From the NCBI GenBank assembly GCA_013376995.1, contig JACAAZ010000012.1, positions 1 through 64,000 of the forward strand: a stretch of 64,000 bases of DNA, read 5' to 3'. Both the position numbers and the translations under genes were made by a program. Shown here piece after piece: positions 1-64,000 of the stretch (position 1 is the first letter of the stretch; each line of letters opens with the position of its first letter). Under the pieces are notes generated by a model that had not been told where the DNA came from, searched no databases, and saw nothing but the letters and a program-made list of their open reading frames with translations. This DNA comes from Bacteroidota bacterium. Lineage in GTDB: Bacteria; Bacteroidota; Bacteroidia; Bacteroidales; UBA4417.

Positions 1-94
1 ATTATTCTCGGGCGCCTGCCGCGGGCCCCTTTACACAGTTAATTAAACACTACCTCCCCCTGTCCCCAACAGCTGGTTCATGAAAATAAAAAAA

Positions 95-124
95 TTGCCT
101 AAAGCAAGAATGCTCTTACCTTTG
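95..124 (+). promoter_or_regulatory. Bacteroidota-type promoter for the 168-2125 gene pair
   Basis: TTG at 95-97, a 19-bp spacer, then TACCTTTG at 117-124. This matches the Bacteroidota housekeeping consensus (TTG, about 19 bp, TAnnTTTG) exactly. Transcription would begin near 131, so the ATG at 168 has a short leader. Confidence 0.7.
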
Positions 125-167
125 CGTTATATATGAGCCTTTGTGGCTTTTTTTTGACATTTTCCGA

Positions 168-1337
168 ATGCCATATTATAAGACCCGCCTTTCCTGTTTC
201 AAACTTTTGATTGTCCTGCTGGCTTTCGGGTCACCAGTCTGTAACCTCCAGGCTCAATCGCAGCATAAGTTCCGGGGATCTAACCTGCTTCTGGAAGGAA
301 GGGTCAATTATGGCTTCCTGATAAATCATCACCTGGAAATGCAGATTTTCAACAGTCATTTCCCGGCATTTGAAATTAACCTGGGCAAGGAAACCTTCGG
401 GGAATACCGATGGCAAAGGATGTACAGCTATCCATTTATCGGGATAAGTTACTGGTATTCACACCTGGGAAATTCACCCCTGCTGGGAAGTGCTCATGCT
501 GTTTTTCCCTATGTAAATTATCCACTTTTCAGAAATCAGAAACATGAATTCAATTTCAGGCTGGGCCTTGGCCTGGCTTACCTGACAAAATGCTTCGACC
601 GGGTCAACAACTATAAATATCTTGCCATTGGTTCGCATGTAAACGCTGCAGCAAACCTCATGTTCGAATACCGATGGAGATTGAATTCCAGGTTCAACAT
701 TGCTACAGGCCTGTCCCTGATGCACTTCTCAAACGGTTCAACAAAAACGCCCAACTATGGCATCAACACACCTTCTGTCAACCTGGCGTTCTCCTATCGA
801 CTGAGTAAGGAGAATCCTTATCTTACAAGGAAAATGCTGCCTGAACTCTATGAATTCGAATTTGACGGCAAACGCAGTATTACTCTTGACCTCGGCACCA
901 CCATCGCATATAAGGATATGGGCAGCGAATTCGGCAAAACCTTCATGATATACAACCTGTTTGGAAATGTAATGAAGCCGGTGACTTTCAAAAGTTCTTT
1001 CGGTCTGGGAATGGATTTTACGCTTGATAAATCGGATATCTTTATTGCTTCAGAAAAGAGCATTCTGTTCGAACATGAGATTCAGAAAATGAGGATCGGA
1101 GTCAGTGGGGCATATAAACTGTCAATGGCCAAACTATCCTATATGTTTAACCTGGGGTTCTATGTTAGTGGTAAGGTAAGGCCCAGCAAATCCTACTTTA
1201 AACTCGGAATTCAATATGACATTACGCCGCGTATCTTCACCACATTATGTTTACGAACCCATTTTGCACAGGCGGATTTTGTAGGGATTGGTATTGGCTA
1301 TAAAATTCCTTTAATCTATTACACTCAAAAGAAATGA
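168..1337 (+). CDS. Outer-membrane acyloxyacyl hydrolase / PagL-like lipid A deacylase
   Basis: A predicted outer-membrane beta-barrel of 389 residues. I start it at the ATG at 168 because an in-frame upstream TTG at 141 would put extra residues in front of a good signal peptide (KLLIVLLAFGSPVCNLQAQ). The middle holds a PagL-type active-site stretch, LMHFSNGSTKTPNYGIN, in which His and Ser of the PagL triad are visible in HFSN. PagL removes the 3-O acyl chain of lipid A in the outer membrane. At the +14 position from the His, where Pseudomonas PagL has its Glu, this protein has Asn. The C-terminal half (about 240-389) is further alternating strand sequence ending in an aromatic-rich strand, so the protein is longer than classical PagL. 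The next gene overlaps it by ATGA. The family call is fairly firm; activity on lipid A is inferred. Confidence 0.72.
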   Translation: MPYYKTRLSCFKLLIVLLAFGSPVCNLQAQSQHKFRGSNLLLEGRVNYGFLINHHLEMQIFNSHFPAFEINLGKETFGEYRWQRMYSYPFIGISYWYSHLGNSPLLGSAHAVFPYVNYPLFRNQKHEFNFRLGLGLAYLTKCFDRVNNYKYLAIGSHVNAAANLMFEYRWRLNSRFNIATGLSLMHFSNGSTKTPNYGINTPSVNLAFSYRLSKENPYLTRKMLPELYEFEFDGKRSITLDLGTTIAYKDMGSEFGKTFMIYNLFGNVMKPVTFKSSFGLGMDFTLDKSDIFIASEKSILFEHEIQKMRIGVSGAYKLSMAKLSYMFNLGFYVSGKVRPSKSYFKLGIQYDITPRIFTTLCLRTHFAQADFVGIGIGYKIPLIYYTQKK

Positions 1338-2125
1338 TAAGAACATCAGCAATAAAATGGAAGATCTACCTTACCCGCCGGCTAATGTTTATGGCCCGAG
1401 TGTTAATGGTTGTTTTATTTGCAGCTTTTCAGTCTTGTCAGAAAGATCACTTCTTTGATTTTCTTAAGAGTACAGGGAAAGATATTACAGTTGAAAGAAG
1501 TATTACCGACAACTTTTCTGGAGTCAGGCTGGAAAACAACATTAACCTGGTACTGACACAAGGGCCAAGCTATTCCATTACCCTTGAAGGTGGCGAAAAC
1601 CTTCTTCCAGGAATCGAAACGGAAATCAAGGATAGTGTGTTAACCATCAGAAACCACAATAAATTTAACTGGGTAAGATCTTACGACAGAAAAATAACTG
1701 CTCGAGTCACTGCTCCTCATTTTTTGAATATAGGATACTATAGCACCGGCATTCTGTCAAATACTGACACACTCAGGGAAGACTCAATTTTTATAACTTC
1801 CTATGGAGGTTCAGGTTACATAAACCTTGTAATTAACACAAAGCTTTCTCACCTCGCACTTAACTCCGGTTCTGCAGATCTTAACATTTCCGGGTCGAGC
1901 GACAACAATTTCATTTTTGCAGGTAGCTATGGGCCATTCCATTGCAAAGATCTGCTCACCCGTAACACCTTCATGAACAATAAAGGGACCAACGATTGCT
2001 ACATCAATGTTGCGCATTTGCTTGAATACGAAATTAATGGATTGGGCAATATTTACTATTACGGCCAGCCATCAGTGGTCAGGGGGAAGTTGAACGGACA
2101 AGGGAAACTCATTCCCATGCCCTAA
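1334..2125 (+). CDS. DUF2807 (GIN-domain) lipoprotein
   Basis: A 263-residue protein that starts inside the stop of the preceding gene (ATGA overlap), so the two are probably translationally coupled. The N-terminus has a hydrophobic run followed by FQSC, a lipobox, suggesting an outer-membrane or periplasmic lipoprotein. The rest matches the DUF2807 head domain, a short-strand beta-helix-like fold: it opens with FSGVRLENNINLVLTQG and carries repeated Gly/Ser/Asn strands to the end (NGLGNIYYYG, NGQGKL). The family is common in Bacteroidota and has no established activity. Linkage to the lipid A deacylase-like gene suggests a shared cell-surface role, but that is inference. Confidence 0.75.
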   Translation: MIRTSAIKWKIYLTRRLMFMARVLMVVLFAAFQSCQKDHFFDFLKSTGKDITVERSITDNFSGVRLENNINLVLTQGPSYSITLEGGENLLPGIETEIKDSVLTIRNHNKFNWVRSYDRKITARVTAPHFLNIGYYSTGILSNTDTLREDSIFITSYGGSGYINLVINTKLSHLALNSGSADLNISGSSDNNFIFAGSYGPFHCKDLLTRNTFMNNKGTNDCYINVAHLLEYEINGLGNIYYYGQPSVVRGKLNGQGKLIPMP

Positions 2126-2192
2126 GGCAAAATCCTTTTCTCCTGCCATTTGTATCTGCCGGATGTGTATTTTTACTTTTCAGTATCATTAA

Positions 2193-3530
2193 ATGCGGAT
2201 GAATTTCAACATTTCCGGTAAACAGTCTCAGCCGTTTAGTTCCTGGCATCGTTATACTCCACTCATAATTGTCCTGGTTACATTTCTTTGCATCTCCAAC
2301 ATTAACCTTAGAAAAGGATACAAGGATGGAAGTATGGAAGCAGATGGGAAAGGGTATTATGCCTATCTACCGGCAATATTCATTTACCACGATCTATCCT
2401 TTGGCTTTTTTGATACTATAGAGAATAAAGTCTATGAAAACCCAAATCTCAAATACAATTATCTCAGGACTTACAATGGTGACACCATAAACAAATACTT
2501 TTCCGGCACCGCTGTCTGCATGCTACCATTTTTCTTACTGGGGCACCTGACAACCTTGCTTGCCTGTACCATTGCAGATGGCTATAGTTATTATTACATG
2601 CTATGGATACATATAGGGGCGCTCTTCTATTTATTCGTCGGATTATTTGCCCTGCAGCAGCTTCTCAGGACCTACGAAATTGAAGAGAAATGGATATCCC
2701 TAACTATGGCAGCCGCCGTTTTTGGCACAAACCTCTTCTATTATACCCTGACTGAATACAGCATGTCGCATCTGTATTCCTTCACCATGATTACAGCTTT
2801 CCTACTGATGGCCAGGCGATATTTCAAACAAAATCTCCCGGTGTCCCTGTTTCTTTCCTTTATATTTCTAGGGATCACATGTCTCATCAGGCCGGTCAAT
2901 TGTATAATTCTGTTAACTGTTCCATTCATTGCGGGGGATTACCAAATACTTAAACAAGGGATTGTGAGTTTGAAAGATCATTGGTACTGGTTTCTGGGTG
3001 GAATGCTTATAAGCTTAATAATACTCTCGATTCAACCATTGATCTATTATCTTCAAACCGGGAGTTTCTTAGTTTATTCCTACCCGGGAGAGGGCTTCAA
3101 CTTCAAGGATCCTCATATCTCAGATGTATTGTTCAGCTACCGGAAAGGCCTTTTTATATATACCCCGTTAACCCTGTTGAGTTTGGCCGGACTTATTCTC
3201 CTCTGGAAAGATAACAAGTATGGCTTCACTATGTCCGCCATATTCCTGCTGGCGTTCACCTACATGGTATCCTCCTGGCATATGTGGTTCTATGGTGGAA
3301 GCTTTTCACAGCGGGTATTTATTGATATTTTGGCTTTATTTTCAATCCTCCTGGCAATGTCATTGCAAAAGCTGCCTAAAGGATGGATCCGTAAATGCTA
3401 TATCTCCCTGGTTGTAGTTCTTATCTTATTCTGCCAATTCCAGACATACCAATACCGTCACATGGTGATTCACTGGTCGGATATGACCAAGGAACGATAC
3501 TGGAATAACTTTTTTAAGTTAAACCCCTGA
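2193..3530 (+). CDS. Multi-pass membrane protein, GT-C glycosyltransferase-like
   Basis: A 445-residue integral membrane protein with roughly ten to twelve hydrophobic segments, the first at about residues 22-38. A conserved-looking stretch follows the first segment: EADGKGYYAYLPAIF, with acidic residues in the first extracytoplasmic loop. That layout recalls GT-C fold (ArnT/RgtA-like) lipid-linked sugar transferases, in which an Asp in the first loop is catalytic. I cannot place it in a named family by eye. It follows the surface-lipoprotein gene by 67 bp on the same strand, and a role in cell-envelope glycosylation is possible. Confidence 0.55.
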   Translation: MRMNFNISGKQSQPFSSWHRYTPLIIVLVTFLCISNINLRKGYKDGSMEADGKGYYAYLPAIFIYHDLSFGFFDTIENKVYENPNLKYNYLRTYNGDTINKYFSGTAVCMLPFFLLGHLTTLLACTIADGYSYYYMLWIHIGALFYLFVGLFALQQLLRTYEIEEKWISLTMAAAVFGTNLFYYTLTEYSMSHLYSFTMITAFLLMARRYFKQNLPVSLFLSFIFLGITCLIRPVNCIILLTVPFIAGDYQILKQGIVSLKDHWYWFLGGMLISLIILSIQPLIYYLQTGSFLVYSYPGEGFNFKDPHISDVLFSYRKGLFIYTPLTLLSLAGLILLWKDNKYGFTMSAIFLLAFTYMVSSWHMWFYGGSFSQRVFIDILALFSILLAMSLQKLPKGWIRKCYISLVVVLILFCQFQTYQYRHMVIHWSDMTKERYWNNFFKLNP

Positions 3531-3549
3531 GATACTTATCAGTTTTAAG

Positions 3550-3954
3550 ATGAGCAAGATTCAACCTATTAGTTTCAGGTCCATGGATGAATTCCTGGAT
3601 TACCTGCCTGAGAATGAAAAGGAAATAGTGTTATTCCCTCGGGCCATTATATTGGAATGCTTGCCAGGATGCAAAGAGAAATTGGCTTATAACGTTCCCT
3701 ACTATTACAGGAACTCAAGGATATGCTTCATTTGGCCTCCATCGGTGCCCTGGGGGAATGTTAACATTAAAGGTGTGCAGTTGGGTTTCTGCCAGGGATA
3801 CCTGCTTAGGGACGAGCTAAATTACCTTGAAAAAGGGGACCGTAAACAGGTTTACTGGAAATGTTTCTCATCCCTGGAAGAAATTGATGTTGCCCTGGTA
3901 AGAAACTTTTTGTTTGAAGCCCTTGAAATAGATTCAATGTCGGGGAGGAAATAA
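3550..3954 (+). CDS. DUF1801 (YdhG-like) domain protein
   Basis: A 134-residue cytoplasmic protein that begins 19 bp after the membrane protein. It shows the DUF1801 pattern: an N-terminal helix with YLPENEKEIV, then LPGCKEKLAYNVPYYYRN, then a strand with ICFIWPPSVPWGN, and a GVQLGFCQGY segment. DUF1801 proteins are small alpha/beta proteins with no settled biochemical role; some relatives are linked to iron or general stress. It shares no visible function with its upstream neighbour. Confidence 0.75.
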   Translation: MSKIQPISFRSMDEFLDYLPENEKEIVLFPRAIILECLPGCKEKLAYNVPYYYRNSRICFIWPPSVPWGNVNIKGVQLGFCQGYLLRDELNYLEKGDRKQVYWKCFSSLEEIDVALVRNFLFEALEIDSMSGRK

Positions 3955-3980
3955 AAAAACCCTGGCCGAAACCAGGGCTT
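3953..3980 (-). terminator. Rho-independent terminator of groEL
   Basis: CCCTGG (3960-3965) pairs with CCAGGG (3972-3977) around a 6-nt loop. On the minus strand the stem is followed by seven T residues (AAAAAAA at about 3953-3959 on the plus strand). It lies between the convergent groEL and DUF1801 genes and may serve both. Confidence 0.8.
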
Positions 3981-4004
3981 TGCAAGTATATTGGGTCATG
4001 AATT

Positions 4005-5645
4005 TTAATACATACCACCCATTCCACCCATACCTGGATTAGGCATAGGAGCTTCTTTTTCGTCCTTAATCTCAGAAATGACACACTCAGTAATGAGCAG
4101 CATTCCGGCGATAGAAGCAGCATTTTCAAGAGCAACGCGGGCTACCTTGGTAGGGTCAATAACTCCGGTAGAATAGAGATTTTCAAAGACTTCAGTGCGT
4201 GCATTGAATCCGAAATCACCCTTTCCTTCTTTCACTTTCTGAACGATGATGGAACCTTCGAGTCCGGCATTGGCAACAATCTGGCGAAGAGGTTCTTCAA
4301 GAGCCCTTTTCACGATTTTAACGCCCAGTTCTTCATCCTGGTTATCAGTCTTGATACCTTCGAGTGAAGCAATAGCACGAATATAAGCTACTCCGCCACC
4401 AGGGATAGTGCCTTCTTCAATGGCAGCGCGGGTTGCATGTAAAGCATCGTCAAAACGATCTTTCTTCTCCTTCATTTCAATTTCACTGGCTGCACCTACC
4501 TGGATAACTGCAACACCACCGGCCAGTTTGGCAAGGCGTTCCTGCAATTTTTCACGATCGTAATCGGAAGTTGTAGTTTCAATCTGAGCCTTGATCTGGC
4601 TTATACGGCCATCGATAGCTTCTTTTGCACCCTTTCCGCTTACAATAGTAGTGTTGTCCTTATCAATGCTGATTTTTTCAGCCTGTCCAAGATATGAAAG
4701 GTCAGCATCCTCAAGACGATAACCCTGTTCTTCTGAAACAACAGTTCCGCCAGTGAGAATGGCAATATCCTGTAACATCTCCTTGCGGCGATCACCAAAA
4801 CCAGGAGCCTTAACAGCAACAATCTTGAGTGAGCCACGGATCTTGTTAACAACCAGGGTTGCCAAAGCTTCACCATCAACATCTTCTGCTATGATAAGCA
4901 TAGGACGGCCGGTTTGAACAACCTTTTCAAGGATAGGAAGAAGATCTTTCATTCCGCTGATCTTCTTATCATGGATAAGAATGAACGGACTTTCAAACGA
5001 TGCTTCCATCTTTTCAGCGTCAGTAACGAAATAAGGAGAGATATATCCCCTGTCGAACTGCATACCTTCAACAACCTTAACAGTTGTTTCAATTCCCTTG
5101 GCTTCTTCAATAGTGATAACACCTTCTTTTGAAACTGCCTTCATTGCATCAGCGATTTTCTCGCCGATGAAGCTATCGTTATTACCTGAAATGGTAGCAA
5201 CCTGCTTGATCTTTTCGTTGCTGTCGCCTACAGCGATAGATTGCTTCTTCAGGTCAGCTACAACAGCGGTTACAGCTTTATCAATACCACGTTTCAGATC
5301 CATTGGATTTGCTCCGGCAGTAACATTCTTGAGGCCGGTTGTGATAATTGACTGAGCAAGAACAGTAGCGGTAGTTGTACCGTCACCGGCAACATCAGAA
5401 GTTTTGGAAGCTACTTCCTTCACCATCTGGGCACCCATATTTTCAACAGCATCTTTCAGCTCAATTTCCTTTGCAACGGAAACACCGTCCTTGGTAACAA
5501 CAGGAGCACCGTATGACTTTTCAATGATAACATTACGACCTTTAGGTCCCAATGTAACTTTTACCGCATTTGACAATGCATCTACGCCTTTTTTAAGCCG
5601 GTCGCGGGCTTCCATTTCGAAAATAATTTCTTTAGCAGATTTCAT
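4005..5645 (-). CDS. groL: Chaperonin GroEL (60 kDa)
   Basis: A 546-residue, full-length chaperonin. It forms the double heptameric ring that folds proteins in the cytosol with GroES and ATP. Diagnostic features are the N-terminal [20 protein letters not shown], the ATP-binding [12 protein letters not shown] near residue 85, [10 protein letters not shown] near residue 30, GGGVAYIRA near residue 410, and the Gly-Met-rich tail [12 protein letters not shown]. The tail ends in Tyr rather than the usual Met run. It lies 30 bp after groES on the minus strand, giving the classic groES-groEL operon. Confidence 0.98.
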
Positions 5646-5675
5646 CTTTATCGCTTTTTAATAATTACACATGGA

Positions 5676-5954
5676 TTAGATAATAGCGAGGATGTCGGTT
5701 TCCTTCATAATCAGGTAATCTTTTCCCTCAACATTGATTTCGGTACCGGCATACTTGCCATACAACACCTGATCTCCAACCTTAACGGTCATGGGTTCAT
5801 CTTTCTTTCCGTTTCCAACGGCTACTACGAAGCCTTTCTGTGGTTTTTCCTTAGCGGTATCGGGAATAATGATTCCGCCTGCGGTTTTTTGTTCGGCGGC
5901 TGCCGGCTCAACCAACACGCGGTCTGCCAAAGGTTTTACATTTACCTGTGCCAT
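5676..5954 (-). CDS. groS: Co-chaperonin GroES (10 kDa)
   Basis: A 92-residue protein of normal GroES length. It forms the heptameric lid of GroEL. Visible signatures are [12 protein letters not shown] at the N-terminus, the mobile-loop region [20 protein letters not shown], and [15 protein letters not shown] near the C-terminus. It is the first gene of the groES-groEL operon. I looked in the 214 bp upstream for a CIRCE operator (TTAGCACTC, 9 bp, GAGTGCTAA) and did not find one, so heat control by HrcA/CIRCE is not evident from sequence. Confidence 0.98.
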
Positions 5955-6160
5955 TTCTGTTTTGTTTTTATGTTATTGATATGAGAATGATTTTTAAACT
6001 ATGGTCTTTCCCCTGTCATATTTTGTGCCAAAGCCTGAAAGCGCCTAAAGCAGCGTCATTTTAGCAGATAAAACCTGGAATGAATGTGTAAACCTGTTCG
6101 GGATATCCATGTCCAGCGTAAGTATTCATATGATTAAGCCATGATTTACAACATTTTACA

Positions 6161-6200
6161 TAAAAAAAGAATGTCAGAACGGTGTGACATTCTGACATTC
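6161..6200 (-). terminator. Rho-independent terminator of the secG operon
   Basis: A perfect 11-bp inverted repeat, GAATGTCAGAA (6169-6179) and TTCTGACATTC (6190-6200), with a 10-nt loop. On the minus strand it is followed by a run of seven T residues, as expected of an intrinsic terminator for genes ending at 6225. Confidence 0.85.
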
Positions 6201-6224
6201 AACAACTGCACTGGAAATGCAAGC

Positions 6225-6560
6225 TTATTTTTTCTTTTCCGAAGGATTTGGTTTGAAATCCTGAACAGGAGTAGCTTTTTCATCAATCGACTGCCTAAGT
6301 TCTGTATCAGCTTTACCTGCAGTAGCCCTGTTGCGTGGGATTACAAATATTGACAACAAGCTAAGAGATAGCAGGATAATAGCCAGGGTCCATGTTGTTT
6401 TTTCGAGGAAGTCAGCTGTTTTTCTTACACCCATGAACTGGTTTGAAGAGGAAAAGTTAGATGCCAGGCCTCCTCCTTTTGAGTTCTGAACCAGTACTAC
6501 AAGGATCAACAATATACAAGCAATAAGGATGAGAACAGAAACAAAATAATACGCGGTCAT
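6225..6560 (-). CDS. secG: Preprotein translocase subunit SecG
   Basis: A 111-residue protein with two membrane segments (about residues 5-23 and 55-75). Between them is the SecG hallmark loop VVLVQNSKGGGLASNF, followed by FMGVRKTADFLEKTTW. SecG is the auxiliary subunit of the SecYEG channel in the inner membrane. The C-terminal tail is polar and lysine-rich (NPSEKKK), a common extension in Bacteroidota. It is the last gene of a four-gene minus-strand unit (sigma-54-type activator, lptE, TPR protein, secG) and ends just before a strong terminator. Confidence 0.95.
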   Translation of the reverse strand: MTAYYFVSVLILIACILLILVVLVQNSKGGGLASNFSSSNQFMGVRKTADFLEKTTWTLAIILLSLSLLSIFVIPRNRATAGKADTELRQSIDEKATPVQDFKPNPSEKKK

Positions 6561-6589
6561 AGGGCAATTTTTATGTTGTTACAAATGAG

Positions 6590-7384
6590 TTACTTATGTT
6601 CTTCTTTCAATTCTTCAATGCGGGCAGCAAAGTAACTACTTTTTTCGGGAATTAACAACATGAGTTTTTCATAAATTTTTATAGCCTTATGAATGAGCCC
6701 TTGCTTTTCGTAAACCCTTGCCAATGTTTCACTTACAATATCTTCATGTTCCTGAACGCTTTGTCGTGCATGATCCTCGGGGTTAAAGAACTCGCGTTTA
6801 GGAGTAGAAATCCTGGGTTGATCCTGAATAAATTTATCAATTAATGCTCGTCTTGAATTAGCATCTTTAGCCATTGCAGCTGTCTGACTTACTCCATCAC
6901 GATCGAAAACCTGGCCTGTATTCCCCGGTTGGCGACCGTCATCCATAGTCGACAAACTCTTACGGATGAGCCCTACCATGGGAGAGAGTTCCTCCTTAAC
7001 AGGTTCAGGAGCAATTATGGAAGGGTCAGGTCCTGGGCTTTCCTCAACATCATTCCACGGCATTTCACCGGCCTCAGGAATTAATTGCTGCTGTAATTCA
7101 ACAACTGGAATTACAGCAGCCGGGATTTCAGCTAACTCTTGAATTGCCCTTTCAGGTACTTCAATAAGTCGTTTCAGAATTGCCCTGTCGCCGGCATATG
7201 CAACAGCAAGCCTCAACGAAAGCGGGTATGCTTCATGATGAGCCATGTTGAGGTTGCGGGCCAAAAGCAAACGTGCGGTTTGAAAATAAGGGAACTCCTT
7301 CACCAACTGCCATAAACCATCAATGGACTTTTCATCAAGTTCACCGGGATTTGCCATATAATGTTCGAGAATCGCCCTTTGCAT
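6590..7384 (-). CDS. Bacteroidota TPR-containing protein of the lptE-secG unit
   Basis: A 264-residue cytoplasmic protein with no signal peptide. The N-terminal third (about 1-100) is helical, with FPYFQTARLLLARNLN resembling a degenerate helical repeat. The middle (about 105-200) is acidic and Pro-rich, probably disordered. The last 50 residues form one clear tetratricopeptide repeat (ETLARVYEKQGLIHKAIKIYEKLMLLIPE). TPRs bind other proteins; no partner is known from sequence. Only 4 bp separate it from lptE and 29 bp from secG, so it is cotranscribed with envelope-biogenesis genes. I know of no assigned function. Confidence 0.7.
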   Translation of the reverse strand: MQRAILEHYMANPGELDEKSIDGLWQLVKEFPYFQTARLLLARNLNMAHHEAYPLSLRLAVAYAGDRAILKRLIEVPERAIQELAEIPAAVIPVVELQQQLIPEAGEMPWNDVEESPGPDPSIIAPEPVKEELSPMVGLIRKSLSTMDDGRQPGNTGQVFDRDGVSQTAAMAKDANSRRALIDKFIQDQPRISTPKREFFNPEDHARQSVQEHEDIVSETLARVYEKQGLIHKAIKIYEKLMLLIPEKSSYFAARIEELKEEHK

Positions 7385-7388
7385 GCTG

Positions 7389-7907
7389 CTACCAGTTCAC
7401 AACTGCCTTATTGAATACGTCCTGTGTAAGGTAATCATTGATTTTATCGATCAGTCCATCTTCAACTGCGCTCAATTGCAGCCCTGAAGGATAATCCTCA
7501 TAACGAGTGAAAGAAGTCTCAAAATTCTGCTTTTCATCCTTCTTATTCGTAAACCTAACATTGATGGTTATTTTTAGCCTCTGCTGAGCAGCTTTCTGAT
7601 CACTTTGAATGGCAACAGGTTCTGTAGAATAACCTGTGATTTCTCCTTCTATATTTAGATCACCATTTGAGGGAACCATACTAAGGTTAGTCTGGGAGGT
7701 AAATTTATCACGAAGAGCTTCGGTAAATTTTCTGCTCAGGGTAGCCTGCACCAAAGGAGCATTGTTAGGGAAATATTTAATGGAAACAGTCTTCACATCA
7801 GGAGAAATGGAAGCACCTGTAAAGGAATAGATGCCGCATCCTGTTATTGAAAACAGGAAAACAGGAATGAATATCCAGAGAAATCTATTTTTCATTTGAT
7901 CTGCCAT
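7389..7907 (-). CDS. lptE: LPS-assembly lipoprotein LptE family
   Basis: A 172-residue lipoprotein. The signal peptide ends in a lipobox, FSITGC, with the mature Cys at about residue 24. GIYSFTGASISPDVKTVSIKYFPN and the following LSRKFTEALRDKF are typical of the Bacteroidota LptE family. LptE plugs the LptD barrel and helps place lipopolysaccharide in the outer membrane. Starts at residue 1 or the nearby Met at residue 5 are both possible. It lies 9 bp downstream of the sigma-54-type activator and 4 bp upstream of the TPR gene. Confidence 0.85.
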   Translation of the reverse strand: MADQMKNRFLWIFIPVFLFSITGCGIYSFTGASISPDVKTVSIKYFPNNAPLVQATLSRKFTEALRDKFTSQTNLSMVPSNGDLNIEGEITGYSTEPVAIQSDQKAAQQRLKITINVRFTNKKDEKQNFETSFTRYEDYPSGLQLSAVEDGLIDKINDYLTQDVFNKAVVNW

Positions 7908-7916
7908 TTGAACCTT

Positions 7917-9146
7917 TCAGCTCTTGATGTTGTATTCTTTTATTTTCCGGTATAATGTACGTTCTGAGATGCCCAGTTCTTTTGCTGCATTTCTCCTTTT
8001 CCCGAGGTGTTTCTCAAGTGCTCTTTTTATCATATCCATCTCTTTCTGCTGAAGGGACAATGATTCTTCCAACACCTCCGAATGTGCAAAGGTTTCTTCT
8101 TCTGAATTATCATGAGGTTGATGAACAACAGCCTGCCGGGACTCAGTCTGGGGTTGGTCATATTCACGGTACAATTGATCAAAGGATGAAACAGCAGGGT
8201 GAGAAGCAGAACTCAGCACATCAGGACCGGCTATGTCAACAATCAATTTCTTTAACTCATTAATATCCTTTCTCATATCAAAGAGAACCTTGTACATGAT
8301 CTCCCTTTCACTAAACTCACCCTTCGAATTGTGGTTGTTATAAATCACAGGAAGATCCCTGTTTGCAGATTCCGGAAGGTACTTTCTTAGAATAGGCCCG
8401 GTAATTTCGCGATTTTGCTCAATGATCGATATCTGTTCCACCAGGTTTTTCAACTGCCTGACATTACCCATCCAGCGATAATCCATGAGAATACGTTTTG
8501 CATCATCATCAGGATCAAGCGCTGGCATTCGGTATTTTTCAGCAAAATCGACAGCAAATTTCCTGAAGAGCAGGATAATATCCTCCTTACGTTCCCGTAA
8601 TGGGGGCACGTAAATAGGAACAGTATTCAGCCTGTAATACAGGTCCTGTCGGAACTTGCCCTCTTCTATTGCATTCGGGATGTCAATATTGCTGGCAGCC
8701 ACTATCCGCACATCAGTCTTCAGCATCTTTGAGGAGCCGACTTTTATAAATTCACCTGTCTCGAGAACCCGTAAAAGCCTGACCTGAGTAGATAAAGGAA
8801 GATCAGCAACTTCATCCAGGAAGATAGTTCCACCATTAGCTACTTCAAAATAGCCCTTTCGGGCTTCAAGAGCTCCTGTAAAAGAGCCTTTTTCGTGGCC
8901 AAATAGTTCTGAATCAATTGTGCCCTCAGGAATAGCCCCGCAATTCACGGCAATGTATGGGCCATGCTTTCTTGCACTCAACTGGTGAATGATTTGAGGA
9001 AAGGATTCTTTCCCAACACCACTCTCGCCGGAAATTAATACGGTAATATCTGTTGGAGCAACCTGGCGTGCAATATCTATAGCCCTGTCAAGGCCGGATG
9101 AATTGCCAATAATACCAAACCGCTGTTTTATAGTGAGTATATCCAT
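7917..9146 (-). CDS. Sigma-54-type AAA+ transcriptional activator without a receiver domain
   Basis: A 409-residue regulator. Right from the N-terminus it carries the sigma-54-interaction AAA+ domain (about 8-240): Walker A GESGVGKE, Walker B GGTIFLDEVADLP, and the sigma-54 contact loop as GSFTGA rather than the usual GAFTGA. There is no N-terminal receiver, GAF or PAS domain, so no ligand or phosphorylation input is visible. A linker of about 110 residues follows (with the helical ERE IMYKVLFDMRKDINELKKL stretch), then a Fis-type helix-turn-helix at the C-terminus (RNAAKELGISERTLYRKIKE). It heads an operon with lptE, a TPR gene and secG. A perfect palindrome lies upstream (9229-9244). Targets are unknown. 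Confidence 0.9.
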   Translation of the reverse strand: MDILTIKQRFGIIGNSSGLDRAIDIARQVAPTDITVLISGESGVGKESFPQIIHQLSARKHGPYIAVNCGAIPEGTIDSELFGHEKGSFTGALEARKGYFEVANGGTIFLDEVADLPLSTQVRLLRVLETGEFIKVGSSKMLKTDVRIVAASNIDIPNAIEEGKFRQDLYYRLNTVPIYVPPLRERKEDIILLFRKFAVDFAEKYRMPALDPDDDAKRILMDYRWMGNVRQLKNLVEQISIIEQNREITGPILRKYLPESANRDLPVIYNNHNSKGEFSEREIMYKVLFDMRKDINELKKLIVDIAGPDVLSSASHPAVSSFDQLYREYDQPQTESRQAVVHQPHDNSEEETFAHSEVLEESLSLQQKEMDMIKRALEKHLGKRRNAAKELGISERTLYRKIKEYNIKS

Positions 9147-9180
9147 CAGGAAATACTTTATTTATAGGTTAATAAGAGTG

Positions 9181-9188
9181 CAAAGTTA
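9181..9188 (-). promoter_or_regulatory. Promoter -7 element for the activator-lptE-secG operon
   Basis: CAAAGTTA on the plus strand, i.e. TAACTTTG on the minus strand, matches TAnnTTTG. It is 35 bp upstream of the ATG at 9146. A TTG (plus-strand CAA) lies 15 bp further up, closer than ideal. Confidence 0.5.
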
Positions 9189-9228
9189 AGCGTTCAACCT
9201 ATACAAAAAATATAATGATTCTTAATTT

Positions 9229-9244
9229 TGGCAGATATCTGCCA
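9229..9244. promoter_or_regulatory. Perfect 16-bp palindrome, candidate operator
   Basis: TGGCAGATATCTGCCA is a perfect palindrome about 40 bp upstream of the activator promoter element. The placement suits a dimeric DNA-binding protein, possibly the Fis-type activator itself. It does not fit the GG-N10-GC spacing of a sigma-54 promoter. Confidence 0.4.
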
Positions 9245-9361
9245 TATTGGCAACACTCCTCTTTGAACGATATGTAAGATCCCAGGATAGCACTACCAGC
9301 TGAAATTTATAAAACCGGGACATCACTTCACAACCATTGATTTTCGGACAAATGATAGAAT

Positions 9362-9375
9362 AACCCTCGAGGGTT
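9362..9375. repeat. 14-bp palindrome
   Basis: AACCCTCGAGGGTT is perfectly self-complementary with no loop. It lies between the amidase stop codon (9405) and the next gene. There is no T-run, so it is not a convincing terminator; its role is unknown. Confidence 0.3.
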
Positions 9376-9404
9376 TCACAATATTGAACAAATGATTTGA
9401 TTAA

Positions 9405-10388
9405 TTAGCCGGTGATTTTGATCAACTGGGATTTTACCCATTTATCAATAAAATCAATCCGACTCCAGCCATTTGATACAGCATGAACTGTAACGATATC
9501 ACCATTGGATAAAGTATTCAGCAAGTTGAACGCACCACCCGGACCTGCATAAACACCAGCAGAATCCACATTGATTATACCATGTTGAATTTTTTCAATA
9601 TATCGTGATGAAACCCATTCATTGTATGGACTAATTCGATACCATTCGGTTCTTTCCTCATGGATCTGAACAGAAGCCCCGGGAGGCAAACTACCGGTCT
9701 TTTCATATCCTGTACCTGGCCCACGGCGTACGTTGAGACTGCTCAAGGAATTAACTACTCCGTAAGGGTAGGCAAGGACTGGTTGAGGTAGTGGTGATTT
9801 AATCGAGGCTAATGATGCTTGGACAAGAGGGATGAAGTTTTGCTGAGCCGCAGTAATTGTGTTGCCCCCAAAAAAAGCAGTTCCTGGGCAGGATTTTGTA
9901 TTGCCACTTCCATTGGTACGCTGACCTGATTTAAGGTCAAACCAATGATGATATATTATTGTATTTGTATCGGGACTCAGCTGGAATGTATTACAGAGCT
10001 GGGCAGTAATGAGGACAATAGAATCTTTATGGTCCTGGGTCATTTTGTCCTTGCCCTGGTCAAAGTCGCCGAGGTTTTCAATACAAATACCTTTGCTATT
10101 CTGACCGTAAATCCCGGCTGGAACCATACTCAGCGGGCGGCAGACAGCAACCTTTCCATCGGGAAAAACAGTTATGTTCTGGGCACTGTCAGAAAATCCC
10201 CTGGCAATATGGGAAGCTTTCATTCCCTGGAGTTTTTCAAAATGGTTACTCCCGTTAAAATTGTTATAATTAGGTAACCATGTATGGTGGATCTGAATAG
10301 CATTGATCACCCTGCTGATTTGCTGTTGTTTTAACCATGGACCAAATTCCGTTGCGGCCATCAAAATAAAACCGAATTTAGTTTCCAT
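9405..10388 (-). CDS. N-acetylmuramoyl-L-alanine amidase with two SH3 domains, no signal peptide
   Basis: A 327-residue protein started at the ATG at 10388; the longer frame begins with TTG at 10397. The N-terminal part (about 25-195) is an amidase_2/PGRP-type zinc amidase: IHHTW, YHHWFD and KSCPG supply the expected zinc-binding His/His/Cys set. The C-terminal part has two bacterial SH3-like repeats (LNVRRGPGTGYEKTGSLPPG near 220 and a second, VDSAGVYAGPGGAFNLLNTL near 275). Such enzymes cut between N-acetylmuramic acid and L-Ala in peptidoglycan. No signal peptide is visible, which is unlike cell-wall recycling amidases of the envelope and more like phage endolysins or cytosolic enzymes. 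No phage genes lie nearby. It is a stand-alone minus-strand gene. Confidence 0.85.
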   Translation of the reverse strand: METKFGFILMAATEFGPWLKQQQISRVINAIQIHHTWLPNYNNFNGSNHFEKLQGMKASHIARGFSDSAQNITVFPDGKVAVCRPLSMVPAGIYGQNSKGICIENLGDFDQGKDKMTQDHKDSIVLITAQLCNTFQLSPDTNTIIYHHWFDLKSGQRTNGSGNTKSCPGTAFFGGNTITAAQQNFIPLVQASLASIKSPLPQPVLAYPYGVVNSLSSLNVRRGPGTGYEKTGSLPPGASVQIHEERTEWYRISPYNEWVSSRYIEKIQHGIINVDSAGVYAGPGGAFNLLNTLSNGDIVTVHAVSNGWSRIDFIDKWVKSQLIKITG

Positions 10389-10398
10389 AATATGCAAA

Positions 10399-10417
10399 GT
10401 ATATTAAGCTAATATAC
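10399..10417. promoter_or_regulatory. Inverted repeat just upstream of the amidase start
   Basis: GTATATTA and TAATATAC flank AGC (8-bp arms), about 11 bp before the ATG at 10388. It could be an operator or an RNA hairpin over the ribosome-binding region. No TAnnTTTG element was found here. Confidence 0.3.
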
Positions 10418-10504
10418 AAAACTTTTTGCTGTTTGTTCAAAAAGAACTCGTATTTTATTGAATATCACTAATAAGTATTGTTGAATTAAGCGGTAAGATT
10501 ATAA

Positions 10505-10533
10505 CAAAAAAGCGGGACAAGAGCCCGCTTTTT
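10505..10533 (-). terminator. Rho-independent terminator of the nucleotide-sugar dehydrogenase gene
   Basis: AGCGGG (10511-10516) pairs with CCCGCT (10524-10529), and flanking A and T runs extend the stem. On the minus strand a T-run follows. Confidence 0.8.
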
Positions 10534-10555
10534 AACAATATTAAGCCTAGAAGAT

Positions 10556-12202
10556 TTAGCCGTTTCTAACCTCATTTTTTATACGCTGAATATGGCCACG
10601 GCCTAAAGCTTTAACCTCACAACCCAGTTCGAAATATCGCTTAATAGCTGCGTCGGGAAGTATTCCAAAGCAATCTATCACCGCAAGTGGCTGCCCTGCC
10701 CATTTCACGATATCATCAGGCGAAAGTTGCAGGTATTCTGCATGAGGAACGGCAAAAATGACAGCTTCAGCGCCTTTCAGAGTCTGAGGCAGGTCTTTGC
10801 TTACCGTTGATTCAGTCAAATGCTCCTGGTTTCTGAAAAACCTGCTCCACGAATGCCCTGGTGAGGGATAGTCATCCTGCGATTCAAGCTCATACCAATG
10901 ATCTACATAAGGATCATGAATTCGCAGTTCAGCACCCATCTCCGTTAGCTTCCGGATCACCATTTCACTTCCGCTGTAACGGGTATCTCCAACATCCTGC
11001 CTGTAACTGGCACCACAAAGAACAACCTCAGCACCAGCAATGTATCTTGCCATATTCCTGAGGGCATCGCGTGTCAGCTCTGCAACATGCAAGGCTCGGG
11101 TATCATTGATATCAATAGCCGTAGGAGTTATCCTGAAAATCTCGTCTCCGTCGTCAAATCCAAGTATATGCTTATAAGCCCAGTAGCCAAGCCCGCCGTC
11201 TTTAGGGAGGCAATAGCCACCAACCCCTGGTCCCGGGAATATGATATTACTGTGCGTAGGGCGCATCTTAATTGCCTGGATAACCTTAATGAGGTCAACA
11301 CCATTGCGTTCAGCAAATAGGCTCCATTCATTCAGGTAAGCAAGAATAGTTGCTCTGTATGAATTTTCAACAATCTTGGTTGTTTCAGATTCAATAGGCC
11401 TGTCCATTACGGTCAAAGGGAAATCCTTTGTATTCAATACCTCATGCAGGAATTTTTCAACTCTCTTTCTGGCTTCTGCTTCACAACCTGAGCATACCCT
11501 CCAGAAATCACGAATACTTGATACATATTCCCGGCCAGGCATTACACGCTCAAAACTGTGTGCAAGCAAAGGCACAGAGGTTATTCCCCTTTTTGCAAAG
11601 GCTTTCTTAAGGATAGGCCAGGCAACAAACTCAGTAGTACCAGGTGCGACTGTAGTCTCAATCAGTGTGAGGCAACTGGCAGGGATGCTGGCACCAATTG
11701 TCTTAAGAGTAGCCTCAAGAGCAGCCATATCTGCTTCTCCGGAGCGCATATTTCCTAAATCCTTTTTCGTGAAATCACATTGTACATCTACCACAACAAC
11801 ATCAGCAAATTCCAGGACTTCGCTGTTGAATGAAGCGGTTAATGTTTTTTTATCATTCACACACCTTGAGATGATCTTATCCACTTCCGGATCTTCAGCT
11901 TTTACAGGTGATTCACCCCTATTCAGCATTGGAATCTTCCAGTAACTCCTCTGGCTTGGCCGCTGACAACCTATGACAAACTTTGATGGCTTACCCGATT
12001 TATCAATGGTATCAGCAACAATAGCTGCCATCACAGCGCCCACAAAGCCAACACCCATAACAACAACTATCTCTTTCCCATCATGCCTTGCCTGTTCTAC
12101 GAGGGTGCGGACCCGTTCTTTTTCAAGCAGATAATCAGCCTTTTGAGGGATAGGAAATTGCTCACCTGAGGGGCTTACCGAATAATTCAGCTCATTTGAC
12201 AT
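10556..12202 (-). CDS. UDP-glucose/GDP-mannose dehydrogenase family (nucleotide-sugar dehydrogenase)
   Basis: A 548-residue NAD-dependent dehydrogenase that oxidises the C6 hydroxyl of a UDP- or GDP-sugar to a uronic acid. The N-terminal Rossmann fold has VMGVGFVGAVMAA (near 47). The catalytic Cys lies in GPGVGGYCLPKDG (near 325), with SERVMPG-like FERVMPGREY and the helical linker NSYRATILAYLNE before it. The C-terminal UDP-binding domain carries VVLCGASYRQDVGDTRYS and ends near residue 540. It is about 100 residues longer than the usual 430-450, with extra sequence in the N-terminal 40 residues and around 440-475. The substrate cannot be told from sequence. The gene stands alone, without other capsule or O-antigen genes beside it. 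Confidence 0.85.
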   Translation of the reverse strand: MSNELNYSVSPSGEQFPIPQKADYLLEKERVRTLVEQARHDGKEIVVVMGVGFVGAVMAAIVADTIDKSGKPSKFVIGCQRPSQRSYWKIPMLNRGESPVKAEDPEVDKIISRCVNDKKTLTASFNSEVLEFADVVVVDVQCDFTKKDLGNMRSGEADMAALEATLKTIGASIPASCLTLIETTVAPGTTEFVAWPILKKAFAKRGITSVPLLAHSFERVMPGREYVSSIRDFWRVCSGCEAEARKRVEKFLHEVLNTKDFPLTVMDRPIESETTKIVENSYRATILAYLNEWSLFAERNGVDLIKVIQAIKMRPTHSNIIFPGPGVGGYCLPKDGGLGYWAYKHILGFDDGDEIFRITPTAIDINDTRALHVAELTRDALRNMARYIAGAEVVLCGASYRQDVGDTRYSGSEMVIRKLTEMGAELRIHDPYVDHWYELESQDDYPSPGHSWSRFFRNQEHLTESTVSKDLPQTLKGAEAVIFAVPHAEYLQLSPDDIVKWAGQPLAVIDCFGILPDAAIKRYFELGCEVKALGRGHIQRIKNEVRNG

Positions 12203-12266
12203 ACAAACTAATTTAGGGGTGACTATAAAAGATCAATACTATCCATTGATATAAGAATCACAAAAT

Positions 12267-14735
12267 TTATTTCCTAACCAGGGCTCCGGATTCCTTTTCG
12301 AAAGCCTCAGCCAGCTTCTTCATTTGCTTCTCAACTTCCTGGTCGGTAAGCGTTTTTTGGCTATCCTGAAAAATAAAACTGATTGCATAGGATTTCTTAC
12401 CCTTCTCAATCTTTTCCCCTTCATAAACATCAAAAAGGTTGACTGACTTGAGCATTCCCCTGACGGTTTTATAGGATATTGCTTCGAGTTCAGCAAATGT
12501 TACTTTCCTGTCAAGCAACAAAGCAAGGTCTCTCCTGACTTCTGGAAAACGGGAAACCTCCTTGTATTTAACCTGTTCGGGGTCTATTTCAGAAAGAAGG
12601 ACATGCCATTCCACTTCAGCATAAAATACATCCTGTTTAATATCGAAGGCTTTCAGCAAGACAGGATGTAGTTGCCCCATGCTTATTAATTCCCTGTTAT
12701 TCAGCAGGTAGGATTCACCGGATACATACATTTGATGACTTACATCTGCAGGCTGCAACTTCCACAATGGCATGCCGGTCTTACGAAATACGCCAAATAC
12801 AAAAGATTTGAGAAAATGATAATCAGATTTACGTGGCTCTGTGTACCAGCTTTCATTTGCCTGATTTCCTGTAATAAAAATGGCAAGTTTCCTCTTTTCT
12901 GTATACTTCCTGGTCACTTCAGCGCTCTTAACTTCCGCTGTATTAAGTTTATAAATGGTCCCGAATTCGTAAAATTTGAGATCATTCTGTCTCCTGTTCA
13001 GATTGTAGGATACTGATTCCAATCCGGAGAAGATCAGCGTTTGTCGCATTACTTCAAGTTCACGACTGAGAGGGTTAAGTATTTTAACACATTGCTCAAC
13101 AGGGAACAAGTTGGAATTTTCATAATATGCAGTGCTGGAAAGCGAATTGGTTAGAATTTCGCTGAATCCATTATTGCTAAGGAAATCCGCTACCAGGTTC
13201 TGAACTCTTTCCGGATCCGGTTTCGGGCTGAAGGATAATGATGAATGAACGGCATCCCCGGTTTCAACATTGTTATATCCATAGATACGCATTACCTCTT
13301 CAACTATATCAGCCTCGCGCTCAACATCTACCTTAAACGGAGGAACAGAAAGGAGGAATCCTTCCGGATTCTCACTCAAAATCTCAATTTCAAGCGATCT
13401 GAGGATTGAAGCAATTGCCTCTTTACCTATCTTTTTCCCAATCAGGTTCTCAATATTGGCGACCTTAACTTCAAAAATGCGGTTTTCAAAAGGCTTCGGA
13501 TAAACATCAACAATCTCGGAGGAAATAGCGCCTCCGGCAATCTCTTTCATCAGCAAAGCCGCACGCTTAAGTGCATATATGGTAATATTGGGGTCAGTGC
13601 CACGTTCAAACCTGAACGAAGCATCTGTCTTTAATCCATGCAATTTCGATGTTTTGCGGATATGAGTCGGATCGAAATAAGCACTTTCCAGGAAAATTGA
13701 AGTTGTTGTGCTGGTGACGCCGGATATTTCTCCTCCGAATACACCCCCGATGCACATTCCTTCCTTGCTGTTGCATATCATCAGATCATCGGCAGCAAGT
13801 TCCCGCTCAACACCATCCAGCGTGATGAACTTAGTACCTTTATCCATCTTCCTTACAACTACCTGTTTACCGGTAACGGCTGACGCATCAAACGCATGAA
13901 GTGGCTGACCGGTTTCCATCAGCACGTAATTGGTGATATCAACAATATTATTGATGGGCCTAAGGCCAACAGCTTTCAACCTATCTTTCAGCCAGGCCGG
14001 AGACTCTTCAACTCTGATCCCGCTAAGAGTAATGCCTGAATAACGCGGACATGCTTCAGGATTTGCGATGGTGACGCTGATTCCAAGATCATGATTGTTC
14101 ACCGAAAAAGAATCGACAGAAGGCTTGCGAAAAGGCATTGCCTTATGCTGAAACTCCCTGTTAGCCAGTGCTGCTGCCAGGTCGCGTGCCACGCCAAAAT
14201 GAGATGCTGCATCTGACCGGTTAGGTGTGATAGCCACTTCGAGGACTGTGTCGCTGCTAACACTAAAATAATCAGCAGCATGGGTTCCAATTTCAGCCTT
14301 CTCATCTAACACCATTATTCCTGCATGTGAATCACCAAGACCTAATTCATCTTCTGCACAAATCATACCTTCAGAAGGTTCTCCCCGAAGCTTGGAAGCC
14401 TTGATTGTAAAAGATTCATCCCCTTTATAGATCACTGTTCCGATTGTGGCTACCGGAACCTTTTGTCCGGGAGCAACATTAGGCGCTCCGCAAACAATAT
14501 CCAAAACCTGCCCTGAACCGACATCTACCTTACAACAGGTAAGTTTATCAGCATTTGGATGACGGGATGTTGATAGTACTTTGCCAATCACAACTCCTTT
14601 AAGTCCACCTTTTACAGATTCGAACTCTTCAATTGCTTCAACTTCTAACCCGCAATCTGTAAGGATGCGGGCTATTTCGACAGGTTCAAGATCAGTTTGA
14701 ATATATTCTTTGAGCCAGTTACAGGAGATTTTCAT
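12267..14735 (-). CDS. pheT: Phenylalanyl-tRNA synthetase beta subunit
   Basis: An 822-residue protein of normal length for PheT. It charges tRNA-Phe as an alpha2-beta2 enzyme with PheS. Domains in order are the N-terminal MKISCNWLKEYIQTDL, a tRNA-binding EMAP domain (KVLSTSRHPNADKLTCCKVD, about 50-70), B3/B4 editing domain in the middle, B5 (SFRFERGTDPN near 370), and a C-terminal anticodon-binding FDX-ACB domain (SRFPEVRRDLALLLD near 725). pheS is not in the window. The gene is separated by 64 bp from the dehydrogenase downstream and faces the pseudouridine synthase gene across a divergent promoter region. Confidence 0.97.
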   Translation of the reverse strand: MKISCNWLKEYIQTDLEPVEIARILTDCGLEVEAIEEFESVKGGLKGVVIGKVLSTSRHPNADKLTCCKVDVGSGQVLDIVCGAPNVAPGQKVPVATIGTVIYKGDESFTIKASKLRGEPSEGMICAEDELGLGDSHAGIMVLDEKAEIGTHAADYFSVSSDTVLEVAITPNRSDAASHFGVARDLAAALANREFQHKAMPFRKPSVDSFSVNNHDLGISVTIANPEACPRYSGITLSGIRVEESPAWLKDRLKAVGLRPINNIVDITNYVLMETGQPLHAFDASAVTGKQVVVRKMDKGTKFITLDGVERELAADDLMICNSKEGMCIGGVFGGEISGVTSTTTSIFLESAYFDPTHIRKTSKLHGLKTDASFRFERGTDPNITIYALKRAALLMKEIAGGAISSEIVDVYPKPFENRIFEVKVANIENLIGKKIGKEAIASILRSLEIEILSENPEGFLLSVPPFKVDVEREADIVEEVMRIYGYNNVETGDAVHSSLSFSPKPDPERVQNLVADFLSNNGFSEILTNSLSSTAYYENSNLFPVEQCVKILNPLSRELEVMRQTLIFSGLESVSYNLNRRQNDLKFYEFGTIYKLNTAEVKSAEVTRKYTEKRKLAIFITGNQANESWYTEPRKSDYHFLKSFVFGVFRKTGMPLWKLQPADVSHQMYVSGESYLLNNRELISMGQLHPVLLKAFDIKQDVFYAEVEWHVLLSEIDPEQVKYKEVSRFPEVRRDLALLLDRKVTFAELEAISYKTVRGMLKSVNLFDVYEGEKIEKGKKSYAISFIFQDSQKTLTDQEVEKQMKKLAEAFEKESGALVRK

Positions 14736-14756
14736 AATGATTCAAAATTACTTTGG

Positions 14757-14764
14757 CAAAGGTA
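14757..14764 (-). promoter_or_regulatory. Promoter -7 element for pheT
   Basis: CAAAGGTA on the plus strand (TACCTTTG on the minus strand) lies 22 bp upstream of the pheT ATG. It fits TAnnTTTG; no matching TTG was seen at 19 bp. Confidence 0.5.
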
Positions 14765-14882
14765 GGATTTTTAGGGAAGTAATGAAAACTCGTAAAGCCA
14801 CACGAGGTAAGTCATAGAAATCAAAATACTATAACTTCGCATAAAATCCTGAATCTATATCCTTCGATTAACGCCTCTTTTA

Positions 14883-15452
14883 ATGATCCATCACCACTTT
14901 ATCATGCACAAGCCTTATGGCTACCTCTGTCAATTTGTATGCGAATTGAAGAAGAAGAAACTGGTGGCTGAGCTTTATGATTTCCCGGAAGGCACAATGG
15001 CTATTGGCAGGCTTGATGAGGAAAGCGAGGGATTACTGCTGCTTACTACGGATGGGATGGCCAGTGAACTTGTCAGAGCAAGGAACATAGAGAAAGAATA
15101 CTATGTTCAGCTGGATGGAATGATAACCTCTGAAGCCGTTGAACGCCTTCAAAATGGCGTTGAAATTGGCATCAGGGATGTAAAGTACACTACCAAGCCA
15201 TGTAAGGTGTCGATATTGGAGGCATTTCCAAATTTTCCACCTAGAACAAAAAAGATAAGGGATGACCGCCACGGCCCAAGTAGCTGGGTATCTATAACAA
15301 TTACAGAAGGCAAATACAGGCAGGTCCGTAAAATGACTGCAGCCGCCGGATTCCCCACTCTACGATTAATAAGGGTCCGCGTTGGGGGTATGTTCCTTGG
15401 GGATTTGAAAGCTGGAGAAGTCAGGAAGGTATCGTCTTTTTCTCTTGAGTAG
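14883..15452 (+). CDS. RsuA/RluE-family RNA pseudouridine synthase
   Basis: A 189-residue enzyme that isomerises uridine to pseudouridine in rRNA. The catalytic Asp sits in GRLDEESEGLLLLT (near residue 42). HKPYGYLCQF at the N-terminus, EKEYYVQLDG, and ITEGKYRQVRKMTAAAGFPTLRLIRVRVG near the end are all family hallmarks. The length and absence of an S4 domain are closest to RluE (23S rRNA U2457 in E. coli), but RsuA- and RluB-type specificity cannot be excluded from sequence. The gene is alone and divergent from pheT. Confidence 0.85.
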   Translation: MIHHHFIMHKPYGYLCQFVCELKKKKLVAELYDFPEGTMAIGRLDEESEGLLLLTTDGMASELVRARNIEKEYYVQLDGMITSEAVERLQNGVEIGIRDVKYTTKPCKVSILEAFPNFPPRTKKIRDDRHGPSSWVSITITEGKYRQVRKMTAAAGFPTLRLIRVRVGGMFLGDLKAGEVRKVSSFSLE

Positions 15453-15546
15453 AAATTATTGGAGAAATTATTTTCCAGCAATATATGAATGCGCTTTTGT
15501 CAGCCTGAAATAATAAGAAGAACTCAGGAAAAAGACTTGCATTCTT

Positions 15547-17652
15547 TTAGCTAATCATAGCCCAATCGGTCCTGTTTCGGTTCAGAAAATTTAACTGGGC
15601 AACTATCCTCCTGTTTTTCTCCATCTGAAGGCCCGGGTCTTCTTCCAGTATCAGTTGTGCATGTTTCCTTGCAATGCGCAAAACGGCTTCATCCCGGATG
15701 ATATTTGCTATCTTGAGATCCATAACTCCCGATTGCTGGGTGCCTTCCAGGTCGCCAGGGCCGCGAAGTTTCAGGTCAACATCCGAAATCTCGAAACCAT
15801 CAGAACTTTTCACCATGGTTTCAATGCGGATCTTTGCATCACTTGATAGTTTGAAACCTGTCATAAGTATGCAATGCGACTGATCTGCACCACGTCCTAC
15901 CCTTCCTCTTAACTGGTGAAGTTGTGATAAACCAAATCGTTCGGCATTTTCTATCACCATAACTGAAGCATTCGGAACGTCGACTCCTACTTCAATCACT
16001 GTGGTAGCAACCATGATGTGGGTTTCACCCCTGACAAACCTTTGCATTTCCGACTCCTTCTCATCCGCCTTTAACCTGCCATGCACCATACTCAGCTGGT
16101 ACCGGGGCTTGGGGAAAATAATTTCAAGTTGCTCAAAGCCCTCTTCCAGGTTCTTAAGGTCAAGGGTCTCTGATTCTTCAATTAGAGGGTAAACAACGTA
16201 GATCTGACGACCCTGCTCAATTTGCTGGCGCATGAAATTGTACACCTTCTCATGGCCGTTTTCATAGAAATGATAGGTCTTGATTGGTTTCCTTCCCGGG
16301 GGAAGCTCATCGATAACTGAATAGTCCAGGTCACCATAAACAGTCATTGCCAGGGTCCGGGGAATAGGAGTTGCCGTCATTACCAGGATATGAGGAGGAG
16401 TTTCGCTCTTGCCCCATAACCGGGCCCTTTGCTCAACACCAAACCTGTGCTGCTCATCAATTACTACCATCCCCAGCCTGTTGAACTGAACCGTATCTTC
16501 GATTAATGCATGTGTCCCTATGAGGATGTGTAATTCTCCACTTTGGAGCAGTTTATGCATTTGCTTTCGTTGTGCCGTCTTCGTACTACCAGTCAACAAA
16601 TCGACCTTCACATTCATATCCCCGAGGAATCTGGAAATCGTTTTGTAATGCTGGTTGGCAAGTATTTCAGTTGGTGCCATCAGGCAAGCCTGGTAACCAT
16701 TGTCAAGCGCTATCAGCATACTCATCAGTGCTACCAACGTTTTTCCGCTGCCAACATCGCCTTGGAGCAGCCTGTTCATCTGCTTTCCTGAACCCATATC
16801 AGCACGAATTTCCCTTATCACTTTCTTCTGGGCATTGGTAAGTTCAAATGGCAGGTACTCCTTATAAAAAGAATTAAAATTGTCTCCTATATGCGCAAAA
16901 ACAACACCTTTCACCTTCATTGAACGGGTGAACTTATATCGGAGCAGCCTTAACTGAATAAAAAAGAGTTCCTCAAATTTGAGCCTGGCTTCAGCTTTCC
17001 CAAGCATTTCCATATCCGTGGGATAATGGATATTCATGAACGCCTGTTCCCTGCCTATCAGACGATATTCGTCAATTAGTGAAGCGGGTAAAGACTCTGG
17101 TATAATACCTTTCAACTGCAGAACCAGGCTTTTGGCCATACGGGAAAGCACCCTGCTGTTAATCCCTTTCTGTTTGATTTTATCCGAGGTATTGTACAAA
17201 GGATGCAAAGGGTCTGCAGGGCTTGAAAGATACTCAGAGAGCAATTCCAGGTCTGGATGAGCAATATTGAACCTACCATTAAAGAGAGATGGCTTGCCAA
17301 AAACAACAAGTTCCGTACCCACCTGATACTTATCTTTTATCCAGTTAATCCCCTGGAACCATAGGAGGTCTATTGTTCCGGATTCATCCTTAATGGTCAA
17401 AATATAACGCATTCCAGCGCCCTTTCCAACCATTTGAATATTCGAAACCTTCCCCTTTAACTGAATGTAGGCAGCATCACTATTGATCTCAGCAATTCTA
17501 AAAAAACGGCTTCTATCAATATACCTGAACGGATAATAAGTCAGCAGGTCATAATAGGTACCGATACCTAGTTCCTTTCTCATAAGCTCAGCCCTTTTCG
17601 GGCCGACGCCTTTGAGAAATTCAATGGGAGTATCCAGAAGATCTATGCTCAT
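15547..17652 (-). CDS. recG: ATP-dependent DNA helicase RecG
   Basis: A 701-residue branch-migration helicase that remodels stalled forks and recombination intermediates. I choose the ATG at 17652; the longer frame starts with TTG at 17670. The wedge (OB-fold) domain occupies about 55-150 (GVGPKRAELMRKEL, YYPFRYIDRS). The helicase core has Walker A GDVGSGKT near residue 295, the DEQH box VVIDEQHRFG near 395, MTATPIPRTLAM, and QLRGRVGRG near 590. The RecG C-terminal motif RGPGDLEGTQQSG is present. It lies 75 bp downstream of gldN with its own promoter, so it is probably transcribed independently of the T9SS operon. Confidence 0.96.
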   Translation of the reverse strand: MSIDLLDTPIEFLKGVGPKRAELMRKELGIGTYYDLLTYYPFRYIDRSRFFRIAEINSDAAYIQLKGKVSNIQMVGKGAGMRYILTIKDESGTIDLLWFQGINWIKDKYQVGTELVVFGKPSLFNGRFNIAHPDLELLSEYLSSPADPLHPLYNTSDKIKQKGINSRVLSRMAKSLVLQLKGIIPESLPASLIDEYRLIGREQAFMNIHYPTDMEMLGKAEARLKFEELFFIQLRLLRYKFTRSMKVKGVVFAHIGDNFNSFYKEYLPFELTNAQKKVIREIRADMGSGKQMNRLLQGDVGSGKTLVALMSMLIALDNGYQACLMAPTEILANQHYKTISRFLGDMNVKVDLLTGSTKTAQRKQMHKLLQSGELHILIGTHALIEDTVQFNRLGMVVIDEQHRFGVEQRARLWGKSETPPHILVMTATPIPRTLAMTVYGDLDYSVIDELPPGRKPIKTYHFYENGHEKVYNFMRQQIEQGRQIYVVYPLIEESETLDLKNLEEGFEQLEIIFPKPRYQLSMVHGRLKADEKESEMQRFVRGETHIMVATTVIEVGVDVPNASVMVIENAERFGLSQLHQLRGRVGRGADQSHCILMTGFKLSSDAKIRIETMVKSSDGFEISDVDLKLRGPGDLEGTQQSGVMDLKIANIIRDEAVLRIARKHAQLILEEDPGLQMEKNRRIVAQLNFLNRNRTDWAMIS

Positions 17653-17677
17653 GGTACCTGATCGAATCAATGATTAA

Positions 17678-17707
17678 CAAAAGTATAAACAAAAGCGGCT
17701 TTCCCAA
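17678..17707 (-). promoter_or_regulatory. Promoter of recG, overlapping the gldN terminator
   Basis: On the minus strand TTG (plus CAA at 17705-17707), a 19-bp spacer, and TACTTTTG (plus CAAAAGTA at 17678-17685). This is an exact fit to the Bacteroidota consensus. The -33 TTG sits in the loop of the gldN terminator hairpin. Confidence 0.65.
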
Positions 17708-17722
17708 AAGGAAAAGCCGCTT
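17691..17722 (-). terminator. Rho-independent terminator of gldN
   Basis: AAGCGGCTTTCC (17693-17704) pairs with GGAAAAGCCGCTT (17710-17722), and TTTTG follows on the minus strand. It closes the porP-gldKLMN transcription unit. Confidence 0.7.
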
Positions 17723-17744
17723 CAATTATTGTTGAAAACCTGGT

Positions 17745-18599
17745 TTAGTATTCCCAGAGTTGCTGTTCGAAAGTAAACAAATCGTTTTTAATTCTGTCTG
17801 ATTCCAGCATGGCATCAATTCCCTGGGCATATTCCAGGATACTTCTGTCGTAAACGTTATCCTCTTTGTATATATAGCTGCTGAACATTCGCTTCCAGAA
17901 GAAATCATCATAAGTAAGCTTTGCCGCACCATTGAACCGGTTAAATACTTCAGATTTTGCGAGGACAGTCCTGGCTTCAGGGAAATAGATCCAGAAAAGA
18001 GGTTTATATCCTTTAAAATCGCCTTTGGAGTCTAACTGATCAATAATCGGGCAGATACCGATTATCCGGACTTCCATCATTGAGCGCTGCTTGTCAAAGA
18101 ACCAGTCTTCCTTGATCCTGAATTTCTTTACATCCGTTGCATGGAATTTCTTAATGATAACTGTATCATAGAAATCATATGGAGGATAATCGCGCTGCAT
18201 CTGGGTTGAATCTGCTTTTTCAACCTTAGCCATAACTTCCTTGTAGGACAAGGGAATTATGAACTCATCCGTGGTAGAACTTGCGTCATAAGCTGTAATG
18301 CTTCCTTCTTTGAGAGCGTCAACCAGAACAGTCATGAAGCTTTTCCAGTTGTTATGGGGTACTTCAGGGAAATACATAGGTTGATTCATCTTCTCACGCA
18401 TATCGATAACGCGCCAGATACGTTTTTGCCAAACGTAATCCGAATTCCTTATCCAGGGATACGGTATTGGCTTTTTTTCAAGTTTGTCAGCCATATCGAC
18501 CACTCCATCGCGGGGAGGAGTATTCATGAGTTGCTGAGCAAAGCTGCCTGCTGAAACAAACAGCAGCAGGAGCATTAACATTGAAATGATCTTTTTCAT
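17745..18599 (-). CDS. gldN: T9SS ring component GldN/PorN
   Basis: A 284-residue protein with a clear signal peptide (MLMLLLLFVSAGSFAQQ), so it is periplasmic. It shows the GldN pattern: NSDYVWQKRIWRVIDMREKMNQP, KFRIKEDWFFDKQRSMMEVRIIGI, LFWIYFPEAR and DDFFWKRMFSSYIYKE. GldN binds GldK to form the periplasmic ring of the type IX secretion system, which is needed to export proteins with the T9SS C-terminal signal. It is the last gene of the porP-gldK-gldL-gldM-gldN operon, 96 bp after gldM. Confidence 0.95.
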   Translation of the reverse strand: MKKIISMLMLLLLFVSAGSFAQQLMNTPPRDGVVDMADKLEKKPIPYPWIRNSDYVWQKRIWRVIDMREKMNQPMYFPEVPHNNWKSFMTVLVDALKEGSITAYDASSTTDEFIIPLSYKEVMAKVEKADSTQMQRDYPPYDFYDTVIIKKFHATDVKKFRIKEDWFFDKQRSMMEVRIIGICPIIDQLDSKGDFKGYKPLFWIYFPEARTVLAKSEVFNRFNGAAKLTYDDFFWKRMFSSYIYKEDNVYDRSILEYAQGIDAMLESDRIKNDLFTFEQQLWEY

Positions 18600-18695
18600 T
18601 CGCTCTTTATTTATTATTAATCCTGTAGACGCTTTTTACACGTCATGGATAAAGCATTTATTCAGTTCCGTCAGAAACGTCGGAAGTTCCCGATA

Positions 18696-20255
18696 TTATT
18701 GAATTGAAATTACGATCGGATTCAATTTACGGTTCTTTCCATCAGGGCCCTTGGCATAGATATCTTCAAAAGAGACCTTAGAACCTCGTTTACATTCCCT
18801 GATAAAGCTCCTCATTTCTTCAGTCAATTTATTACCTGTTCCTTTATAATCAATTACATCACCCTTCCTGTTACCGGAAAAAGTATATGAAGTGATAATA
18901 AAATTCAGGTCAAAGTCAAAATCAGCAGGCATACGCGGAATAAGAGAAGAAGCCAGGAGCATTTCACGCCCTACGGCGCCTCCGTCAGTATTCGCAATAT
19001 ATGCATTAGGGCTTGGTACATTCTTGGCCCTGAATTCAAACGAACCCATGTTTTTAACCTTATCACCAACTTTAGCAGTTACGGAAATTATTGCCTTACC
19101 GGGAGTTGCAACGCGTGCATTCCAGTTATTCCCACTACGTAATATTGATCCCTGTGAAATAGTTGCTGAAATCTGTGCATCAGATACGCCACCTGCAGAA
19201 ATAGAAACCGGATTATCAACCCCAATATAGAATACGTTCATTTTGGTTGGGGAGATTGTAAGTGTAGGTGGAGCTACAATATATTCGAATGATACCGGGT
19301 AAGGTTTTATTTCTCCATCAGGTGACTTAAACATGACGCTACCATCAACCTTTTTAGGTCCGGGAACAGTAGCTGGCAATTCAATCTTCACCTTTCCGCC
19401 ATCACTTGAATAACCACGTCCACCAATATTTGCAGTAAAATTCTGCTTGGTATCCATGGCTGTAACGAAAACTTCAGCTTCGTAGCTATCACCCATGAAA
19501 ACATATTGACTCTTTGGAACTACGGTAGCTCCTACCTGGTCAATCTTAAAATCGGTAGCAGAAATCTGGCTCATAAAATGAGTAACCTCATCCTGCTCGG
19601 CATTTTGAACCTCGGCAATGAGTTTATTGAGGATAGTGACATCAGCAGCCAGGATAGTCCTGTAGAAATTATGCATTTCCCAGTTTGGTTCTTTCTTCCC
19701 TGAGGCATTATAATAGGGTCCATCCATATCAAGCCCCATTTTAATCTGGTTACGTTTGTCAGGATCAACAAGATTTAGCATATCCTGTTTGTATTTAATA
19801 ATCCTGTTCTTTAGTTCCCTGGATTTTCCCTTGGATCCATCCTCGGAACTCCCAATGAAATAAGTAGTAGTCTGGTCGTATTTATCTTTACCCTTAAGAT
19901 CGCGGAGGCTTTTCCTCTTGGCTGAATCAACGGGAATTCTTTCTGAGTAAGCAATCATATCATATTTCATGTTTACGATATAATTCTTTAAATCATCAGA
20001 AAGTTTCTTGACTTCCTTTGCCTTATTCCAGTATGGCCCTACCTTGTCAGGAGTTTGAGCATATTGTTTTTCAAATTGCCTGTATAATCCTTCGGTTTTT
20101 GTTGCAAATACCTGGTTAGTGGTTTCCATACTATCATTTACCACCAGGAATGCATTCAGAATCTCAACCGACACATTTAATGCTAACAGCGCTGTTAGCA
20201 CCAAATACATCATTGCGATCATTTTTTGTCTTGGCGTCTCTTTATATCCAGCCAT
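18696..20255 (-). CDS. gldM: T9SS motor/shaft component GldM/PorM
   Basis: A 519-residue inner-membrane protein. The N-terminus is cytoplasmic (GYKETPRQKMIAMMYLVLTALLALNVS), with a single membrane helix at about 13-35 that contacts GldL. The rest is periplasmic, beginning with a helical bundle (about 40-220) and followed by several beta domains that reach GldK-GldN (for example AAPTLTISPTKMNVFYIGVDNPV-type D2/D3 sequences near 330-350). GldM transmits proton-motive-force-driven rotation from GldL across the periplasm. Length and domain order match the family. Confidence 0.96.
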   Translation of the reverse strand: MAGYKETPRQKMIAMMYLVLTALLALNVSVEILNAFLVVNDSMETTNQVFATKTEGLYRQFEKQYAQTPDKVGPYWNKAKEVKKLSDDLKNYIVNMKYDMIAYSERIPVDSAKRKSLRDLKGKDKYDQTTTYFIGSSEDGSKGKSRELKNRIIKYKQDMLNLVDPDKRNQIKMGLDMDGPYYNASGKKEPNWEMHNFYRTILAADVTILNKLIAEVQNAEQDEVTHFMSQISATDFKIDQVGATVVPKSQYVFMGDSYEAEVFVTAMDTKQNFTANIGGRGYSSDGGKVKIELPATVPGPKKVDGSVMFKSPDGEIKPYPVSFEYIVAPPTLTISPTKMNVFYIGVDNPVSISAGGVSDAQISATISQGSILRSGNNWNARVATPGKAIISVTAKVGDKVKNMGSFEFRAKNVPSPNAYIANTDGGAVGREMLLASSLIPRMPADFDFDLNFIITSYTFSGNRKGDVIDYKGTGNKLTEEMRSFIRECKRGSKVSFEDIYAKGPDGKNRKLNPIVISIQ

Positions 20256-20310
20256 ATTCCAAATTTTTCGATGTTAAGCAGTTAATTAACGAGCTGTGAT
20301 ACAAAAAGAA

Positions 20311-21354
20311 TTATTTATTGACGTTTACATTCATGGCTGTAAGCATATTACCATATACCTGGTTTAGGGCGGAAACGCGTTTGGTAAGTTGATCGATTTC
20401 ATCTTTGTACTTAGCCATATTGCCGCTGGAATCATTCATACTGGCAAGGAAAGTATTCATGGTTGACCGCATCTTGTTTGTAGCCTCGATCTGTTCATTG
20501 GAGCTCTGCAATTGCATTTCATAAATAGCATTCAATGCTGATAAATTCTTTGAAATCTTCTGCAGCTGATCGTTGTAAGATTTTGAATCAAGTGCGCTGA
20601 AATTGAGCGCTTCAGCTGATTTTCCAAGTAGTTCAGCTGACTTATTATAATTTTCAGCTAGCTTGTTAGCTGATGCTGTTGCAGTTGCCATGCTATTTGA
20701 GAACTGCTCTGTGGCAGCCATTTCCTTTTTGATAGCAGCAGAAACCTCGGTATAGGTTGTTGCCAAAGTACCGGCTGAAGCAGCTGCGGATTTTACGCTA
20801 GTGGATAGTTCTCCAACGGTAGTGGCATCCTGGTTGAGGACATCAGCAGTCTTTTTATAGGAGGTTGACAATTCACCGGCAGATTTGCTGGCATCCTTGA
20901 CATTCTTAACGAAATCATCAGTCGCAACTGCAGTACTGGTAATATCTCCCATCTTACCAACATTCTCACTCATTTTGCGCATTCCGGTACCGAGACTTTC
21001 AATAAGTTCCGGGCCGATCTTTGCTTTAGTAAGCATATCATCAAGTTCCTGGGTCACTGACTTGTTGGGGGATCCCTTTTTAGAGGTTCCCGGAACTCCT
21101 TCAGCATTATGATACATTCCTGCAAGTTCTGGGTAGACCAAACTCCAATCGGGCTCAACATGGGGGGGTTCAAATGCAGAGAAGAAAAATATCAGGGCTT
21201 CAGTTGATAAACCAACAATCAGCATCTGGTCTGCTCCACCATAATGGTTAATTTTAAACAGAGCACCTAGAATAACGATGGCGGCTCCCCAACCATACAC
21301 CTTTGACATAAAGTTTTTATACCCCTTGCTTGCGACAAAACTTGCTAAACCCAT
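20311..21354 (-). CDS. gldL: T9SS motor stator component GldL/PorL
   Basis: A 347-residue protein. It has two membrane helices in the first 60 residues: GWGAAIVILGALFKINHYGG (with His37) and MLIVGLSTEALIFFFSAFEPP (with Glu52 and Glu62). Charged residues buried in these helices couple the proton gradient to T9SS rotation. The remainder is a cytoplasmic tail. Residues about 130-300 are an Ala/Ser/Thr-rich helical repeat with many TT and SA steps, longer than in many GldL proteins (often 200-300 residues). Gaps of 55 bp to gldM and 79 bp to gldK place it in one operon. Confidence 0.95.
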   Translation of the reverse strand: MGLASFVASKGYKNFMSKVYGWGAAIVILGALFKINHYGGADQMLIVGLSTEALIFFFSAFEPPHVEPDWSLVYPELAGMYHNAEGVPGTSKKGSPNKSVTQELDDMLTKAKIGPELIESLGTGMRKMSENVGKMGDITSTAVATDDFVKNVKDASKSAGELSTSYKKTADVLNQDATTVGELSTSVKSAAASAGTLATTYTEVSAAIKKEMAATEQFSNSMATATASANKLAENYNKSAELLGKSAEALNFSALDSKSYNDQLQKISKNLSALNAIYEMQLQSSNEQIEATNKMRSTMNTFLASMNDSSGNMAKYKDEIDQLTKRVSALNQVYGNMLTAMNVNVNK

Positions 21355-21433
21355 GATCTGAATATTTTACTGTTAACTTTTGTTTTTAAATTATTGATTT
21401 GCTTGTTATTACGTTCTCAACTGTTACGAGTCT

Positions 21434-22792
21434 TTAATTATAAATTCTTGAAGCCCTTGCTGGGTTATCATCTTTTTGACGGCCCATAAAGTCTTGTATG
21501 CACCTGAATCCAATGTAGCATTTTGAAGAATCCTGGTATTCGTAGCTCCTGGTAGAAACCTGGAGATAATAGGATATATCCTTCCATGAACCTCCGCGAA
21601 TGAGTTTTCTCTTTAATGCTGGTGGATCATCTTCCTTTGCATTGTATTGATAGGTAGGATTCATGTCCCAGGTAAACTGAGCAGCTGATTCATCCCATGC
21701 ATCGGCACACCATTCAGCAACGTTACCTGACATATCGTAAAGTCCGAAATCATTGGCCGGATAATGAGCAACAACAACAGGGCGGGCACCACCATCGGCA
21801 ACATAATCACCGCGAAGTGGCTTGAAATTGGCGAGGAAACAGCCTTTGTCATTCCTGGTATAAGGACCGCCCCATGGATAAGGGCTAAGAGTATTTCCAC
21901 CCCTGGCTGCCCATTCCCATTCAGCTTCGGTAGGAAGCCTGAATTCGTTGGGGACGGCACTTTTCTTGCGTGAAAGGAATGATTCGAGCAATTGTGTGCG
22001 CCATACACAGAATGCAGTTGCCTGCTTCCAGTTTACTCCAACTACCGGGTAATTATCGTAAGCAGGATGCCAGAAATACCTTTGTGACATTGGGTCATTG
22101 TAGCTGTAAGCATAGTCGTGCAACCATGCAAGTGTATCCGGATAAACATTAATAACCTCCTTACGAACATAAACAGAACGATCTTTCATCCCTTGAGGCC
22201 TGTTTGCAAAACTGCCGTTCTTTGAATCACCGGCCTGGTTATAATCCTTTCGTGAAGCTGCAAGCAGGTCGATGAAATAATATTCATAAAATAACTTACG
22301 GGTATCCAATTCTTTTTTCCTGTAATACCTCTCATGCTCAGGAAGGAACATTTCATCAAGGGCTTCCCTGTTTTCTTCCTTGTTCCAGTCAATCTCTGCA
22401 TCCCAGTTCAGGAAAGGAGGATCATAGGTTTCACCTGTTTTCTTATTTTCTGAAATGAGAAACTCATCAGCATTCACACCACCCAGGATGCGCCTTGCAA
22501 TGGAATCCCTCACCCAATAAACAAATTGGCGGTATTCATTATTAGTGATTTCCGTTTCGTCCATCCAGAAAGCCGTCACAGTAATAGTACGGGGATTGTT
22601 GAGATGGGCATAAGGGACATCCTGATCTCCGGATCCCATAGTATAACTACCCATAGGTACGTAAGTCATGCCAAAAGGATCAGGCTGATAGAATTTCTCC
22701 CTTTTCTCAACGCCAATCAGCTCACCATTTCCGGTGTTACGACAACTAGCCAGAAGAATGACCGCAAGAGAAACGAAAAGTAGTTTTTTCAT
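21434..22792 (-). CDS. gldK: T9SS ring lipoprotein GldK/PorK
   Basis: A 452-residue lipoprotein: signal peptide with lipobox LLASC (Cys at about 17). The body is a formylglycine-generating-enzyme-like (SUMF/FGE-sulfatase) fold used as a scaffold, with GMTYVPMGSYTMGSGDQD near 40, VVGVNWKQATAFCVWR near 255, RLPTEAEWEWAARGG near 290 and DMSGNVAEWCADAW near 350, and RGGSW and IGFRC at the end. GldK anchors the GldK-GldN periplasmic ring to the outer membrane. It follows porP/sprF after 225 bp. Confidence 0.96.
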   Translation of the reverse strand: MKKLLFVSLAVILLASCRNTGNGELIGVEKREKFYQPDPFGMTYVPMGSYTMGSGDQDVPYAHLNNPRTITVTAFWMDETEITNNEYRQFVYWVRDSIARRILGGVNADEFLISENKKTGETYDPPFLNWDAEIDWNKEENREALDEMFLPEHERYYRKKELDTRKLFYEYYFIDLLAASRKDYNQAGDSKNGSFANRPQGMKDRSVYVRKEVINVYPDTLAWLHDYAYSYNDPMSQRYFWHPAYDNYPVVGVNWKQATAFCVWRTQLLESFLSRKKSAVPNEFRLPTEAEWEWAARGGNTLSPYPWGGPYTRNDKGCFLANFKPLRGDYVADGGARPVVVAHYPANDFGLYDMSGNVAEWCADAWDESAAQFTWDMNPTYQYNAKEDDPPALKRKLIRGGSWKDISYYLQVSTRSYEYQDSSKCYIGFRCIQDFMGRQKDDNPARASRIYN

Positions 22793-23017
22793 TGCAATTT
22801 GTTTTAATTTTTTTTCGGCAAAACTATAACTGGCCTACATTTGATCAATTTAACCATCTGTATCCAGTTAAAGGCCCGAGTGAAGAATATTTCCGTGCAC
22901 AAGGCATTCGTTATTCTTTTTCAGTAAGCAAATAACGAGTGTTGTGTTGTTTTAGTATGCTTATTAATTTTTTTTTCAATGTGCAAATGTAAGGACTCCG
23001 AGATAATTCCCAAAAAA

Positions 23018-23986
23018 TTATAAAAATCGCGTATTCCTATATCCGCTCCTTACTTTTTCCTTTTCAAGCTTGAACATGTAACGAACCATAATTTCATGGC
23101 TACCCCAGGCACTGATGCGTGTCATGGGTATATCATAGGAGTAACCTGCCTCAATATCGTTGAACCTGAAACCTACCATGAGGGCTACTGTTTCGTTCAG
23201 GCGGTAAGAAACACCACCCCATACCTTCTGATTATATGTTACAAGTGCATTGAGATCGGCCTGTAGTGTACTGCCATCAGATTTCACAAAAACTGAAGGA
23301 GTGAGCACGTAACCGGGATAAGCGGGAAATGTAAGATTATACCCTGCAGTACCGTAATAATGCCGTCTAAGGTAAAACTTGCCTTTCTGACTGTCCTTCG
23401 ACATATACCGGGCAGATTGTAACATCTGGGTAGTTGAGGCTGACAGGTATAATTTAGGGTTTTTATAGAATATGCCTGACGAAAGATCAGTAAAAATCAC
23501 TCCTTTTGAATTTGTCAAACTTTTCAGAACATCATCCTGAGGATCAGCTGCTATCAGGTTGTCCCCAAAGTCAACTGACTTGTTAAGGAAACTGACATTT
23601 GCACCAATACCCAATTTCCCGGTACCAAGTGTGAGATGGTAAGAATACCCGAGTTTAACATACATGTCTTTGAAAAAACCGACCTTGTCCTGAACTATAG
23701 AAAGACCTACCCCTCCATGAATGATCCGGAAAGGAGCATCAGCAGATATTACGTAGGTTTCAGGAGCAACCTTATTTCCATTGTCATCCTTGAAACCAAG
23801 CCATTGCTCTCGCATAAGGCCTGTAACAGCAACAGCATCACTCATACCATAATTAGCAGGATTAATGGTAGAAAGATTGAACATGTTTTGTGTAAACTGT
23901 GGCTCCTGCTGGGCTGTAGCATTCCATGCAGCCAGTACCAGCATCAAGGTGAATACAGTGAGAGCTTTGGGAAACAGATTATGCAT
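23018..23986 (-). CDS. porP: PorP/SprF family outer-membrane protein
   Basis: A 322-residue protein with a signal peptide (FTLMLVLAAWNATAQQE) and a beta-barrel body ending in FKLEKEK. QEPQFTQNMFNLSTINPANYGMSD and the LMREQWLGFKDD segment are the PorP/SprF signature. PorP/SprF barrels anchor T9SS cargo or the secretion machinery at the outer membrane. It leads the porP-gldKLMN operon, as in other Bacteroidota. A TAACTTTG element lies upstream (24043-24050). Confidence 0.9.
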   Translation of the reverse strand: MHNLFPKALTVFTLMLVLAAWNATAQQEPQFTQNMFNLSTINPANYGMSDAVAVTGLMREQWLGFKDDNGNKVAPETYVISADAPFRIIHGGVGLSIVQDKVGFFKDMYVKLGYSYHLTLGTGKLGIGANVSFLNKSVDFGDNLIAADPQDDVLKSLTNSKGVIFTDLSSGIFYKNPKLYLSASTTQMLQSARYMSKDSQKGKFYLRRHYYGTAGYNLTFPAYPGYVLTPSVFVKSDGSTLQADLNALVTYNQKVWGGVSYRLNETVALMVGFRFNDIEAGYSYDIPMTRISAWGSHEIMVRYMFKLEKEKVRSGYRNTRFL

Positions 23987-24042
23987 CTTTATAACAGGCC
24001 TCTTAAAGATCGGCTAAAGTAATAATAATTTTTTTCAGGAAA

Positions 24043-24050
24043 CAAAGTTA
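24043..24050 (-). promoter_or_regulatory. Promoter -7 element for the porP-gldKLMN operon
   Basis: CAAAGTTA on the plus strand (TAACTTTG on the minus strand) lies 57 bp upstream of the porP ATG. No TTG at the expected distance was seen. Confidence 0.5.
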
Positions 24051-24354
24051 ATCCATGGATTCATCATCTATTTATCATCATCTGATTGTACCCAGAACAA
24101 TCAAGTACCTGAGAAAATTTAACGATTTTTCTGAATTTTATTGTCCGCATATAATTATAAAATATTTTTCATTTTTATTTATCTGATTATCTGTGCATTA
24201 AAAAATTATTAAAAATATTTTGCTAAATATGCTATTACCTTTTTGAATAATAGACATAAAAGATAAAACAAGTTACTGCGGCTAGGGGGTAGATTATAAA
24301 TAGTGAAGAGTTAATAACAGGTCACAGTTAATAAAATATTTTAGTAACAAATAC

Positions 24355-24380
24355 TTGTTCTTTTTTTGACAATACTTTTG
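24355..24380 (+). promoter_or_regulatory. Promoter for the candidate small RNA
   Basis: TTG at 24355-24357 and TACTTTTG at 24373-24380, spacer 15 bp (shorter than the usual 19). An AT-rich stretch lies immediately upstream. Expected start of transcription near 24387. Confidence 0.5.
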
Positions 24381-24386
24381 TGTAAA

Positions 24387-24512
24387 GATCCAACACGGAG
24401 TTGACTGTTAATCAAAACAATCAATCCGACAACGATAAGGTTAATTAAATCATAGTTTGGGTTTTTGGTTAATTGATCTAGGGGACAGCCAACGCTGTCC
24501 CCTTCCTATTTT
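24387..24512 (+). ncRNA. Candidate structured small RNA (or transcribed leader of the yitT-type gene)
   Basis: About 125 nt lie between a TAnnTTTG promoter and a strong terminator hairpin, with no start codon worth using. TTAATCAAAA (24408-24417) can pair with TTTTGGTTAA (24463-24472), giving a 10-bp stem with two G-U pairs closing the RNA. A near-repeat of GGTTAATT (around 24439 and 24468) lies in the 3' half. I do not recognise a named RNA family. It could instead be an attenuator leader of the gene at 24649. Confidence 0.4.
24481..24512 (+). terminator. Strong hairpin terminator downstream of the candidate small RNA
   Basis: GGGGACAGC (24481-24489) pairs perfectly with GCTGTCCCC (24494-24502) across a CAAC loop, then TTCCTATTTTT. 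This fits an intrinsic terminator. Confidence 0.75.
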
Positions 24513-24648
24513 TAATACATTCTGATATTATCCATATCTGCCTTTTCAGTAACATTGCAGTCTGATTTCTACTTAATTCCAGACATTTTTCCGGAACATT
24601 GTAATACAACACAAAATTCTGTAAACCTATCACTTACACGATATCAAA

Positions 24649-25569
24649 ATGATTTTCTTTGCAGACAGAACCTTCTCCCGAAAATGGTTCATTAATTATT
24701 CATTCATTATTCTTGGAGCATTTATCCTGGCAGCTGGATTTGTATTCTTCATATCTCCTTACAAAATTGTTCCCGGGGGGGTCTATGGGATTTCCATTGT
24801 GATCCATTACATGACAAAGGGAATGTTAACATGGGCACCAGAGGGTTTTCCCATAGGATTGATGGGGCTAATACTTAATATCCCTCTCACAATTATCGGA
24901 ATTAAAATCCTAGGCCCTAGATTCGGTGTTAAAACAGTAGTTGGATTTGTCCTCTCATCTGTATTTATGGATGGCATAACCTATTTCTGGGGTGAAAGGC
25001 CATTGGTTGCAAATGATGCTCTTCTTTCATCCATTTTCGGCGGCGTATTGGTTGGCATTGGTTTGGGATTGATCTTCAAGTCGAAGGCTACTTCAGGCGG
25101 ATCAGACATTATTGCGATGATTTTTGCCAAGTATACTCGTTTGCCTCTTGGTCAGTTGATGATTTACGTTGATTCTGCAATTGTATTGATAGGCCTTGCG
25201 GTATTTGCTGACTGGAAAATACCACTCTATTCCTGGATTGTAATATTCATTACCGGAAAAGTTATTGACGTCGTCCTGCAAGGTATAAGCTATGACAAGA
25301 CCTTATTCATTATTTCCGATCAATATGAACAGATCCGCGAAAGGATCATAGTTGACCTTAAACGAGGAGGGACATACATCAAAGGGCAAGGTATGTATAA
25401 CGGACAGGAAAAAACCATCATTTTTACGGTAGTCAACCGTCGTGAAATGGCAATACTTGAAGAATTTATCCACAGCATTGACCCCCACGCCTTTGTAACC
25501 GTTCTTGAAGCTAATGAGATCCTTGGAGAAGGGTTTAAATCGCTTAAAGAAAAAGTAGATGAGCTTTAG
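24649..25569 (+). CDS. YitT family membrane protein (DUF161 with DUF2179)
   Basis: A 306-residue protein with about six membrane segments (first at 15-35, SFIILGAFILAAGFVFFISP), then a soluble C-terminal DUF2179 domain from about 220 (VLQGISYDKTLFIISDQYEQI, RGGTYIKGQGMYNGQEKTIIFTVVNRRE). Key family features are FISPYKIVPGGVYGISIVI and FKSKATSGGSDIIAMIF. The YitT family is widespread but has no agreed transport function. The gene is alone on the plus strand, 147 bp downstream of the terminator at 24502, and ends 15 bp from the convergent AsmA-like gene. Confidence 0.85.
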   Translation: MIFFADRTFSRKWFINYSFIILGAFILAAGFVFFISPYKIVPGGVYGISIVIHYMTKGMLTWAPEGFPIGLMGLILNIPLTIIGIKILGPRFGVKTVVGFVLSSVFMDGITYFWGERPLVANDALLSSIFGGVLVGIGLGLIFKSKATSGGSDIIAMIFAKYTRLPLGQLMIYVDSAIVLIGLAVFADWKIPLYSWIVIFITGKVIDVVLQGISYDKTLFIISDQYEQIRERIIVDLKRGGTYIKGQGMYNGQEKTIIFTVVNRREMAILEEFIHSIDPHAFVTVLEANEILGEGFKSLKEKVDEL

Positions 25570-25584
25570 GTACTTTTCCAAATA

Positions 25585-28404
25585 TTATTTAGCCCTGTTT
25601 CTTGCCTGTTCCTTGAGTTGATCGGCTTCTGACTTCGCCTTGTTCAGTATGGCATCAGCCTTGGACTGTCCTTCCTGGACTACCTGCCTGGCCTTCAGGT
25701 CTCCCTCCTTTTTAATCTTGTCAGCTGCTTTTTTAGAAGCCATCTCAGCCAGCATACCGTTTTTCTTCCCTTCAGCCATTACCCTGTTAGCAGCTGAATC
25801 TGACTGTTTGCGAATCTTATCAGCAGCAATTTGGGCCGACTTGATTACCTGGTCGCTTTGTTGCCTGGCAATATCCAGTATTTTCGCAGCCTGTGCATCA
25901 GCCTGATCAATCAGTTTGTTAGCTTCTACTTTAGCCTTTGCAATTACCTCTTCCTTTTTCTGTTGAACCTGAGCTACAGCCTGCTGTTTAAGATCCTCCA
26001 CTACACCCGCCATCGCTTGTTTAACGCCGGCAGTTACTTTTGGATCAGTAATGGTTCCTCCAATAAGAAGTGTCACAGGAACCATATCGCCAAGATTTAC
26101 ATTCAAACCTTTGCGGGACGCTACTGTTGCCAGTCCGTTAAGCACTCCGTTTGCTTTCCCGCCAAAATCGGAACGGGGGATTTCAAGGTTAAGAGCAAAA
26201 TTCAGGGCTTTATCAAGGGCAATCGTCCCGGCAAAGTTAGATTTATAACCTGCCAGTTTAAAATCCACAGGTTTTACAGTAGCTTTCCCGTCCACAAGGT
26301 CAAAGGAAAGATTTAGTTTTTCAATAGCCGGCTTTCTCAGTTTTTCAATCTTGAGCAGATCAGCAATGATATTAAAGGTATTGATATTGTCAACGGAAAG
26401 GACATTTGACATAAGCAATCCATCACCTGAGAGTGAACTCATTTCAGGCATCATGTCTTTCTTCAGGTTTCCTTTAAATTTGAGGTTGGTGCTTAGCTTT
26501 CCGTTCAGGTTTTCAGCCACCGGGGCAAATGTTTTGATGGTATTGAAGGTTTTGAATGCCTCCTTTACATCTACTTCCTTTATCTTCAAAGAAAGATCTA
26601 CCCTGGGTTTCGAAATATCAAATGTACTGTAGCTTCCATCCATAGCAATAGAACCTCCCAGCATCTGCATGTTAAGTCCCTGGAAAATCAATGATTTATC
26701 CCTGATAATTACTGTTCCTGCAGCATTCTGAATGTTGTAGGTATCATAGATCAGTTTATTAAACGTTGATTTGAGCGTAAAATCTATGTTACCCGGGACT
26801 TCAATAACGGTAAGGGCTGATGAATCGCTGGCTGATGAGGATCCCCCGGTTACAAGGCTGTTGATATCCATGTAAGAAGAGGTCGTTGTAAGCGAGCCTT
26901 TCAAAATGCCGGTACTCTTCAGGAAATAGGGAAGGTAGTTCTCAATTTTGCCATTGGCAGCTAGGTCATTTTTCCCTATCTGCATTGCGAGTCCAGTGAG
27001 AGCTATATAGGCAGGTGAAAAATCAAGCCGGGCCTTACTTACTTTTACAAGCTGTGGCAGATCCGGTGAACTGTAATTAATGTTCTCCATGGTTGCGAAA
27101 CCATCTGCCATGAATTGATCGTATCTCCCGGTTTCAATGCTGGAAAGCTTTCCTTCCAGGCTGATATCGGCATTCATTAAACCGGTAAGCGTTGTTTTAT
27201 CGCCCAAAGGATAAATCCTTGAAACATCAGAGAAGTCAAGCATTCCCTTAAGCCAGCCCTTGATTTCCGGATCTGAAACCGGGGTTTTCAATGTAAAGGA
27301 AGCATCTAAAGGATTTTTCATCATTTTCAGATGCATCTTAGGGATATCGATCACTGTATGATCTGTGTTGCCGTCAGGATTGTTGATTGAAGCAGTTATG
27401 TTAACATCGCTCACATTACCCGGAAGTGATGGATAGCTGAACATACCGTTGGCTATCTTGAGGTTAATTCCAAAGGATGGCATGCTCAGGTCCGTGTATT
27501 TCCCTTTTACAAAGCCATCAAAAGCCAGTGTTCCTTCAGCTTTTACGGATGAAAAATCTTTTGCATAAATAGCAGGTATGAGTGAAAGGAATGACTTAAA
27601 AGTATTCTCCTCAGCTGCAAACTTGATGTCCATATCATATCCATCCTGAGGCATTGCAAAAAATCCATCAGCTTTAAGCTTCAGATCGTTCATGCTGAGC
27701 TTGGCATCCTTAAATGTAAATATCCATTTAGCGAGATCTGCTTCCAGTTTCGTTTTAAGCATGGTATGACATTGGCGCAGGTAGGTCACCCCTTCATAAC
27801 CTGCCTGGACTGCGGCAGCATCTGCATCAATGTCCAGATTTGTCTTATCCGCAGTCATATCGCCACCCAACTTTGCTGTAAAACCGCTGAGGGCAAAATA
27901 CATCGGGGTCTCCCGGTCATCGTAAATCAAATTTCCACCATTGATTTCAATCTTGTTCAACATTACCTTAAAAGAGGATGCAGTTTTAACAGTATCAGCT
28001 TTACCGGAAGATTTAGCAATATCCCAGTTCACTTTCCCATCCTTGAGGACCTTGAGCAATATCCTTGGAGTATCCAGGTAGATTTGCTTTACTTCATAGT
28101 TACTTCCCCTTATAACGCTCATAAGGTTGATGGTAAGTGACAGTGCAGGAATATCAGCAAGTGTGTCTTCCCTGAATTCGTTAACCCCTACAACCTGAAG
28201 TTTCTTCAGCTTTAAAGTCATATCCGGGAAATGGCTCAGCAGGGAAAGCCCGACATCTTCAAAGCTTACTTTGGCATTGAGGTTGGCATTGATCTCCTTT
28301 TGGACCTGCTGAACGATTTTTCCTTTAAAGATAAAAGGGATAAGGAGCAAGAGTATTAAGGCTGCTCCAAGGACAATAGCTGAAATTTTCAAGGCTTTTT
28401 TCAT
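25585..28404 (-). CDS. AsmA-like bridge protein with coiled-coil C-terminus
   Basis: A 939-residue envelope protein started at ATG 28404 (MKKALKISAIVLG). A longer frame from 28473 is unlikely because a promoter element lies at 28471-28478. Residues 1-26 form a single N-terminal membrane anchor. A large body (about 30-800) of AsmA-type beta-groove sequence follows, with SFEDVGLSLLSHFPDMTLKLKKL at its start. Related proteins are thought to carry phospholipids between membranes. The final 120 residues are an Ala/Lys/Glu-rich amphipathic helix (repeats such as KSAQIAADKIRKQSDSAANR), unusual for the family. No other AsmA gene is in the window. The next gene upstream is the T9SS cargo, on the same strand but separated by a terminator. 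Confidence 0.8.
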   Translation of the reverse strand: MKKALKISAIVLGAALILLLLIPFIFKGKIVQQVQKEINANLNAKVSFEDVGLSLLSHFPDMTLKLKKLQVVGVNEFREDTLADIPALSLTINLMSVIRGSNYEVKQIYLDTPRILLKVLKDGKVNWDIAKSSGKADTVKTASSFKVMLNKIEINGGNLIYDDRETPMYFALSGFTAKLGGDMTADKTNLDIDADAAAVQAGYEGVTYLRQCHTMLKTKLEADLAKWIFTFKDAKLSMNDLKLKADGFFAMPQDGYDMDIKFAAEENTFKSFLSLIPAIYAKDFSSVKAEGTLAFDGFVKGKYTDLSMPSFGINLKIANGMFSYPSLPGNVSDVNITASINNPDGNTDHTVIDIPKMHLKMMKNPLDASFTLKTPVSDPEIKGWLKGMLDFSDVSRIYPLGDKTTLTGLMNADISLEGKLSSIETGRYDQFMADGFATMENINYSSPDLPQLVKVSKARLDFSPAYIALTGLAMQIGKNDLAANGKIENYLPYFLKSTGILKGSLTTTSSYMDINSLVTGGSSSASDSSALTVIEVPGNIDFTLKSTFNKLIYDTYNIQNAAGTVIIRDKSLIFQGLNMQMLGGSIAMDGSYSTFDISKPRVDLSLKIKEVDVKEAFKTFNTIKTFAPVAENLNGKLSTNLKFKGNLKKDMMPEMSSLSGDGLLMSNVLSVDNINTFNIIADLLKIEKLRKPAIEKLNLSFDLVDGKATVKPVDFKLAGYKSNFAGTIALDKALNFALNLEIPRSDFGGKANGVLNGLATVASRKGLNVNLGDMVPVTLLIGGTITDPKVTAGVKQAMAGVVEDLKQQAVAQVQQKKEEVIAKAKVEANKLIDQADAQAAKILDIARQQSDQVIKSAQIAADKIRKQSDSAANRVMAEGKKNGMLAEMASKKAADKIKKEGDLKARQVVQEGQSKADAILNKAKSEADQLKEQARNRAK

Positions 28405-28470
28405 AGAACCGGCATGTATAACTATCAACGAAAGATCGCCCATGTTCAGTATCCATGGGATGAAACAATA

Positions 28471-28478
28471 CAAAGATA
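28471..28478 (-). promoter_or_regulatory. Promoter -7 element for the AsmA-like gene
   Basis: CAAAGATA on the plus strand (TATCTTTG on the minus strand). Transcription would start near 28464, about 60 bp before the ATG at 28404, which rules out the longer frame from 28473. Confidence 0.55.
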
Positions 28479-28489
28479 CCTATTTAGAA

Positions 28490-28526
28490 AAGCAAAAATG
28501 CCAGCCCAAAAAATGGACTGGCATGA
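28490..28526 (-). terminator. Rho-independent terminator of the small T9SS cargo gene
   Basis: ATGCCAG (28498-28504) pairs with CTGGCAT (28518-28524) around a short loop, and a T-run follows on the minus strand. Confidence 0.7.
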
Positions 28527-28572
28527 AAAAATAAGTGGACACAAACAAAACTTTAGTTAGGAAAACTTATTC

Positions 28573-29469
28573 CTATTTAGCAATCAAGATCTTTTTTGAA
28601 AAGCATTTATTGCCTGAAACCAGCTGAACAATATATGCTCCACTTTTGAGGGAAACTACTGAATTCTGCCTGCCAATATTCCCTGTTTTGAAGCTTCGTA
28701 TTTCCCTTCCATCCATGCTTGTCACGGTTAGCACATCTGTATTGCTGAGTGTCGAATAATGCAATTCAGAGGCGCTATAATACACATTGAACTGAGCGGG
28801 CTCTTCTGGCTGCTGGATGCCGGTTACCCCAAAATGCAGCACAAAACGCGTTGAGTCATCTCCGGGCTGGGCAATAAATGAATATACCGAATTCATTGCC
28901 AGATCCTGGTCGGAACGGGATTTTTTATCATATAGGAATACAGGTAATGGCATCATTTCGAGTCCAGATGCCTCTATTTGGAAATCTGTGCCATTATTCG
29001 GAATGAAAATGAATTGTATTTCAGTCTGGTCAGTAAGTGAAGGAATATCATTTGAGAAGAGTGCTTTCCCTCCAGCTATTGAATAGAACCTCGGACCATC
29101 TCCCTGGCTGTAAACAGCATCAAACTGGAGATCAAACCCGGATGTCGATTCCGGGTTCAGGAAGATATAGCTCTCCTGCAGGTTGTCAGCATTCACGTTT
29201 TTGGCTGTCAATGCCATCCATCCATAAACATCATTTTTGATATTACCTTCACCGGGGCCATTTACAAAACATTGATCCTGACCCGGAAATAAAGTATTTG
29301 CTGCTTCTGAACAGCATTGGATTTTGCCGGCATTAATTTGATTAGTGATCCCGGCGATGAATATCAGAGTGACAATTCCGGGAAAAAATTTTCCGAATCC
29401 TGCAAAACCTTGAATTGCTGATCGGATTTTCCCGAATAGGAAATAGTTAGTTACTGGAGTGGGTAGCAT
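28573..29469 (-). CDS. Small secreted protein with T9SS C-terminal sorting domain
   Basis: A 298-residue protein if started at ATG 29469. The frame stays open upstream to 29634, but a promoter at 29632-29660 and the odd sequence there make that start unlikely. A hydrophobic run (FFPGIVTLIFIAGI, about residues 30-45) may act as a signal peptide. The body resembles the beta-rich C-terminal part of larger T9SS proteins (IFLNPESTSGFDLQFDAVYS). The last 80 residues match the type A sorting domain (TVTSMDGREIRSFKTG, SLKSGAYIVQLVSGNKCFSKKILIAK). It looks like the 3' end of a formerly larger cargo gene, or a small adhesin. The function is unknown. Confidence 0.55.
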   Translation of the reverse strand: MLPTPVTNYFLFGKIRSAIQGFAGFGKFFPGIVTLIFIAGITNQINAGKIQCCSEAANTLFPGQDQCFVNGPGEGNIKNDVYGWMALTAKNVNADNLQESYIFLNPESTSGFDLQFDAVYSQGDGPRFYSIAGGKALFSNDIPSLTDQTEIQFIFIPNNGTDFQIEASGLEMMPLPVFLYDKKSRSDQDLAMNSVYSFIAQPGDDSTRFVLHFGVTGIQQPEEPAQFNVYYSASELHYSTLSNTDVLTVTSMDGREIRSFKTGNIGRQNSVVSLKSGAYIVQLVSGNKCFSKKILIAK

Positions 29470-29631
29470 ACAAGTTGGATAAAGAGAAAGAGCAGTCAAG
29501 GTTAGTTCACCCTGGAAAGGATCTACTGAAAGATCATTTCGACAAATAATCCAGAATTCCGAAATTGGTAATACCATTTTTGAATAATAAAAGAGGGTAT
29601 TTGGGATGGCATCACTCAATACATTGTAGTT

Positions 29632-29660
29632 CAAAATTATAGATCAAAAAATTAATTCAA
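29632..29660 (-). promoter_or_regulatory. Promoter of the small T9SS cargo gene
   Basis: TTG on the minus strand (plus CAA at 29658-29660), an 18-bp spacer, and TAATTTTG (plus CAAAATTA at 29632-29639). Expected start near 29625. Confidence 0.6.
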
Positions 29661-29670
29661 TCCCAAAAGC

Positions 29671-29695
29671 AGAAAGCCCCTAAAAAGGGGCCTTC
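29671..29695 (-). terminator. Terminator-like hairpin downstream of the DUF349 gene
   Basis: GCCCCT (29676-29681) pairs with AGGGGC (29686-29691) around AAAA. The downstream T-run on the minus strand is short, so strength is uncertain. Confidence 0.55.
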
Positions 29696-29722
29696 ATAAG
29701 TTGTCAATTTAACAATCAGTAA

Positions 29723-32032
29723 TTATTGTTTTTGCTGATCTTGCTGTTCCTGCTCGCGTGCAGCCTTCTGCAGGAATTTTTTCTTGGCTTCCATGCCGGC
29801 CAGTTCTTCCTTGGCACGGGCGATCTTAGCTTCGAATTCTGATTTGAGTACATTGGCTTGCTTTGAATTTGCAAAGAATCCAATGTTATTTTCCCAAAGA
29901 AGGATCTCTTCTTTCAATTCATCAATTCGGGACTGCAGTGAATTTCTTTCCTTATTGATTATGCGATGTGCATCCGGTTGTTCCCTGACATTCTCAAATC
30001 GATTGCGGTAGTTGGAGTTACGTTGCTCGGTAACATCCATTTTCAGCTTATCGTAGATCTTGTTGACAGCCGCTTTATAATCAGTCTGAAGGCGATCTTT
30101 TTCTTTAATTGGAACATGACCTGTTTCCATCCACTGGCGCTGAAGTTCCTTTACAGTTTCAAGATTGGCCTGGCGATCTTCAACATATTCGAATTCAACT
30201 AGTTTTTTCAGCAATTCTTCTTTCTTAACCAGGTTTTCACTCTCGGTGCTCTGGATATTTTTAAAGAATTCCGACTTACGTTGGAAGAACTCGTCACAGG
30301 CTGTCCTGAAGCGCTTCCAGATCTTATCGCTGTGCTTCCTTGGTACAGGGCCGATCTTCTTCCATTCTTCCTGGAGCCTGATCAGATCGCGAGAAGAATT
30401 TCTCCACTCAGAGCTAAGACGTAAAGCTTCAGCCTGAACACAGAGGTCAACCTTAATGTTATAGTTATGGAGCTGTTGTTCCTTCAGCTTGCCAAAGAAA
30501 TCCTTTTTGTTTGCAAAGTAGGCATCCAGGTGTCCTTTAAAACGAACCCATACCTCGTTATTTACTTTTGGAGAAGCCTGACCAACAGATTTCCATACTT
30601 TGAGGAGTTCATTAACCTGCTGGGTGCTTTCCTGCCATTGCTTGATAGATGAGTAATCCTTATTTACCAGTTGTTCAGCCTGTTCGCACAGAACAACTTT
30701 GGCTGCATGGTTTGCGTCCTGCTCTTCCTGTACCTTACCATAAAACTCATGGCGCCTTTCGTTAATCTTATCTGATGCAGTCTTAAACCTGTCCCAAACT
30801 TCCTCTCGCTTATCTTGTGGTACCGGGCCCAGTTCTTTCCATTCTTCATGAAGTTCCTGGAGGCGTTTGAACGATTTGGTTATTGAGGGCTCAATAATGA
30901 GTTCTTCAGCTTTTTCACATAATTCAATCTTATGCTGAAGATTTTTCCGAAGGTCGAGGTCCTTCAATTCCTTGTTGATCTTAACCTTATCGAAGAATTT
31001 CTCGATAAGGAAATGGTAATTCTGCCACATTCCAGGAGCCTCATTCTTAGGCACCATGCCAATGGCTTTCCAGCGTTCCTGTAAAACCTTGAAATCATCG
31101 TAAGTCTTTTTCAGGGTCTCTTCCGATGAGATAAGTGTTTTCAGTTCCTCAAGGATATGCTTTTTTGCCTCAAGGTTCTGGATCTTTTCTCTTTCAATCT
31201 GCTCGCTAAAGCGTGCTTTGCTCTGTTTGTATATATTGAATGCAATCTTAAAACGTTCCTCCAGTGGATCAGTAACTTCAAAGCTTTCAGCTTCTTCTTC
31301 AGCAGCAGCTTTCTGGTACATTTTTTCCCGCTCTTCATTGGTACGTGCCAGGTACGCTACCTTGATCTGGACGATCTGGTTTTTGATAACATTTACATCC
31401 TCATTTTTTACAGTCTCCTCAAGAAGTTCAACAAGTTGTTCACGTGTTTTATGGTCCAGACCAATAGTGATAACTTCTTCAACTTCTTCCTCTTCCTCTT
31501 CAACATCTTCTGCTGAGTGGACTTTTGTTTCTTCTGCTACTGCAGCCTTGCGTTTACCTTTAACAGCAGGCTCAGCAACAACAGGCTCTATCTGTTCCGG
31601 TGTTGATTCCTCAACAACAGGAAGCGTTTCTTCAATTACAGGAATTTCTTCAGGAACTGAAATTGGGGCTTCAGCGACTGGAATTGGGGCCTCAGCGACT
31701 TGTTCAGCTATTACAGGCTGTTCAATACTTACTTCCTCTGGCCGGATTTCGATTTCTGCTGCAGGCTCTGCTATTTCAGCAGTTTCAGCCACGGCAACAG
31801 TTTCTTCCAATACAGGTTCTTCAACCTTCACTTCATTGTTTTCAATAATTGTTTCTTCTGCAACAGGGAGCCCTGCTGTTTCGGAAACTTCTGCTTCTGG
31901 GGTTCCTTCCTTGGAAGGTTCGTTAGTTTTACTAAGAATTGAGTTTTCAACCTCATTAGGTTGGAGATTCTCCTCCTGGTTGGTTTTTGAAACTTCTTCA
32001 GGATTCTGATCGGGGCTGGATTTTTCTTTCAT
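29723..32032 (-). CDS. DUF349 multi-repeat protein with acidic disordered N-terminus
   Basis: A 769-residue cytoplasmic protein. Residues about 1-185 are a low-complexity Glu/Val/Ala/Pro region with many EEP and AEP steps, probably disordered. The rest carries about five DUF349 repeats of roughly 75 residues, each with LQERWKAIGMVPK, LQEEWKKIGPVPR or similar around a conserved W. The C-terminal 60 residues form a coiled coil (KEEILLWENNIGFFANSK). DUF349 proteins are common in Bacteroidota and are thought to bind nucleic acid or ribosomes, but the role is not settled. The gene is alone, with a promoter element at 32140. Confidence 0.85.
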   Translation of the reverse strand: MKEKSSPDQNPEEVSKTNQEENLQPNEVENSILSKTNEPSKEGTPEAEVSETAGLPVAEETIIENNEVKVEEPVLEETVAVAETAEIAEPAAEIEIRPEEVSIEQPVIAEQVAEAPIPVAEAPISVPEEIPVIEETLPVVEESTPEQIEPVVAEPAVKGKRKAAVAEETKVHSAEDVEEEEEEVEEVITIGLDHKTREQLVELLEETVKNEDVNVIKNQIVQIKVAYLARTNEEREKMYQKAAAEEEAESFEVTDPLEERFKIAFNIYKQSKARFSEQIEREKIQNLEAKKHILEELKTLISSEETLKKTYDDFKVLQERWKAIGMVPKNEAPGMWQNYHFLIEKFFDKVKINKELKDLDLRKNLQHKIELCEKAEELIIEPSITKSFKRLQELHEEWKELGPVPQDKREEVWDRFKTASDKINERRHEFYGKVQEEQDANHAAKVVLCEQAEQLVNKDYSSIKQWQESTQQVNELLKVWKSVGQASPKVNNEVWVRFKGHLDAYFANKKDFFGKLKEQQLHNYNIKVDLCVQAEALRLSSEWRNSSRDLIRLQEEWKKIGPVPRKHSDKIWKRFRTACDEFFQRKSEFFKNIQSTESENLVKKEELLKKLVEFEYVEDRQANLETVKELQRQWMETGHVPIKEKDRLQTDYKAAVNKIYDKLKMDVTEQRNSNYRNRFENVREQPDAHRIINKERNSLQSRIDELKEEILLWENNIGFFANSKQANVLKSEFEAKIARAKEELAGMEAKKKFLQKAAREQEQQDQQKQ

Positions 32033-32139
32033 GGTACAAATGAATGTGTGGATTAGTAGATTTCGATTTTACTATATTTTCCCCAGGCTCAAATAAGACA
32101 GGGAGGGACAATACTTGATTTCCTTTTAACAAGGGAGTG

Positions 32140-32147
32140 CAAAAATA
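32140..32147 (-). promoter_or_regulatory. Promoter -7 element for the DUF349 gene
   Basis: CAAAAATA on the plus strand (TATTTTTG on the minus strand), about 110 bp upstream of the start. No TTG at the expected distance was seen. Confidence 0.4.
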
Positions 32148-32211
32148 TAAATTATCCTTTATGAACAGTAACCATTGCCTACTTTATCAGTCAATTAACC
32201 TATGAATAAAT

Positions 32212-34542
32212 TCACCGGAGGCTGGGGCGATTATATAAAAGGTACCCCAGGTTAAGTAAAAAGGAAAATGGTTTTTGTTCCTGATTGTAATATGAGTAAG
32301 ATAAACTCAATGGACCAATTGGACTTTGATAGATCAGGGATGCTGAAGCCGCGGGATAGGCCTTTTTCAATACAGGACCGTATGAAGCCTTCAAATCCTG
32401 GCCCTGGATAATCTCCCGGTAAGGAACCATAAGGTATCCTTCGATCCTTAAATCAAAGTTTTTACTGATAGATGCCACATTTCGCTGTCCAACTGCAGCG
32501 TATATTGGGTTTCTGAATGTATTCTGAAATAAAGTAGACATCTCTGGAATGGGAGTGAATGCCGGTGAAATAAGTATGGTTGAAGTATAGTTCCTATAAA
32601 AGTCCTGGAATGATATCATCGTTTCAGCCATTATGCCAAGAGTGTAGAAGCCTTTTTTCCTGAAATATTTTTCATAGGAAAGACTTGCAGCAGGATAATT
32701 ATGCCAGTGTTCATACTTTACGGTTTCATTTCCGGTAGTTCCGGGCGAATGTTCTTCATTCGCGGATATAAACCGGAATTCAGTTTGAAAACGTTCTCCG
32801 GAATTTGCAAACTGTTTACGGTTCAGGTTATTAAATTCAATAGTTACAGAAGGAGAGTAAAATTCCGTTAGCGTTTTATCCAGCACATCATCTGTTGTAA
32901 ACGTATTGGTTTGATAGTAACTATCCCGGTTTCTGCCCATATCAAAACCAATTTCGATTTTTCCTGTCCTTTTAATAGGAAATCCAAGCCTCAGATCAAT
33001 AAAATTCTCACGATGAACAAGATAAACAGGCGTTTTAAAATCGAAAAAGTAGGTATTGGATGTATTCATATAATTGAATTGATTTCCAATAAGGTACATT
33101 TCCACGAAGAAAGGCAGACGGCTAGGGAATTCCAATCTCCCGCCCACTTTGAAAGAGTTGTAAAATCTACCCAAATAAGCATTTGACTGGAATGATGCGG
33201 CAATTTTGTTCCAATAGATATAACCAAGTTGCAGGAAGAATTCATTCGTTGATTTGGAAGATACATTACCTCCGATTTCAGCATGGAAATTATTCTCCTG
33301 CTTTGCGGAGATATGCAGTTCATATCCTTTGAGTGAAGGCGAATAGGTTAATTGAGGATAAGAATGATAGACCCTGTTTTCGGCCAATAGCCTGAAATAA
33401 TCTGCTTTAACAATACCCAGTGACTGGTTTCGGGAAGTATCACCGGTCTTTTTTCTGCGTTCCAGATCCGTGCGAAGCAGTTTTTTTACATAGCTGTATT
33501 GTCCTTCCGTTATACCTTCGATGGTGTAATTCTTAACTACATAAGGTGGCTTTCGTTTATTGAATTCAGACCGTATAGCTTCACGCTGTTCCGGGGAAAC
33601 TGAATCAAGCACAAATTTCCTGATCTGGGGTATCATCCGTTTTGCAGCAACATATCCGCTATCAATAAATTCCGTGGTATGGGAGAAATCAATAACATTA
33701 ACAGTTTTCAATTGAGGCTCAATCATCACACCACTTTCACATAGAACATCATAGTTGGATTTTTCCATCAGCATGTTCCTGATCTGCGACAGAACATCGT
33801 CATCAGCTGGTGGCCTGGCATTATTTGCAGCTTTGCTTCCAATTATGATATCAGGGTAAAAGTCCTCGTACGCAACGTCGGAAGGGAAATTATTGTACAT
33901 ACCACCGTCAAAAAGCAAGCGTCCATCTATACGGATTGGTTTAAAATAGAATGGAAATGTCATGGAAGCCCGGATAGCGGATCCAAGATCACCTGACCTG
34001 AGAGTTACTGCCTTATTTTCATCAACATCTGCAGCCACACACCTGAATGGGACCATTAAGCTGTCAAATTTATAGTTGGCAGCAGCTGCGGCACTGGCAA
34101 AAAGTTCGAGGAAAGCAAAATCCATGCTTACAGGTGAAACCAGGTTTGTTGGCAACTGAGTTTGCAGCACGGAATCATACTTAAACTTGAAACTCATCCA
34201 GGATGCATCGGGAAAAGGCTGGCGGAAGTAATAGATATATTTCTGGTCTATTTTTCCTGATACCCATTCTTTAAAATCCCTGGAAGTGATAATGTATTCC
34301 ATTTCGACCGGCGAATAACCGGCTGCGTAAAGGCCTCCAATAATTGCACCCATGGAAGTACCGGCTATATAATCAATCGGAACCTGGGCTTCTTCCAAAG
34401 CTTTCAATACGCCAATATGGCTAACCCCTTTAGCTCCTCCCCCACTCAGAACAACTGCTACTTTTTGCGCCCAGCAAGGAAAAAGGCCTGCAAAAAGAAA
34501 TAATACAAAACAGACTGATAATTTATATCGCATACTAAACAT
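32212..34542 (-). CDS. Patatin-like phospholipase with BamA-type barrel (PlpD-like)
   Basis: A 776-residue secreted or outer-membrane protein with a signal peptide ([15 protein letters not shown]); starts at 34542 or 34533 both give it. The N-terminal patatin domain (about 26-300) has the Gly-rich [15 protein letters not shown], nucleophile Ser in GTSMG, and catalytic Asp in DGGMYNNFP. It is followed by a POTRA-like segment ([17 protein letters not shown]) and a C-terminal 16-strand-like barrel ending in LNLGYLLYN. Relatives (PlpD type) pass or display a lipase at the cell surface. A promoter element lies at 34572. Confidence 0.88.
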
Positions 34543-34571
34543 TCAGGTCCCGTATTCCAATACTTTCACTG

Positions 34572-34579
34572 CAAATTTA
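34572..34579 (-). promoter_or_regulatory. Promoter -7 element for the patatin-like gene
   Basis: CAAATTTA on the plus strand (TAAATTTG on the minus strand), about 30 bp upstream of the start codon. Confidence 0.5.
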
Positions 34580-34610
34580 CAGCATAATAGAGTTATTGGA
34601 AGTAGAAAAA

Positions 34611-34645
34611 AGCACCCACGCCAAATATTAACGTGGATGCTTTTC
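34611..34645 (-). terminator. Rho-independent terminator of the PLP-lyase gene
   Basis: AGCACCCACG (34611-34620) pairs with CGTGGATGCT around a short loop, with one mismatch. A run of T follows on the minus strand. Confidence 0.75.
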
Positions 34646-34683
34646 AAATCATATAAAAACAGGAAAAGATTTTCAGGTGCAGG

Positions 34684-35865
34684 CTATACTTTTGCAAGTG
34701 CCTGTTCCAGATCAGCCATAAGATCTTCAACATCCTCAATACCAACCGAGTAACGAACAAGCCCGTCAGTTATCCCGGCCTTGATTTTTCCTTCAACGGA
34801 TACTTTTGAATGCGTCATGGAAGCAGGGTGCTGTATCAGTGTTTCAACACCGCCCAGTGATACAGCGAGAATGGCAACCTTAACACTGTCCATGAGTATT
34901 TTCCCGGCAGTAAGGCCGCCTTTCAGCTCAAAGCTGATCATAGAACCCGGCCCATCCATTTGTTTTCTGGCCATCTCATATTGAGGATGTGAAGGTAAAC
35001 CCGGATATCTTACCCAGGCTACTTTTGGATGTTTTTCGAGATATTCTGCAAGTTTCATGGCATTTTCCTGGGAACGGTCAATCCTGATACCCAATGTTTT
35101 CAAGCCGCGAATAGCCAGGTAAGCCTGATGCGGATCCATATTACAACCCAGGTTGACCATGATGGAACGAAGCTTCTTATACATGGCTTCTTCTTTTGTG
35201 ATGATCATACCGGCAACGATATCTGCATGGCCATTGATAAACTTGGTCATGGAATGGAGAACGATATCAATACCGAGATCGAGGGGGCGTTGCAGATAAG
35301 GGCTGCAAAATGTATTATCAACAGCTACAGGAATTCCATAAGAATGAGCAAGTTCGGCACAGGCTGCCAGGTCAGAAATATCCATTGTAGGATTGGATGG
35401 AGTTTCAATATACAGCAACTTGGTATTAGGCCTGATGGCTTTTCTGATTTCTTCGATATCAGCCGTATTTACGAAGCTGGCTTCAACTCCGAAGCGACAG
35501 TATTGTTGTTCGAGTATTACCCTAGATGGCCCGTATACTGCAGCAGAACTTACAATATGTGATCCGTTGCCAAGAAGTGCAAAGTAAACAGTATTCACTG
35601 CTCCCATACCTGAACTGGTGGCAATTCCGCCGAATCCATTCTCCAGCATTGCCAATTGCGACTCAAGTGCACCTATGGTAGGGTTTCCAATTCTTGTGTA
35701 GATAAAACCATCGCTTTCACCCGAGAAGCAACGGGCGCCATGATCAGCATCATTAAATACAAAGGTTGAGGTTTGATAGATAGGTACTGTTGCACTTCCC
35801 AGTGGATCCTTAAAACCACTACCATGAATAAGTTTCGAATTGAAACCAAGATCTTTTGAGTCCAT
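34684..35865 (-). CDS. Cys/Met-metabolism PLP enzyme, methionine gamma-lyase-like
   Basis: A 393-residue fold-type I PLP enzyme of the gamma-family that includes methionine gamma-lyase, cystathionine synthases and sulfhydrylases. Visible motifs are YTRIGNPT (near 55), SSGMGAVNTV (near 85), ETPSNPTMDISDL (near 155), DNTFCSPYL (near 185), PLP-binding Lys in SMTKFINGHADIVAG (near 210), and VETLIQHPASMTHS (near 340). The segment where methionine gamma-lyase has the YGC motif reads YGPSRV, so the activating Cys is replaced. It is distinct from the riboswitch-linked paralogue at 53259. Its exact reaction cannot be fixed from sequence. Confidence 0.8.
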   Translation of the reverse strand: MDSKDLGFNSKLIHGSGFKDPLGSATVPIYQTSTFVFNDADHGARCFSGESDGFIYTRIGNPTIGALESQLAMLENGFGGIATSSGMGAVNTVYFALLGNGSHIVSSAAVYGPSRVILEQQYCRFGVEASFVNTADIEEIRKAIRPNTKLLYIETPSNPTMDISDLAACAELAHSYGIPVAVDNTFCSPYLQRPLDLGIDIVLHSMTKFINGHADIVAGMIITKEEAMYKKLRSIMVNLGCNMDPHQAYLAIRGLKTLGIRIDRSQENAMKLAEYLEKHPKVAWVRYPGLPSHPQYEMARKQMDGPGSMISFELKGGLTAGKILMDSVKVAILAVSLGGVETLIQHPASMTHSKVSVEGKIKAGITDGLVRYSVGIEDVEDLMADLEQALAKV

Positions 35866-35924
35866 TATATTTGTGTTAAATAAGTTTTTACCAGTAAAAC
35901 ATCATGAATATCAGACATATAAAG

Positions 35925-36788
35925 TTATAGCCAACTACTCACAACCTTTTCCCATATTGTGGCAAAGATAGATTCGTTTTCCAAATCAGCTTCATTCAAT
36001 GGCATATACTTTTCATTGTCCTTAAAATCCCGGTGAGAAATGACACCAAAGACAGGAACCTTCTTGATTTTACTGAACCTTTCAACTTCTTCCAAAAAGC
36101 TGGCTTCTCCTTTGTACTTATTGATTACCAGGCCAAAAGGGATGGAACGCTCTTTTAATGCCCCCAGGAGAAATTGAATGTTTCTTAGCCAACCCCTGGA
36201 AGGATTAATAACGAGTATTGCTAGTGTTGCATCTCTTAATGCAGTAAGCACATATCCGGATATACCCGGACTCAGGTCGCATATGGCGAGTGAGCCTGTA
36301 TTGATGCGCTGGTTAAGTGCACATACCAACGGAACCTGGAATTCATGAGATTCATCTGCCTTTCCCACCGTGATTGAATGCATGCCTTTCCTTCCATGAA
36401 GGATATACCCTGTTAATTTCTCCTTTCTGCCAATCCCATGGATACTGCAACCATTAATACATTCTCCGCAGGCTTCGCACTTTTCAGGACTTATTACCAT
36501 GGAAGGAATATTCCTGTCGAGTTGCAGGGCACCGCAGTCACAGTAAGAAATACATGCCCCGCAGAACTTACATTTCAGGTTATCGATTTTTGGAAAGTCA
36601 GCGAAAATCTCATCCGCATTGAATTTTACCTGTTCGAATTCTCCAATCAGGTCTGGTTTCTCAACATCATATCCGACCAACTGTACCGGCTCAGCTGAAA
36701 TACTAACCACAAAGTCGAATAATCCTTTAGCCAGCATGGTTCTGCCGGTAGAACTTTCGTAACTCATTATGGCAATTTTACGGGTCAA
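35925..36788 (-). CDS. MinD-superfamily ATPase-like protein with inserted 2x[4Fe-4S] ferredoxin, degenerate P-loop
   Basis: A 287-residue protein resembling COG1149 ATPases with an inserted ferredoxin domain. Two CxxCxxCxxxC motifs (CKFCGACISYC near 73 and CEACGECINGC near 103) predict two [4Fe-4S] clusters. The N-terminal P-loop is altered: the usual KGGxGKT is SYESSTGRT, losing both signature Lys residues. Switch-like DVEKPDL and CDLSPG remain. It lacks a tandem partner gene, although these proteins often come in pairs. The substrate is unknown; iron-sulfur-dependent electron transfer or cluster assembly is possible. Confidence 0.75.
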   Translation of the reverse strand: MTRKIAIMSYESSTGRTMLAKGLFDFVVSISAEPVQLVGYDVEKPDLIGEFEQVKFNADEIFADFPKIDNLKCKFCGACISYCDCGALQLDRNIPSMVISPEKCEACGECINGCSIHGIGRKEKLTGYILHGRKGMHSITVGKADESHEFQVPLVCALNQRINTGSLAICDLSPGISGYVLTALRDATLAILVINPSRGWLRNIQFLLGALKERSIPFGLVINKYKGEASFLEEVERFSKIKKVPVFGVISHRDFKDNEKYMPLNEADLENESIFATIWEKVVSSWL

Positions 36789-37165
36789 GAATTTGGCAAT
36801 TAGTTAATTAGTCAATTTATAATTTGGAAATCGGTTATTGGTTATTGGTTATCGGTTCTAATTTTAGAATGGTTTGGCGTTAGTCAGACTGAGGCGGTGG
36901 TGTTGGTCGTACCGGGGGATTTATCTGTGTTCAGAATTTGACTTCCATCATCTCAATTCCTTCTTCAAGCATCTAACTTCTTACCTCCTACTTCTGACTT
37001 CACACTTCACACTTCATGCATCTTACCTCCTAATTCCTGTTTCATTCATCTACCTCCTGCTCACCACATCCTGTTCCTGCATACTGAATACTGCCTACTA
37101 ACATCAAACTACTGCTTCATACCTCACTTTTTTCTTTTTCCTTTTATCTTTTGTCTTAACTCCTT
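36789..37165. repeat. 377-bp gap of short tandem words and pyrimidine-rich simple sequence
   Basis: No coding frame of note. At 36831-36858 the heptamer GGTTATT repeats about three times. From about 36938 to 37160 the plus strand is dominated by C and T (for example CTTCACACTTCACACTTC and TCTTACCTCCTA), nearly lacking G. It reads as a low-complexity region between unrelated genes, with no promoter or terminator recognised. Confidence 0.7.
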
Positions 37166-37759
37166 TTATTTCGCTTTCATCAACCTGGCCGCAAACCCGC
37201 CCATAGCAGATTTTGGCTTTAACCGCCTGAACACTCCTTCATTCGAAGCTTTAACCTCCTCAACGGTATAAAATGCATTGGGGTTATACTCCTGAACGGT
37301 AGCGACAAAGCTCTTGATTTCTTTACGGCGTATAATCGAAAAGATTAGTTTTACCTTTCCCTTGGCTCCTTCACCATCAACCAGGGTGAGACCAAAATTC
37401 TGTGATTTAAGGTCATCAATCAATTCGGGGGATTCCTTTGAAAGTATTACCCGAATAATCACAGTTCCCAGTGAAATCCGCTCCTCAATGGTTATCCCAA
37501 TAAAATTCCCCATCGCAAAACCGGCACCATATGCGACATAGCTAATCCAATTTCCAAGGTGCTGCATGATCTGTCCGACCGCCAGCAACCATATGATCAC
37601 TTCGAAAAAGCCAAGGAAGGGTGCAACATACTTAAGTCCTTTGGAAATGAAGATCAACCTTATCGTACCAATACTCTGATCCATTATCCTGGCAAAAAAT
37701 ATCAGCAAAGGCAGCACAAGCCATGTGAATAGCGGGGAAGTTGCAACAAAAAGGTCCAT
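37166..37759 (-). CDS. UPF0316 membrane protein (DUF5698 with DUF2179)
   Basis: A 197-residue protein with three membrane segments in the first 110 residues (WLVLPLLIFFARIMDQSIGTIRLIFI and a second in VAPFLGFFEVIIWLLAVGQI). A soluble DUF2179 domain follows (VIIRVILSKESPELIDDLKSQNFGLTLVDGEG, KLIFSIIRRKEIKSFVATVQEYNPNAFYTVEEV). The pairing of a small membrane domain with DUF2179 parallels the YitT-type protein at 24649. The function is unknown. The gene is alone between a simple-sequence gap and a glycoside-hydrolase-like gene. Confidence 0.8.
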   Translation of the reverse strand: MDLFVATSPLFTWLVLPLLIFFARIMDQSIGTIRLIFISKGLKYVAPFLGFFEVIIWLLAVGQIMQHLGNWISYVAYGAGFAMGNFIGITIEERISLGTVIIRVILSKESPELIDDLKSQNFGLTLVDGEGAKGKVKLIFSIIRRKEIKSFVATVQEYNPNAFYTVEEVKASNEGVFRRLKPKSAMGGFAARLMKAK

Positions 37760-37914
37760 AGATTTGTAACTTTTAGCAAGGTAAAAGTAGCTTTTTTTAC
37801 TGCGAATTCAGATGAAACAGTTAAAGAATTCAAATTCCGGGAATTGCTGAAGTTAGCTGGAAAAAAATAAGCCAGCACTTAATCGAAGTCAGGGTTTTGA
37901 AAAAACATAGTCAG

Positions 37915-39972
37915 TTAATGCTGATTAGGTAAGGTGGTTGCAGAGCATGGGCATTTCCCGATTTTAAGGGTATAGGCAAAATCATCTGCCAGGTGAAAAT
38001 ACTTCCTGGTGGTTATATCAACCTGTCCGGCGATGTTAGAAAATATAGTGACCGGCTCCAGTCTTTCCAGGTTGTCGTTACGTATCAGAAAAGCAGTGAA
38101 ACAGTAGCTTCGCCAGGCTTTTAGCCCGGAAATCCTGGCAAAATCCTTATCGTATACAACCGGGGCCACATATTTATCATCATCTCCTGAACTGATTATT
38201 TTACCCTCAGAATTGAAGAGCTCCGGCAATCCCCTGTTAAACCAATAAACTGTTGCATTATGGATCCATCCAACTGAATGTTTTTTATTCTTTTCATTAA
38301 GATAGAAGTTCTCAACCCGGTAATTCTTACCCCTTAAAGTAAGTCCATGAAAAAGCGGGAATCGCCTTGGAATCCATTTCTTTGTGAAATCAACCTGCGA
38401 GCTGAAATCGTGCAAAGGCTTTAAATTATGGCTATATCCATTAGGCAGCATGGTCTCCCAAAACCAGTTAAGCCCGGCACCAGTGTTTCCCATCATATAG
38501 GTAGCCCACAGATTATTATGGAATTGTAGATCTGTAATATTTTCAATTTCAGGGCTCACGTAACTTCCCATTTCCCCGAAAAGAGCCGGTTTCCCCGGTA
38601 TTTTCCTCCTAAGTTTTTTAAGATCTGAATACCTGTCGTAGTTAGTCCTTTTGTTCTGGCCGTAAGCATGAAGATTAATCAAGTCGCAATAAGGAGATCT
38701 CCAGACCCACCATTTGCAATTGTTATCTTTCATGTATGATGCATACGAACCACTGATGAGGTGCTGGTAATTATCATACTCCTTTAATTTTCGGGCCATG
38801 CTGTTGAACCAATGATACATAGCTTTCTGGTTCGAACTGAAATCCCTGGTATTATCAATTTCTGTAAACAGTTCATAAGAGGAAATATGGCTGCTATACC
38901 CCCACCTGGCAGCAATATATCTCAACTTATGACTAAATACCAGGCATGCAGAATCATTTGTAAAGAAGTCAATTGGTTCTTTCACTGATTGAATAAACCT
39001 GTGATAAGGATTTCCGGGCCAATTCCATGAGTCATCCCCAAAATCAGCATGTTGAAGAAGCGTGAACTTTAGGTAAATATCCTTTTGCTCAGCCAATTCT
39101 AAAATCTTATCGATTTCCCAGGCTTGTGCCTGCCGGTTTCCATTGTAATCAAAAGAATTGTTCAATACATCCGGGTTTTCATAGATGCCGGAATATTCCC
39201 ATTCAAACTGAAGCCCGGTAAAATTTATTAATGCAAGGCTGGCTGCATTTCCGCCATTTCTATGGATTTCATTAAAATACTCTGAATAATGTTCACTGAT
39301 GGAGTTATTCACAATCCCCCACCTATACCAATCAGTATTTAAACCTAATGGTATGAAAGGCTCCCCGGATTTTGAAAAAATCATCCCACAGCCTTTTCTT
39401 GAAATATATCCTCCTTTTCCTGATTCGAAGCAATTAAATTGGAGCATCCGGCTCCCGAATTGAAGGAACTCTTCTCCTACTCTGACCTTCAGCTGGCACC
39501 TAAACTTCCAATTCCCGGGCTCCGGAGGAGCAAACCTGATTCTCCAGGAGTAGCCTACGGCTTTTTCAATCCAACAGGGATAAGCCATAGGGGTACAATT
39601 GGCCCTTTCAAAATCACAATAGTAAAATCCATTGACATGATATGCCTTACCAGATTCTGAAGTAAAATCAGCGCTCAGGTCAATAATATCAGGATTATAT
39701 GGATTAATGCCCCCCTTGGAAAACGGAGGAGTCCGGAATTCCCTGATTTTATTTTCGATTAGTTCAGGCAATTTTATTCCAAGTTCGATCTTCTCAAACT
39801 GATAGATTATTGCAGGATCAGGATCCAGAAAAACAACATGCAAACTGTCACTGATAGCACCACCTACCTGAATTGGCTGGTCATCAACAGCCCCAAATGA
39901 CTGATTGGCAAGAATCAAGAATAATGAAGAACTTAAAAAAAGAAATATGGCTAAAACGGCAATTCTCGGCAT
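37915..39972 (-). CDS. DUF5060-containing glycoside hydrolase-like protein (clan GH-A)
   Basis: A 685-residue secreted protein with a signal peptide (IFLFLSSSLFLILANQSFGA). The N-terminal 200 residues form a beta-sandwich like DUF5060 (SWRIRFAPPEPGNWKFRCQLKV). A (beta/alpha)8 domain follows from about 215 (PFIPLGLNTDWYRWG). Candidate acid/base and nucleophile Glu residues are in YELFTEIDN (near 365) and LFGEMGSYV (near 440). The remaining 200 residues form a beta-sandwich. The GH-A acid/base is usually preceded by Asn; here it is Thr. Substrate unknown, probably a plant or algal polysaccharide. No SusC/D pair or regulators are nearby, so it is not a classic PUL. Confidence 0.7.
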   Translation of the reverse strand: MPRIAVLAIFLFLSSSLFLILANQSFGAVDDQPIQVGGAISDSLHVVFLDPDPAIIYQFEKIELGIKLPELIENKIREFRTPPFSKGGINPYNPDIIDLSADFTSESGKAYHVNGFYYCDFERANCTPMAYPCWIEKAVGYSWRIRFAPPEPGNWKFRCQLKVRVGEEFLQFGSRMLQFNCFESGKGGYISRKGCGMIFSKSGEPFIPLGLNTDWYRWGIVNNSISEHYSEYFNEIHRNGGNAASLALINFTGLQFEWEYSGIYENPDVLNNSFDYNGNRQAQAWEIDKILELAEQKDIYLKFTLLQHADFGDDSWNWPGNPYHRFIQSVKEPIDFFTNDSACLVFSHKLRYIAARWGYSSHISSYELFTEIDNTRDFSSNQKAMYHWFNSMARKLKEYDNYQHLISGSYASYMKDNNCKWWVWRSPYCDLINLHAYGQNKRTNYDRYSDLKKLRRKIPGKPALFGEMGSYVSPEIENITDLQFHNNLWATYMMGNTGAGLNWFWETMLPNGYSHNLKPLHDFSSQVDFTKKWIPRRFPLFHGLTLRGKNYRVENFYLNEKNKKHSVGWIHNATVYWFNRGLPELFNSEGKIISSGDDDKYVAPVVYDKDFARISGLKAWRSYCFTAFLIRNDNLERLEPVTIFSNIAGQVDITTRKYFHLADDFAYTLKIGKCPCSATTLPNQH

Positions 39973-40065
39973 GCAGAAATTTTATTTTGACGAAGTAATC
40001 GGTAAACTTCGAAAACTAATCGTTGAAACAGGGTTTCATAAAACTTAGTCTGGGAAGCAATGTTA

Positions 40066-40073
40066 TACCTTTG
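40066..40073 (+). promoter_or_regulatory. Promoter -7 element for the tricorn-like protease gene
   Basis: TACCTTTG lies 54 bp upstream of the ATG at 40127. No TTG was found at the expected distance. Confidence 0.5.
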
Positions 40074-40126
40074 TTTTGCTCAACTGAGCGCCTAATTTAA
40101 TTGATTCGTTTCATAAACATTCTGTC

Positions 40127-43100
40127 ATGACAAAAAAATTAATAGCAGGCTTATTGATCCTGTGCAGTTTCTTACTCGTTTCTGCACAACCTGAAGCGCG
40201 CCTTCTCAGGTTCCCAACCATCCATGGAAACAATGTGATCTTTTCCTATGCCGGAGATCTTTATACCGTTGCCGCAACAGGTGGAACTGCCCGAAAGCTG
40301 ACCAACGATGTGGGCTATGAGATGCTCGCCAAGTTCTCTCCGGATGGTAGCCAGGTAGCATTCACAGCACAGTATGATGGGAATACTGAAGTTTATACTA
40401 TGCCCGCTGAAGGAGGAGTCCCAAAACGGTTGACAATAACCGCAACATTAGGGAGAGATGATATCAGCGACAGAATGGGCCCCAATAACATCGTGATGAC
40501 CTGGTCGCTGGATGGTAAAAGCATTATTTACCGTTCAAGGAAGCAGTCCTTTAATGATTTCCAGGGCCAGCTGTTCTCAGTGCCTGCTAACGGTGGGATG
40601 TCAACAGAATTACCACTGCCTGCCGGTGGTTTTTGTTCCTGGTCACCGGATGGGAAAAAACTGGCATACAACAGGGTTTTTCGCGAATTCCGAACCTGGA
40701 AGTATTACAAGGGTGGAATGGCTGACGACATCTGGATTTATGATTTTGCGACAAAGAAAGTTCAGAACATTACGAACACAAACACTCAGGAGATATTCCC
40801 CATGTGGTTTGGCGATGAGATCTATTTCTGTTCCGATCGCGACCGCACTATGAACCTCTTCTGCTATAACCTGAAATCAGGCCAGACCAGGAAAGTTACC
40901 AACTTCACGGACTACGACATCAAATTCCCATCTGCCGGCGATAACCGGATCATTTTTGAGCAGGCAGGCTATCTCCATATATTTGACATTGCAAGCCAAA
41001 CAACCAGGAAACTTACTATTAACCTGGCGGATGACTTTAACACCAGCCGCTCGGAATTGAAAGATGCCAATCGCTTCCTTGGGGCCGTTAACCCATCGCC
41101 TGATGGAAACCGGATTGTTGCCAGTGCAAGGGGTGATATCTTTTCTGTTCCTGCCAAAGAAGGCATTACCAGAAATCTAACATCTTCAAGCAATGCCCAC
41201 GACCGAGATGCCTACTGGTCTCCAGATGGGAAATGGATTGCTTACCTCTCTGACAGGAATGGAGAATATGAAATCTACATCCAAAAGCAGGATGGAAGCG
41301 AAGCCCCGGTGCAGGTTACCTCAGGTGCCGATACTTATAAATTCAGCCTTTCCTGGTCGCCCGACAGCAAGAAAATCCTTTGGAATGATAAAATGTTGCG
41401 CCTGCAATATGTGGATATTGATTCAAAAAAGGTTACGCTGGTCGACAAATCAAAACTCTGGGAATACCAGGAATTCTGCTGGTCGCCGGATAGTAGATGG
41501 ATTGCCTACAGCCAGCTTTTAACCAACCAGTTCGGTCAGATCGTGCTTTACAATTGTGAAACTGCACAGAAATATGAAATTTCTGACCAATGGTTCAACA
41601 GTGGCCAACCTGCGTTCAGCGCTGATGGCAAGTTCCTGATATTTACCTCTGCAAGATCCTTCGAGCCCATTTACAGCGACGTTGAATGGAATTTCGCCTA
41701 TGAGAACATGTCAAAGATTTACATGGTATCGCTTGCAAAAGATACTCCGTCACCATTTGCACCTACAAATGACGAGGTAAAGCAGGAAGAAACGCCTAAA
41801 GCGGATGCTGATAAGAAAACAGAAACAAATGGGAAATCCACTTCAGGTGGAAAAGGGAAAAAGGATGATGCCAAAGAAAAAAGTCCTGAAGCAGATAAAG
41901 TAACTGTAAAAGTAGATCTTGACGGGATTCAGCAGAGGATCATCGAGCTTCCGGTTAAGCCTTCCAATTACTTTAATATCTGGTCCATCCAGGATAAGGT
42001 CTACTACAATGAACAGACTGATGATGGGTTGGTACTGAAAATGTTTGACCTGAAGGATAAGAAAGAGAACGAACTCGGTTCCGGGATGGTTTTCGATATC
42101 ACTGCCAATGGTAAAAAAATGCTGATCCGCCAGAATAACCGTTTTGCCATGATAGACCTGCCTTCATCAAAGATCAACCTCGACAAATACATTGATATGA
42201 GTGATCTAAAGGTTTGGGTTGATTTCAGGCAGGAATGGAACCAGATTTACGATGAAGCATGGAGGCAGATGAGAGATTTCTTTTATGTGTCGAATATGCA
42301 TGGTGTTGATTGGAAGGCAATGCATGATAAATATGCTGTATTGCTTCCTTATGTGAACAACCGGAATGACCTGACCTACCTGATCGGAGAATTGATCGGT
42401 GAACTAAGTATTGGACATGCCTATATCGGTGGTGGTGAACGCCCACCTATTGAAAGGATCGACCTTGGACTTTTAGGAGCCCGTCTAAGCAAGGATCCTT
42501 CTGGTTATTACAGGATTGACAGCCTGCTCATGGGCCAGAACTGGGATAAATCAATGCGTTCCCCTCTTACAATGATGGGAGTTGGAGCCAATAAAGGAGA
42601 TTTTATCACCTCGGTAAATGGGAAATCAACCAAAGACATGTTGGATATTAACCAGGCCTTCATCAACAGATCAGGCAAGGATGTGGAAATTACTCTGAAC
42701 AGTAAGGCAGAAGAAGGAGGCCGTAAAGTATTGGTTGTTCCTGTTCGTGATGAATCACAGTTATATTATTATACCTGGGTTCAGGACAATATCCGGAAGG
42801 TAAACGAGGCCACCAACAATGAGGTTGGCTATATTCACGTTCCTGATATGGGCGTTGAAGGGCTGAATGAATTTGTCAAATACTTCTATCCCCAACTGGC
42901 TAAAAAGGCCCTGATCATTGACGATCGCGGGAATGGGGGCGGAAATGTTTCGCCCATGCTCATAGAACGCCTGCAACGCGAGATCACCCGATCAAATATG
43001 GCCAGGAATGTAGAGATTCCAAGTCATACTCCACAACAGATGATGCTGGGTCCAAAGGTGTTGCTTGTTAATAATTATTCAGCCTCCGATGGGGATCTCT

Positions 43101-43426
43101 TCCCTTACGGATTTAAGAAACACCAACTGGGAAAAGTGATTGGCACTCGTACCTGGGGCGGTGTTGTTGGAATCAGGGGTTCATTGCCATTTATTGATGG
43201 TGCTGATCTCAGGAAACCTGAATTCGCCTCCTATTCGGCAGATGAAAGCAAATGGATTATCGAAGGTTACGGCGTTGAACCGGATATTGTGATCGACAAT
43301 GATCCTGCCCGTGAATATGCCGGGATAGATGACCAGTTGAATAAAGCCATTGAAGTTATCAAGGACGAACTAAAGAATTACAAGGGTGTACCGGCAATTC
43401 CCACTCCACCGGATAAGAGCAAATAA
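40127..43426 (+). CDS. Tricorn-like S41 family protease with beta-propeller
   Basis: A 1099-residue protein with a signal peptide (LIAGLLILCSFLLVSAQPE). Residues about 25-540 form propeller blades rich in WSPDGKKIAY-type repeats (FCSWSPDGKKLAY, AYWSPDGKWIAYLSDRNGE). A charged linker (about 545-595, many Lys, Glu, Asp) separates them from the second half. That half holds a PDZ domain (GANKGDFITSVNGKSTKDML near 825) and an S41 protease domain with the catalytic Ser in NNYSASDGDLFPY (near 985) and GVVGIRG after it. Tricorn-type proteins degrade peptides to short products; secreted Bacteroidota versions are probably periplasmic peptidases. It ends at a strong terminator. Confidence 0.85.
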   Translation: MTKKLIAGLLILCSFLLVSAQPEARLLRFPTIHGNNVIFSYAGDLYTVAATGGTARKLTNDVGYEMLAKFSPDGSQVAFTAQYDGNTEVYTMPAEGGVPKRLTITATLGRDDISDRMGPNNIVMTWSLDGKSIIYRSRKQSFNDFQGQLFSVPANGGMSTELPLPAGGFCSWSPDGKKLAYNRVFREFRTWKYYKGGMADDIWIYDFATKKVQNITNTNTQEIFPMWFGDEIYFCSDRDRTMNLFCYNLKSGQTRKVTNFTDYDIKFPSAGDNRIIFEQAGYLHIFDIASQTTRKLTINLADDFNTSRSELKDANRFLGAVNPSPDGNRIVASARGDIFSVPAKEGITRNLTSSSNAHDRDAYWSPDGKWIAYLSDRNGEYEIYIQKQDGSEAPVQVTSGADTYKFSLSWSPDSKKILWNDKMLRLQYVDIDSKKVTLVDKSKLWEYQEFCWSPDSRWIAYSQLLTNQFGQIVLYNCETAQKYEISDQWFNSGQPAFSADGKFLIFTSARSFEPIYSDVEWNFAYENMSKIYMVSLAKDTPSPFAPTNDEVKQEETPKADADKKTETNGKSTSGGKGKKDDAKEKSPEADKVTVKVDLDGIQQRIIELPVKPSNYFNIWSIQDKVYYNEQTDDGLVLKMFDLKDKKENELGSGMVFDITANGKKMLIRQNNRFAMIDLPSSKINLDKYIDMSDLKVWVDFRQEWNQIYDEAWRQMRDFFYVSNMHGVDWKAMHDKYAVLLPYVNNRNDLTYLIGELIGELSIGHAYIGGGERPPIERIDLGLLGARLSKDPSGYYRIDSLLMGQNWDKSMRSPLTMMGVGANKGDFITSVNGKSTKDMLDINQAFINRSGKDVEITLNSKAEEGGRKVLVVPVRDESQLYYYTWVQDNIRKVNEATNNEVGYIHVPDMGVEGLNEFVKYFYPQLAKKALIIDDRGNGGGNVSPMLIERLQREITRSNMARNVEIPSHTPQQMMLGPKVLLVNNYSASDGDLFPYGFKKHQLGKVIGTRTWGGVVGIRGSLPFIDGADLRKPEFASYSADESKWIIEGYGVEPDIVIDNDPAREYAGIDDQLNKAIEVIKDELKNYKGVPAIPTPPDKSK

Positions 43427-43447
43427 GCTTAATCAATAAGAGTGCGA

Positions 43448-43480
43448 ACGGAAGCAATAATAATGCTTCCGTTTTTTTTT
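43448..43480 (+). terminator. Rho-independent terminator of the tricorn-like gene
   Basis: ACGGAAGCA (43448-43456) pairs perfectly with TGCTTCCGT (43464-43472) around a 7-nt loop, followed by nine T residues. Confidence 0.9.
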
Positions 43481-43672
43481 AATGTTCCGCTGGTTTCACC
43501 AATTGGACTAGGAAAATTTCAAATCGCTGTAAGGGTAAAATGCGTTTGAATTGTCTTATATGTTGTAATACTGTATTTATAATATCAATTAATCTTCACT
43601 AGTATTTCTGCCCTGAACTGCCCGACGAAATTGGCATTCGATAGAATCTTTAATTATTAATATTCTTTTAGT

Positions 43673-46600
43673 ATGAATTTGATAAAATCAATCATTCTGC
43701 TGGTTTTCCTATCAATTGGAACTATTGTTCCGGCTCAGGCTGTTCATTTAGTGACAAACGAACTCGATAATGGTCCGGGAAGCCTTCGGTACTTGATTTC
43801 ACTGGCAGAGCAGGGTGATACGATTCACTTCGACAATTCCGTAAAAAATGTGGCACTCACATCAGGCCAGATTCAGATTGATAAATCAGTAAGCATTGTT
43901 GGAAATTCCGGGAATATTAAAATTACAAGGGATACTACATCCAGGTTCAGGATATTCGACATTGGAGTTTCCGGGGCAGGAATCAAAGTGATCATCAGAA
44001 ACCTGGATATCATGAATGGTATTACTGATATTGGCGATTCAGAAACAGGTGGTGGTATCAGGATCAATAGTCAGTATGACTCCGTTTTCCTTATTGGATG
44101 TAATATCCGGCAGAACCAGACAGGTTCCCCGGAAAGCCTGAGTTTCTATGTGGGTACAGGAAACGGTGGAGGGATCATGAATAACGGATTCTTATCAATG
44201 GATGATTGCCGGGTTGCGGATAACCTAACAGGCACACCTTTTTTCGGTGGTAATACCGGGGCCGGAGGTGGAATTTTCAATGCGGGCAGGTTGATCCTAA
44301 CAGATTGTTCAATTGAGTTCAACACAACAGGGTTAGGTTGTTTTTGGGCTGAGGAGTCAGGAGCGATTGGAGGTACCGGTGGAAACGGAGGTGGAATCGC
44401 AAATACCGGCAGCTTATTAATTATTTCTTCAAATATTGCTGATAACCTAACAGGAGCAGGAGGTACAGCAGATGCTCAGCATGCTTCAGCAATTGGTGGA
44501 AATGGAGGAGCCGGCGGCGGTATCTTTAATCTTGGCACAATGGAATTATTGAATGATCGAATCTCTGGTAATAAGACCGGGAACGGAGGAAATGCTAATG
44601 GCTGGCATGAATTTTCCTTTGGCGGAGATGGCGGAAAAGGCGGGGGTTGTTATAATACAGGAACCTGCAGGATGGTTAATTGTTTTATCCAGGAAAATGA
44701 AAGCGGGGAAGGCGAATTAACATCTAACGAAAGCGGAAATGGTGGAAACGGCGGAGGATTTTATAACAACCATATTACTAAAATCATTAATTGCCTTTTC
44801 AGTGCCAATAAAACCGGGAATAACCCAGCAGGTTCACAATCAGGCTACCCCGGGAATGGTGCAGGTATTTTTAATTCCACTCCTTCCGTTTCGCTTGACA
44901 TAATTAACTCAACAATAAGCGGAAATACAATCCCACTTAGCTGTCATTCCGGCCAGGGCGGAGGATTGTTCAACGAATCAAATTACTCCCATATTCAAAA
45001 CTCCATATTCTATAATAATTCTGTAAACCAAACTATCCCCAGTGACATCAAAGGGTTGTTCATATCGAGGTATTCGCTGATAGGTACAGTTGAAGGCAGT
45101 TTTCAACATGATACAACCTGTATTTATTATACCGATCCTTTATTTATTAGTTATCCCTATGACTTCAGACTTCAGTCAGGCAGTCCTGCAATCAATGCTG
45201 CCAACCCCGATACAGCGAACCTGGGCCTTCCTTTAACTGACATAGGCCTTAGGCCAAGAATTGTAAGGGATACCCTTGATATTGGAGCCTATGAAAGACA
45301 AATTGCTGAAAACGACAACATTTATCTGCAGCCTGAGCATATTACTTTTCCAACCATTGAAGTAGGTTCATTTGCATCAGGCAACATGAATCTCATAATT
45401 ACCGGGGAACACCCGGCTATTATAGATTCCATCACTTCGAGTGATGATTTCAGGTTACAAATTCCCGGACAAACAAGTTGGTCAACCAGGCTCTGCAATC
45501 TAAATCTTCCGCCAGGTGCTCATCCTGTCAATATTCGTTTTCAGCCTTTTCACTCTGGCTCTTATGAATATTACATTCAACTATATTACCATGATGATTC
45601 CGTTTCCAAAACAACAGGTATATACGTGAGCGGGGCAGCAGAATATTGCAATGCACTGTCTGGTGACATACTTCAGGATACTACATGGCAGGATTGCATA
45701 ACCCTGGTAGGAAATGTGAAAGTGAAAAAATCCTTTACCCTTCACATTGCCCCGGGTACTAAGGTCAAGGCTGCCGGCCCTTATGAAATCCAGGTAGACG
45801 GTATGATCCTTGCCTCCGGTACTGCAAGCCAGCCAATTGAATTCTCAGGCATTTCATTGAATGATACGCTTAATATTTCCTGGAATGGGATCCACCTGCG
45901 GAAACCTACAAACGAACTTTACTCAACATATTCATTTTTAGATTATTGTACCATCAGAGATGTGAATAAACAGACAGGGTCAGGGGCAATTTACCTGGAA
46001 TATAACCACCTGCCAGGTTTGATTGATATAAGTAACTGCCAGTTTGAAAATAACAGGACCACTTCCCCATTAACTGGAGGTGCAGCTATCTTTAAGCATG
46101 ATGGTGAGAAATGCAATCTCAGTATCACCAATACAATATTCAGAAATAATTCGGCCATTCTGGGCGGAGGAGCATATTTCTCAGATGCCGAAGGCACCGA
46201 TAACGTGACGACTATAACAAACAGCCTTTTCAATCATAACAGTTGCGCCTCAGGAAATGCAGGTTCAGCTCTTGCAGGTGCATACTCTGATAAACTCACG
46301 AATTGCACATTCTTCGGTAACCCTTATCCATCAATAACCGGCAACAACGTTATCATCCAAAACTGCCTCTTCTGGCCATCGGAAGTGAATTCAACAAACC
46401 TGGTTAACGCACAGGTATCCTATTCAAATATTGGGATGGGTTACCCTGATTTTGCAGATACAAGCCAATACGATTATCATCTCTTGCCTGCCTCATACGC
46501 CATTGATGCAGGAAATCCTGCTACAATAACTGTATCGGCTGACCTTGATGGCAATCCCAGGATCTCCGGGCCTATTATTGACCTGGGATGTTTTGAATAC

Positions 46601-47209
46601 CAAAGGGTATATCAGCAATTGATCGAAGTCCTCCCGGAATCATTGGATCTTTATACTACCCTGAATAAGGAAGTTTTTTTATTTAACATGGTTATCCGGA
46701 ACAAAGGAATTGAGCCATTAACTATTGATTCTATATGCCTGCCGGCCGGGTTTTGGCTGAACGACTCGCATGATGGTTGGGCGAATCCGCTAAAAGGACT
46801 TATTATTGGGCCTAACAGTTTAAGTATGCCTGTTGTGAGATTCTTACCCGATAAAGATACAGTGTACTCTGGATACATAACATTCTATAGTAATTCTCAA
46901 ATTGACAGCATACTCAGCATATCTGTCCACGGCCATGTATCGCCTTCAGGTATTAGCGATCAGGAGGCAACCGGAAATGACTTCACCATTTCGCCAAACC
47001 CAACAACGGGTTTCGTTTCTTTTTGCCGGTTGACAAATGTGAAACAACTCGAAATCGCTGACATGAAAGGAATTGTTCAACTTGCCATCCCTCTGTGGAA
47101 ACCTAAAGAAACAGCAACTGTTGACCTGCGTAAACTAAATAAAGGAATGTACCTGGTTAAGCTCATATTTGATGATAAAATTGTTACAAGAAAATTGATA
47201 TTACAGTAA
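43673..47209 (+). CDS. Large beta-helix surface protein with T9SS sorting domain
   Basis: A 1178-residue exported protein with a signal peptide (IILLVFLSIGTIVPAQAVH). Residues about 50-480 hold parallel beta-helix turns with repeated Gly/Asn-rich coils such as GNGGGI and GGNGGGIANTGSL. Two choice-of-anchor-Q-like segments (INAANPDTANLGLPLTDIGLR near 500 and IDAGNPATITVSADLDGNPR near 940) end the two halves. The last 80 residues are a T9SS type A sorting domain (GISDQEATGNDFTISPNPTTGFVSF, LRKLNKGMYLVKLIFDDKIVTRKLILQ). Likely a surface adhesin or polysaccharide-binding protein exported by the GldKLMN system. The ligand is unknown. Confidence 0.85.
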   Translation: MNLIKSIILLVFLSIGTIVPAQAVHLVTNELDNGPGSLRYLISLAEQGDTIHFDNSVKNVALTSGQIQIDKSVSIVGNSGNIKITRDTTSRFRIFDIGVSGAGIKVIIRNLDIMNGITDIGDSETGGGIRINSQYDSVFLIGCNIRQNQTGSPESLSFYVGTGNGGGIMNNGFLSMDDCRVADNLTGTPFFGGNTGAGGGIFNAGRLILTDCSIEFNTTGLGCFWAEESGAIGGTGGNGGGIANTGSLLIISSNIADNLTGAGGTADAQHASAIGGNGGAGGGIFNLGTMELLNDRISGNKTGNGGNANGWHEFSFGGDGGKGGGCYNTGTCRMVNCFIQENESGEGELTSNESGNGGNGGGFYNNHITKIINCLFSANKTGNNPAGSQSGYPGNGAGIFNSTPSVSLDIINSTISGNTIPLSCHSGQGGGLFNESNYSHIQNSIFYNNSVNQTIPSDIKGLFISRYSLIGTVEGSFQHDTTCIYYTDPLFISYPYDFRLQSGSPAINAANPDTANLGLPLTDIGLRPRIVRDTLDIGAYERQIAENDNIYLQPEHITFPTIEVGSFASGNMNLIITGEHPAIIDSITSSDDFRLQIPGQTSWSTRLCNLNLPPGAHPVNIRFQPFHSGSYEYYIQLYYHDDSVSKTTGIYVSGAAEYCNALSGDILQDTTWQDCITLVGNVKVKKSFTLHIAPGTKVKAAGPYEIQVDGMILASGTASQPIEFSGISLNDTLNISWNGIHLRKPTNELYSTYSFLDYCTIRDVNKQTGSGAIYLEYNHLPGLIDISNCQFENNRTTSPLTGGAAIFKHDGEKCNLSITNTIFRNNSAILGGGAYFSDAEGTDNVTTITNSLFNHNSCASGNAGSALAGAYSDKLTNCTFFGNPYPSITGNNVIIQNCLFWPSEVNSTNLVNAQVSYSNIGMGYPDFADTSQYDYHLLPASYAIDAGNPATITVSADLDGNPRISGPIIDLGCFEYQRVYQQLIEVLPESLDLYTTLNKEVFLFNMVIRNKGIEPLTIDSICLPAGFWLNDSHDGWANPLKGLIIGPNSLSMPVVRFLPDKDTVYSGYITFYSNSQIDSILSISVHGHVSPSGISDQEATGNDFTISPNPTTGFVSFCRLTNVKQLEIADMKGIVQLAIPLWKPKETATVDLRKLNKGMYLVKLIFDDKIVTRKLILQ

Positions 47210-47313
47210 ATTCTATGATTGACCACTAACCGCAATTGAAAAGCTTTCTTTCAAAAAAGCTGATGAATATTTAAAAATATCTCAAATGGGATTCGCAGGT
47301 AAACAATAAACAC

Positions 47314-47321
47314 TACTTTTG
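47314..47321 (+). promoter_or_regulatory. Promoter -7 element for the MgtE-N/NRAMP operon
   Basis: TACTTTTG. A TSS near 47328 gives a leader of about 110 nt before the preferred start at 47441. Confidence 0.5.
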
Positions 47322-47350
47322 CCACGAAAATTTCACCCAAAATGGACGAA

Positions 47351-47390
47351 GGCCCTGATTTATACCGAAAATTAACCTGATTTCAGGGTC
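47351..47390 (+). promoter_or_regulatory. Leader hairpin of the MgtE-N/NRAMP operon
   Basis: GGCCCTGA (47351-47358) pairs with TCAGGGTC (47383-47390), 8 bp including one G-U, around a 24-nt loop. It sits in the leader of a predicted metal-uptake operon. It is not an M-box or any riboswitch I recognise. Confidence 0.35.
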
Positions 47391-47440
47391 AGTAGGCAAT
47401 GCCTGCGTTCTCCCTGGAACAAAACATGGAGGATGCTTTT

Positions 47441-48715
47441 ATGACAGCATTGACCACATTCCACTTAAGCCGGCTTTTAGGAATTAAGCTGTATTCCGCT
47501 CAGAATGAGTATGTCGGAGTAATTCTCGATTTACTGATCGACAATAATCCCGATTCTGTAAAACCCGGAGAACCTTACCGGCCACGCATTGTAGCTGTAA
47601 AGACTGGTGCAAAATCCAGGCCTGTTTACTTTGATTTCCGCTATTTCGAAGTAAATCGCCTGAACAATAAATACGCAGTAATCTGCCGTGAAAAGCGGCA
47701 ACTTGATGAAAATACAGTACGGGATTACCTCCCTCTCATGGAAAGCATCCTGGACAAACAGATCGTCGACCTTAACGGTAAAAAACTGGTCAGGGTTAAC
47801 GACATCAGGATTGCGACAGTATCTGGCGGCACCTTTGTAATAGCTGTTGATGTGGGTGTTGAAGGCTTGCTCCGTCGTCTGGGTATTTCTAAGATTACAC
47901 GTCAGCTCTCCCAAATTTTCAGGTTCCAGATTCCTTCAAAGTTTATTCTTTGGGATGATGTAGACACACTTGATGCATCCAATCTTAACATTCGTCTTGG
48001 GAAAGCATCATCCAAACTTAAAACATTACACCCATCCGACCTGGCTGACATTATCGAAGAACTGGGTCACAGCAGCAGAACTGCAGTTTTCAGCAACCTG
48101 GATGAAGAACAGGCTGCTGATGTACTGGAAGAAATGGAACCCAGGAAGCAGGTAGACCTGATCGAGAGTTTGTCGGTTGCCAAAGCTGCAGATGTTCTGG
48201 AGAAGATGCCGGCGGATGAAGCAGCTGACATTCTAGATCTGCTCGAGGATGATAAAGCGGAGATATTATTGCGTGAAATGGATTCGGAGTCATCGGATGA
48301 GGTCAGGGAGTTGCTTGAATACTCCGATCAATCTGTTGGTAGTATTATGAGTACCGATTTTATTTCTTTTCATGAAAATGAAACCGTTGAACAGGCACTC
48401 ATCACCATCCGGGAAGCTAAACCTGAAGAAGCAGTTCTATACAATCTCTTTGTGGTGAACCATGGGGGTAAACTTCTTGCCACAGTTACATTGCGGGATC
48501 TAGTCGTTTCAGACCCCGGTGTCATTCTCAGGGAAATCATGCGAAAAAATCCTGTTTCGGTGCAGGATAAGGACAAGCTAGACTCCGTTGCAGAACTTGT
48601 TTCAAAGTACAATATGCTGGCCCTCCCGGTTGTAAATAACCATAATTTGCTAGAGGGCATGGTAGTTATTGATGATATTATAGAAGACCTTCTCGGTGCC
48701 CGTAAAACTAAATAA
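47441..48715 (+). CDS. MgtE N-domain and CBS-pair protein (soluble Mg2+-sensing module)
   Basis: A 424-residue cytoplasmic protein. I choose the ATG at 47441 because GGAGGAT lies 7-13 bp before it; an in-frame ATG at 47399 sits inside a small hairpin (AGGCAATGCCT). The N-terminal part (about 1-165) resembles a PRC-barrel/RimM-like module. From about 190 it carries the MgtE N-terminal superhelical domain (LHPSDLADIIEELG, LDEEQAADVLEEMEP, MPADEAADILDLLEDD). It ends with a CBS pair (SVGSIMSTDFISFHENETVEQAL and REIMRKNPVSVQDKDKL). In MgtE these domains sense cytosolic Mg2+ and gate the channel. Here the MgtE membrane domain is absent; the NRAMP-type carrier begins 22 bp downstream instead. Confidence 0.85.
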   Translation: MTALTTFHLSRLLGIKLYSAQNEYVGVILDLLIDNNPDSVKPGEPYRPRIVAVKTGAKSRPVYFDFRYFEVNRLNNKYAVICREKRQLDENTVRDYLPLMESILDKQIVDLNGKKLVRVNDIRIATVSGGTFVIAVDVGVEGLLRRLGISKITRQLSQIFRFQIPSKFILWDDVDTLDASNLNIRLGKASSKLKTLHPSDLADIIEELGHSSRTAVFSNLDEEQAADVLEEMEPRKQVDLIESLSVAKAADVLEKMPADEAADILDLLEDDKAEILLREMDSESSDEVRELLEYSDQSVGSIMSTDFISFHENETVEQALITIREAKPEEAVLYNLFVVNHGGKLLATVTLRDLVVSDPGVILREIMRKNPVSVQDKDKLDSVAELVSKYNMLALPVVNNHNLLEGMVVIDDIIEDLLGARKTK

Positions 48716-48720
48716 TTAAA

Positions 48721-48730
48721 GGAAGGAGGT
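48721..48730 (+). promoter_or_regulatory. Strong Shine-Dalgarno sequence of the NRAMP-type gene
   Basis: GGAAGGAGGT ends 7 bp before the ATG at 48738. It is nearly a perfect anti-SD match, which is rare in Bacteroidota, whose genes mostly lack strong SD sites. Confidence 0.65.
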
Positions 48731-48737
48731 CTAAGTC

Positions 48738-49982
48738 ATGAAAAGAAACCGAAAGATCGTTCTTCGGAATATCGCATTGTTTTTTGCTTTGCTGGGCCCG
48801 GGTATTATTACCGGGAGTGTTGATAATGATGCAGGTGGAATAACTACTTATTCAGTTGCAGGGGCTCTCTATGGCTATAAGCTTATCTGGACACTGATCC
48901 CGGCCTTTGTAGTTCTGCTGGTTATACAGGAGATGAATGCCCGCATGGGTATTGTAACAGGTAAAGGCCTGGCAGATCTCATAAGGGAGAATTCAGGTGT
49001 AAAAATCACATTCTTTATTTTTATCGGCTTACTGGTTGCAGATATAGGGAACACTACTACCGAATTTGCAGGGGTTGCAGGATCTATGCAAGTCTTTCAT
49101 ATTAGCAAATATATATCTGTACCAATTGCCGGGGTCCTGGTCTGGTTCCTTGTGGTAAAAGGGAACTACAGGATAGCAGAGAGAATTTTCCTTGTATTCA
49201 GTGTAGCATTGCTAATGTATATAGTTTCAGCTATTATGGGCAAACCACACTGGCACGAAATCGGTCAATCCATTGTCAAACCACAATTGGAATTAAACAC
49301 CACCTACCTGGCAATGGTAATTGGCATTATCGGCACAACCATTGCACCATGGATGCAATTCTATATGCAATCTTCCGTGATTGAAAAAGGGCTGAAAATG
49401 AAAGACTACCGAATTACCATGCTGGATATTGTAATTGGTTGCCTTGCTACTGTAATTGTGGCATTTTTTATCATGATAGCCTGTGCCTCTACCTTACATG
49501 AAAATGGGATTAAGATTAATGAAGCTAAAGATGCCGCATTAGCCCTTAAACCATTGGCTGGTTTTCTTGCCTCTCAACTTTTTGCCTTCGGATTATTCGT
49601 TGCCTCCATCTTTTCGGCTACAATCCTTCCATTGGCAACTGCTTTTTACGTATGTGAGGCATTTGGGTTCGAAGCGGGCATAGACAAAAAATGGGAAGAA
49701 GCACCGGAATTTTATTGGTTATATACAGGTATCCTTATCCTGGCAGCTGGAATTATCCTGATTCCCAATGCCCCGCTGATCCGCATCAGCCTTTGGTCAC
49801 AGGTTATCAACGGGCTGCTCCTTCCGGTTGTATTAGTTTGCATGATACTGTTAATCAATAAGCAAAAGATCATGGGAAAATATGTGAATAGTATAGGCAC
49901 TAACCTTGTTGGGTGGACTACGGTTGCTATTCTTGTAATCCTATCAGTCTTGCTGTTGGTTCTGCCAGTATTCTCAAAATAA
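48738..49982 (+). CDS. SLC11/NRAMP-related transporter with altered metal-site motifs (NRMT-like, probable Mg2+)
   Basis: A 414-residue membrane protein with about eleven hydrophobic segments. It aligns with NRAMP/SLC11 carriers through GPG, AGALYGYKLIW and the later EMNARMGIVTGKGLADLIRE. The two motifs that bind transition metal are changed: the TM1 DPGN reads DAGG (in VDNDAGGITTYSV) and the TM6 MPH reads APW (in IGTTIAPWMQFYMQS). Losing the soft Met ligand argues against Mn2+/Fe2+ selectivity, as in the NRAMP-related magnesium transporters. The upstream gene, a free MgtE-N/CBS module, supports Mg2+ as the substrate. It ends before a 493-bp gap. Function is inferred. Confidence 0.78.
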   Translation: MKRNRKIVLRNIALFFALLGPGIITGSVDNDAGGITTYSVAGALYGYKLIWTLIPAFVVLLVIQEMNARMGIVTGKGLADLIRENSGVKITFFIFIGLLVADIGNTTTEFAGVAGSMQVFHISKYISVPIAGVLVWFLVVKGNYRIAERIFLVFSVALLMYIVSAIMGKPHWHEIGQSIVKPQLELNTTYLAMVIGIIGTTIAPWMQFYMQSSVIEKGLKMKDYRITMLDIVIGCLATVIVAFFIMIACASTLHENGIKINEAKDAALALKPLAGFLASQLFAFGLFVASIFSATILPLATAFYVCEAFGFEAGIDKKWEEAPEFYWLYTGILILAAGIILIPNAPLIRISLWSQVINGLLLPVVLVCMILLINKQKIMGKYVNSIGTNLVGWTTVAILVILSVLLLVLPVFSK

Positions 49983-50475
49983 CCGGACAATATAGATATA
50001 TATATCTAAGCAAGGGTTTCAACTTTACAATACATGAACCTTCTTTCGGCTCTGTACACAAATTGTCCTTTTCAAAGTAATTATGTCAATATATTTGGAT
50101 ATTTAATAAGATATTATTTAATTTGATGCTATTATAGGGGCCTCAAACCCAACAAAGAAGAAGATACTGTAGAAATATGGCTATCCTTGAGCTTATATCA
50201 TTCTAAAGTTGAATTGATTACTAAACTATTGAAGTGAAGGTATAATAATTTGTAAAAAATGTTATTAATAGAATAGTTGTATTATATTTGTACTTTCTTT
50301 AACGAATAGTTACGCAGCTTGTTATTTGTTTATCACATCTGCCTAATACTGTGTTTGTTATACTATTTTCAAAACATCATGCATCTGGTGGGCGAACATA
50401 TCCAATGTATTTATTGTTTCTTGTTCGTTGGTGCGATGTTTTACAACATTAATCCTTAATTCATACCATTAATCC
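49983..50475. other. 493-bp AT-rich gap before the NYN-domain gene
   Basis: It begins with a 16-bp AT palindrome (TAGATATATATATCTA, 49993-50008). A TAnnTTTG element for the next gene lies at 50283-50290. No coding frame or RNA recognised. Confidence 0.7.
50283..50290 (+). promoter_or_regulatory. Promoter -7 element for the NYN-domain gene
   Basis: TATATTTG. This would give a leader of about 180 nt. No TTG at the expected distance. Confidence 0.4.
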
Positions 50476-51162
50476 ATGGAAGAGAAAATTAAAAAAATCG
50501 CGATGTTTATCGACGGGACTTTCTTTTTGAAAGTTAACTCGTACTATCGGTATCATCACGAAAGAAAAAGCACAATCAATTTTAACGGGCTTGCCGAATT
50601 CCTGCGTGATGAAGTATCAAAACTTGAAGGTTCTGATAAAAGATATTGCCAGGTGGTAGAAGTGCATTGGTTCAGAGGAAGATACTCAACCAGCCAGCTC
50701 GAAAAAAAGTATCCTGACGACACCTATCGTTTGACCCAAATGACCAATGAACGTAGGATTGACGACATCTTTATGTATGAAGGTATTGTTACTCACAACT
50801 ATCCACTCTTGGTTGACTCCCGTACCGGTGAAGCAGAAGAAAAAGGTATTGACGTATGGTTTTCACTCGAAACCTATGAACTCACTATTCTTAAGAAGTT
50901 TGATGTAGTTGTTCTGATTGCTGGAGATACAGATTATGTTCCCCTCATCAGGAAGATCAACGGCCTCGGCACACGTGTTATGGTGTTGGGCTGGGATTTC
51001 AACTATGAAACCACCTCATCAGCAGGCAGGACCTATAAGGTTACTACACGCACTAGCCAGGCCCTGATTGATGAATGTGTCTATCCTATTATGATGGATA
51101 AACGAATAGACGACCGAACCAGTAAAAATGATCCTATCGTAAGTGCATTATTCAATGTCTGA
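50476..51162 (+). CDS. NYN-domain (LabA/DUF88-like) putative ribonuclease
   Basis: A 228-residue cytoplasmic protein of the NYN/PIN-like nuclease fold. Acidic residues expected to bind metal are seen in AMFIDGTFF (Asp near 12), EEKGIDVWFSLE (Asp near 122) and LIAGDTDYVPLI (two Asp near 150). A VMVLGWDFNYETTSS segment follows. NYN proteins are thought to be RNases acting on structured RNA or rRNA. The frame stops at TGA (51160-51162) but then continues open for 23 codons to a TAA at 51232 (see findings). It ends with a terminator at 51248. Confidence 0.82.
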   Translation: MEEKIKKIAMFIDGTFFLKVNSYYRYHHERKSTINFNGLAEFLRDEVSKLEGSDKRYCQVVEVHWFRGRYSTSQLEKKYPDDTYRLTQMTNERRIDDIFMYEGIVTHNYPLLVDSRTGEAEEKGIDVWFSLETYELTILKKFDVVVLIAGDTDYVPLIRKINGLGTRVMVLGWDFNYETTSSAGRTYKVTTRTSQALIDECVYPIMMDKRIDDRTSKNDPIVSALFNV

Positions 51163-51247
51163 CTAGCTAGGCCCCCAAAAGAGGAGCACCCTGTTCAGAC
51201 AGATGATGCCGCTGATGATAAATTTAACAGATAACCTAAGATTTTTC

Positions 51248-51273
51248 AAAAGTCCCTCCGGGGACTTTTTTTT
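51248..51273 (+). terminator. Rho-independent terminator of the NYN-domain gene
   Basis: AAAAGTCCC (51248-51256) pairs with GGGACTTTT (51261-51269) around TCCG, followed by T residues. Confidence 0.85.
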
Positions 51274-51279
51274 ATTCCT

Positions 51280-51287
51280 TATATTTG
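51280..51287 (+). promoter_or_regulatory. Promoter -7 element for the GMC oxidoreductase gene
   Basis: TATATTTG immediately follows the preceding terminator, about 19 bp upstream of the ATG at 51306. Confidence 0.5.
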
Positions 51288-51305
51288 ATTCAAGTGATTC
51301 TATTG

Positions 51306-52904
51306 ATGAATAATCCTGATATATATGATTTTATTATTATAGGCTCTGGTTTCGGTGGCAGTGTCGCTGCAATGCGTCTTTCAGAGAAAGGATACAGCGT
51401 CTTGCTTCTCGAAAAGGGAAAAAGATTTGATGCTAAGGATTTCCCGAAATCTGACTGGAACCTTAATAAATACCTTTGGCTACCGCAACTTGGGTGGAAG
51501 GGAATCCTGCAACTTAAGTTTTCGCGAAATATGTTCGTTCTTAGCGGGACAGGTGTTGGAGGTGGAAGCCTGGTGTATGCTAATGCCCTTATGGAACCTG
51601 ACAGATCAATTTTTTCAGACAAGTCGTGGATTCATTACGGAGACTGGAAAAGCAAGTTGGAAAAGCATTACGCTGCAGCGAAAAAAATTCTTGGTGCCGT
51701 ACCTTATACCGATTTACATACTGAGGACCGCGAACTCCTTAAAGTTGCAAGGGAATTAGGCCGAGAGGATACTTTTTCTCCCGTAGATGTTGGAATATTC
51801 TTAGGAGATGAAAAAATTGAAACAGATCCTTACTTTAAAGGGCTGGGACCAATTCGTAAAGGTTGTTCCCGCTGTGCAGGCTGTATGACTGGTTGCAAGG
51901 AAAATGCGAAAAATACACTTGACAAAAACTACCTTTTCTTTGCAGAAAAGAATGGCACCCAAATAGTGCCTGATATAAAAGTCAATAAGATAGAGCATAA
52001 CGATGAGTATTATACTGTAACAGCCAGGAAAAGCAACAACCTTCGTTCCATGCAATTCAGAAGCTCCAGATTGGTAGTAAGCGCCGGAGTATTAGGAACA
52101 ATGGAGCTTTTGCTCAAACAGAAATTCAAATACAACAGCCTTCCACTTCTATCTGCTTTACTAGGAACAAATATCAGGACCAATTCACAATCAATCAGCG
52201 GCATAGTTAAATCTAGTCTCAAACTGAACAATGGACCGGCAATAACTTCCATTTTTAGCCCACGCCCGGACACACATGTTGAATTAGTAAAGTTCAATGA
52301 TCGGTCAGGGGCTGTTACACATCTCAGTGGTTTTGCATGTGAGGGAAAATCACCTTTTAGAAGGTTCCTGAATCAAATCCGGAAGACAATCCTTCATCCC
52401 TTTAAATTCATAAGCCTGCTTTTTTACCCCCGATGGTGCCAAAATTCAATTGTCCTGTTGGTTATGCAGACCAAGGACAGTGCTATTCAAATGAAATGGA
52501 AGTATAACTTATTTGGTGGAAGAATTTCACTAGGTAACCAGCACAGAAAAACCCCGGTATTTATTCCTGAAGGTCAGGATGTTCTGTATCGTCTGGCTAA
52601 AAACACCCATGCTACTCCCATGAACAGCATAGCAGAAACCTTGGGAAATATGTCTACAACCGCTCATATCATTGGAGGAAACCCTATGGGGAATTCTTCT
52701 GATGAAGGAGTTGTCGATGAAGAATTCCAGGTACATAATTACCCGGGAATGTACATACTCGACGGCTCTGTGATCCCCTGCAATCTTGGTGTAAATCCAA
52801 GTCTTACTATCGCTGCCATTAGTGAATATGCCTGCTCTTTGATTCCTGAAAAACCTGGAAATTCAATCAAGCCATTGGAATGGCAACTTGCCCGGCTTCC
52901 CTGA
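51306..52904 (+). CDS. GMC-family oxidoreductase (cholesterol-oxidase-like)
   Basis: A 532-residue FAD-dependent oxidoreductase started at ATG 51306 (the longer frame uses TTG at 51285). The N-terminal dinucleotide-binding motif is FIIIGSGFGGSVAAMRL, followed by LLLEKGKRF and LSGTGVGGGSLVYANAL. A four-Cys cluster (GCSRCAGCMTGC, near 188) precedes KNTLDKNYL, as in ChoD-type members. The FAD-binding C-terminus has the expected DGSVIPCNLGVNPSLTIAAISEYA. Such enzymes oxidise sterols or other alcohols; the substrate is unknown. The predicted protein is cytoplasmic. Confidence 0.87.
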   Translation: MNNPDIYDFIIIGSGFGGSVAAMRLSEKGYSVLLLEKGKRFDAKDFPKSDWNLNKYLWLPQLGWKGILQLKFSRNMFVLSGTGVGGGSLVYANALMEPDRSIFSDKSWIHYGDWKSKLEKHYAAAKKILGAVPYTDLHTEDRELLKVARELGREDTFSPVDVGIFLGDEKIETDPYFKGLGPIRKGCSRCAGCMTGCKENAKNTLDKNYLFFAEKNGTQIVPDIKVNKIEHNDEYYTVTARKSNNLRSMQFRSSRLVVSAGVLGTMELLLKQKFKYNSLPLLSALLGTNIRTNSQSISGIVKSSLKLNNGPAITSIFSPRPDTHVELVKFNDRSGAVTHLSGFACEGKSPFRRFLNQIRKTILHPFKFISLLFYPRWCQNSIVLLVMQTKDSAIQMKWKYNLFGGRISLGNQHRKTPVFIPEGQDVLYRLAKNTHATPMNSIAETLGNMSTTAHIIGGNPMGNSSDEGVVDEEFQVHNYPGMYILDGSVIPCNLGVNPSLTIAAISEYACSLIPEKPGNSIKPLEWQLARLP

Positions 52905-52982
52905 AATTGATTTTTTCAAATTTTATCTACTTGTTTATCAAATTATTACAGTATTATTTATAAACAATCTGCACAATTGTGC

Positions 52983-53010
52983 TTGCAGAATAAAAAAAAC
53001 ACTATTTTTG
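52983..53010 (+). promoter_or_regulatory. Promoter upstream of the SAM-I riboswitch
   Basis: TTG at 52983-52985 and TATTTTTG at 53003-53010, spacer 17 bp. Expected TSS near 53017, just before the aptamer. Confidence 0.65.
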
Positions 53011-53031
53011 CAGCTCGTTCATTGCATACCA

Positions 53032-53131
53032 CTTATCAAGAAAGGCGGAGGGACTGGCCCTGTGATGCCTTGGCAACCTGCATGATGTGCAAGGTGCCAA
53101 TTCCTGTTCCGGGAGACCGGAAATAGATAAG
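53032..53131 (+). promoter_or_regulatory. SAM-I riboswitch (S-box) aptamer
   Basis: P1 is CTTATC (53032-53037) with GATAAG (53126-53131). The core GGAGGGACTGGCCC, then TTGGCAACC and AAGGTGCCAATTCC, is the SAM-I signature. It binds S-adenosylmethionine and controls metB-hom. Confidence 0.93.
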
Positions 53132-53162
53132 TCAGAATATTGCTTTGCCTTGTGCATCACAT

Positions 53163-53192
53163 GCTCTTCTGACTTGCTGGAGGGCTTTTTTT
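53163..53192 (+). terminator. Riboswitch-controlled terminator of metB-hom
   Basis: GCTCTTC (53163-53169) pairs with GGAGGGC (53179-53185), using G-U pairs, then seven T residues. The antiterminator AAGTCAGAA (53129-53137) with TTCTGACTT (53167-53175) overlaps both P1 and this stem, so the two folds exclude each other. Confidence 0.85.
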
Positions 53193-53258
53193 ATGCCCGG
53201 CAAGATTTTCCTGGTAAGTGTTTTAATTGATTCATCCATCTTTAAAAACTACATTACC

Positions 53259-54404
53259 ATGAAAGAGCAAACAAGAATCATCCATTCCATTCCAACCGAT
53301 CCTTTAACAGGCGCTATTTCAGTGCCTATCTATCAGACCTCAACTTTTGTCCAGGAAGCTCCCGGTGTTCACCAGGGATTCGATTATTCAAGGACTAACA
53401 ATCCAACACGTAAAGCGCTCGAAGATCTTATTGCAACGCTTGAAGGTGGGAATTTTGGATTTGCCTTTGCCAGCGGCCTGGCTGCAATTGATGCGGTCAT
53501 CCGGTCCACAGTCCAGGCTGGAGATGAAATTATTGCTATTGATGATATTTACGGAGGTGCTTTCAGGTTATTTTCCCAGGTTTACACCAGGTTCGGGATC
53601 AAGATTCGTTATGTTGACACCCAGGATCTTAAGGTTTTTGAACAATCCTTATCAGCTTCTACCAAGCTTGTATGGATTGAAAGTCCGACTAATCCCACAC
53701 TGAAAATTTCGGATATAGCGGCGATAGCAGGTATTGCCCATCGTAAGGGGGCACTTCTTGGGGTTGATAATACCTTTGCAACACCAGCATCACAAAATCC
53801 TCTTGCTCTTGGAGCGGATATTGTCATCCATTCTGCTACCAAGTACCTTGGTGGACACAGCGACCTTATTGCCGGGCTGGCTGTAGCGAAATCCACTGAA
53901 CTTGGAGAAAAGATCAAGTTCATTCAGAATGCCAGTGGCGGAATCCTTTCACCTTTTGATAGCTGGCTTGTAATCCGCGGAATTGAGACCCTTGATCTTA
54001 GAATGAGAAAGCATAGCGAAAATGCATTGGCAGTTGCTAATTTCTTGTCTAAGCATCCAAAAGTAAAGCAGGTTTTTTACCCAGGCCTCTCGAATCACAG
54101 GAATCATGAGGTGGCTTTGAAACAACAAAAGCTTTTCGGCGGAATTGTAAGTTTTTCACTTCTATCGGATACTATAGAATCTGCAACCCAGGTGGTAACA
54201 GGAACCAGCCTGTTCAAACTGGCCGAAAGCCTCGGTGGAGTTAAAAGCCTTTGCTGCCATCCTGCAACCATGACTCATAAATCCATCCCATCAGAAATGA
54301 GACATCAATCCGGGATCAGCGATAGTCTTATACGCCTTTCTGTAGGCCTGGAAGATGCTGATGACCTGATCCAGGACCTGGAAAACGCCTTCTCGAAGAT
54401 CTGA
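53259..54404 (+). CDS. metB: Cystathionine gamma-synthase/lyase-type PLP enzyme
   Basis: A 381-residue PLP enzyme started at ATG 53259 (MKEQTRIIHSIP); the longer frame runs back through the riboswitch and is not used. It has the gamma-family motifs YSRTNNPTRKAL, FASGLAAIDAV, YGGAFRLFSQVY (the YGGT-type loop of cystathionine synthases and lyases), ESPTNPTLKISD, the PLP Lys in HSATKYLGGHSD, and SLCCHPATMTH. Control by a SAM-I riboswitch and coupling to hom suggest a methionine-biosynthesis role: homoserine ester plus cysteine to cystathionine. A lyase or sulfhydrylase role is not excluded by sequence. Confidence 0.85.
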   Translation: MKEQTRIIHSIPTDPLTGAISVPIYQTSTFVQEAPGVHQGFDYSRTNNPTRKALEDLIATLEGGNFGFAFASGLAAIDAVIRSTVQAGDEIIAIDDIYGGAFRLFSQVYTRFGIKIRYVDTQDLKVFEQSLSASTKLVWIESPTNPTLKISDIAAIAGIAHRKGALLGVDNTFATPASQNPLALGADIVIHSATKYLGGHSDLIAGLAVAKSTELGEKIKFIQNASGGILSPFDSWLVIRGIETLDLRMRKHSENALAVANFLSKHPKVKQVFYPGLSNHRNHEVALKQQKLFGGIVSFSLLSDTIESATQVVTGTSLFKLAESLGGVKSLCCHPATMTHKSIPSEMRHQSGISDSLIRLSVGLEDADDLIQDLENAFSKI

Positions 54405-54453
54405 TTTAATTCTAATTAACTAAAGCAAATACTCATACTACAAACCACACATA

Positions 54454-55653
54454 ATGAGCAGACAATATTTAACTATCGGGTTATTCGGATTTGGGGTAGT
54501 AGGCAAGGGACTCTGGGATGTTCTTGAACAGACGCCCGGTCTGAAAGCTTCCATTAAAAGGATATGCGTAAAGAATCCCCAAAAGCAGCGGCCACTTCCC
54601 TCGCATCATTTCACCTTTGACAAGGATGACTTATTGAACGATCCTGATATCAATGTTATCGTCGAACTGATAGATGATTCGGAAGCAGCCTTTGAGATTG
54701 TTTCTACAGCTATGAGAAACGGGAAAGGCGTTGTTAGCGCGAATAAGAAAATGATTGCCGAACATCTGGAGGAATTATTGGCATTACAATCTGAGTTCCA
54801 GGTCCCTTTTCTTTACGAAGCTGCTTGCTGTGCCAGTATCCCGATCATCAGGAACCTGGAAGAGTATTATGATAATGATCTGCTCGTATCACTTGAAGGT
54901 GTGGTAAATGGTTCAACCAATTATATCCTGACCCGCTGCTCAACAGACAGGATCTCTTTTCCTGAAGCTCTGAAACTTGCACAGGAAAAAGGGTACGCTG
55001 AAAGCAACCCGGCACTTGATGTTGAAGGATTTGATGCAAAATTCAAGTTGACAATACTCCTGGCCCACGCTTTCGGCATCGTTGAAAAACCAGTTAACAT
55101 TTATAACCTGGGCATCCAGCGACTGGGGAGCCTGGAGCAACGCTATGCAAATGAGAAAGGATACAAAATTAAACTGATGGCTATTGCCAGAAAACTTGAT
55201 TCCAACAGTGTGATAGCTCTTGTTATGCCAAAGTTCATCAGTCCAACAGAACGGTTTTTCATGGTTGACGATGTTTTTAACGGTGTTCAGACAGAAACAA
55301 GTTTTTCGGATAAACAATTTTTCATGGGAAAGGGTGCTGGAGCATTTCCAACAGCTTCTGCAGTACTTAGCGATATTTCGGCCCTCTCCTATTCCTATCG
55401 GTATGAATACAAGAAAATGGCGCAACAATCCCTGAGCCTCACCAACAATTATTTGTTGGAAGTGTTTATAGGATATAAGGATACAACAGACCTGGAGTTA
55501 TCCGACTTTGAAACCGTTTCTGAGAAGTATGTTTCTCAGGATGGAAACTACCTTGTTGGAAAAATTCGTTTTGATAAATTGCGAAACTGTAGTTGGGCTT
55601 TTAATCCAAATATCTCTATACTGCTGACATCAGCATTTTCAGCCGAAAAATAG
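54454..55653 (+). CDS. hom: Homoserine dehydrogenase
   Basis: A 399-residue enzyme that reduces aspartate semialdehyde to homoserine. The NAD(P)-binding motif is LFGFGVVGKGLWDVL, and the homoserine-dehydrogenase signature is GVVNGSTNYILT with EKGYAESNPALDVEGFDAKFKL following. A C-terminal ACT-like regulatory half extends to 399, without a fused aspartokinase (unlike many Bacteroidota ThrA fusions). It follows metB by 49 bp with no terminator between, so it lies under the SAM-I riboswitch. Confidence 0.92.
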   Translation: MSRQYLTIGLFGFGVVGKGLWDVLEQTPGLKASIKRICVKNPQKQRPLPSHHFTFDKDDLLNDPDINVIVELIDDSEAAFEIVSTAMRNGKGVVSANKKMIAEHLEELLALQSEFQVPFLYEAACCASIPIIRNLEEYYDNDLLVSLEGVVNGSTNYILTRCSTDRISFPEALKLAQEKGYAESNPALDVEGFDAKFKLTILLAHAFGIVEKPVNIYNLGIQRLGSLEQRYANEKGYKIKLMAIARKLDSNSVIALVMPKFISPTERFFMVDDVFNGVQTETSFSDKQFFMGKGAGAFPTASAVLSDISALSYSYRYEYKKMAQQSLSLTNNYLLEVFIGYKDTTDLELSDFETVSEKYVSQDGNYLVGKIRFDKLRNCSWAFNPNISILLTSAFSAEK

Positions 55654-55661
55654 TATCTTTG
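55654..55661 (+). promoter_or_regulatory. Promoter -7 element for the mono-haem lipoprotein gene
   Basis: TATCTTTG, overlapping the hom stop region. Expected TSS near 55668. The mono-haem gene may therefore be transcribed independently of metB-hom. Confidence 0.5.
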
Positions 55662-55706
55662 ATAGAGAGAAATAAATATCATTAAATCCATAATTAACCT
55701 GATATC

Positions 55707-55994
55707 ATGAAAAAAACAATTGTAGTTATCCTGATGTTGGCCTTTGTAGCCTGCTCAACAAAAATCTACACACCAACCAGTGCCAATGTGAACAAGAAAG
55801 AAACTGCCACCCTGGCCGAACTTCAACAGGGACATGACATTTTTAAAGAGAAATGCGGCAAATGTCATAAATTGCCCAAACCTGAGAAGAGGAATGCAGA
55901 ACAATGGACAAAAGTCCTGGAGAAAATGGGTCCTAAAGCTAAGCTCAGCAAGGAACAGGTTAACCTTGTTTACAAATACGTTGTGAACTTCTAA
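55707..55994 (+). CDS. Small lipoprotein with a single c-type haem motif
   Basis: A 95-residue lipoprotein: signal peptide ending VACST, with the lipobox Cys at about 16. It carries one CXXCH (KCGKCHKLP, near 50), so one covalent haem is expected if a cytochrome c maturation system is present. A candidate sixth ligand Met lies in EKMGPKAKLS (near 73). Length and charge fit a small mono-haem periplasmic or outer-membrane electron carrier. It ends at a bidirectional terminator. Confidence 0.75.
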   Translation: MKKTIVVILMLAFVACSTKIYTPTSANVNKKETATLAELQQGHDIFKEKCGKCHKLPKPEKRNAEQWTKVLEKMGPKAKLSKEQVNLVYKYVVNF

Positions 55995-56011
55995 GCTTCA
56001 CAAAATGATAT

Positions 56012-56040
56012 AAAAAAAAGCAGCTCACGCTGCTTTTTTT
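56012..56040. terminator. Bidirectional rho-independent terminator
   Basis: GCAGC (56020-56024) and GCTGC (56029-56033) flanked by A and T runs on both sides. It can stop the plus-strand cytochrome gene and the minus-strand DUF3467 gene. Confidence 0.85.
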
Positions 56041-56350
56041 ATGCCTGGCCTACAGGACCATTAAGTTGGAATGGCATATCGCCACCCTCAGTCTCTTTAA
56101 TCGGGCCATGTACATTCTCATATTTTGCAATATTTTCCTTCAATGCCCTGAAAAGTCGTTTGGCATGATGCGGTGTCAATATTATCCGTGATTTAACCTT
56201 GGCTTTTGGCATCCCGGGCATAATATTAATGAAATCCAGGACGAATTCTGTTCCTGAATGAGTAATAACTGCAAGATTAGAATATTGTCCTTCAGCCATT
56301 TCGTCGCTGAGTTCAATATTAATCTGGTTCTGAATCTTTGGATCGTTCAT
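56039..56350 (-). CDS. DUF3467 domain protein
   Basis: A 103-residue cytoplasmic protein. QINIELSDEMAEGQYSNLAVITHSGTEFVLDFI and AKVKSRIILTPHHAKRLFRALKENIAKYE match DUF3467. The family is often encoded downstream of rpoC in Bacteroidota, as here, though its function is unknown. A 14-bp palindrome (56352-56365) sits 1-2 bp before its start codon, and the rpoC terminator lies just upstream. Confidence 0.8.
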   Translation of the reverse strand: MNDPKIQNQINIELSDEMAEGQYSNLAVITHSGTEFVLDFINIMPGMPKAKVKSRIILTPHHAKRLFRALKENIAKYENVHGPIKETEGGDMPFQLNGPVGQA

Positions 56351-56351
56351 T

Positions 56352-56365
56352 ATAATACGTATTAT
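56352..56365. repeat. 14-bp palindrome at the DUF3467 start
   Basis: ATAATACGTATTAT, perfectly self-complementary. It covers the region where a ribosome-binding site would be. A role as operator or RNA element is possible; none is known. Confidence 0.3.
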
Positions 56366-56370
56366 CTATG

Positions 56371-56433
56371 AATAAAAAAGCTTATGAAAGCTGTGGTACT
56401 CATGAATTGAATAACCCAAAACTTTCATAAGCT
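56371..56433 (-). terminator. Hairpin terminator of rpoC
   Basis: AGCTTATGAAAG (56379-56390) and CTTTCATAAGCT (56422-56433), a perfect 12-bp stem. On the minus strand it is followed by TTTTTTATT. The 31-nt loop is unusually large for an intrinsic terminator. Confidence 0.7.
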
Positions 56434-56457
56434 GTATAATTAGTCAGAATTACCTGC

Positions 56458-60741
<4,284 letters not shown>

Positions 60742-60856
60742 ATATCAAGGAAGGATTTACGTATTGAACATTTTAATCGTTGCCACTTCAATGCAAAACT
60801 ACCGGCAAACCTTGTCACCAGGTAAGGACCAGGTGACAAAGTTTTTCCGGCATACT

Positions 60857-63800
60857 TTATTCAAAGCTTACATTGAGGCCGAGGCCACGTAATTCGTGCA
60901 CAAGCACATTAAATGATTCGGGAATACCCGGTGTAGGCATATTTTCGCCTTTTACAATAGCTTCATAGGCTTTTGCCCTGCCGACAACGTCATCTGATTT
61001 AACAGTGAGGATTTCCTGGAGAATATTGGCTGCTCCGAAAGCTTCGAGCGCCCAAACTTCCATTTCACCGAAACGCTGTCCGCCGAATTGCGCCTTACCT
61101 CCAAGAGGTTGCTGAGTGATGAGGGAGTATGGACCGATTGAACGGGCATGCATCTTATCATCAACCATATGGTGCAATTTGAGCATATAGATATATCCAA
61201 CAGTTGCAGGTTGGTCAAACTGTTCACCTGTTCCACCGTCGCAGAGGAATACCCTGCCATTGTGCGGTAGACTGGCTTTATCCATCAGTTCATTGATCTG
61301 ATCAATGGAAGCACCGTCAAAGATCGGGGTTGCAAATTGCATCCCGAGTTTTGATCCGGCCCATCCCAAAACTGTTTCAAAGATCTGACCCAGGTTCATA
61401 CGCGAAGGTACGCCCAGTGGGTTAAGTACAATGTCAACAGGTGTGCCGTCAGGAAGGAATGGCATATCTTCTTCACGAACGATACGGGCAACAATACCCT
61501 TATTTCCGTGACGACCGGCCATCTTATCACCTACCTTCAGTTTACGTTTTTTGGCAACATAAACCTTGGCCATCTGCACAATTCCATTAGGAAGTTCATC
61601 ACCAACTGTGGCAACGAATTTCTTCCTGTTATACACTCCAAGCAACTCCTTGAACTTAATGATATAGTTGTTAATGAGTGATTTGATCAGGTCATTGACA
61701 TCCTTATCGGTAGTCCATTTGTTGGGGTTGATGGCGTTATAATCAAGGCCAAGCAGCATTTTCTGGGTAAACTTCACCTTTTTGGGAACAACTTCATTCT
61801 TGAAGTTATTGTAAACACCCTGTGAGGTTTTACCACTAACCAGGACGGTGAGTTTATCCACCAACTTCTGCTTCAGCTCATTGGTACTCTTCACAAATTC
61901 ATCGTCAAGATCCTTAACGATATCCTTTTCCTTTGCTTTGAGTTTCTTATCCTTGATAACCCTGGAGAACAGGCGTTTGTCAACAACAACACCCTTCATT
62001 GATGGAGGAGCCTTCAATGAAGCATCCTTAACATCACCAGCCTTATCACCGAAGATAGCACGCAGAAGCTTTTCTTCAGGAGTTGGATCGCTCTCTCCCT
62101 TGGGAGTGATCTTTCCAATCAGGATATCGCCTTCATTAACCTCAGCACCGATGCGGATCAGGCCATTTTCGTCAAGATCCTTGGTTGCTTCCTGGCTAAC
62201 ATTGGGAATATCATTGGTCAATTCTTCAACACCACGCTTGGTATCGCGAACTTCCAGTGTAAACTCTTCTATATGCAGTGAAGTGAAAATATCTTCCTTC
62301 ACAACTTTCTCAGAAATTACAATAGCATCCTCAAAGTTGTAACCTTTCCAGGGCATGAATGCAACCATGAGGTTGCGGCCAAGAGCAAGTTCACCTCCGC
62401 GGGTAGCATAACCTTCACAAAGCACCTGCCCTTTCTTAACCTTATCACCCTTGCGGACGATAGGCCTGAGGTTGATACAGGTATTCTGGTTGGTCCTTGA
62501 GAATTTTGTAAGGTTATACACTTTAACATCATCATCGAAGCTTACAAGACGCTCTTCATCGAGCCTTGCATAGCGGATAACGATCTGGGTTGAGTCAACA
62601 TATTCTACCATTCCATCACCTTCAGCATTGATGAGGGCACGGGAATCCTGTGCAACCTTACCTTCCAGGCCGGTTCCAACGATTGGAGCTTCCGGGTTGA
62701 GGAGAGGAACTGCCTGACGCATCATGTTCGATCCCATGAGAGCACGGTTGGCGTCATCATGTTCAAGGAACGGGATTAGTGAAGCAGCAATGGAGGCGAT
62801 CTGGTTAGGTGCAATATCAATAAGGTCGACCTTTTCCCTCTCAATAAGAGGATAATCAGCCAGGTACCTTACCTTAACTCGCTCTGAAAGCATCATACCT
62901 TCCTTATCGATACCGGTAGTTGCCTGGGCAATGATCTTATTCTCCTCTTCTTCAGCACTCAGGTAGATGGTTTCATTCAATGTAACCTTACCTTCAATTA
63001 CTTGCTTATACGGAGTTTCGATGAATCCAAGCTTGTTGATCTTAGCGTAAACGCAAAGTGAGGAGATCAAACCAATGTTCGGCCCTTCAGGGGTTTCAAT
63101 GGTGCAAAGTCTCCCGTAGTGAGTATAGTGAACGTCGCGCACCTCGAAACCTGCCCTTTCCCTTGAAAGACCTCCCGGGCCGAGGGCGGAAACCCTGCGC
63201 TTATGGGTGATCTCACTCAACGGATTGGTTTGATCCATGAACTGCGACAACTGGTTGGTACCAAAGAAAGAATTGATTACGCTTGAAAGCGTTTTTGCAT
63301 TGATTAGGTCCATTGGTGTAAATACCTCGTTGTCACGTACATTCATACGCTCACGAATGGTCCTTGCCATACGGGCAAGACCTACACCAAACTGGTTATA
63401 AAGCTGTTCACCGACGGTACGAACACGGCGGTTACTTAGGTGGTCGATATCATCCACTTCGGTCTTGGAATTGATCAGGCCGATGAGGTACTTAATGATC
63501 GAAATAATATCTTCCTTAGTCAATACCCTGGTTTCCAACTCTGTGTCGAGACCCAGTTTCTTGTTGATCCTGTAACGGCCAACATCTCCCAAGTCATAAC
63601 GCTTATCGGAAAAGAAGAGTTTTTCGATGATTCCCCTTGCGGTTTCTTCATCGGGTGGTTCAGCATTACGCAGTTGGCGGTAGATATATTCCACAGCCTC
63701 TTTTTCGTTGTTTGCTGTATCCTTCTGCAGGGTGTTGAAAATAATTGCGTATTCCTGTGAATTCACATCCTCCCGATGCAACAATATGGACTTGGCGCCT

Positions 63801-64000
63801 GAATCGACGATCATATCCACATGGTGGTTATCGAGGGTGGTTTCACGATCGATGATAACTTCGGTACGTTCGATGGACACCACTTCACCGGTATCTTCGT
63901 CACCGAAATCTTCGATCCATGTCTTTAGTACCCTGGCGGCAAGTGTACGTCCGACATATTTCTTGAGCCCGGCCTTGCTGACTTTGATTTCCTCGGCAAG
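60857..64000 (-). CDS. rpoB: DNA-directed RNA polymerase beta subunit (5' end outside the window)
   Basis: At least 1047 residues are inside the window. The frame stays open to base 64000 ([17 protein letters not shown] and on), so the N-terminus is beyond it. The rifampicin region reads [20 protein letters not shown], with the Asp, His and Ser sites (E. coli D516, H526, S531) all in their wild-type form, so a rifampicin-sensitive allele is predicted there. The C-terminus [20 protein letters not shown] is standard. The gene precedes rpoC. Confidence 0.97.

Follow-up and report, generated by a model that had tools for sequence, protein, structure and literature searches.

An MgtE-like regulator with a PRC-barrel region, encoded beside an NRMT-type SLC11 carrier in Bacteroidota: a candidate magnesium uptake system

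In a 64,000-nucleotide stretch of Bacteroidota DNA (the window, by which we mean the whole stretch analysed), a gene for a regulator that resembles the cytosolic part of the MgtE magnesium channel lies directly upstream of a gene for an SLC11 carrier of the NRMT type. The two genes probably encode a Mg2+ uptake system, in which an NRMT would be slowed or stopped by a Mg2+-responsive regulator held at the carrier. The pair is a new member of a pairing known since 2014, and the idea of feedback is likewise not new: Shin et al. reported that a homologue of the MgtE cytoplasmic domain adjoins most NrmT genes, many of them under riboswitch control, and speculated on a feedback or chaperone role for it (PMC4072509). 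What we add is the near-obligatory linkage of the two genes, their inverted order in many Bacteroidota, the PRC-containing regulator family, its retention of most of the Mg4, Mg6 and Mg7 acids, and the absence of M-boxes at those Bacteroidota pairs that could be checked. A literature search across titles and the openings of abstracts, with subscription papers mostly outside it, returned no report of a later test of the MgtE-like gene and no paper treating a PRC barrel and MgtE together.

A regulator and a carrier encoded side by side

Both open frames of the pair described in the initial annotation are present, 22 bp apart: the sensor stop codon occupies 48713-48715, and the carrier ATG follows at 48738. 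The first open reading frame as listed opens at 47399; we took its start as the ATG at 47441, because the alignment of relatives begins there and M1 is invariant in 33 aligned rows. The features of the locus are as follows.

47441..48715, + strand: PRC/MgtE_N/CBS-CBS regulator (sensor), 424 aa plus stop
47441..47707, + strand: first PRC-like barrel, about aa 1-89 (Pfam PRC, family matches, model strands)
47723..47965, + strand: second strand-rich region, about aa 95-175, conserved core aa 99-148 (alignment, model)
48017..48328, + strand: MgtE N-domain superhelix, aa 193-296; Mg2+-site acids D227, D259 and D263 kept
48338..48694, + strand: CBS pair, aa 300-418; D412 kept, Mg5-site positions N391 and E415
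48716..48737, + strand: 22-bp intergenic stretch with a Shine-Dalgarno-like AAGGAAGGAGG ahead of the carrier start
48738..49982, + strand: NRMT-type SLC11 carrier, 414 aa plus stop (Pfam, motifs, tree)
48816..48839, + strand: TM1 metal-site region of the carrier, SVDNDAGG, aa 27-34 (motif alignment)
49332..49352, + strand: TM6 metal-site region of the carrier, GTTIAPW, aa 199-205 (motif alignment)

Just upstream, 43673-47209 encodes a protein of 1178 aa that carries a secretion-system C-terminal sorting domain, with nothing to suggest that it is connected to the pair.

Pfam agrees with the initial reading of the first gene as a PRC-like start, an MgtE N-domain and a CBS pair with no channel domain. 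The sensor matches PRC at 27.2 bits (cut-off 21.2, aligned over aa 6-35 only), MgtE_N at 90.5 bits (cut-off 25.9) and two CBS domains at 66.9 bits (cut-off 24), and the MgtE channel domain PF01769 was absent from the 424-aa protein. At E up to 0.01, 67 of 72 members of the sensor family match PRC. None of the MgtE-type matches listed has a counterpart of the N-terminal half; judged by sequence, the sensors form a separate family, set apart by an N-terminal PRC-barrel region that those matches miss. The E-values, together with adjacency conserved in relatives, exclude chance.

The structure model of the sensor (pLDDT 83, pTM 0.52) contains two regions rich in strands, and its linker at residues 175-190 is of low confidence; the strand pattern suggests that the second region may be a second PRC barrel. 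The C-terminal half folds like the cytosolic domains of MgtE, which head both the Foldseek list (E 1.8e-20) and the VIA list (Z 24.3-26.8 across 228-251 residues). MgtE and CBS chains take up the rows shown, and none of these is a PRC barrel, but the PRC part was barely probed in these searches. Like Thermus thermophilus MgtE (PDB 2yvy, 2zy9), the sensor comprises an N-domain superhelix followed by a CBS pair, with most of the Mg4, Mg6 and Mg7 acids in place. Unlike MgtE, it has neither channel domain nor plug helix, has mostly lost the Mg5 acids and carries the extra PRC-barrel region.

In MgtE, D91 and D247 belong to site Mg4, D95 to Mg6, E59 to Mg7, and D226 and D250 to Mg5, and mutating any of the sites Mg2 to Mg7 prevents closure (PMC5882242). 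Across 72 sensors (32 of 33 close relatives and 40 of 60 further sensors), Asp occurs at the D91 position in 61, and at the D95 and D247 positions in 69 each, while the E59 position is Asp or Glu in 69. The Mg5 acids fare differently, with Asp at D226 in 13 of the 72 and an acidic residue at D250 in 43. Most of the cytosolic Mg2+ site set, and not all of it, is therefore kept. In sensors encoded downstream of their carrier, D91 is lost in all eight rows and Asp at D247 in three. By mean majority fraction, residues 1-88 (0.41) and 95-185 (0.579) are less conserved than MgtE_N (0.668), whereas the core at residues 99-148, picked after the alignment had been seen, reaches 0.684; D121 and R145 are invariant in all 72 rows.

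Class of the carrier and its place in the SLC11 tree

The carrier matches Pfam Nramp at 2e-96. Alignment with DraNramp bore out the motif changes noticed at the outset, DPGN to DAGG in TM1 and MPH to APW (within TTIAPW) in TM6. The top PDB match is EleNRMT (PDB 7qia) at 1.8e-112, followed by DraNramp at 6.2e-27. Like EleNRMT, the carrier has DAGG, TTIAPW, the helix-3 Glu and the helix-10 Gln, and it lacks a metal-site Met and the proton-path His residues; counted without a gap, as in EleNRMT, the helix-6b His positions are Trp and Met. Residue E109 is invariant in 33 rows. The NRMT signature, as given in PMC8806188, is DxxG in TM1, TxxA/T in TM6 and no metal-site Met, a pattern that the carrier follows with DAGG and TTIA; the DPGN and MPH of canonical Mn2+/Fe2+ NRAMPs are both missing. 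In the EleNRMT paper, the carrier was studied alone: CBS domains and an operon are absent from the main text, and none of its five mentions of MgtE concerns a partner gene (PMC8806188).

A maximum-likelihood tree of 47 rows, which took in 12 of 33 carriers from close relatives plus 29 of another 59, places the window carrier in a 21-row clade at 100/100. The M-box-bearing loci L026, L029, L113, L115, L117 and L119 share this clade, as does L030, a Clostridium with no M-box, so that six of the seven clade rows from Clostridia or the clostridial sample have an M-box. DraNramp, ScaDMT, BfraNramp and a clade-B Nramp from the carrier's own genome fall outside. A tree including a characterised NRMT had been proposed in the initial annotation, and here it sets the carrier apart from the canonical Nramps at 100/100, although the tree program warns that joins between long branches, including the canonical-NRMT split, may be spurious. 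EleNRMT joins a wider NRMT group at a modest 83/72, beside a very long row from contig C23 of the window genome.

Motifs and tree together uphold the initial view of the carrier as NRMT-like. We class it as an NRMT and not a Mn/Fe NRAMP, since EleNRMT is its best solved relative and its clade includes M-box-linked rows, and we predict its substrate to be mainly Mg2+.

Two other SLC11 proteins occur in the same genome. One, on contig C18, is a clade-B Nramp that keeps DPGN and MPH and is separate from the window carrier, so a Mn-type carrier is present apart from it. It is a close relative of BfraNramp (PDB 10ky), a clade-B Nramp which we identify as the protein of PMC12873925. BfraNramp, an SLC11 protein like the window carrier, keeps DPGN and MPH; the window carrier has neither motif and lies outside its group. 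The other (L003, G000:C23:169155-170264), a divergent protein with DPSG and GTTISPY on the very long branch, is neither a canonical Nramp nor a clear NRMT. In the assembly, which is 96.66 % complete, no MgtE channel domain and no other MgtE_N gene were found; there is one CorA.

Conservation of the pair and its association with magnesium

The sensor gene lies directly upstream of the carrier gene in 32 of 34 close relatives from named genome records, with gaps of -11 to +25 bp in 31 and of 394 bp in one. Of the two exceptions, L038 is cut by a contig end and L019 (L019:3270-4523) encodes a close carrier with no sensor within 3.2 kb upstream. Across 395 Bacteroidota genomes, 54 NRMT-like carriers score at least 290 bits (the next score is 256.8 bits), and a sensor adjoins 51 of them, sensor-first in 7 and carrier-first in 44. 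The three unpaired carriers are each close to a contig end (389, 424 and 615 bases away), and in every case the next frame already shows a match to the beginning of the sensor (49.7, 19.3 and 17.8 bits). Among the matches listed, sensor places in these genomes number at least 55 (51 full-length and 4 partial), of which 30 were given loci. At L049, L056, L064 and similar Bacteroidota loci, a carrier with NRMT motifs (about 290-312 bits) comes first and a PRC sensor second.

A clostridial sample, 398 genomes from the phylum to which Clostridium acidisoli belongs, holds 40 sensor places at 346 bits or more, 39 of them covering nearly the whole profile and one covering 96-420. MgtE-type matches there reach at most 240 bits and start at profile position 166 or later; in both surveys the shorter matches were called MgtE channels from match range and frame length alone. 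A carrier adjoins the sensor in 29 of the 30 loci fetched from the 40 places, split over two frames at L129, and the remaining sensor (L128:1501-2760) has no carrier within 1.5 kb on either side. The neighbourhood was thus found conserved as anticipated, and linkage of sensor and carrier is near obligatory. The initial annotation had also called for a survey of adjacent or fused genes: adjacency is widespread, and no natural fusion occurs among the rows listed, in which PRC-sensor and NRMT-like frames are at most 601 aa. An 849-aa frame listed for G455 has an MgtE-type match with no PRC part.

The carriers at L106-L112, L116, L118, L127, L130, L131, L133 and L135 of the clostridial sample read GTTITPW and not GTTIAPW. 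At L106-L112, such carriers (532-544 bits) stand beside sensors of the window-like type (about 600 bits), and partners may therefore have been exchanged. Sensor and carrier distances correlate at r 0.873 over 86 pairs, at 0.445 over 63 sensor-first pairs and at 0.638 over 43 near pairs, a value equalled in none of 2000 permutations. This comparison omitted L040 (a copy of the window), L129 (broken frame), L030 (the same as L123), and the cut or incomplete L011, L037 and L041. With agreement only moderate within sensor-first pairs, we rejected tree congruence as proof of co-evolution; these patterns suggest that the two genes usually move as a pair, with hints that partners have been exchanged. 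A linked-chain AlphaFold2 model of the pair gave a pTM of 0.61, an overall score with no interface scores, and low confidence at the joint (415-449).

An Rfam search of 46500-50500 (E up to 1) found no M-box at the window pair; the only other RNA, a sub-threshold match to RAGATH-35, was discarded. Many relatives of the carrier do stand behind M-box Mg2+ riboswitches, which bears out the suggested association with magnesium. In the clostridial sample, an M-box precedes the sensor in 21 of 30 loci (17 of 20 in L106-L125 and 4 of 10 in L126-L135). Among 17 relative loci searched, M-boxes occur at L026 and L029 and were not found at the other 15, nine of which are recorded as Bacteroidota, Bacteroidetes, Bacteroidales or Paludibacter; L008, with just 119 bases upstream, is uninformative. 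Nor was an M-box found in a further 10 Bacteroidota loci, of which the carrier-first L047, L049 and L056 are uninformative, as they begin inside or at the carrier. No M-box was found, then, at those of the searched Bacteroidota pairs that have usable upstream DNA. L136 also has an upstream M-box. Its operon (L136:1973-3347) encodes the sensor in two overlapping frames, the PRC part and then the MgtE_N/CBS part, and resembles the split reported by Shin et al. for C. acetobutylicum (PMC4072509). We did not accept this locus, in genome G524, as a domain split: the frames meet at profile position 208, and a frameshift, natural or from assembly, is equally likely.

Candidate mechanism and competing explanations

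The window pair resembles the NrmT pairs of Shin et al. in joining an NRMT gene to an adjacent homologue of the MgtE cytoplasmic domain. It differs in the M-box, which some of their members have, in its PRC-barrel part, on which the available text of that paper is silent, and in its host, the genes tested in 2014 being from Clostridium and Acidobacterium (PMC4072509). Clostridial NrmTs sustained growth of a Mg2+-transport mutant without the MgtE-like gene. The Acidobacterium capsulatum pair carrier was mainly a Mn2+ transporter: it fully rescued Mn2+ uptake and rescued the Mg2+ phenotype only with low millimolar Mg2+, a rescue that co-expression of the MgtE-like gene did not improve (PMC4072509). 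As this carrier favours Mn2+, the presence of a sensor alone is no proof of a Mg2+ system.

In the mechanism that we favour, the NRMT would import Mg2+, and probably Mn2+ too, uncoupled from protons. The soluble regulator would combine the gating module of MgtE, its N-domain and CBS pair, with a PRC-barrel region at the N-terminus. As cytosolic Mg2+ rises, Mg2+ would occupy the kept sites of the N-domain and CBS pair and the module would compact; the Mg2+-bound regulator, held at the carrier, would then slow or stop uptake as post-translational feedback. Contact between regulator and carrier is predicted, and the PRC part, the N-terminal half of the protein, may serve as the dock. We infer the inhibitory sign by analogy, because MgtE offers the precedent, clostridial carriers function in the absence of the gene, and co-expressing the A. 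capsulatum gene brought no improvement (PMC4072509). With growth supported by clostridial NrmTs in the absence of the gene, a brake therefore fits better than a required subunit (PMC4072509). Against this mechanism stand the missing plug helix, the loss of most Mg5 acids and, in the carrier-first group, of D91 and in part of D247, the A. capsulatum results (PMC4072509), the moderate agreement of distances within sensor-first pairs, the L019 carrier with no sensor, the L128 sensor with no carrier and the lack of an M-box at L030. Against a PRC dock stands the lower conservation, relative to MgtE_N, of the first PRC region and of the second region taken whole.

The regulator could instead sense an adenine nucleotide through its CBS pair, or Mn2+, and tune the carrier accordingly, to energy state in the one case and to Mn2+ in the other, a reading that we consider unlikely. 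The CBS pair of MgtE binds ATP (PMC5529423), and the family has Arg at the R187 position in 60 of 72 sensors and Asp at the D188 position in 51; the Y170, N203 and F227 positions, however, are N, R and M in the window sensor, and the Mg4, Mg6 and Mg7 acids are better kept across the family than Y170 (43/72) or N203 (26/72). The Mn2+ preference of the A. capsulatum carrier (PMC4072509) suits the Mn2+ version, whereas the M-boxes upstream of many relatives speak against both versions.

PRC barrels are protein-binding modules, and the linkage of the genes would suit any partner role. The regulator might be a metal chaperone, the alternative given by Shin et al. (PMC4072509), or a partner that helps the carrier to assemble or to remain stable and does no gating. 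We rate this as quite unlikely: most Mg2+-site acids of the gating module are kept, and clostridial carriers function with no MgtE-like gene (PMC4072509). That the genes are merely co-transcribed for metal homeostasis, with the regulator acting on another target, seems highly improbable. The moderate agreement of sensor and carrier trees within sensor-first pairs and the orphans L128 (a sensor) and L019 (a carrier) would fit such an arrangement, yet adjacency persists through inverted gene order and distant taxa, and the window genome offers no MgtE channel domain to act on.

Feedback at the carrier remains our preferred reading, and a wider version of it can be put forward tentatively, with the balance somewhat against it: a portable Mg2+ brake, in which a tandem PRC adaptor, absent from the MgtE-type matches listed, would dock the MgtE module on the cytoplasmic face of an unrelated LeuT-fold carrier. 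A single soluble sensor family would then control several NRMT subtypes across phyla, providing the main feedback where there is no M-box. The 2014 work did not settle what the MgtE-like gene does next to NrmT, and the hypothesis can now be framed with named residues and domains. If it is true, the sensing module of a channel acts in trans on a differently folded carrier, and lineages without an M-box may rely on the regulator as the main Mg2+ feedback on the NRMT route.
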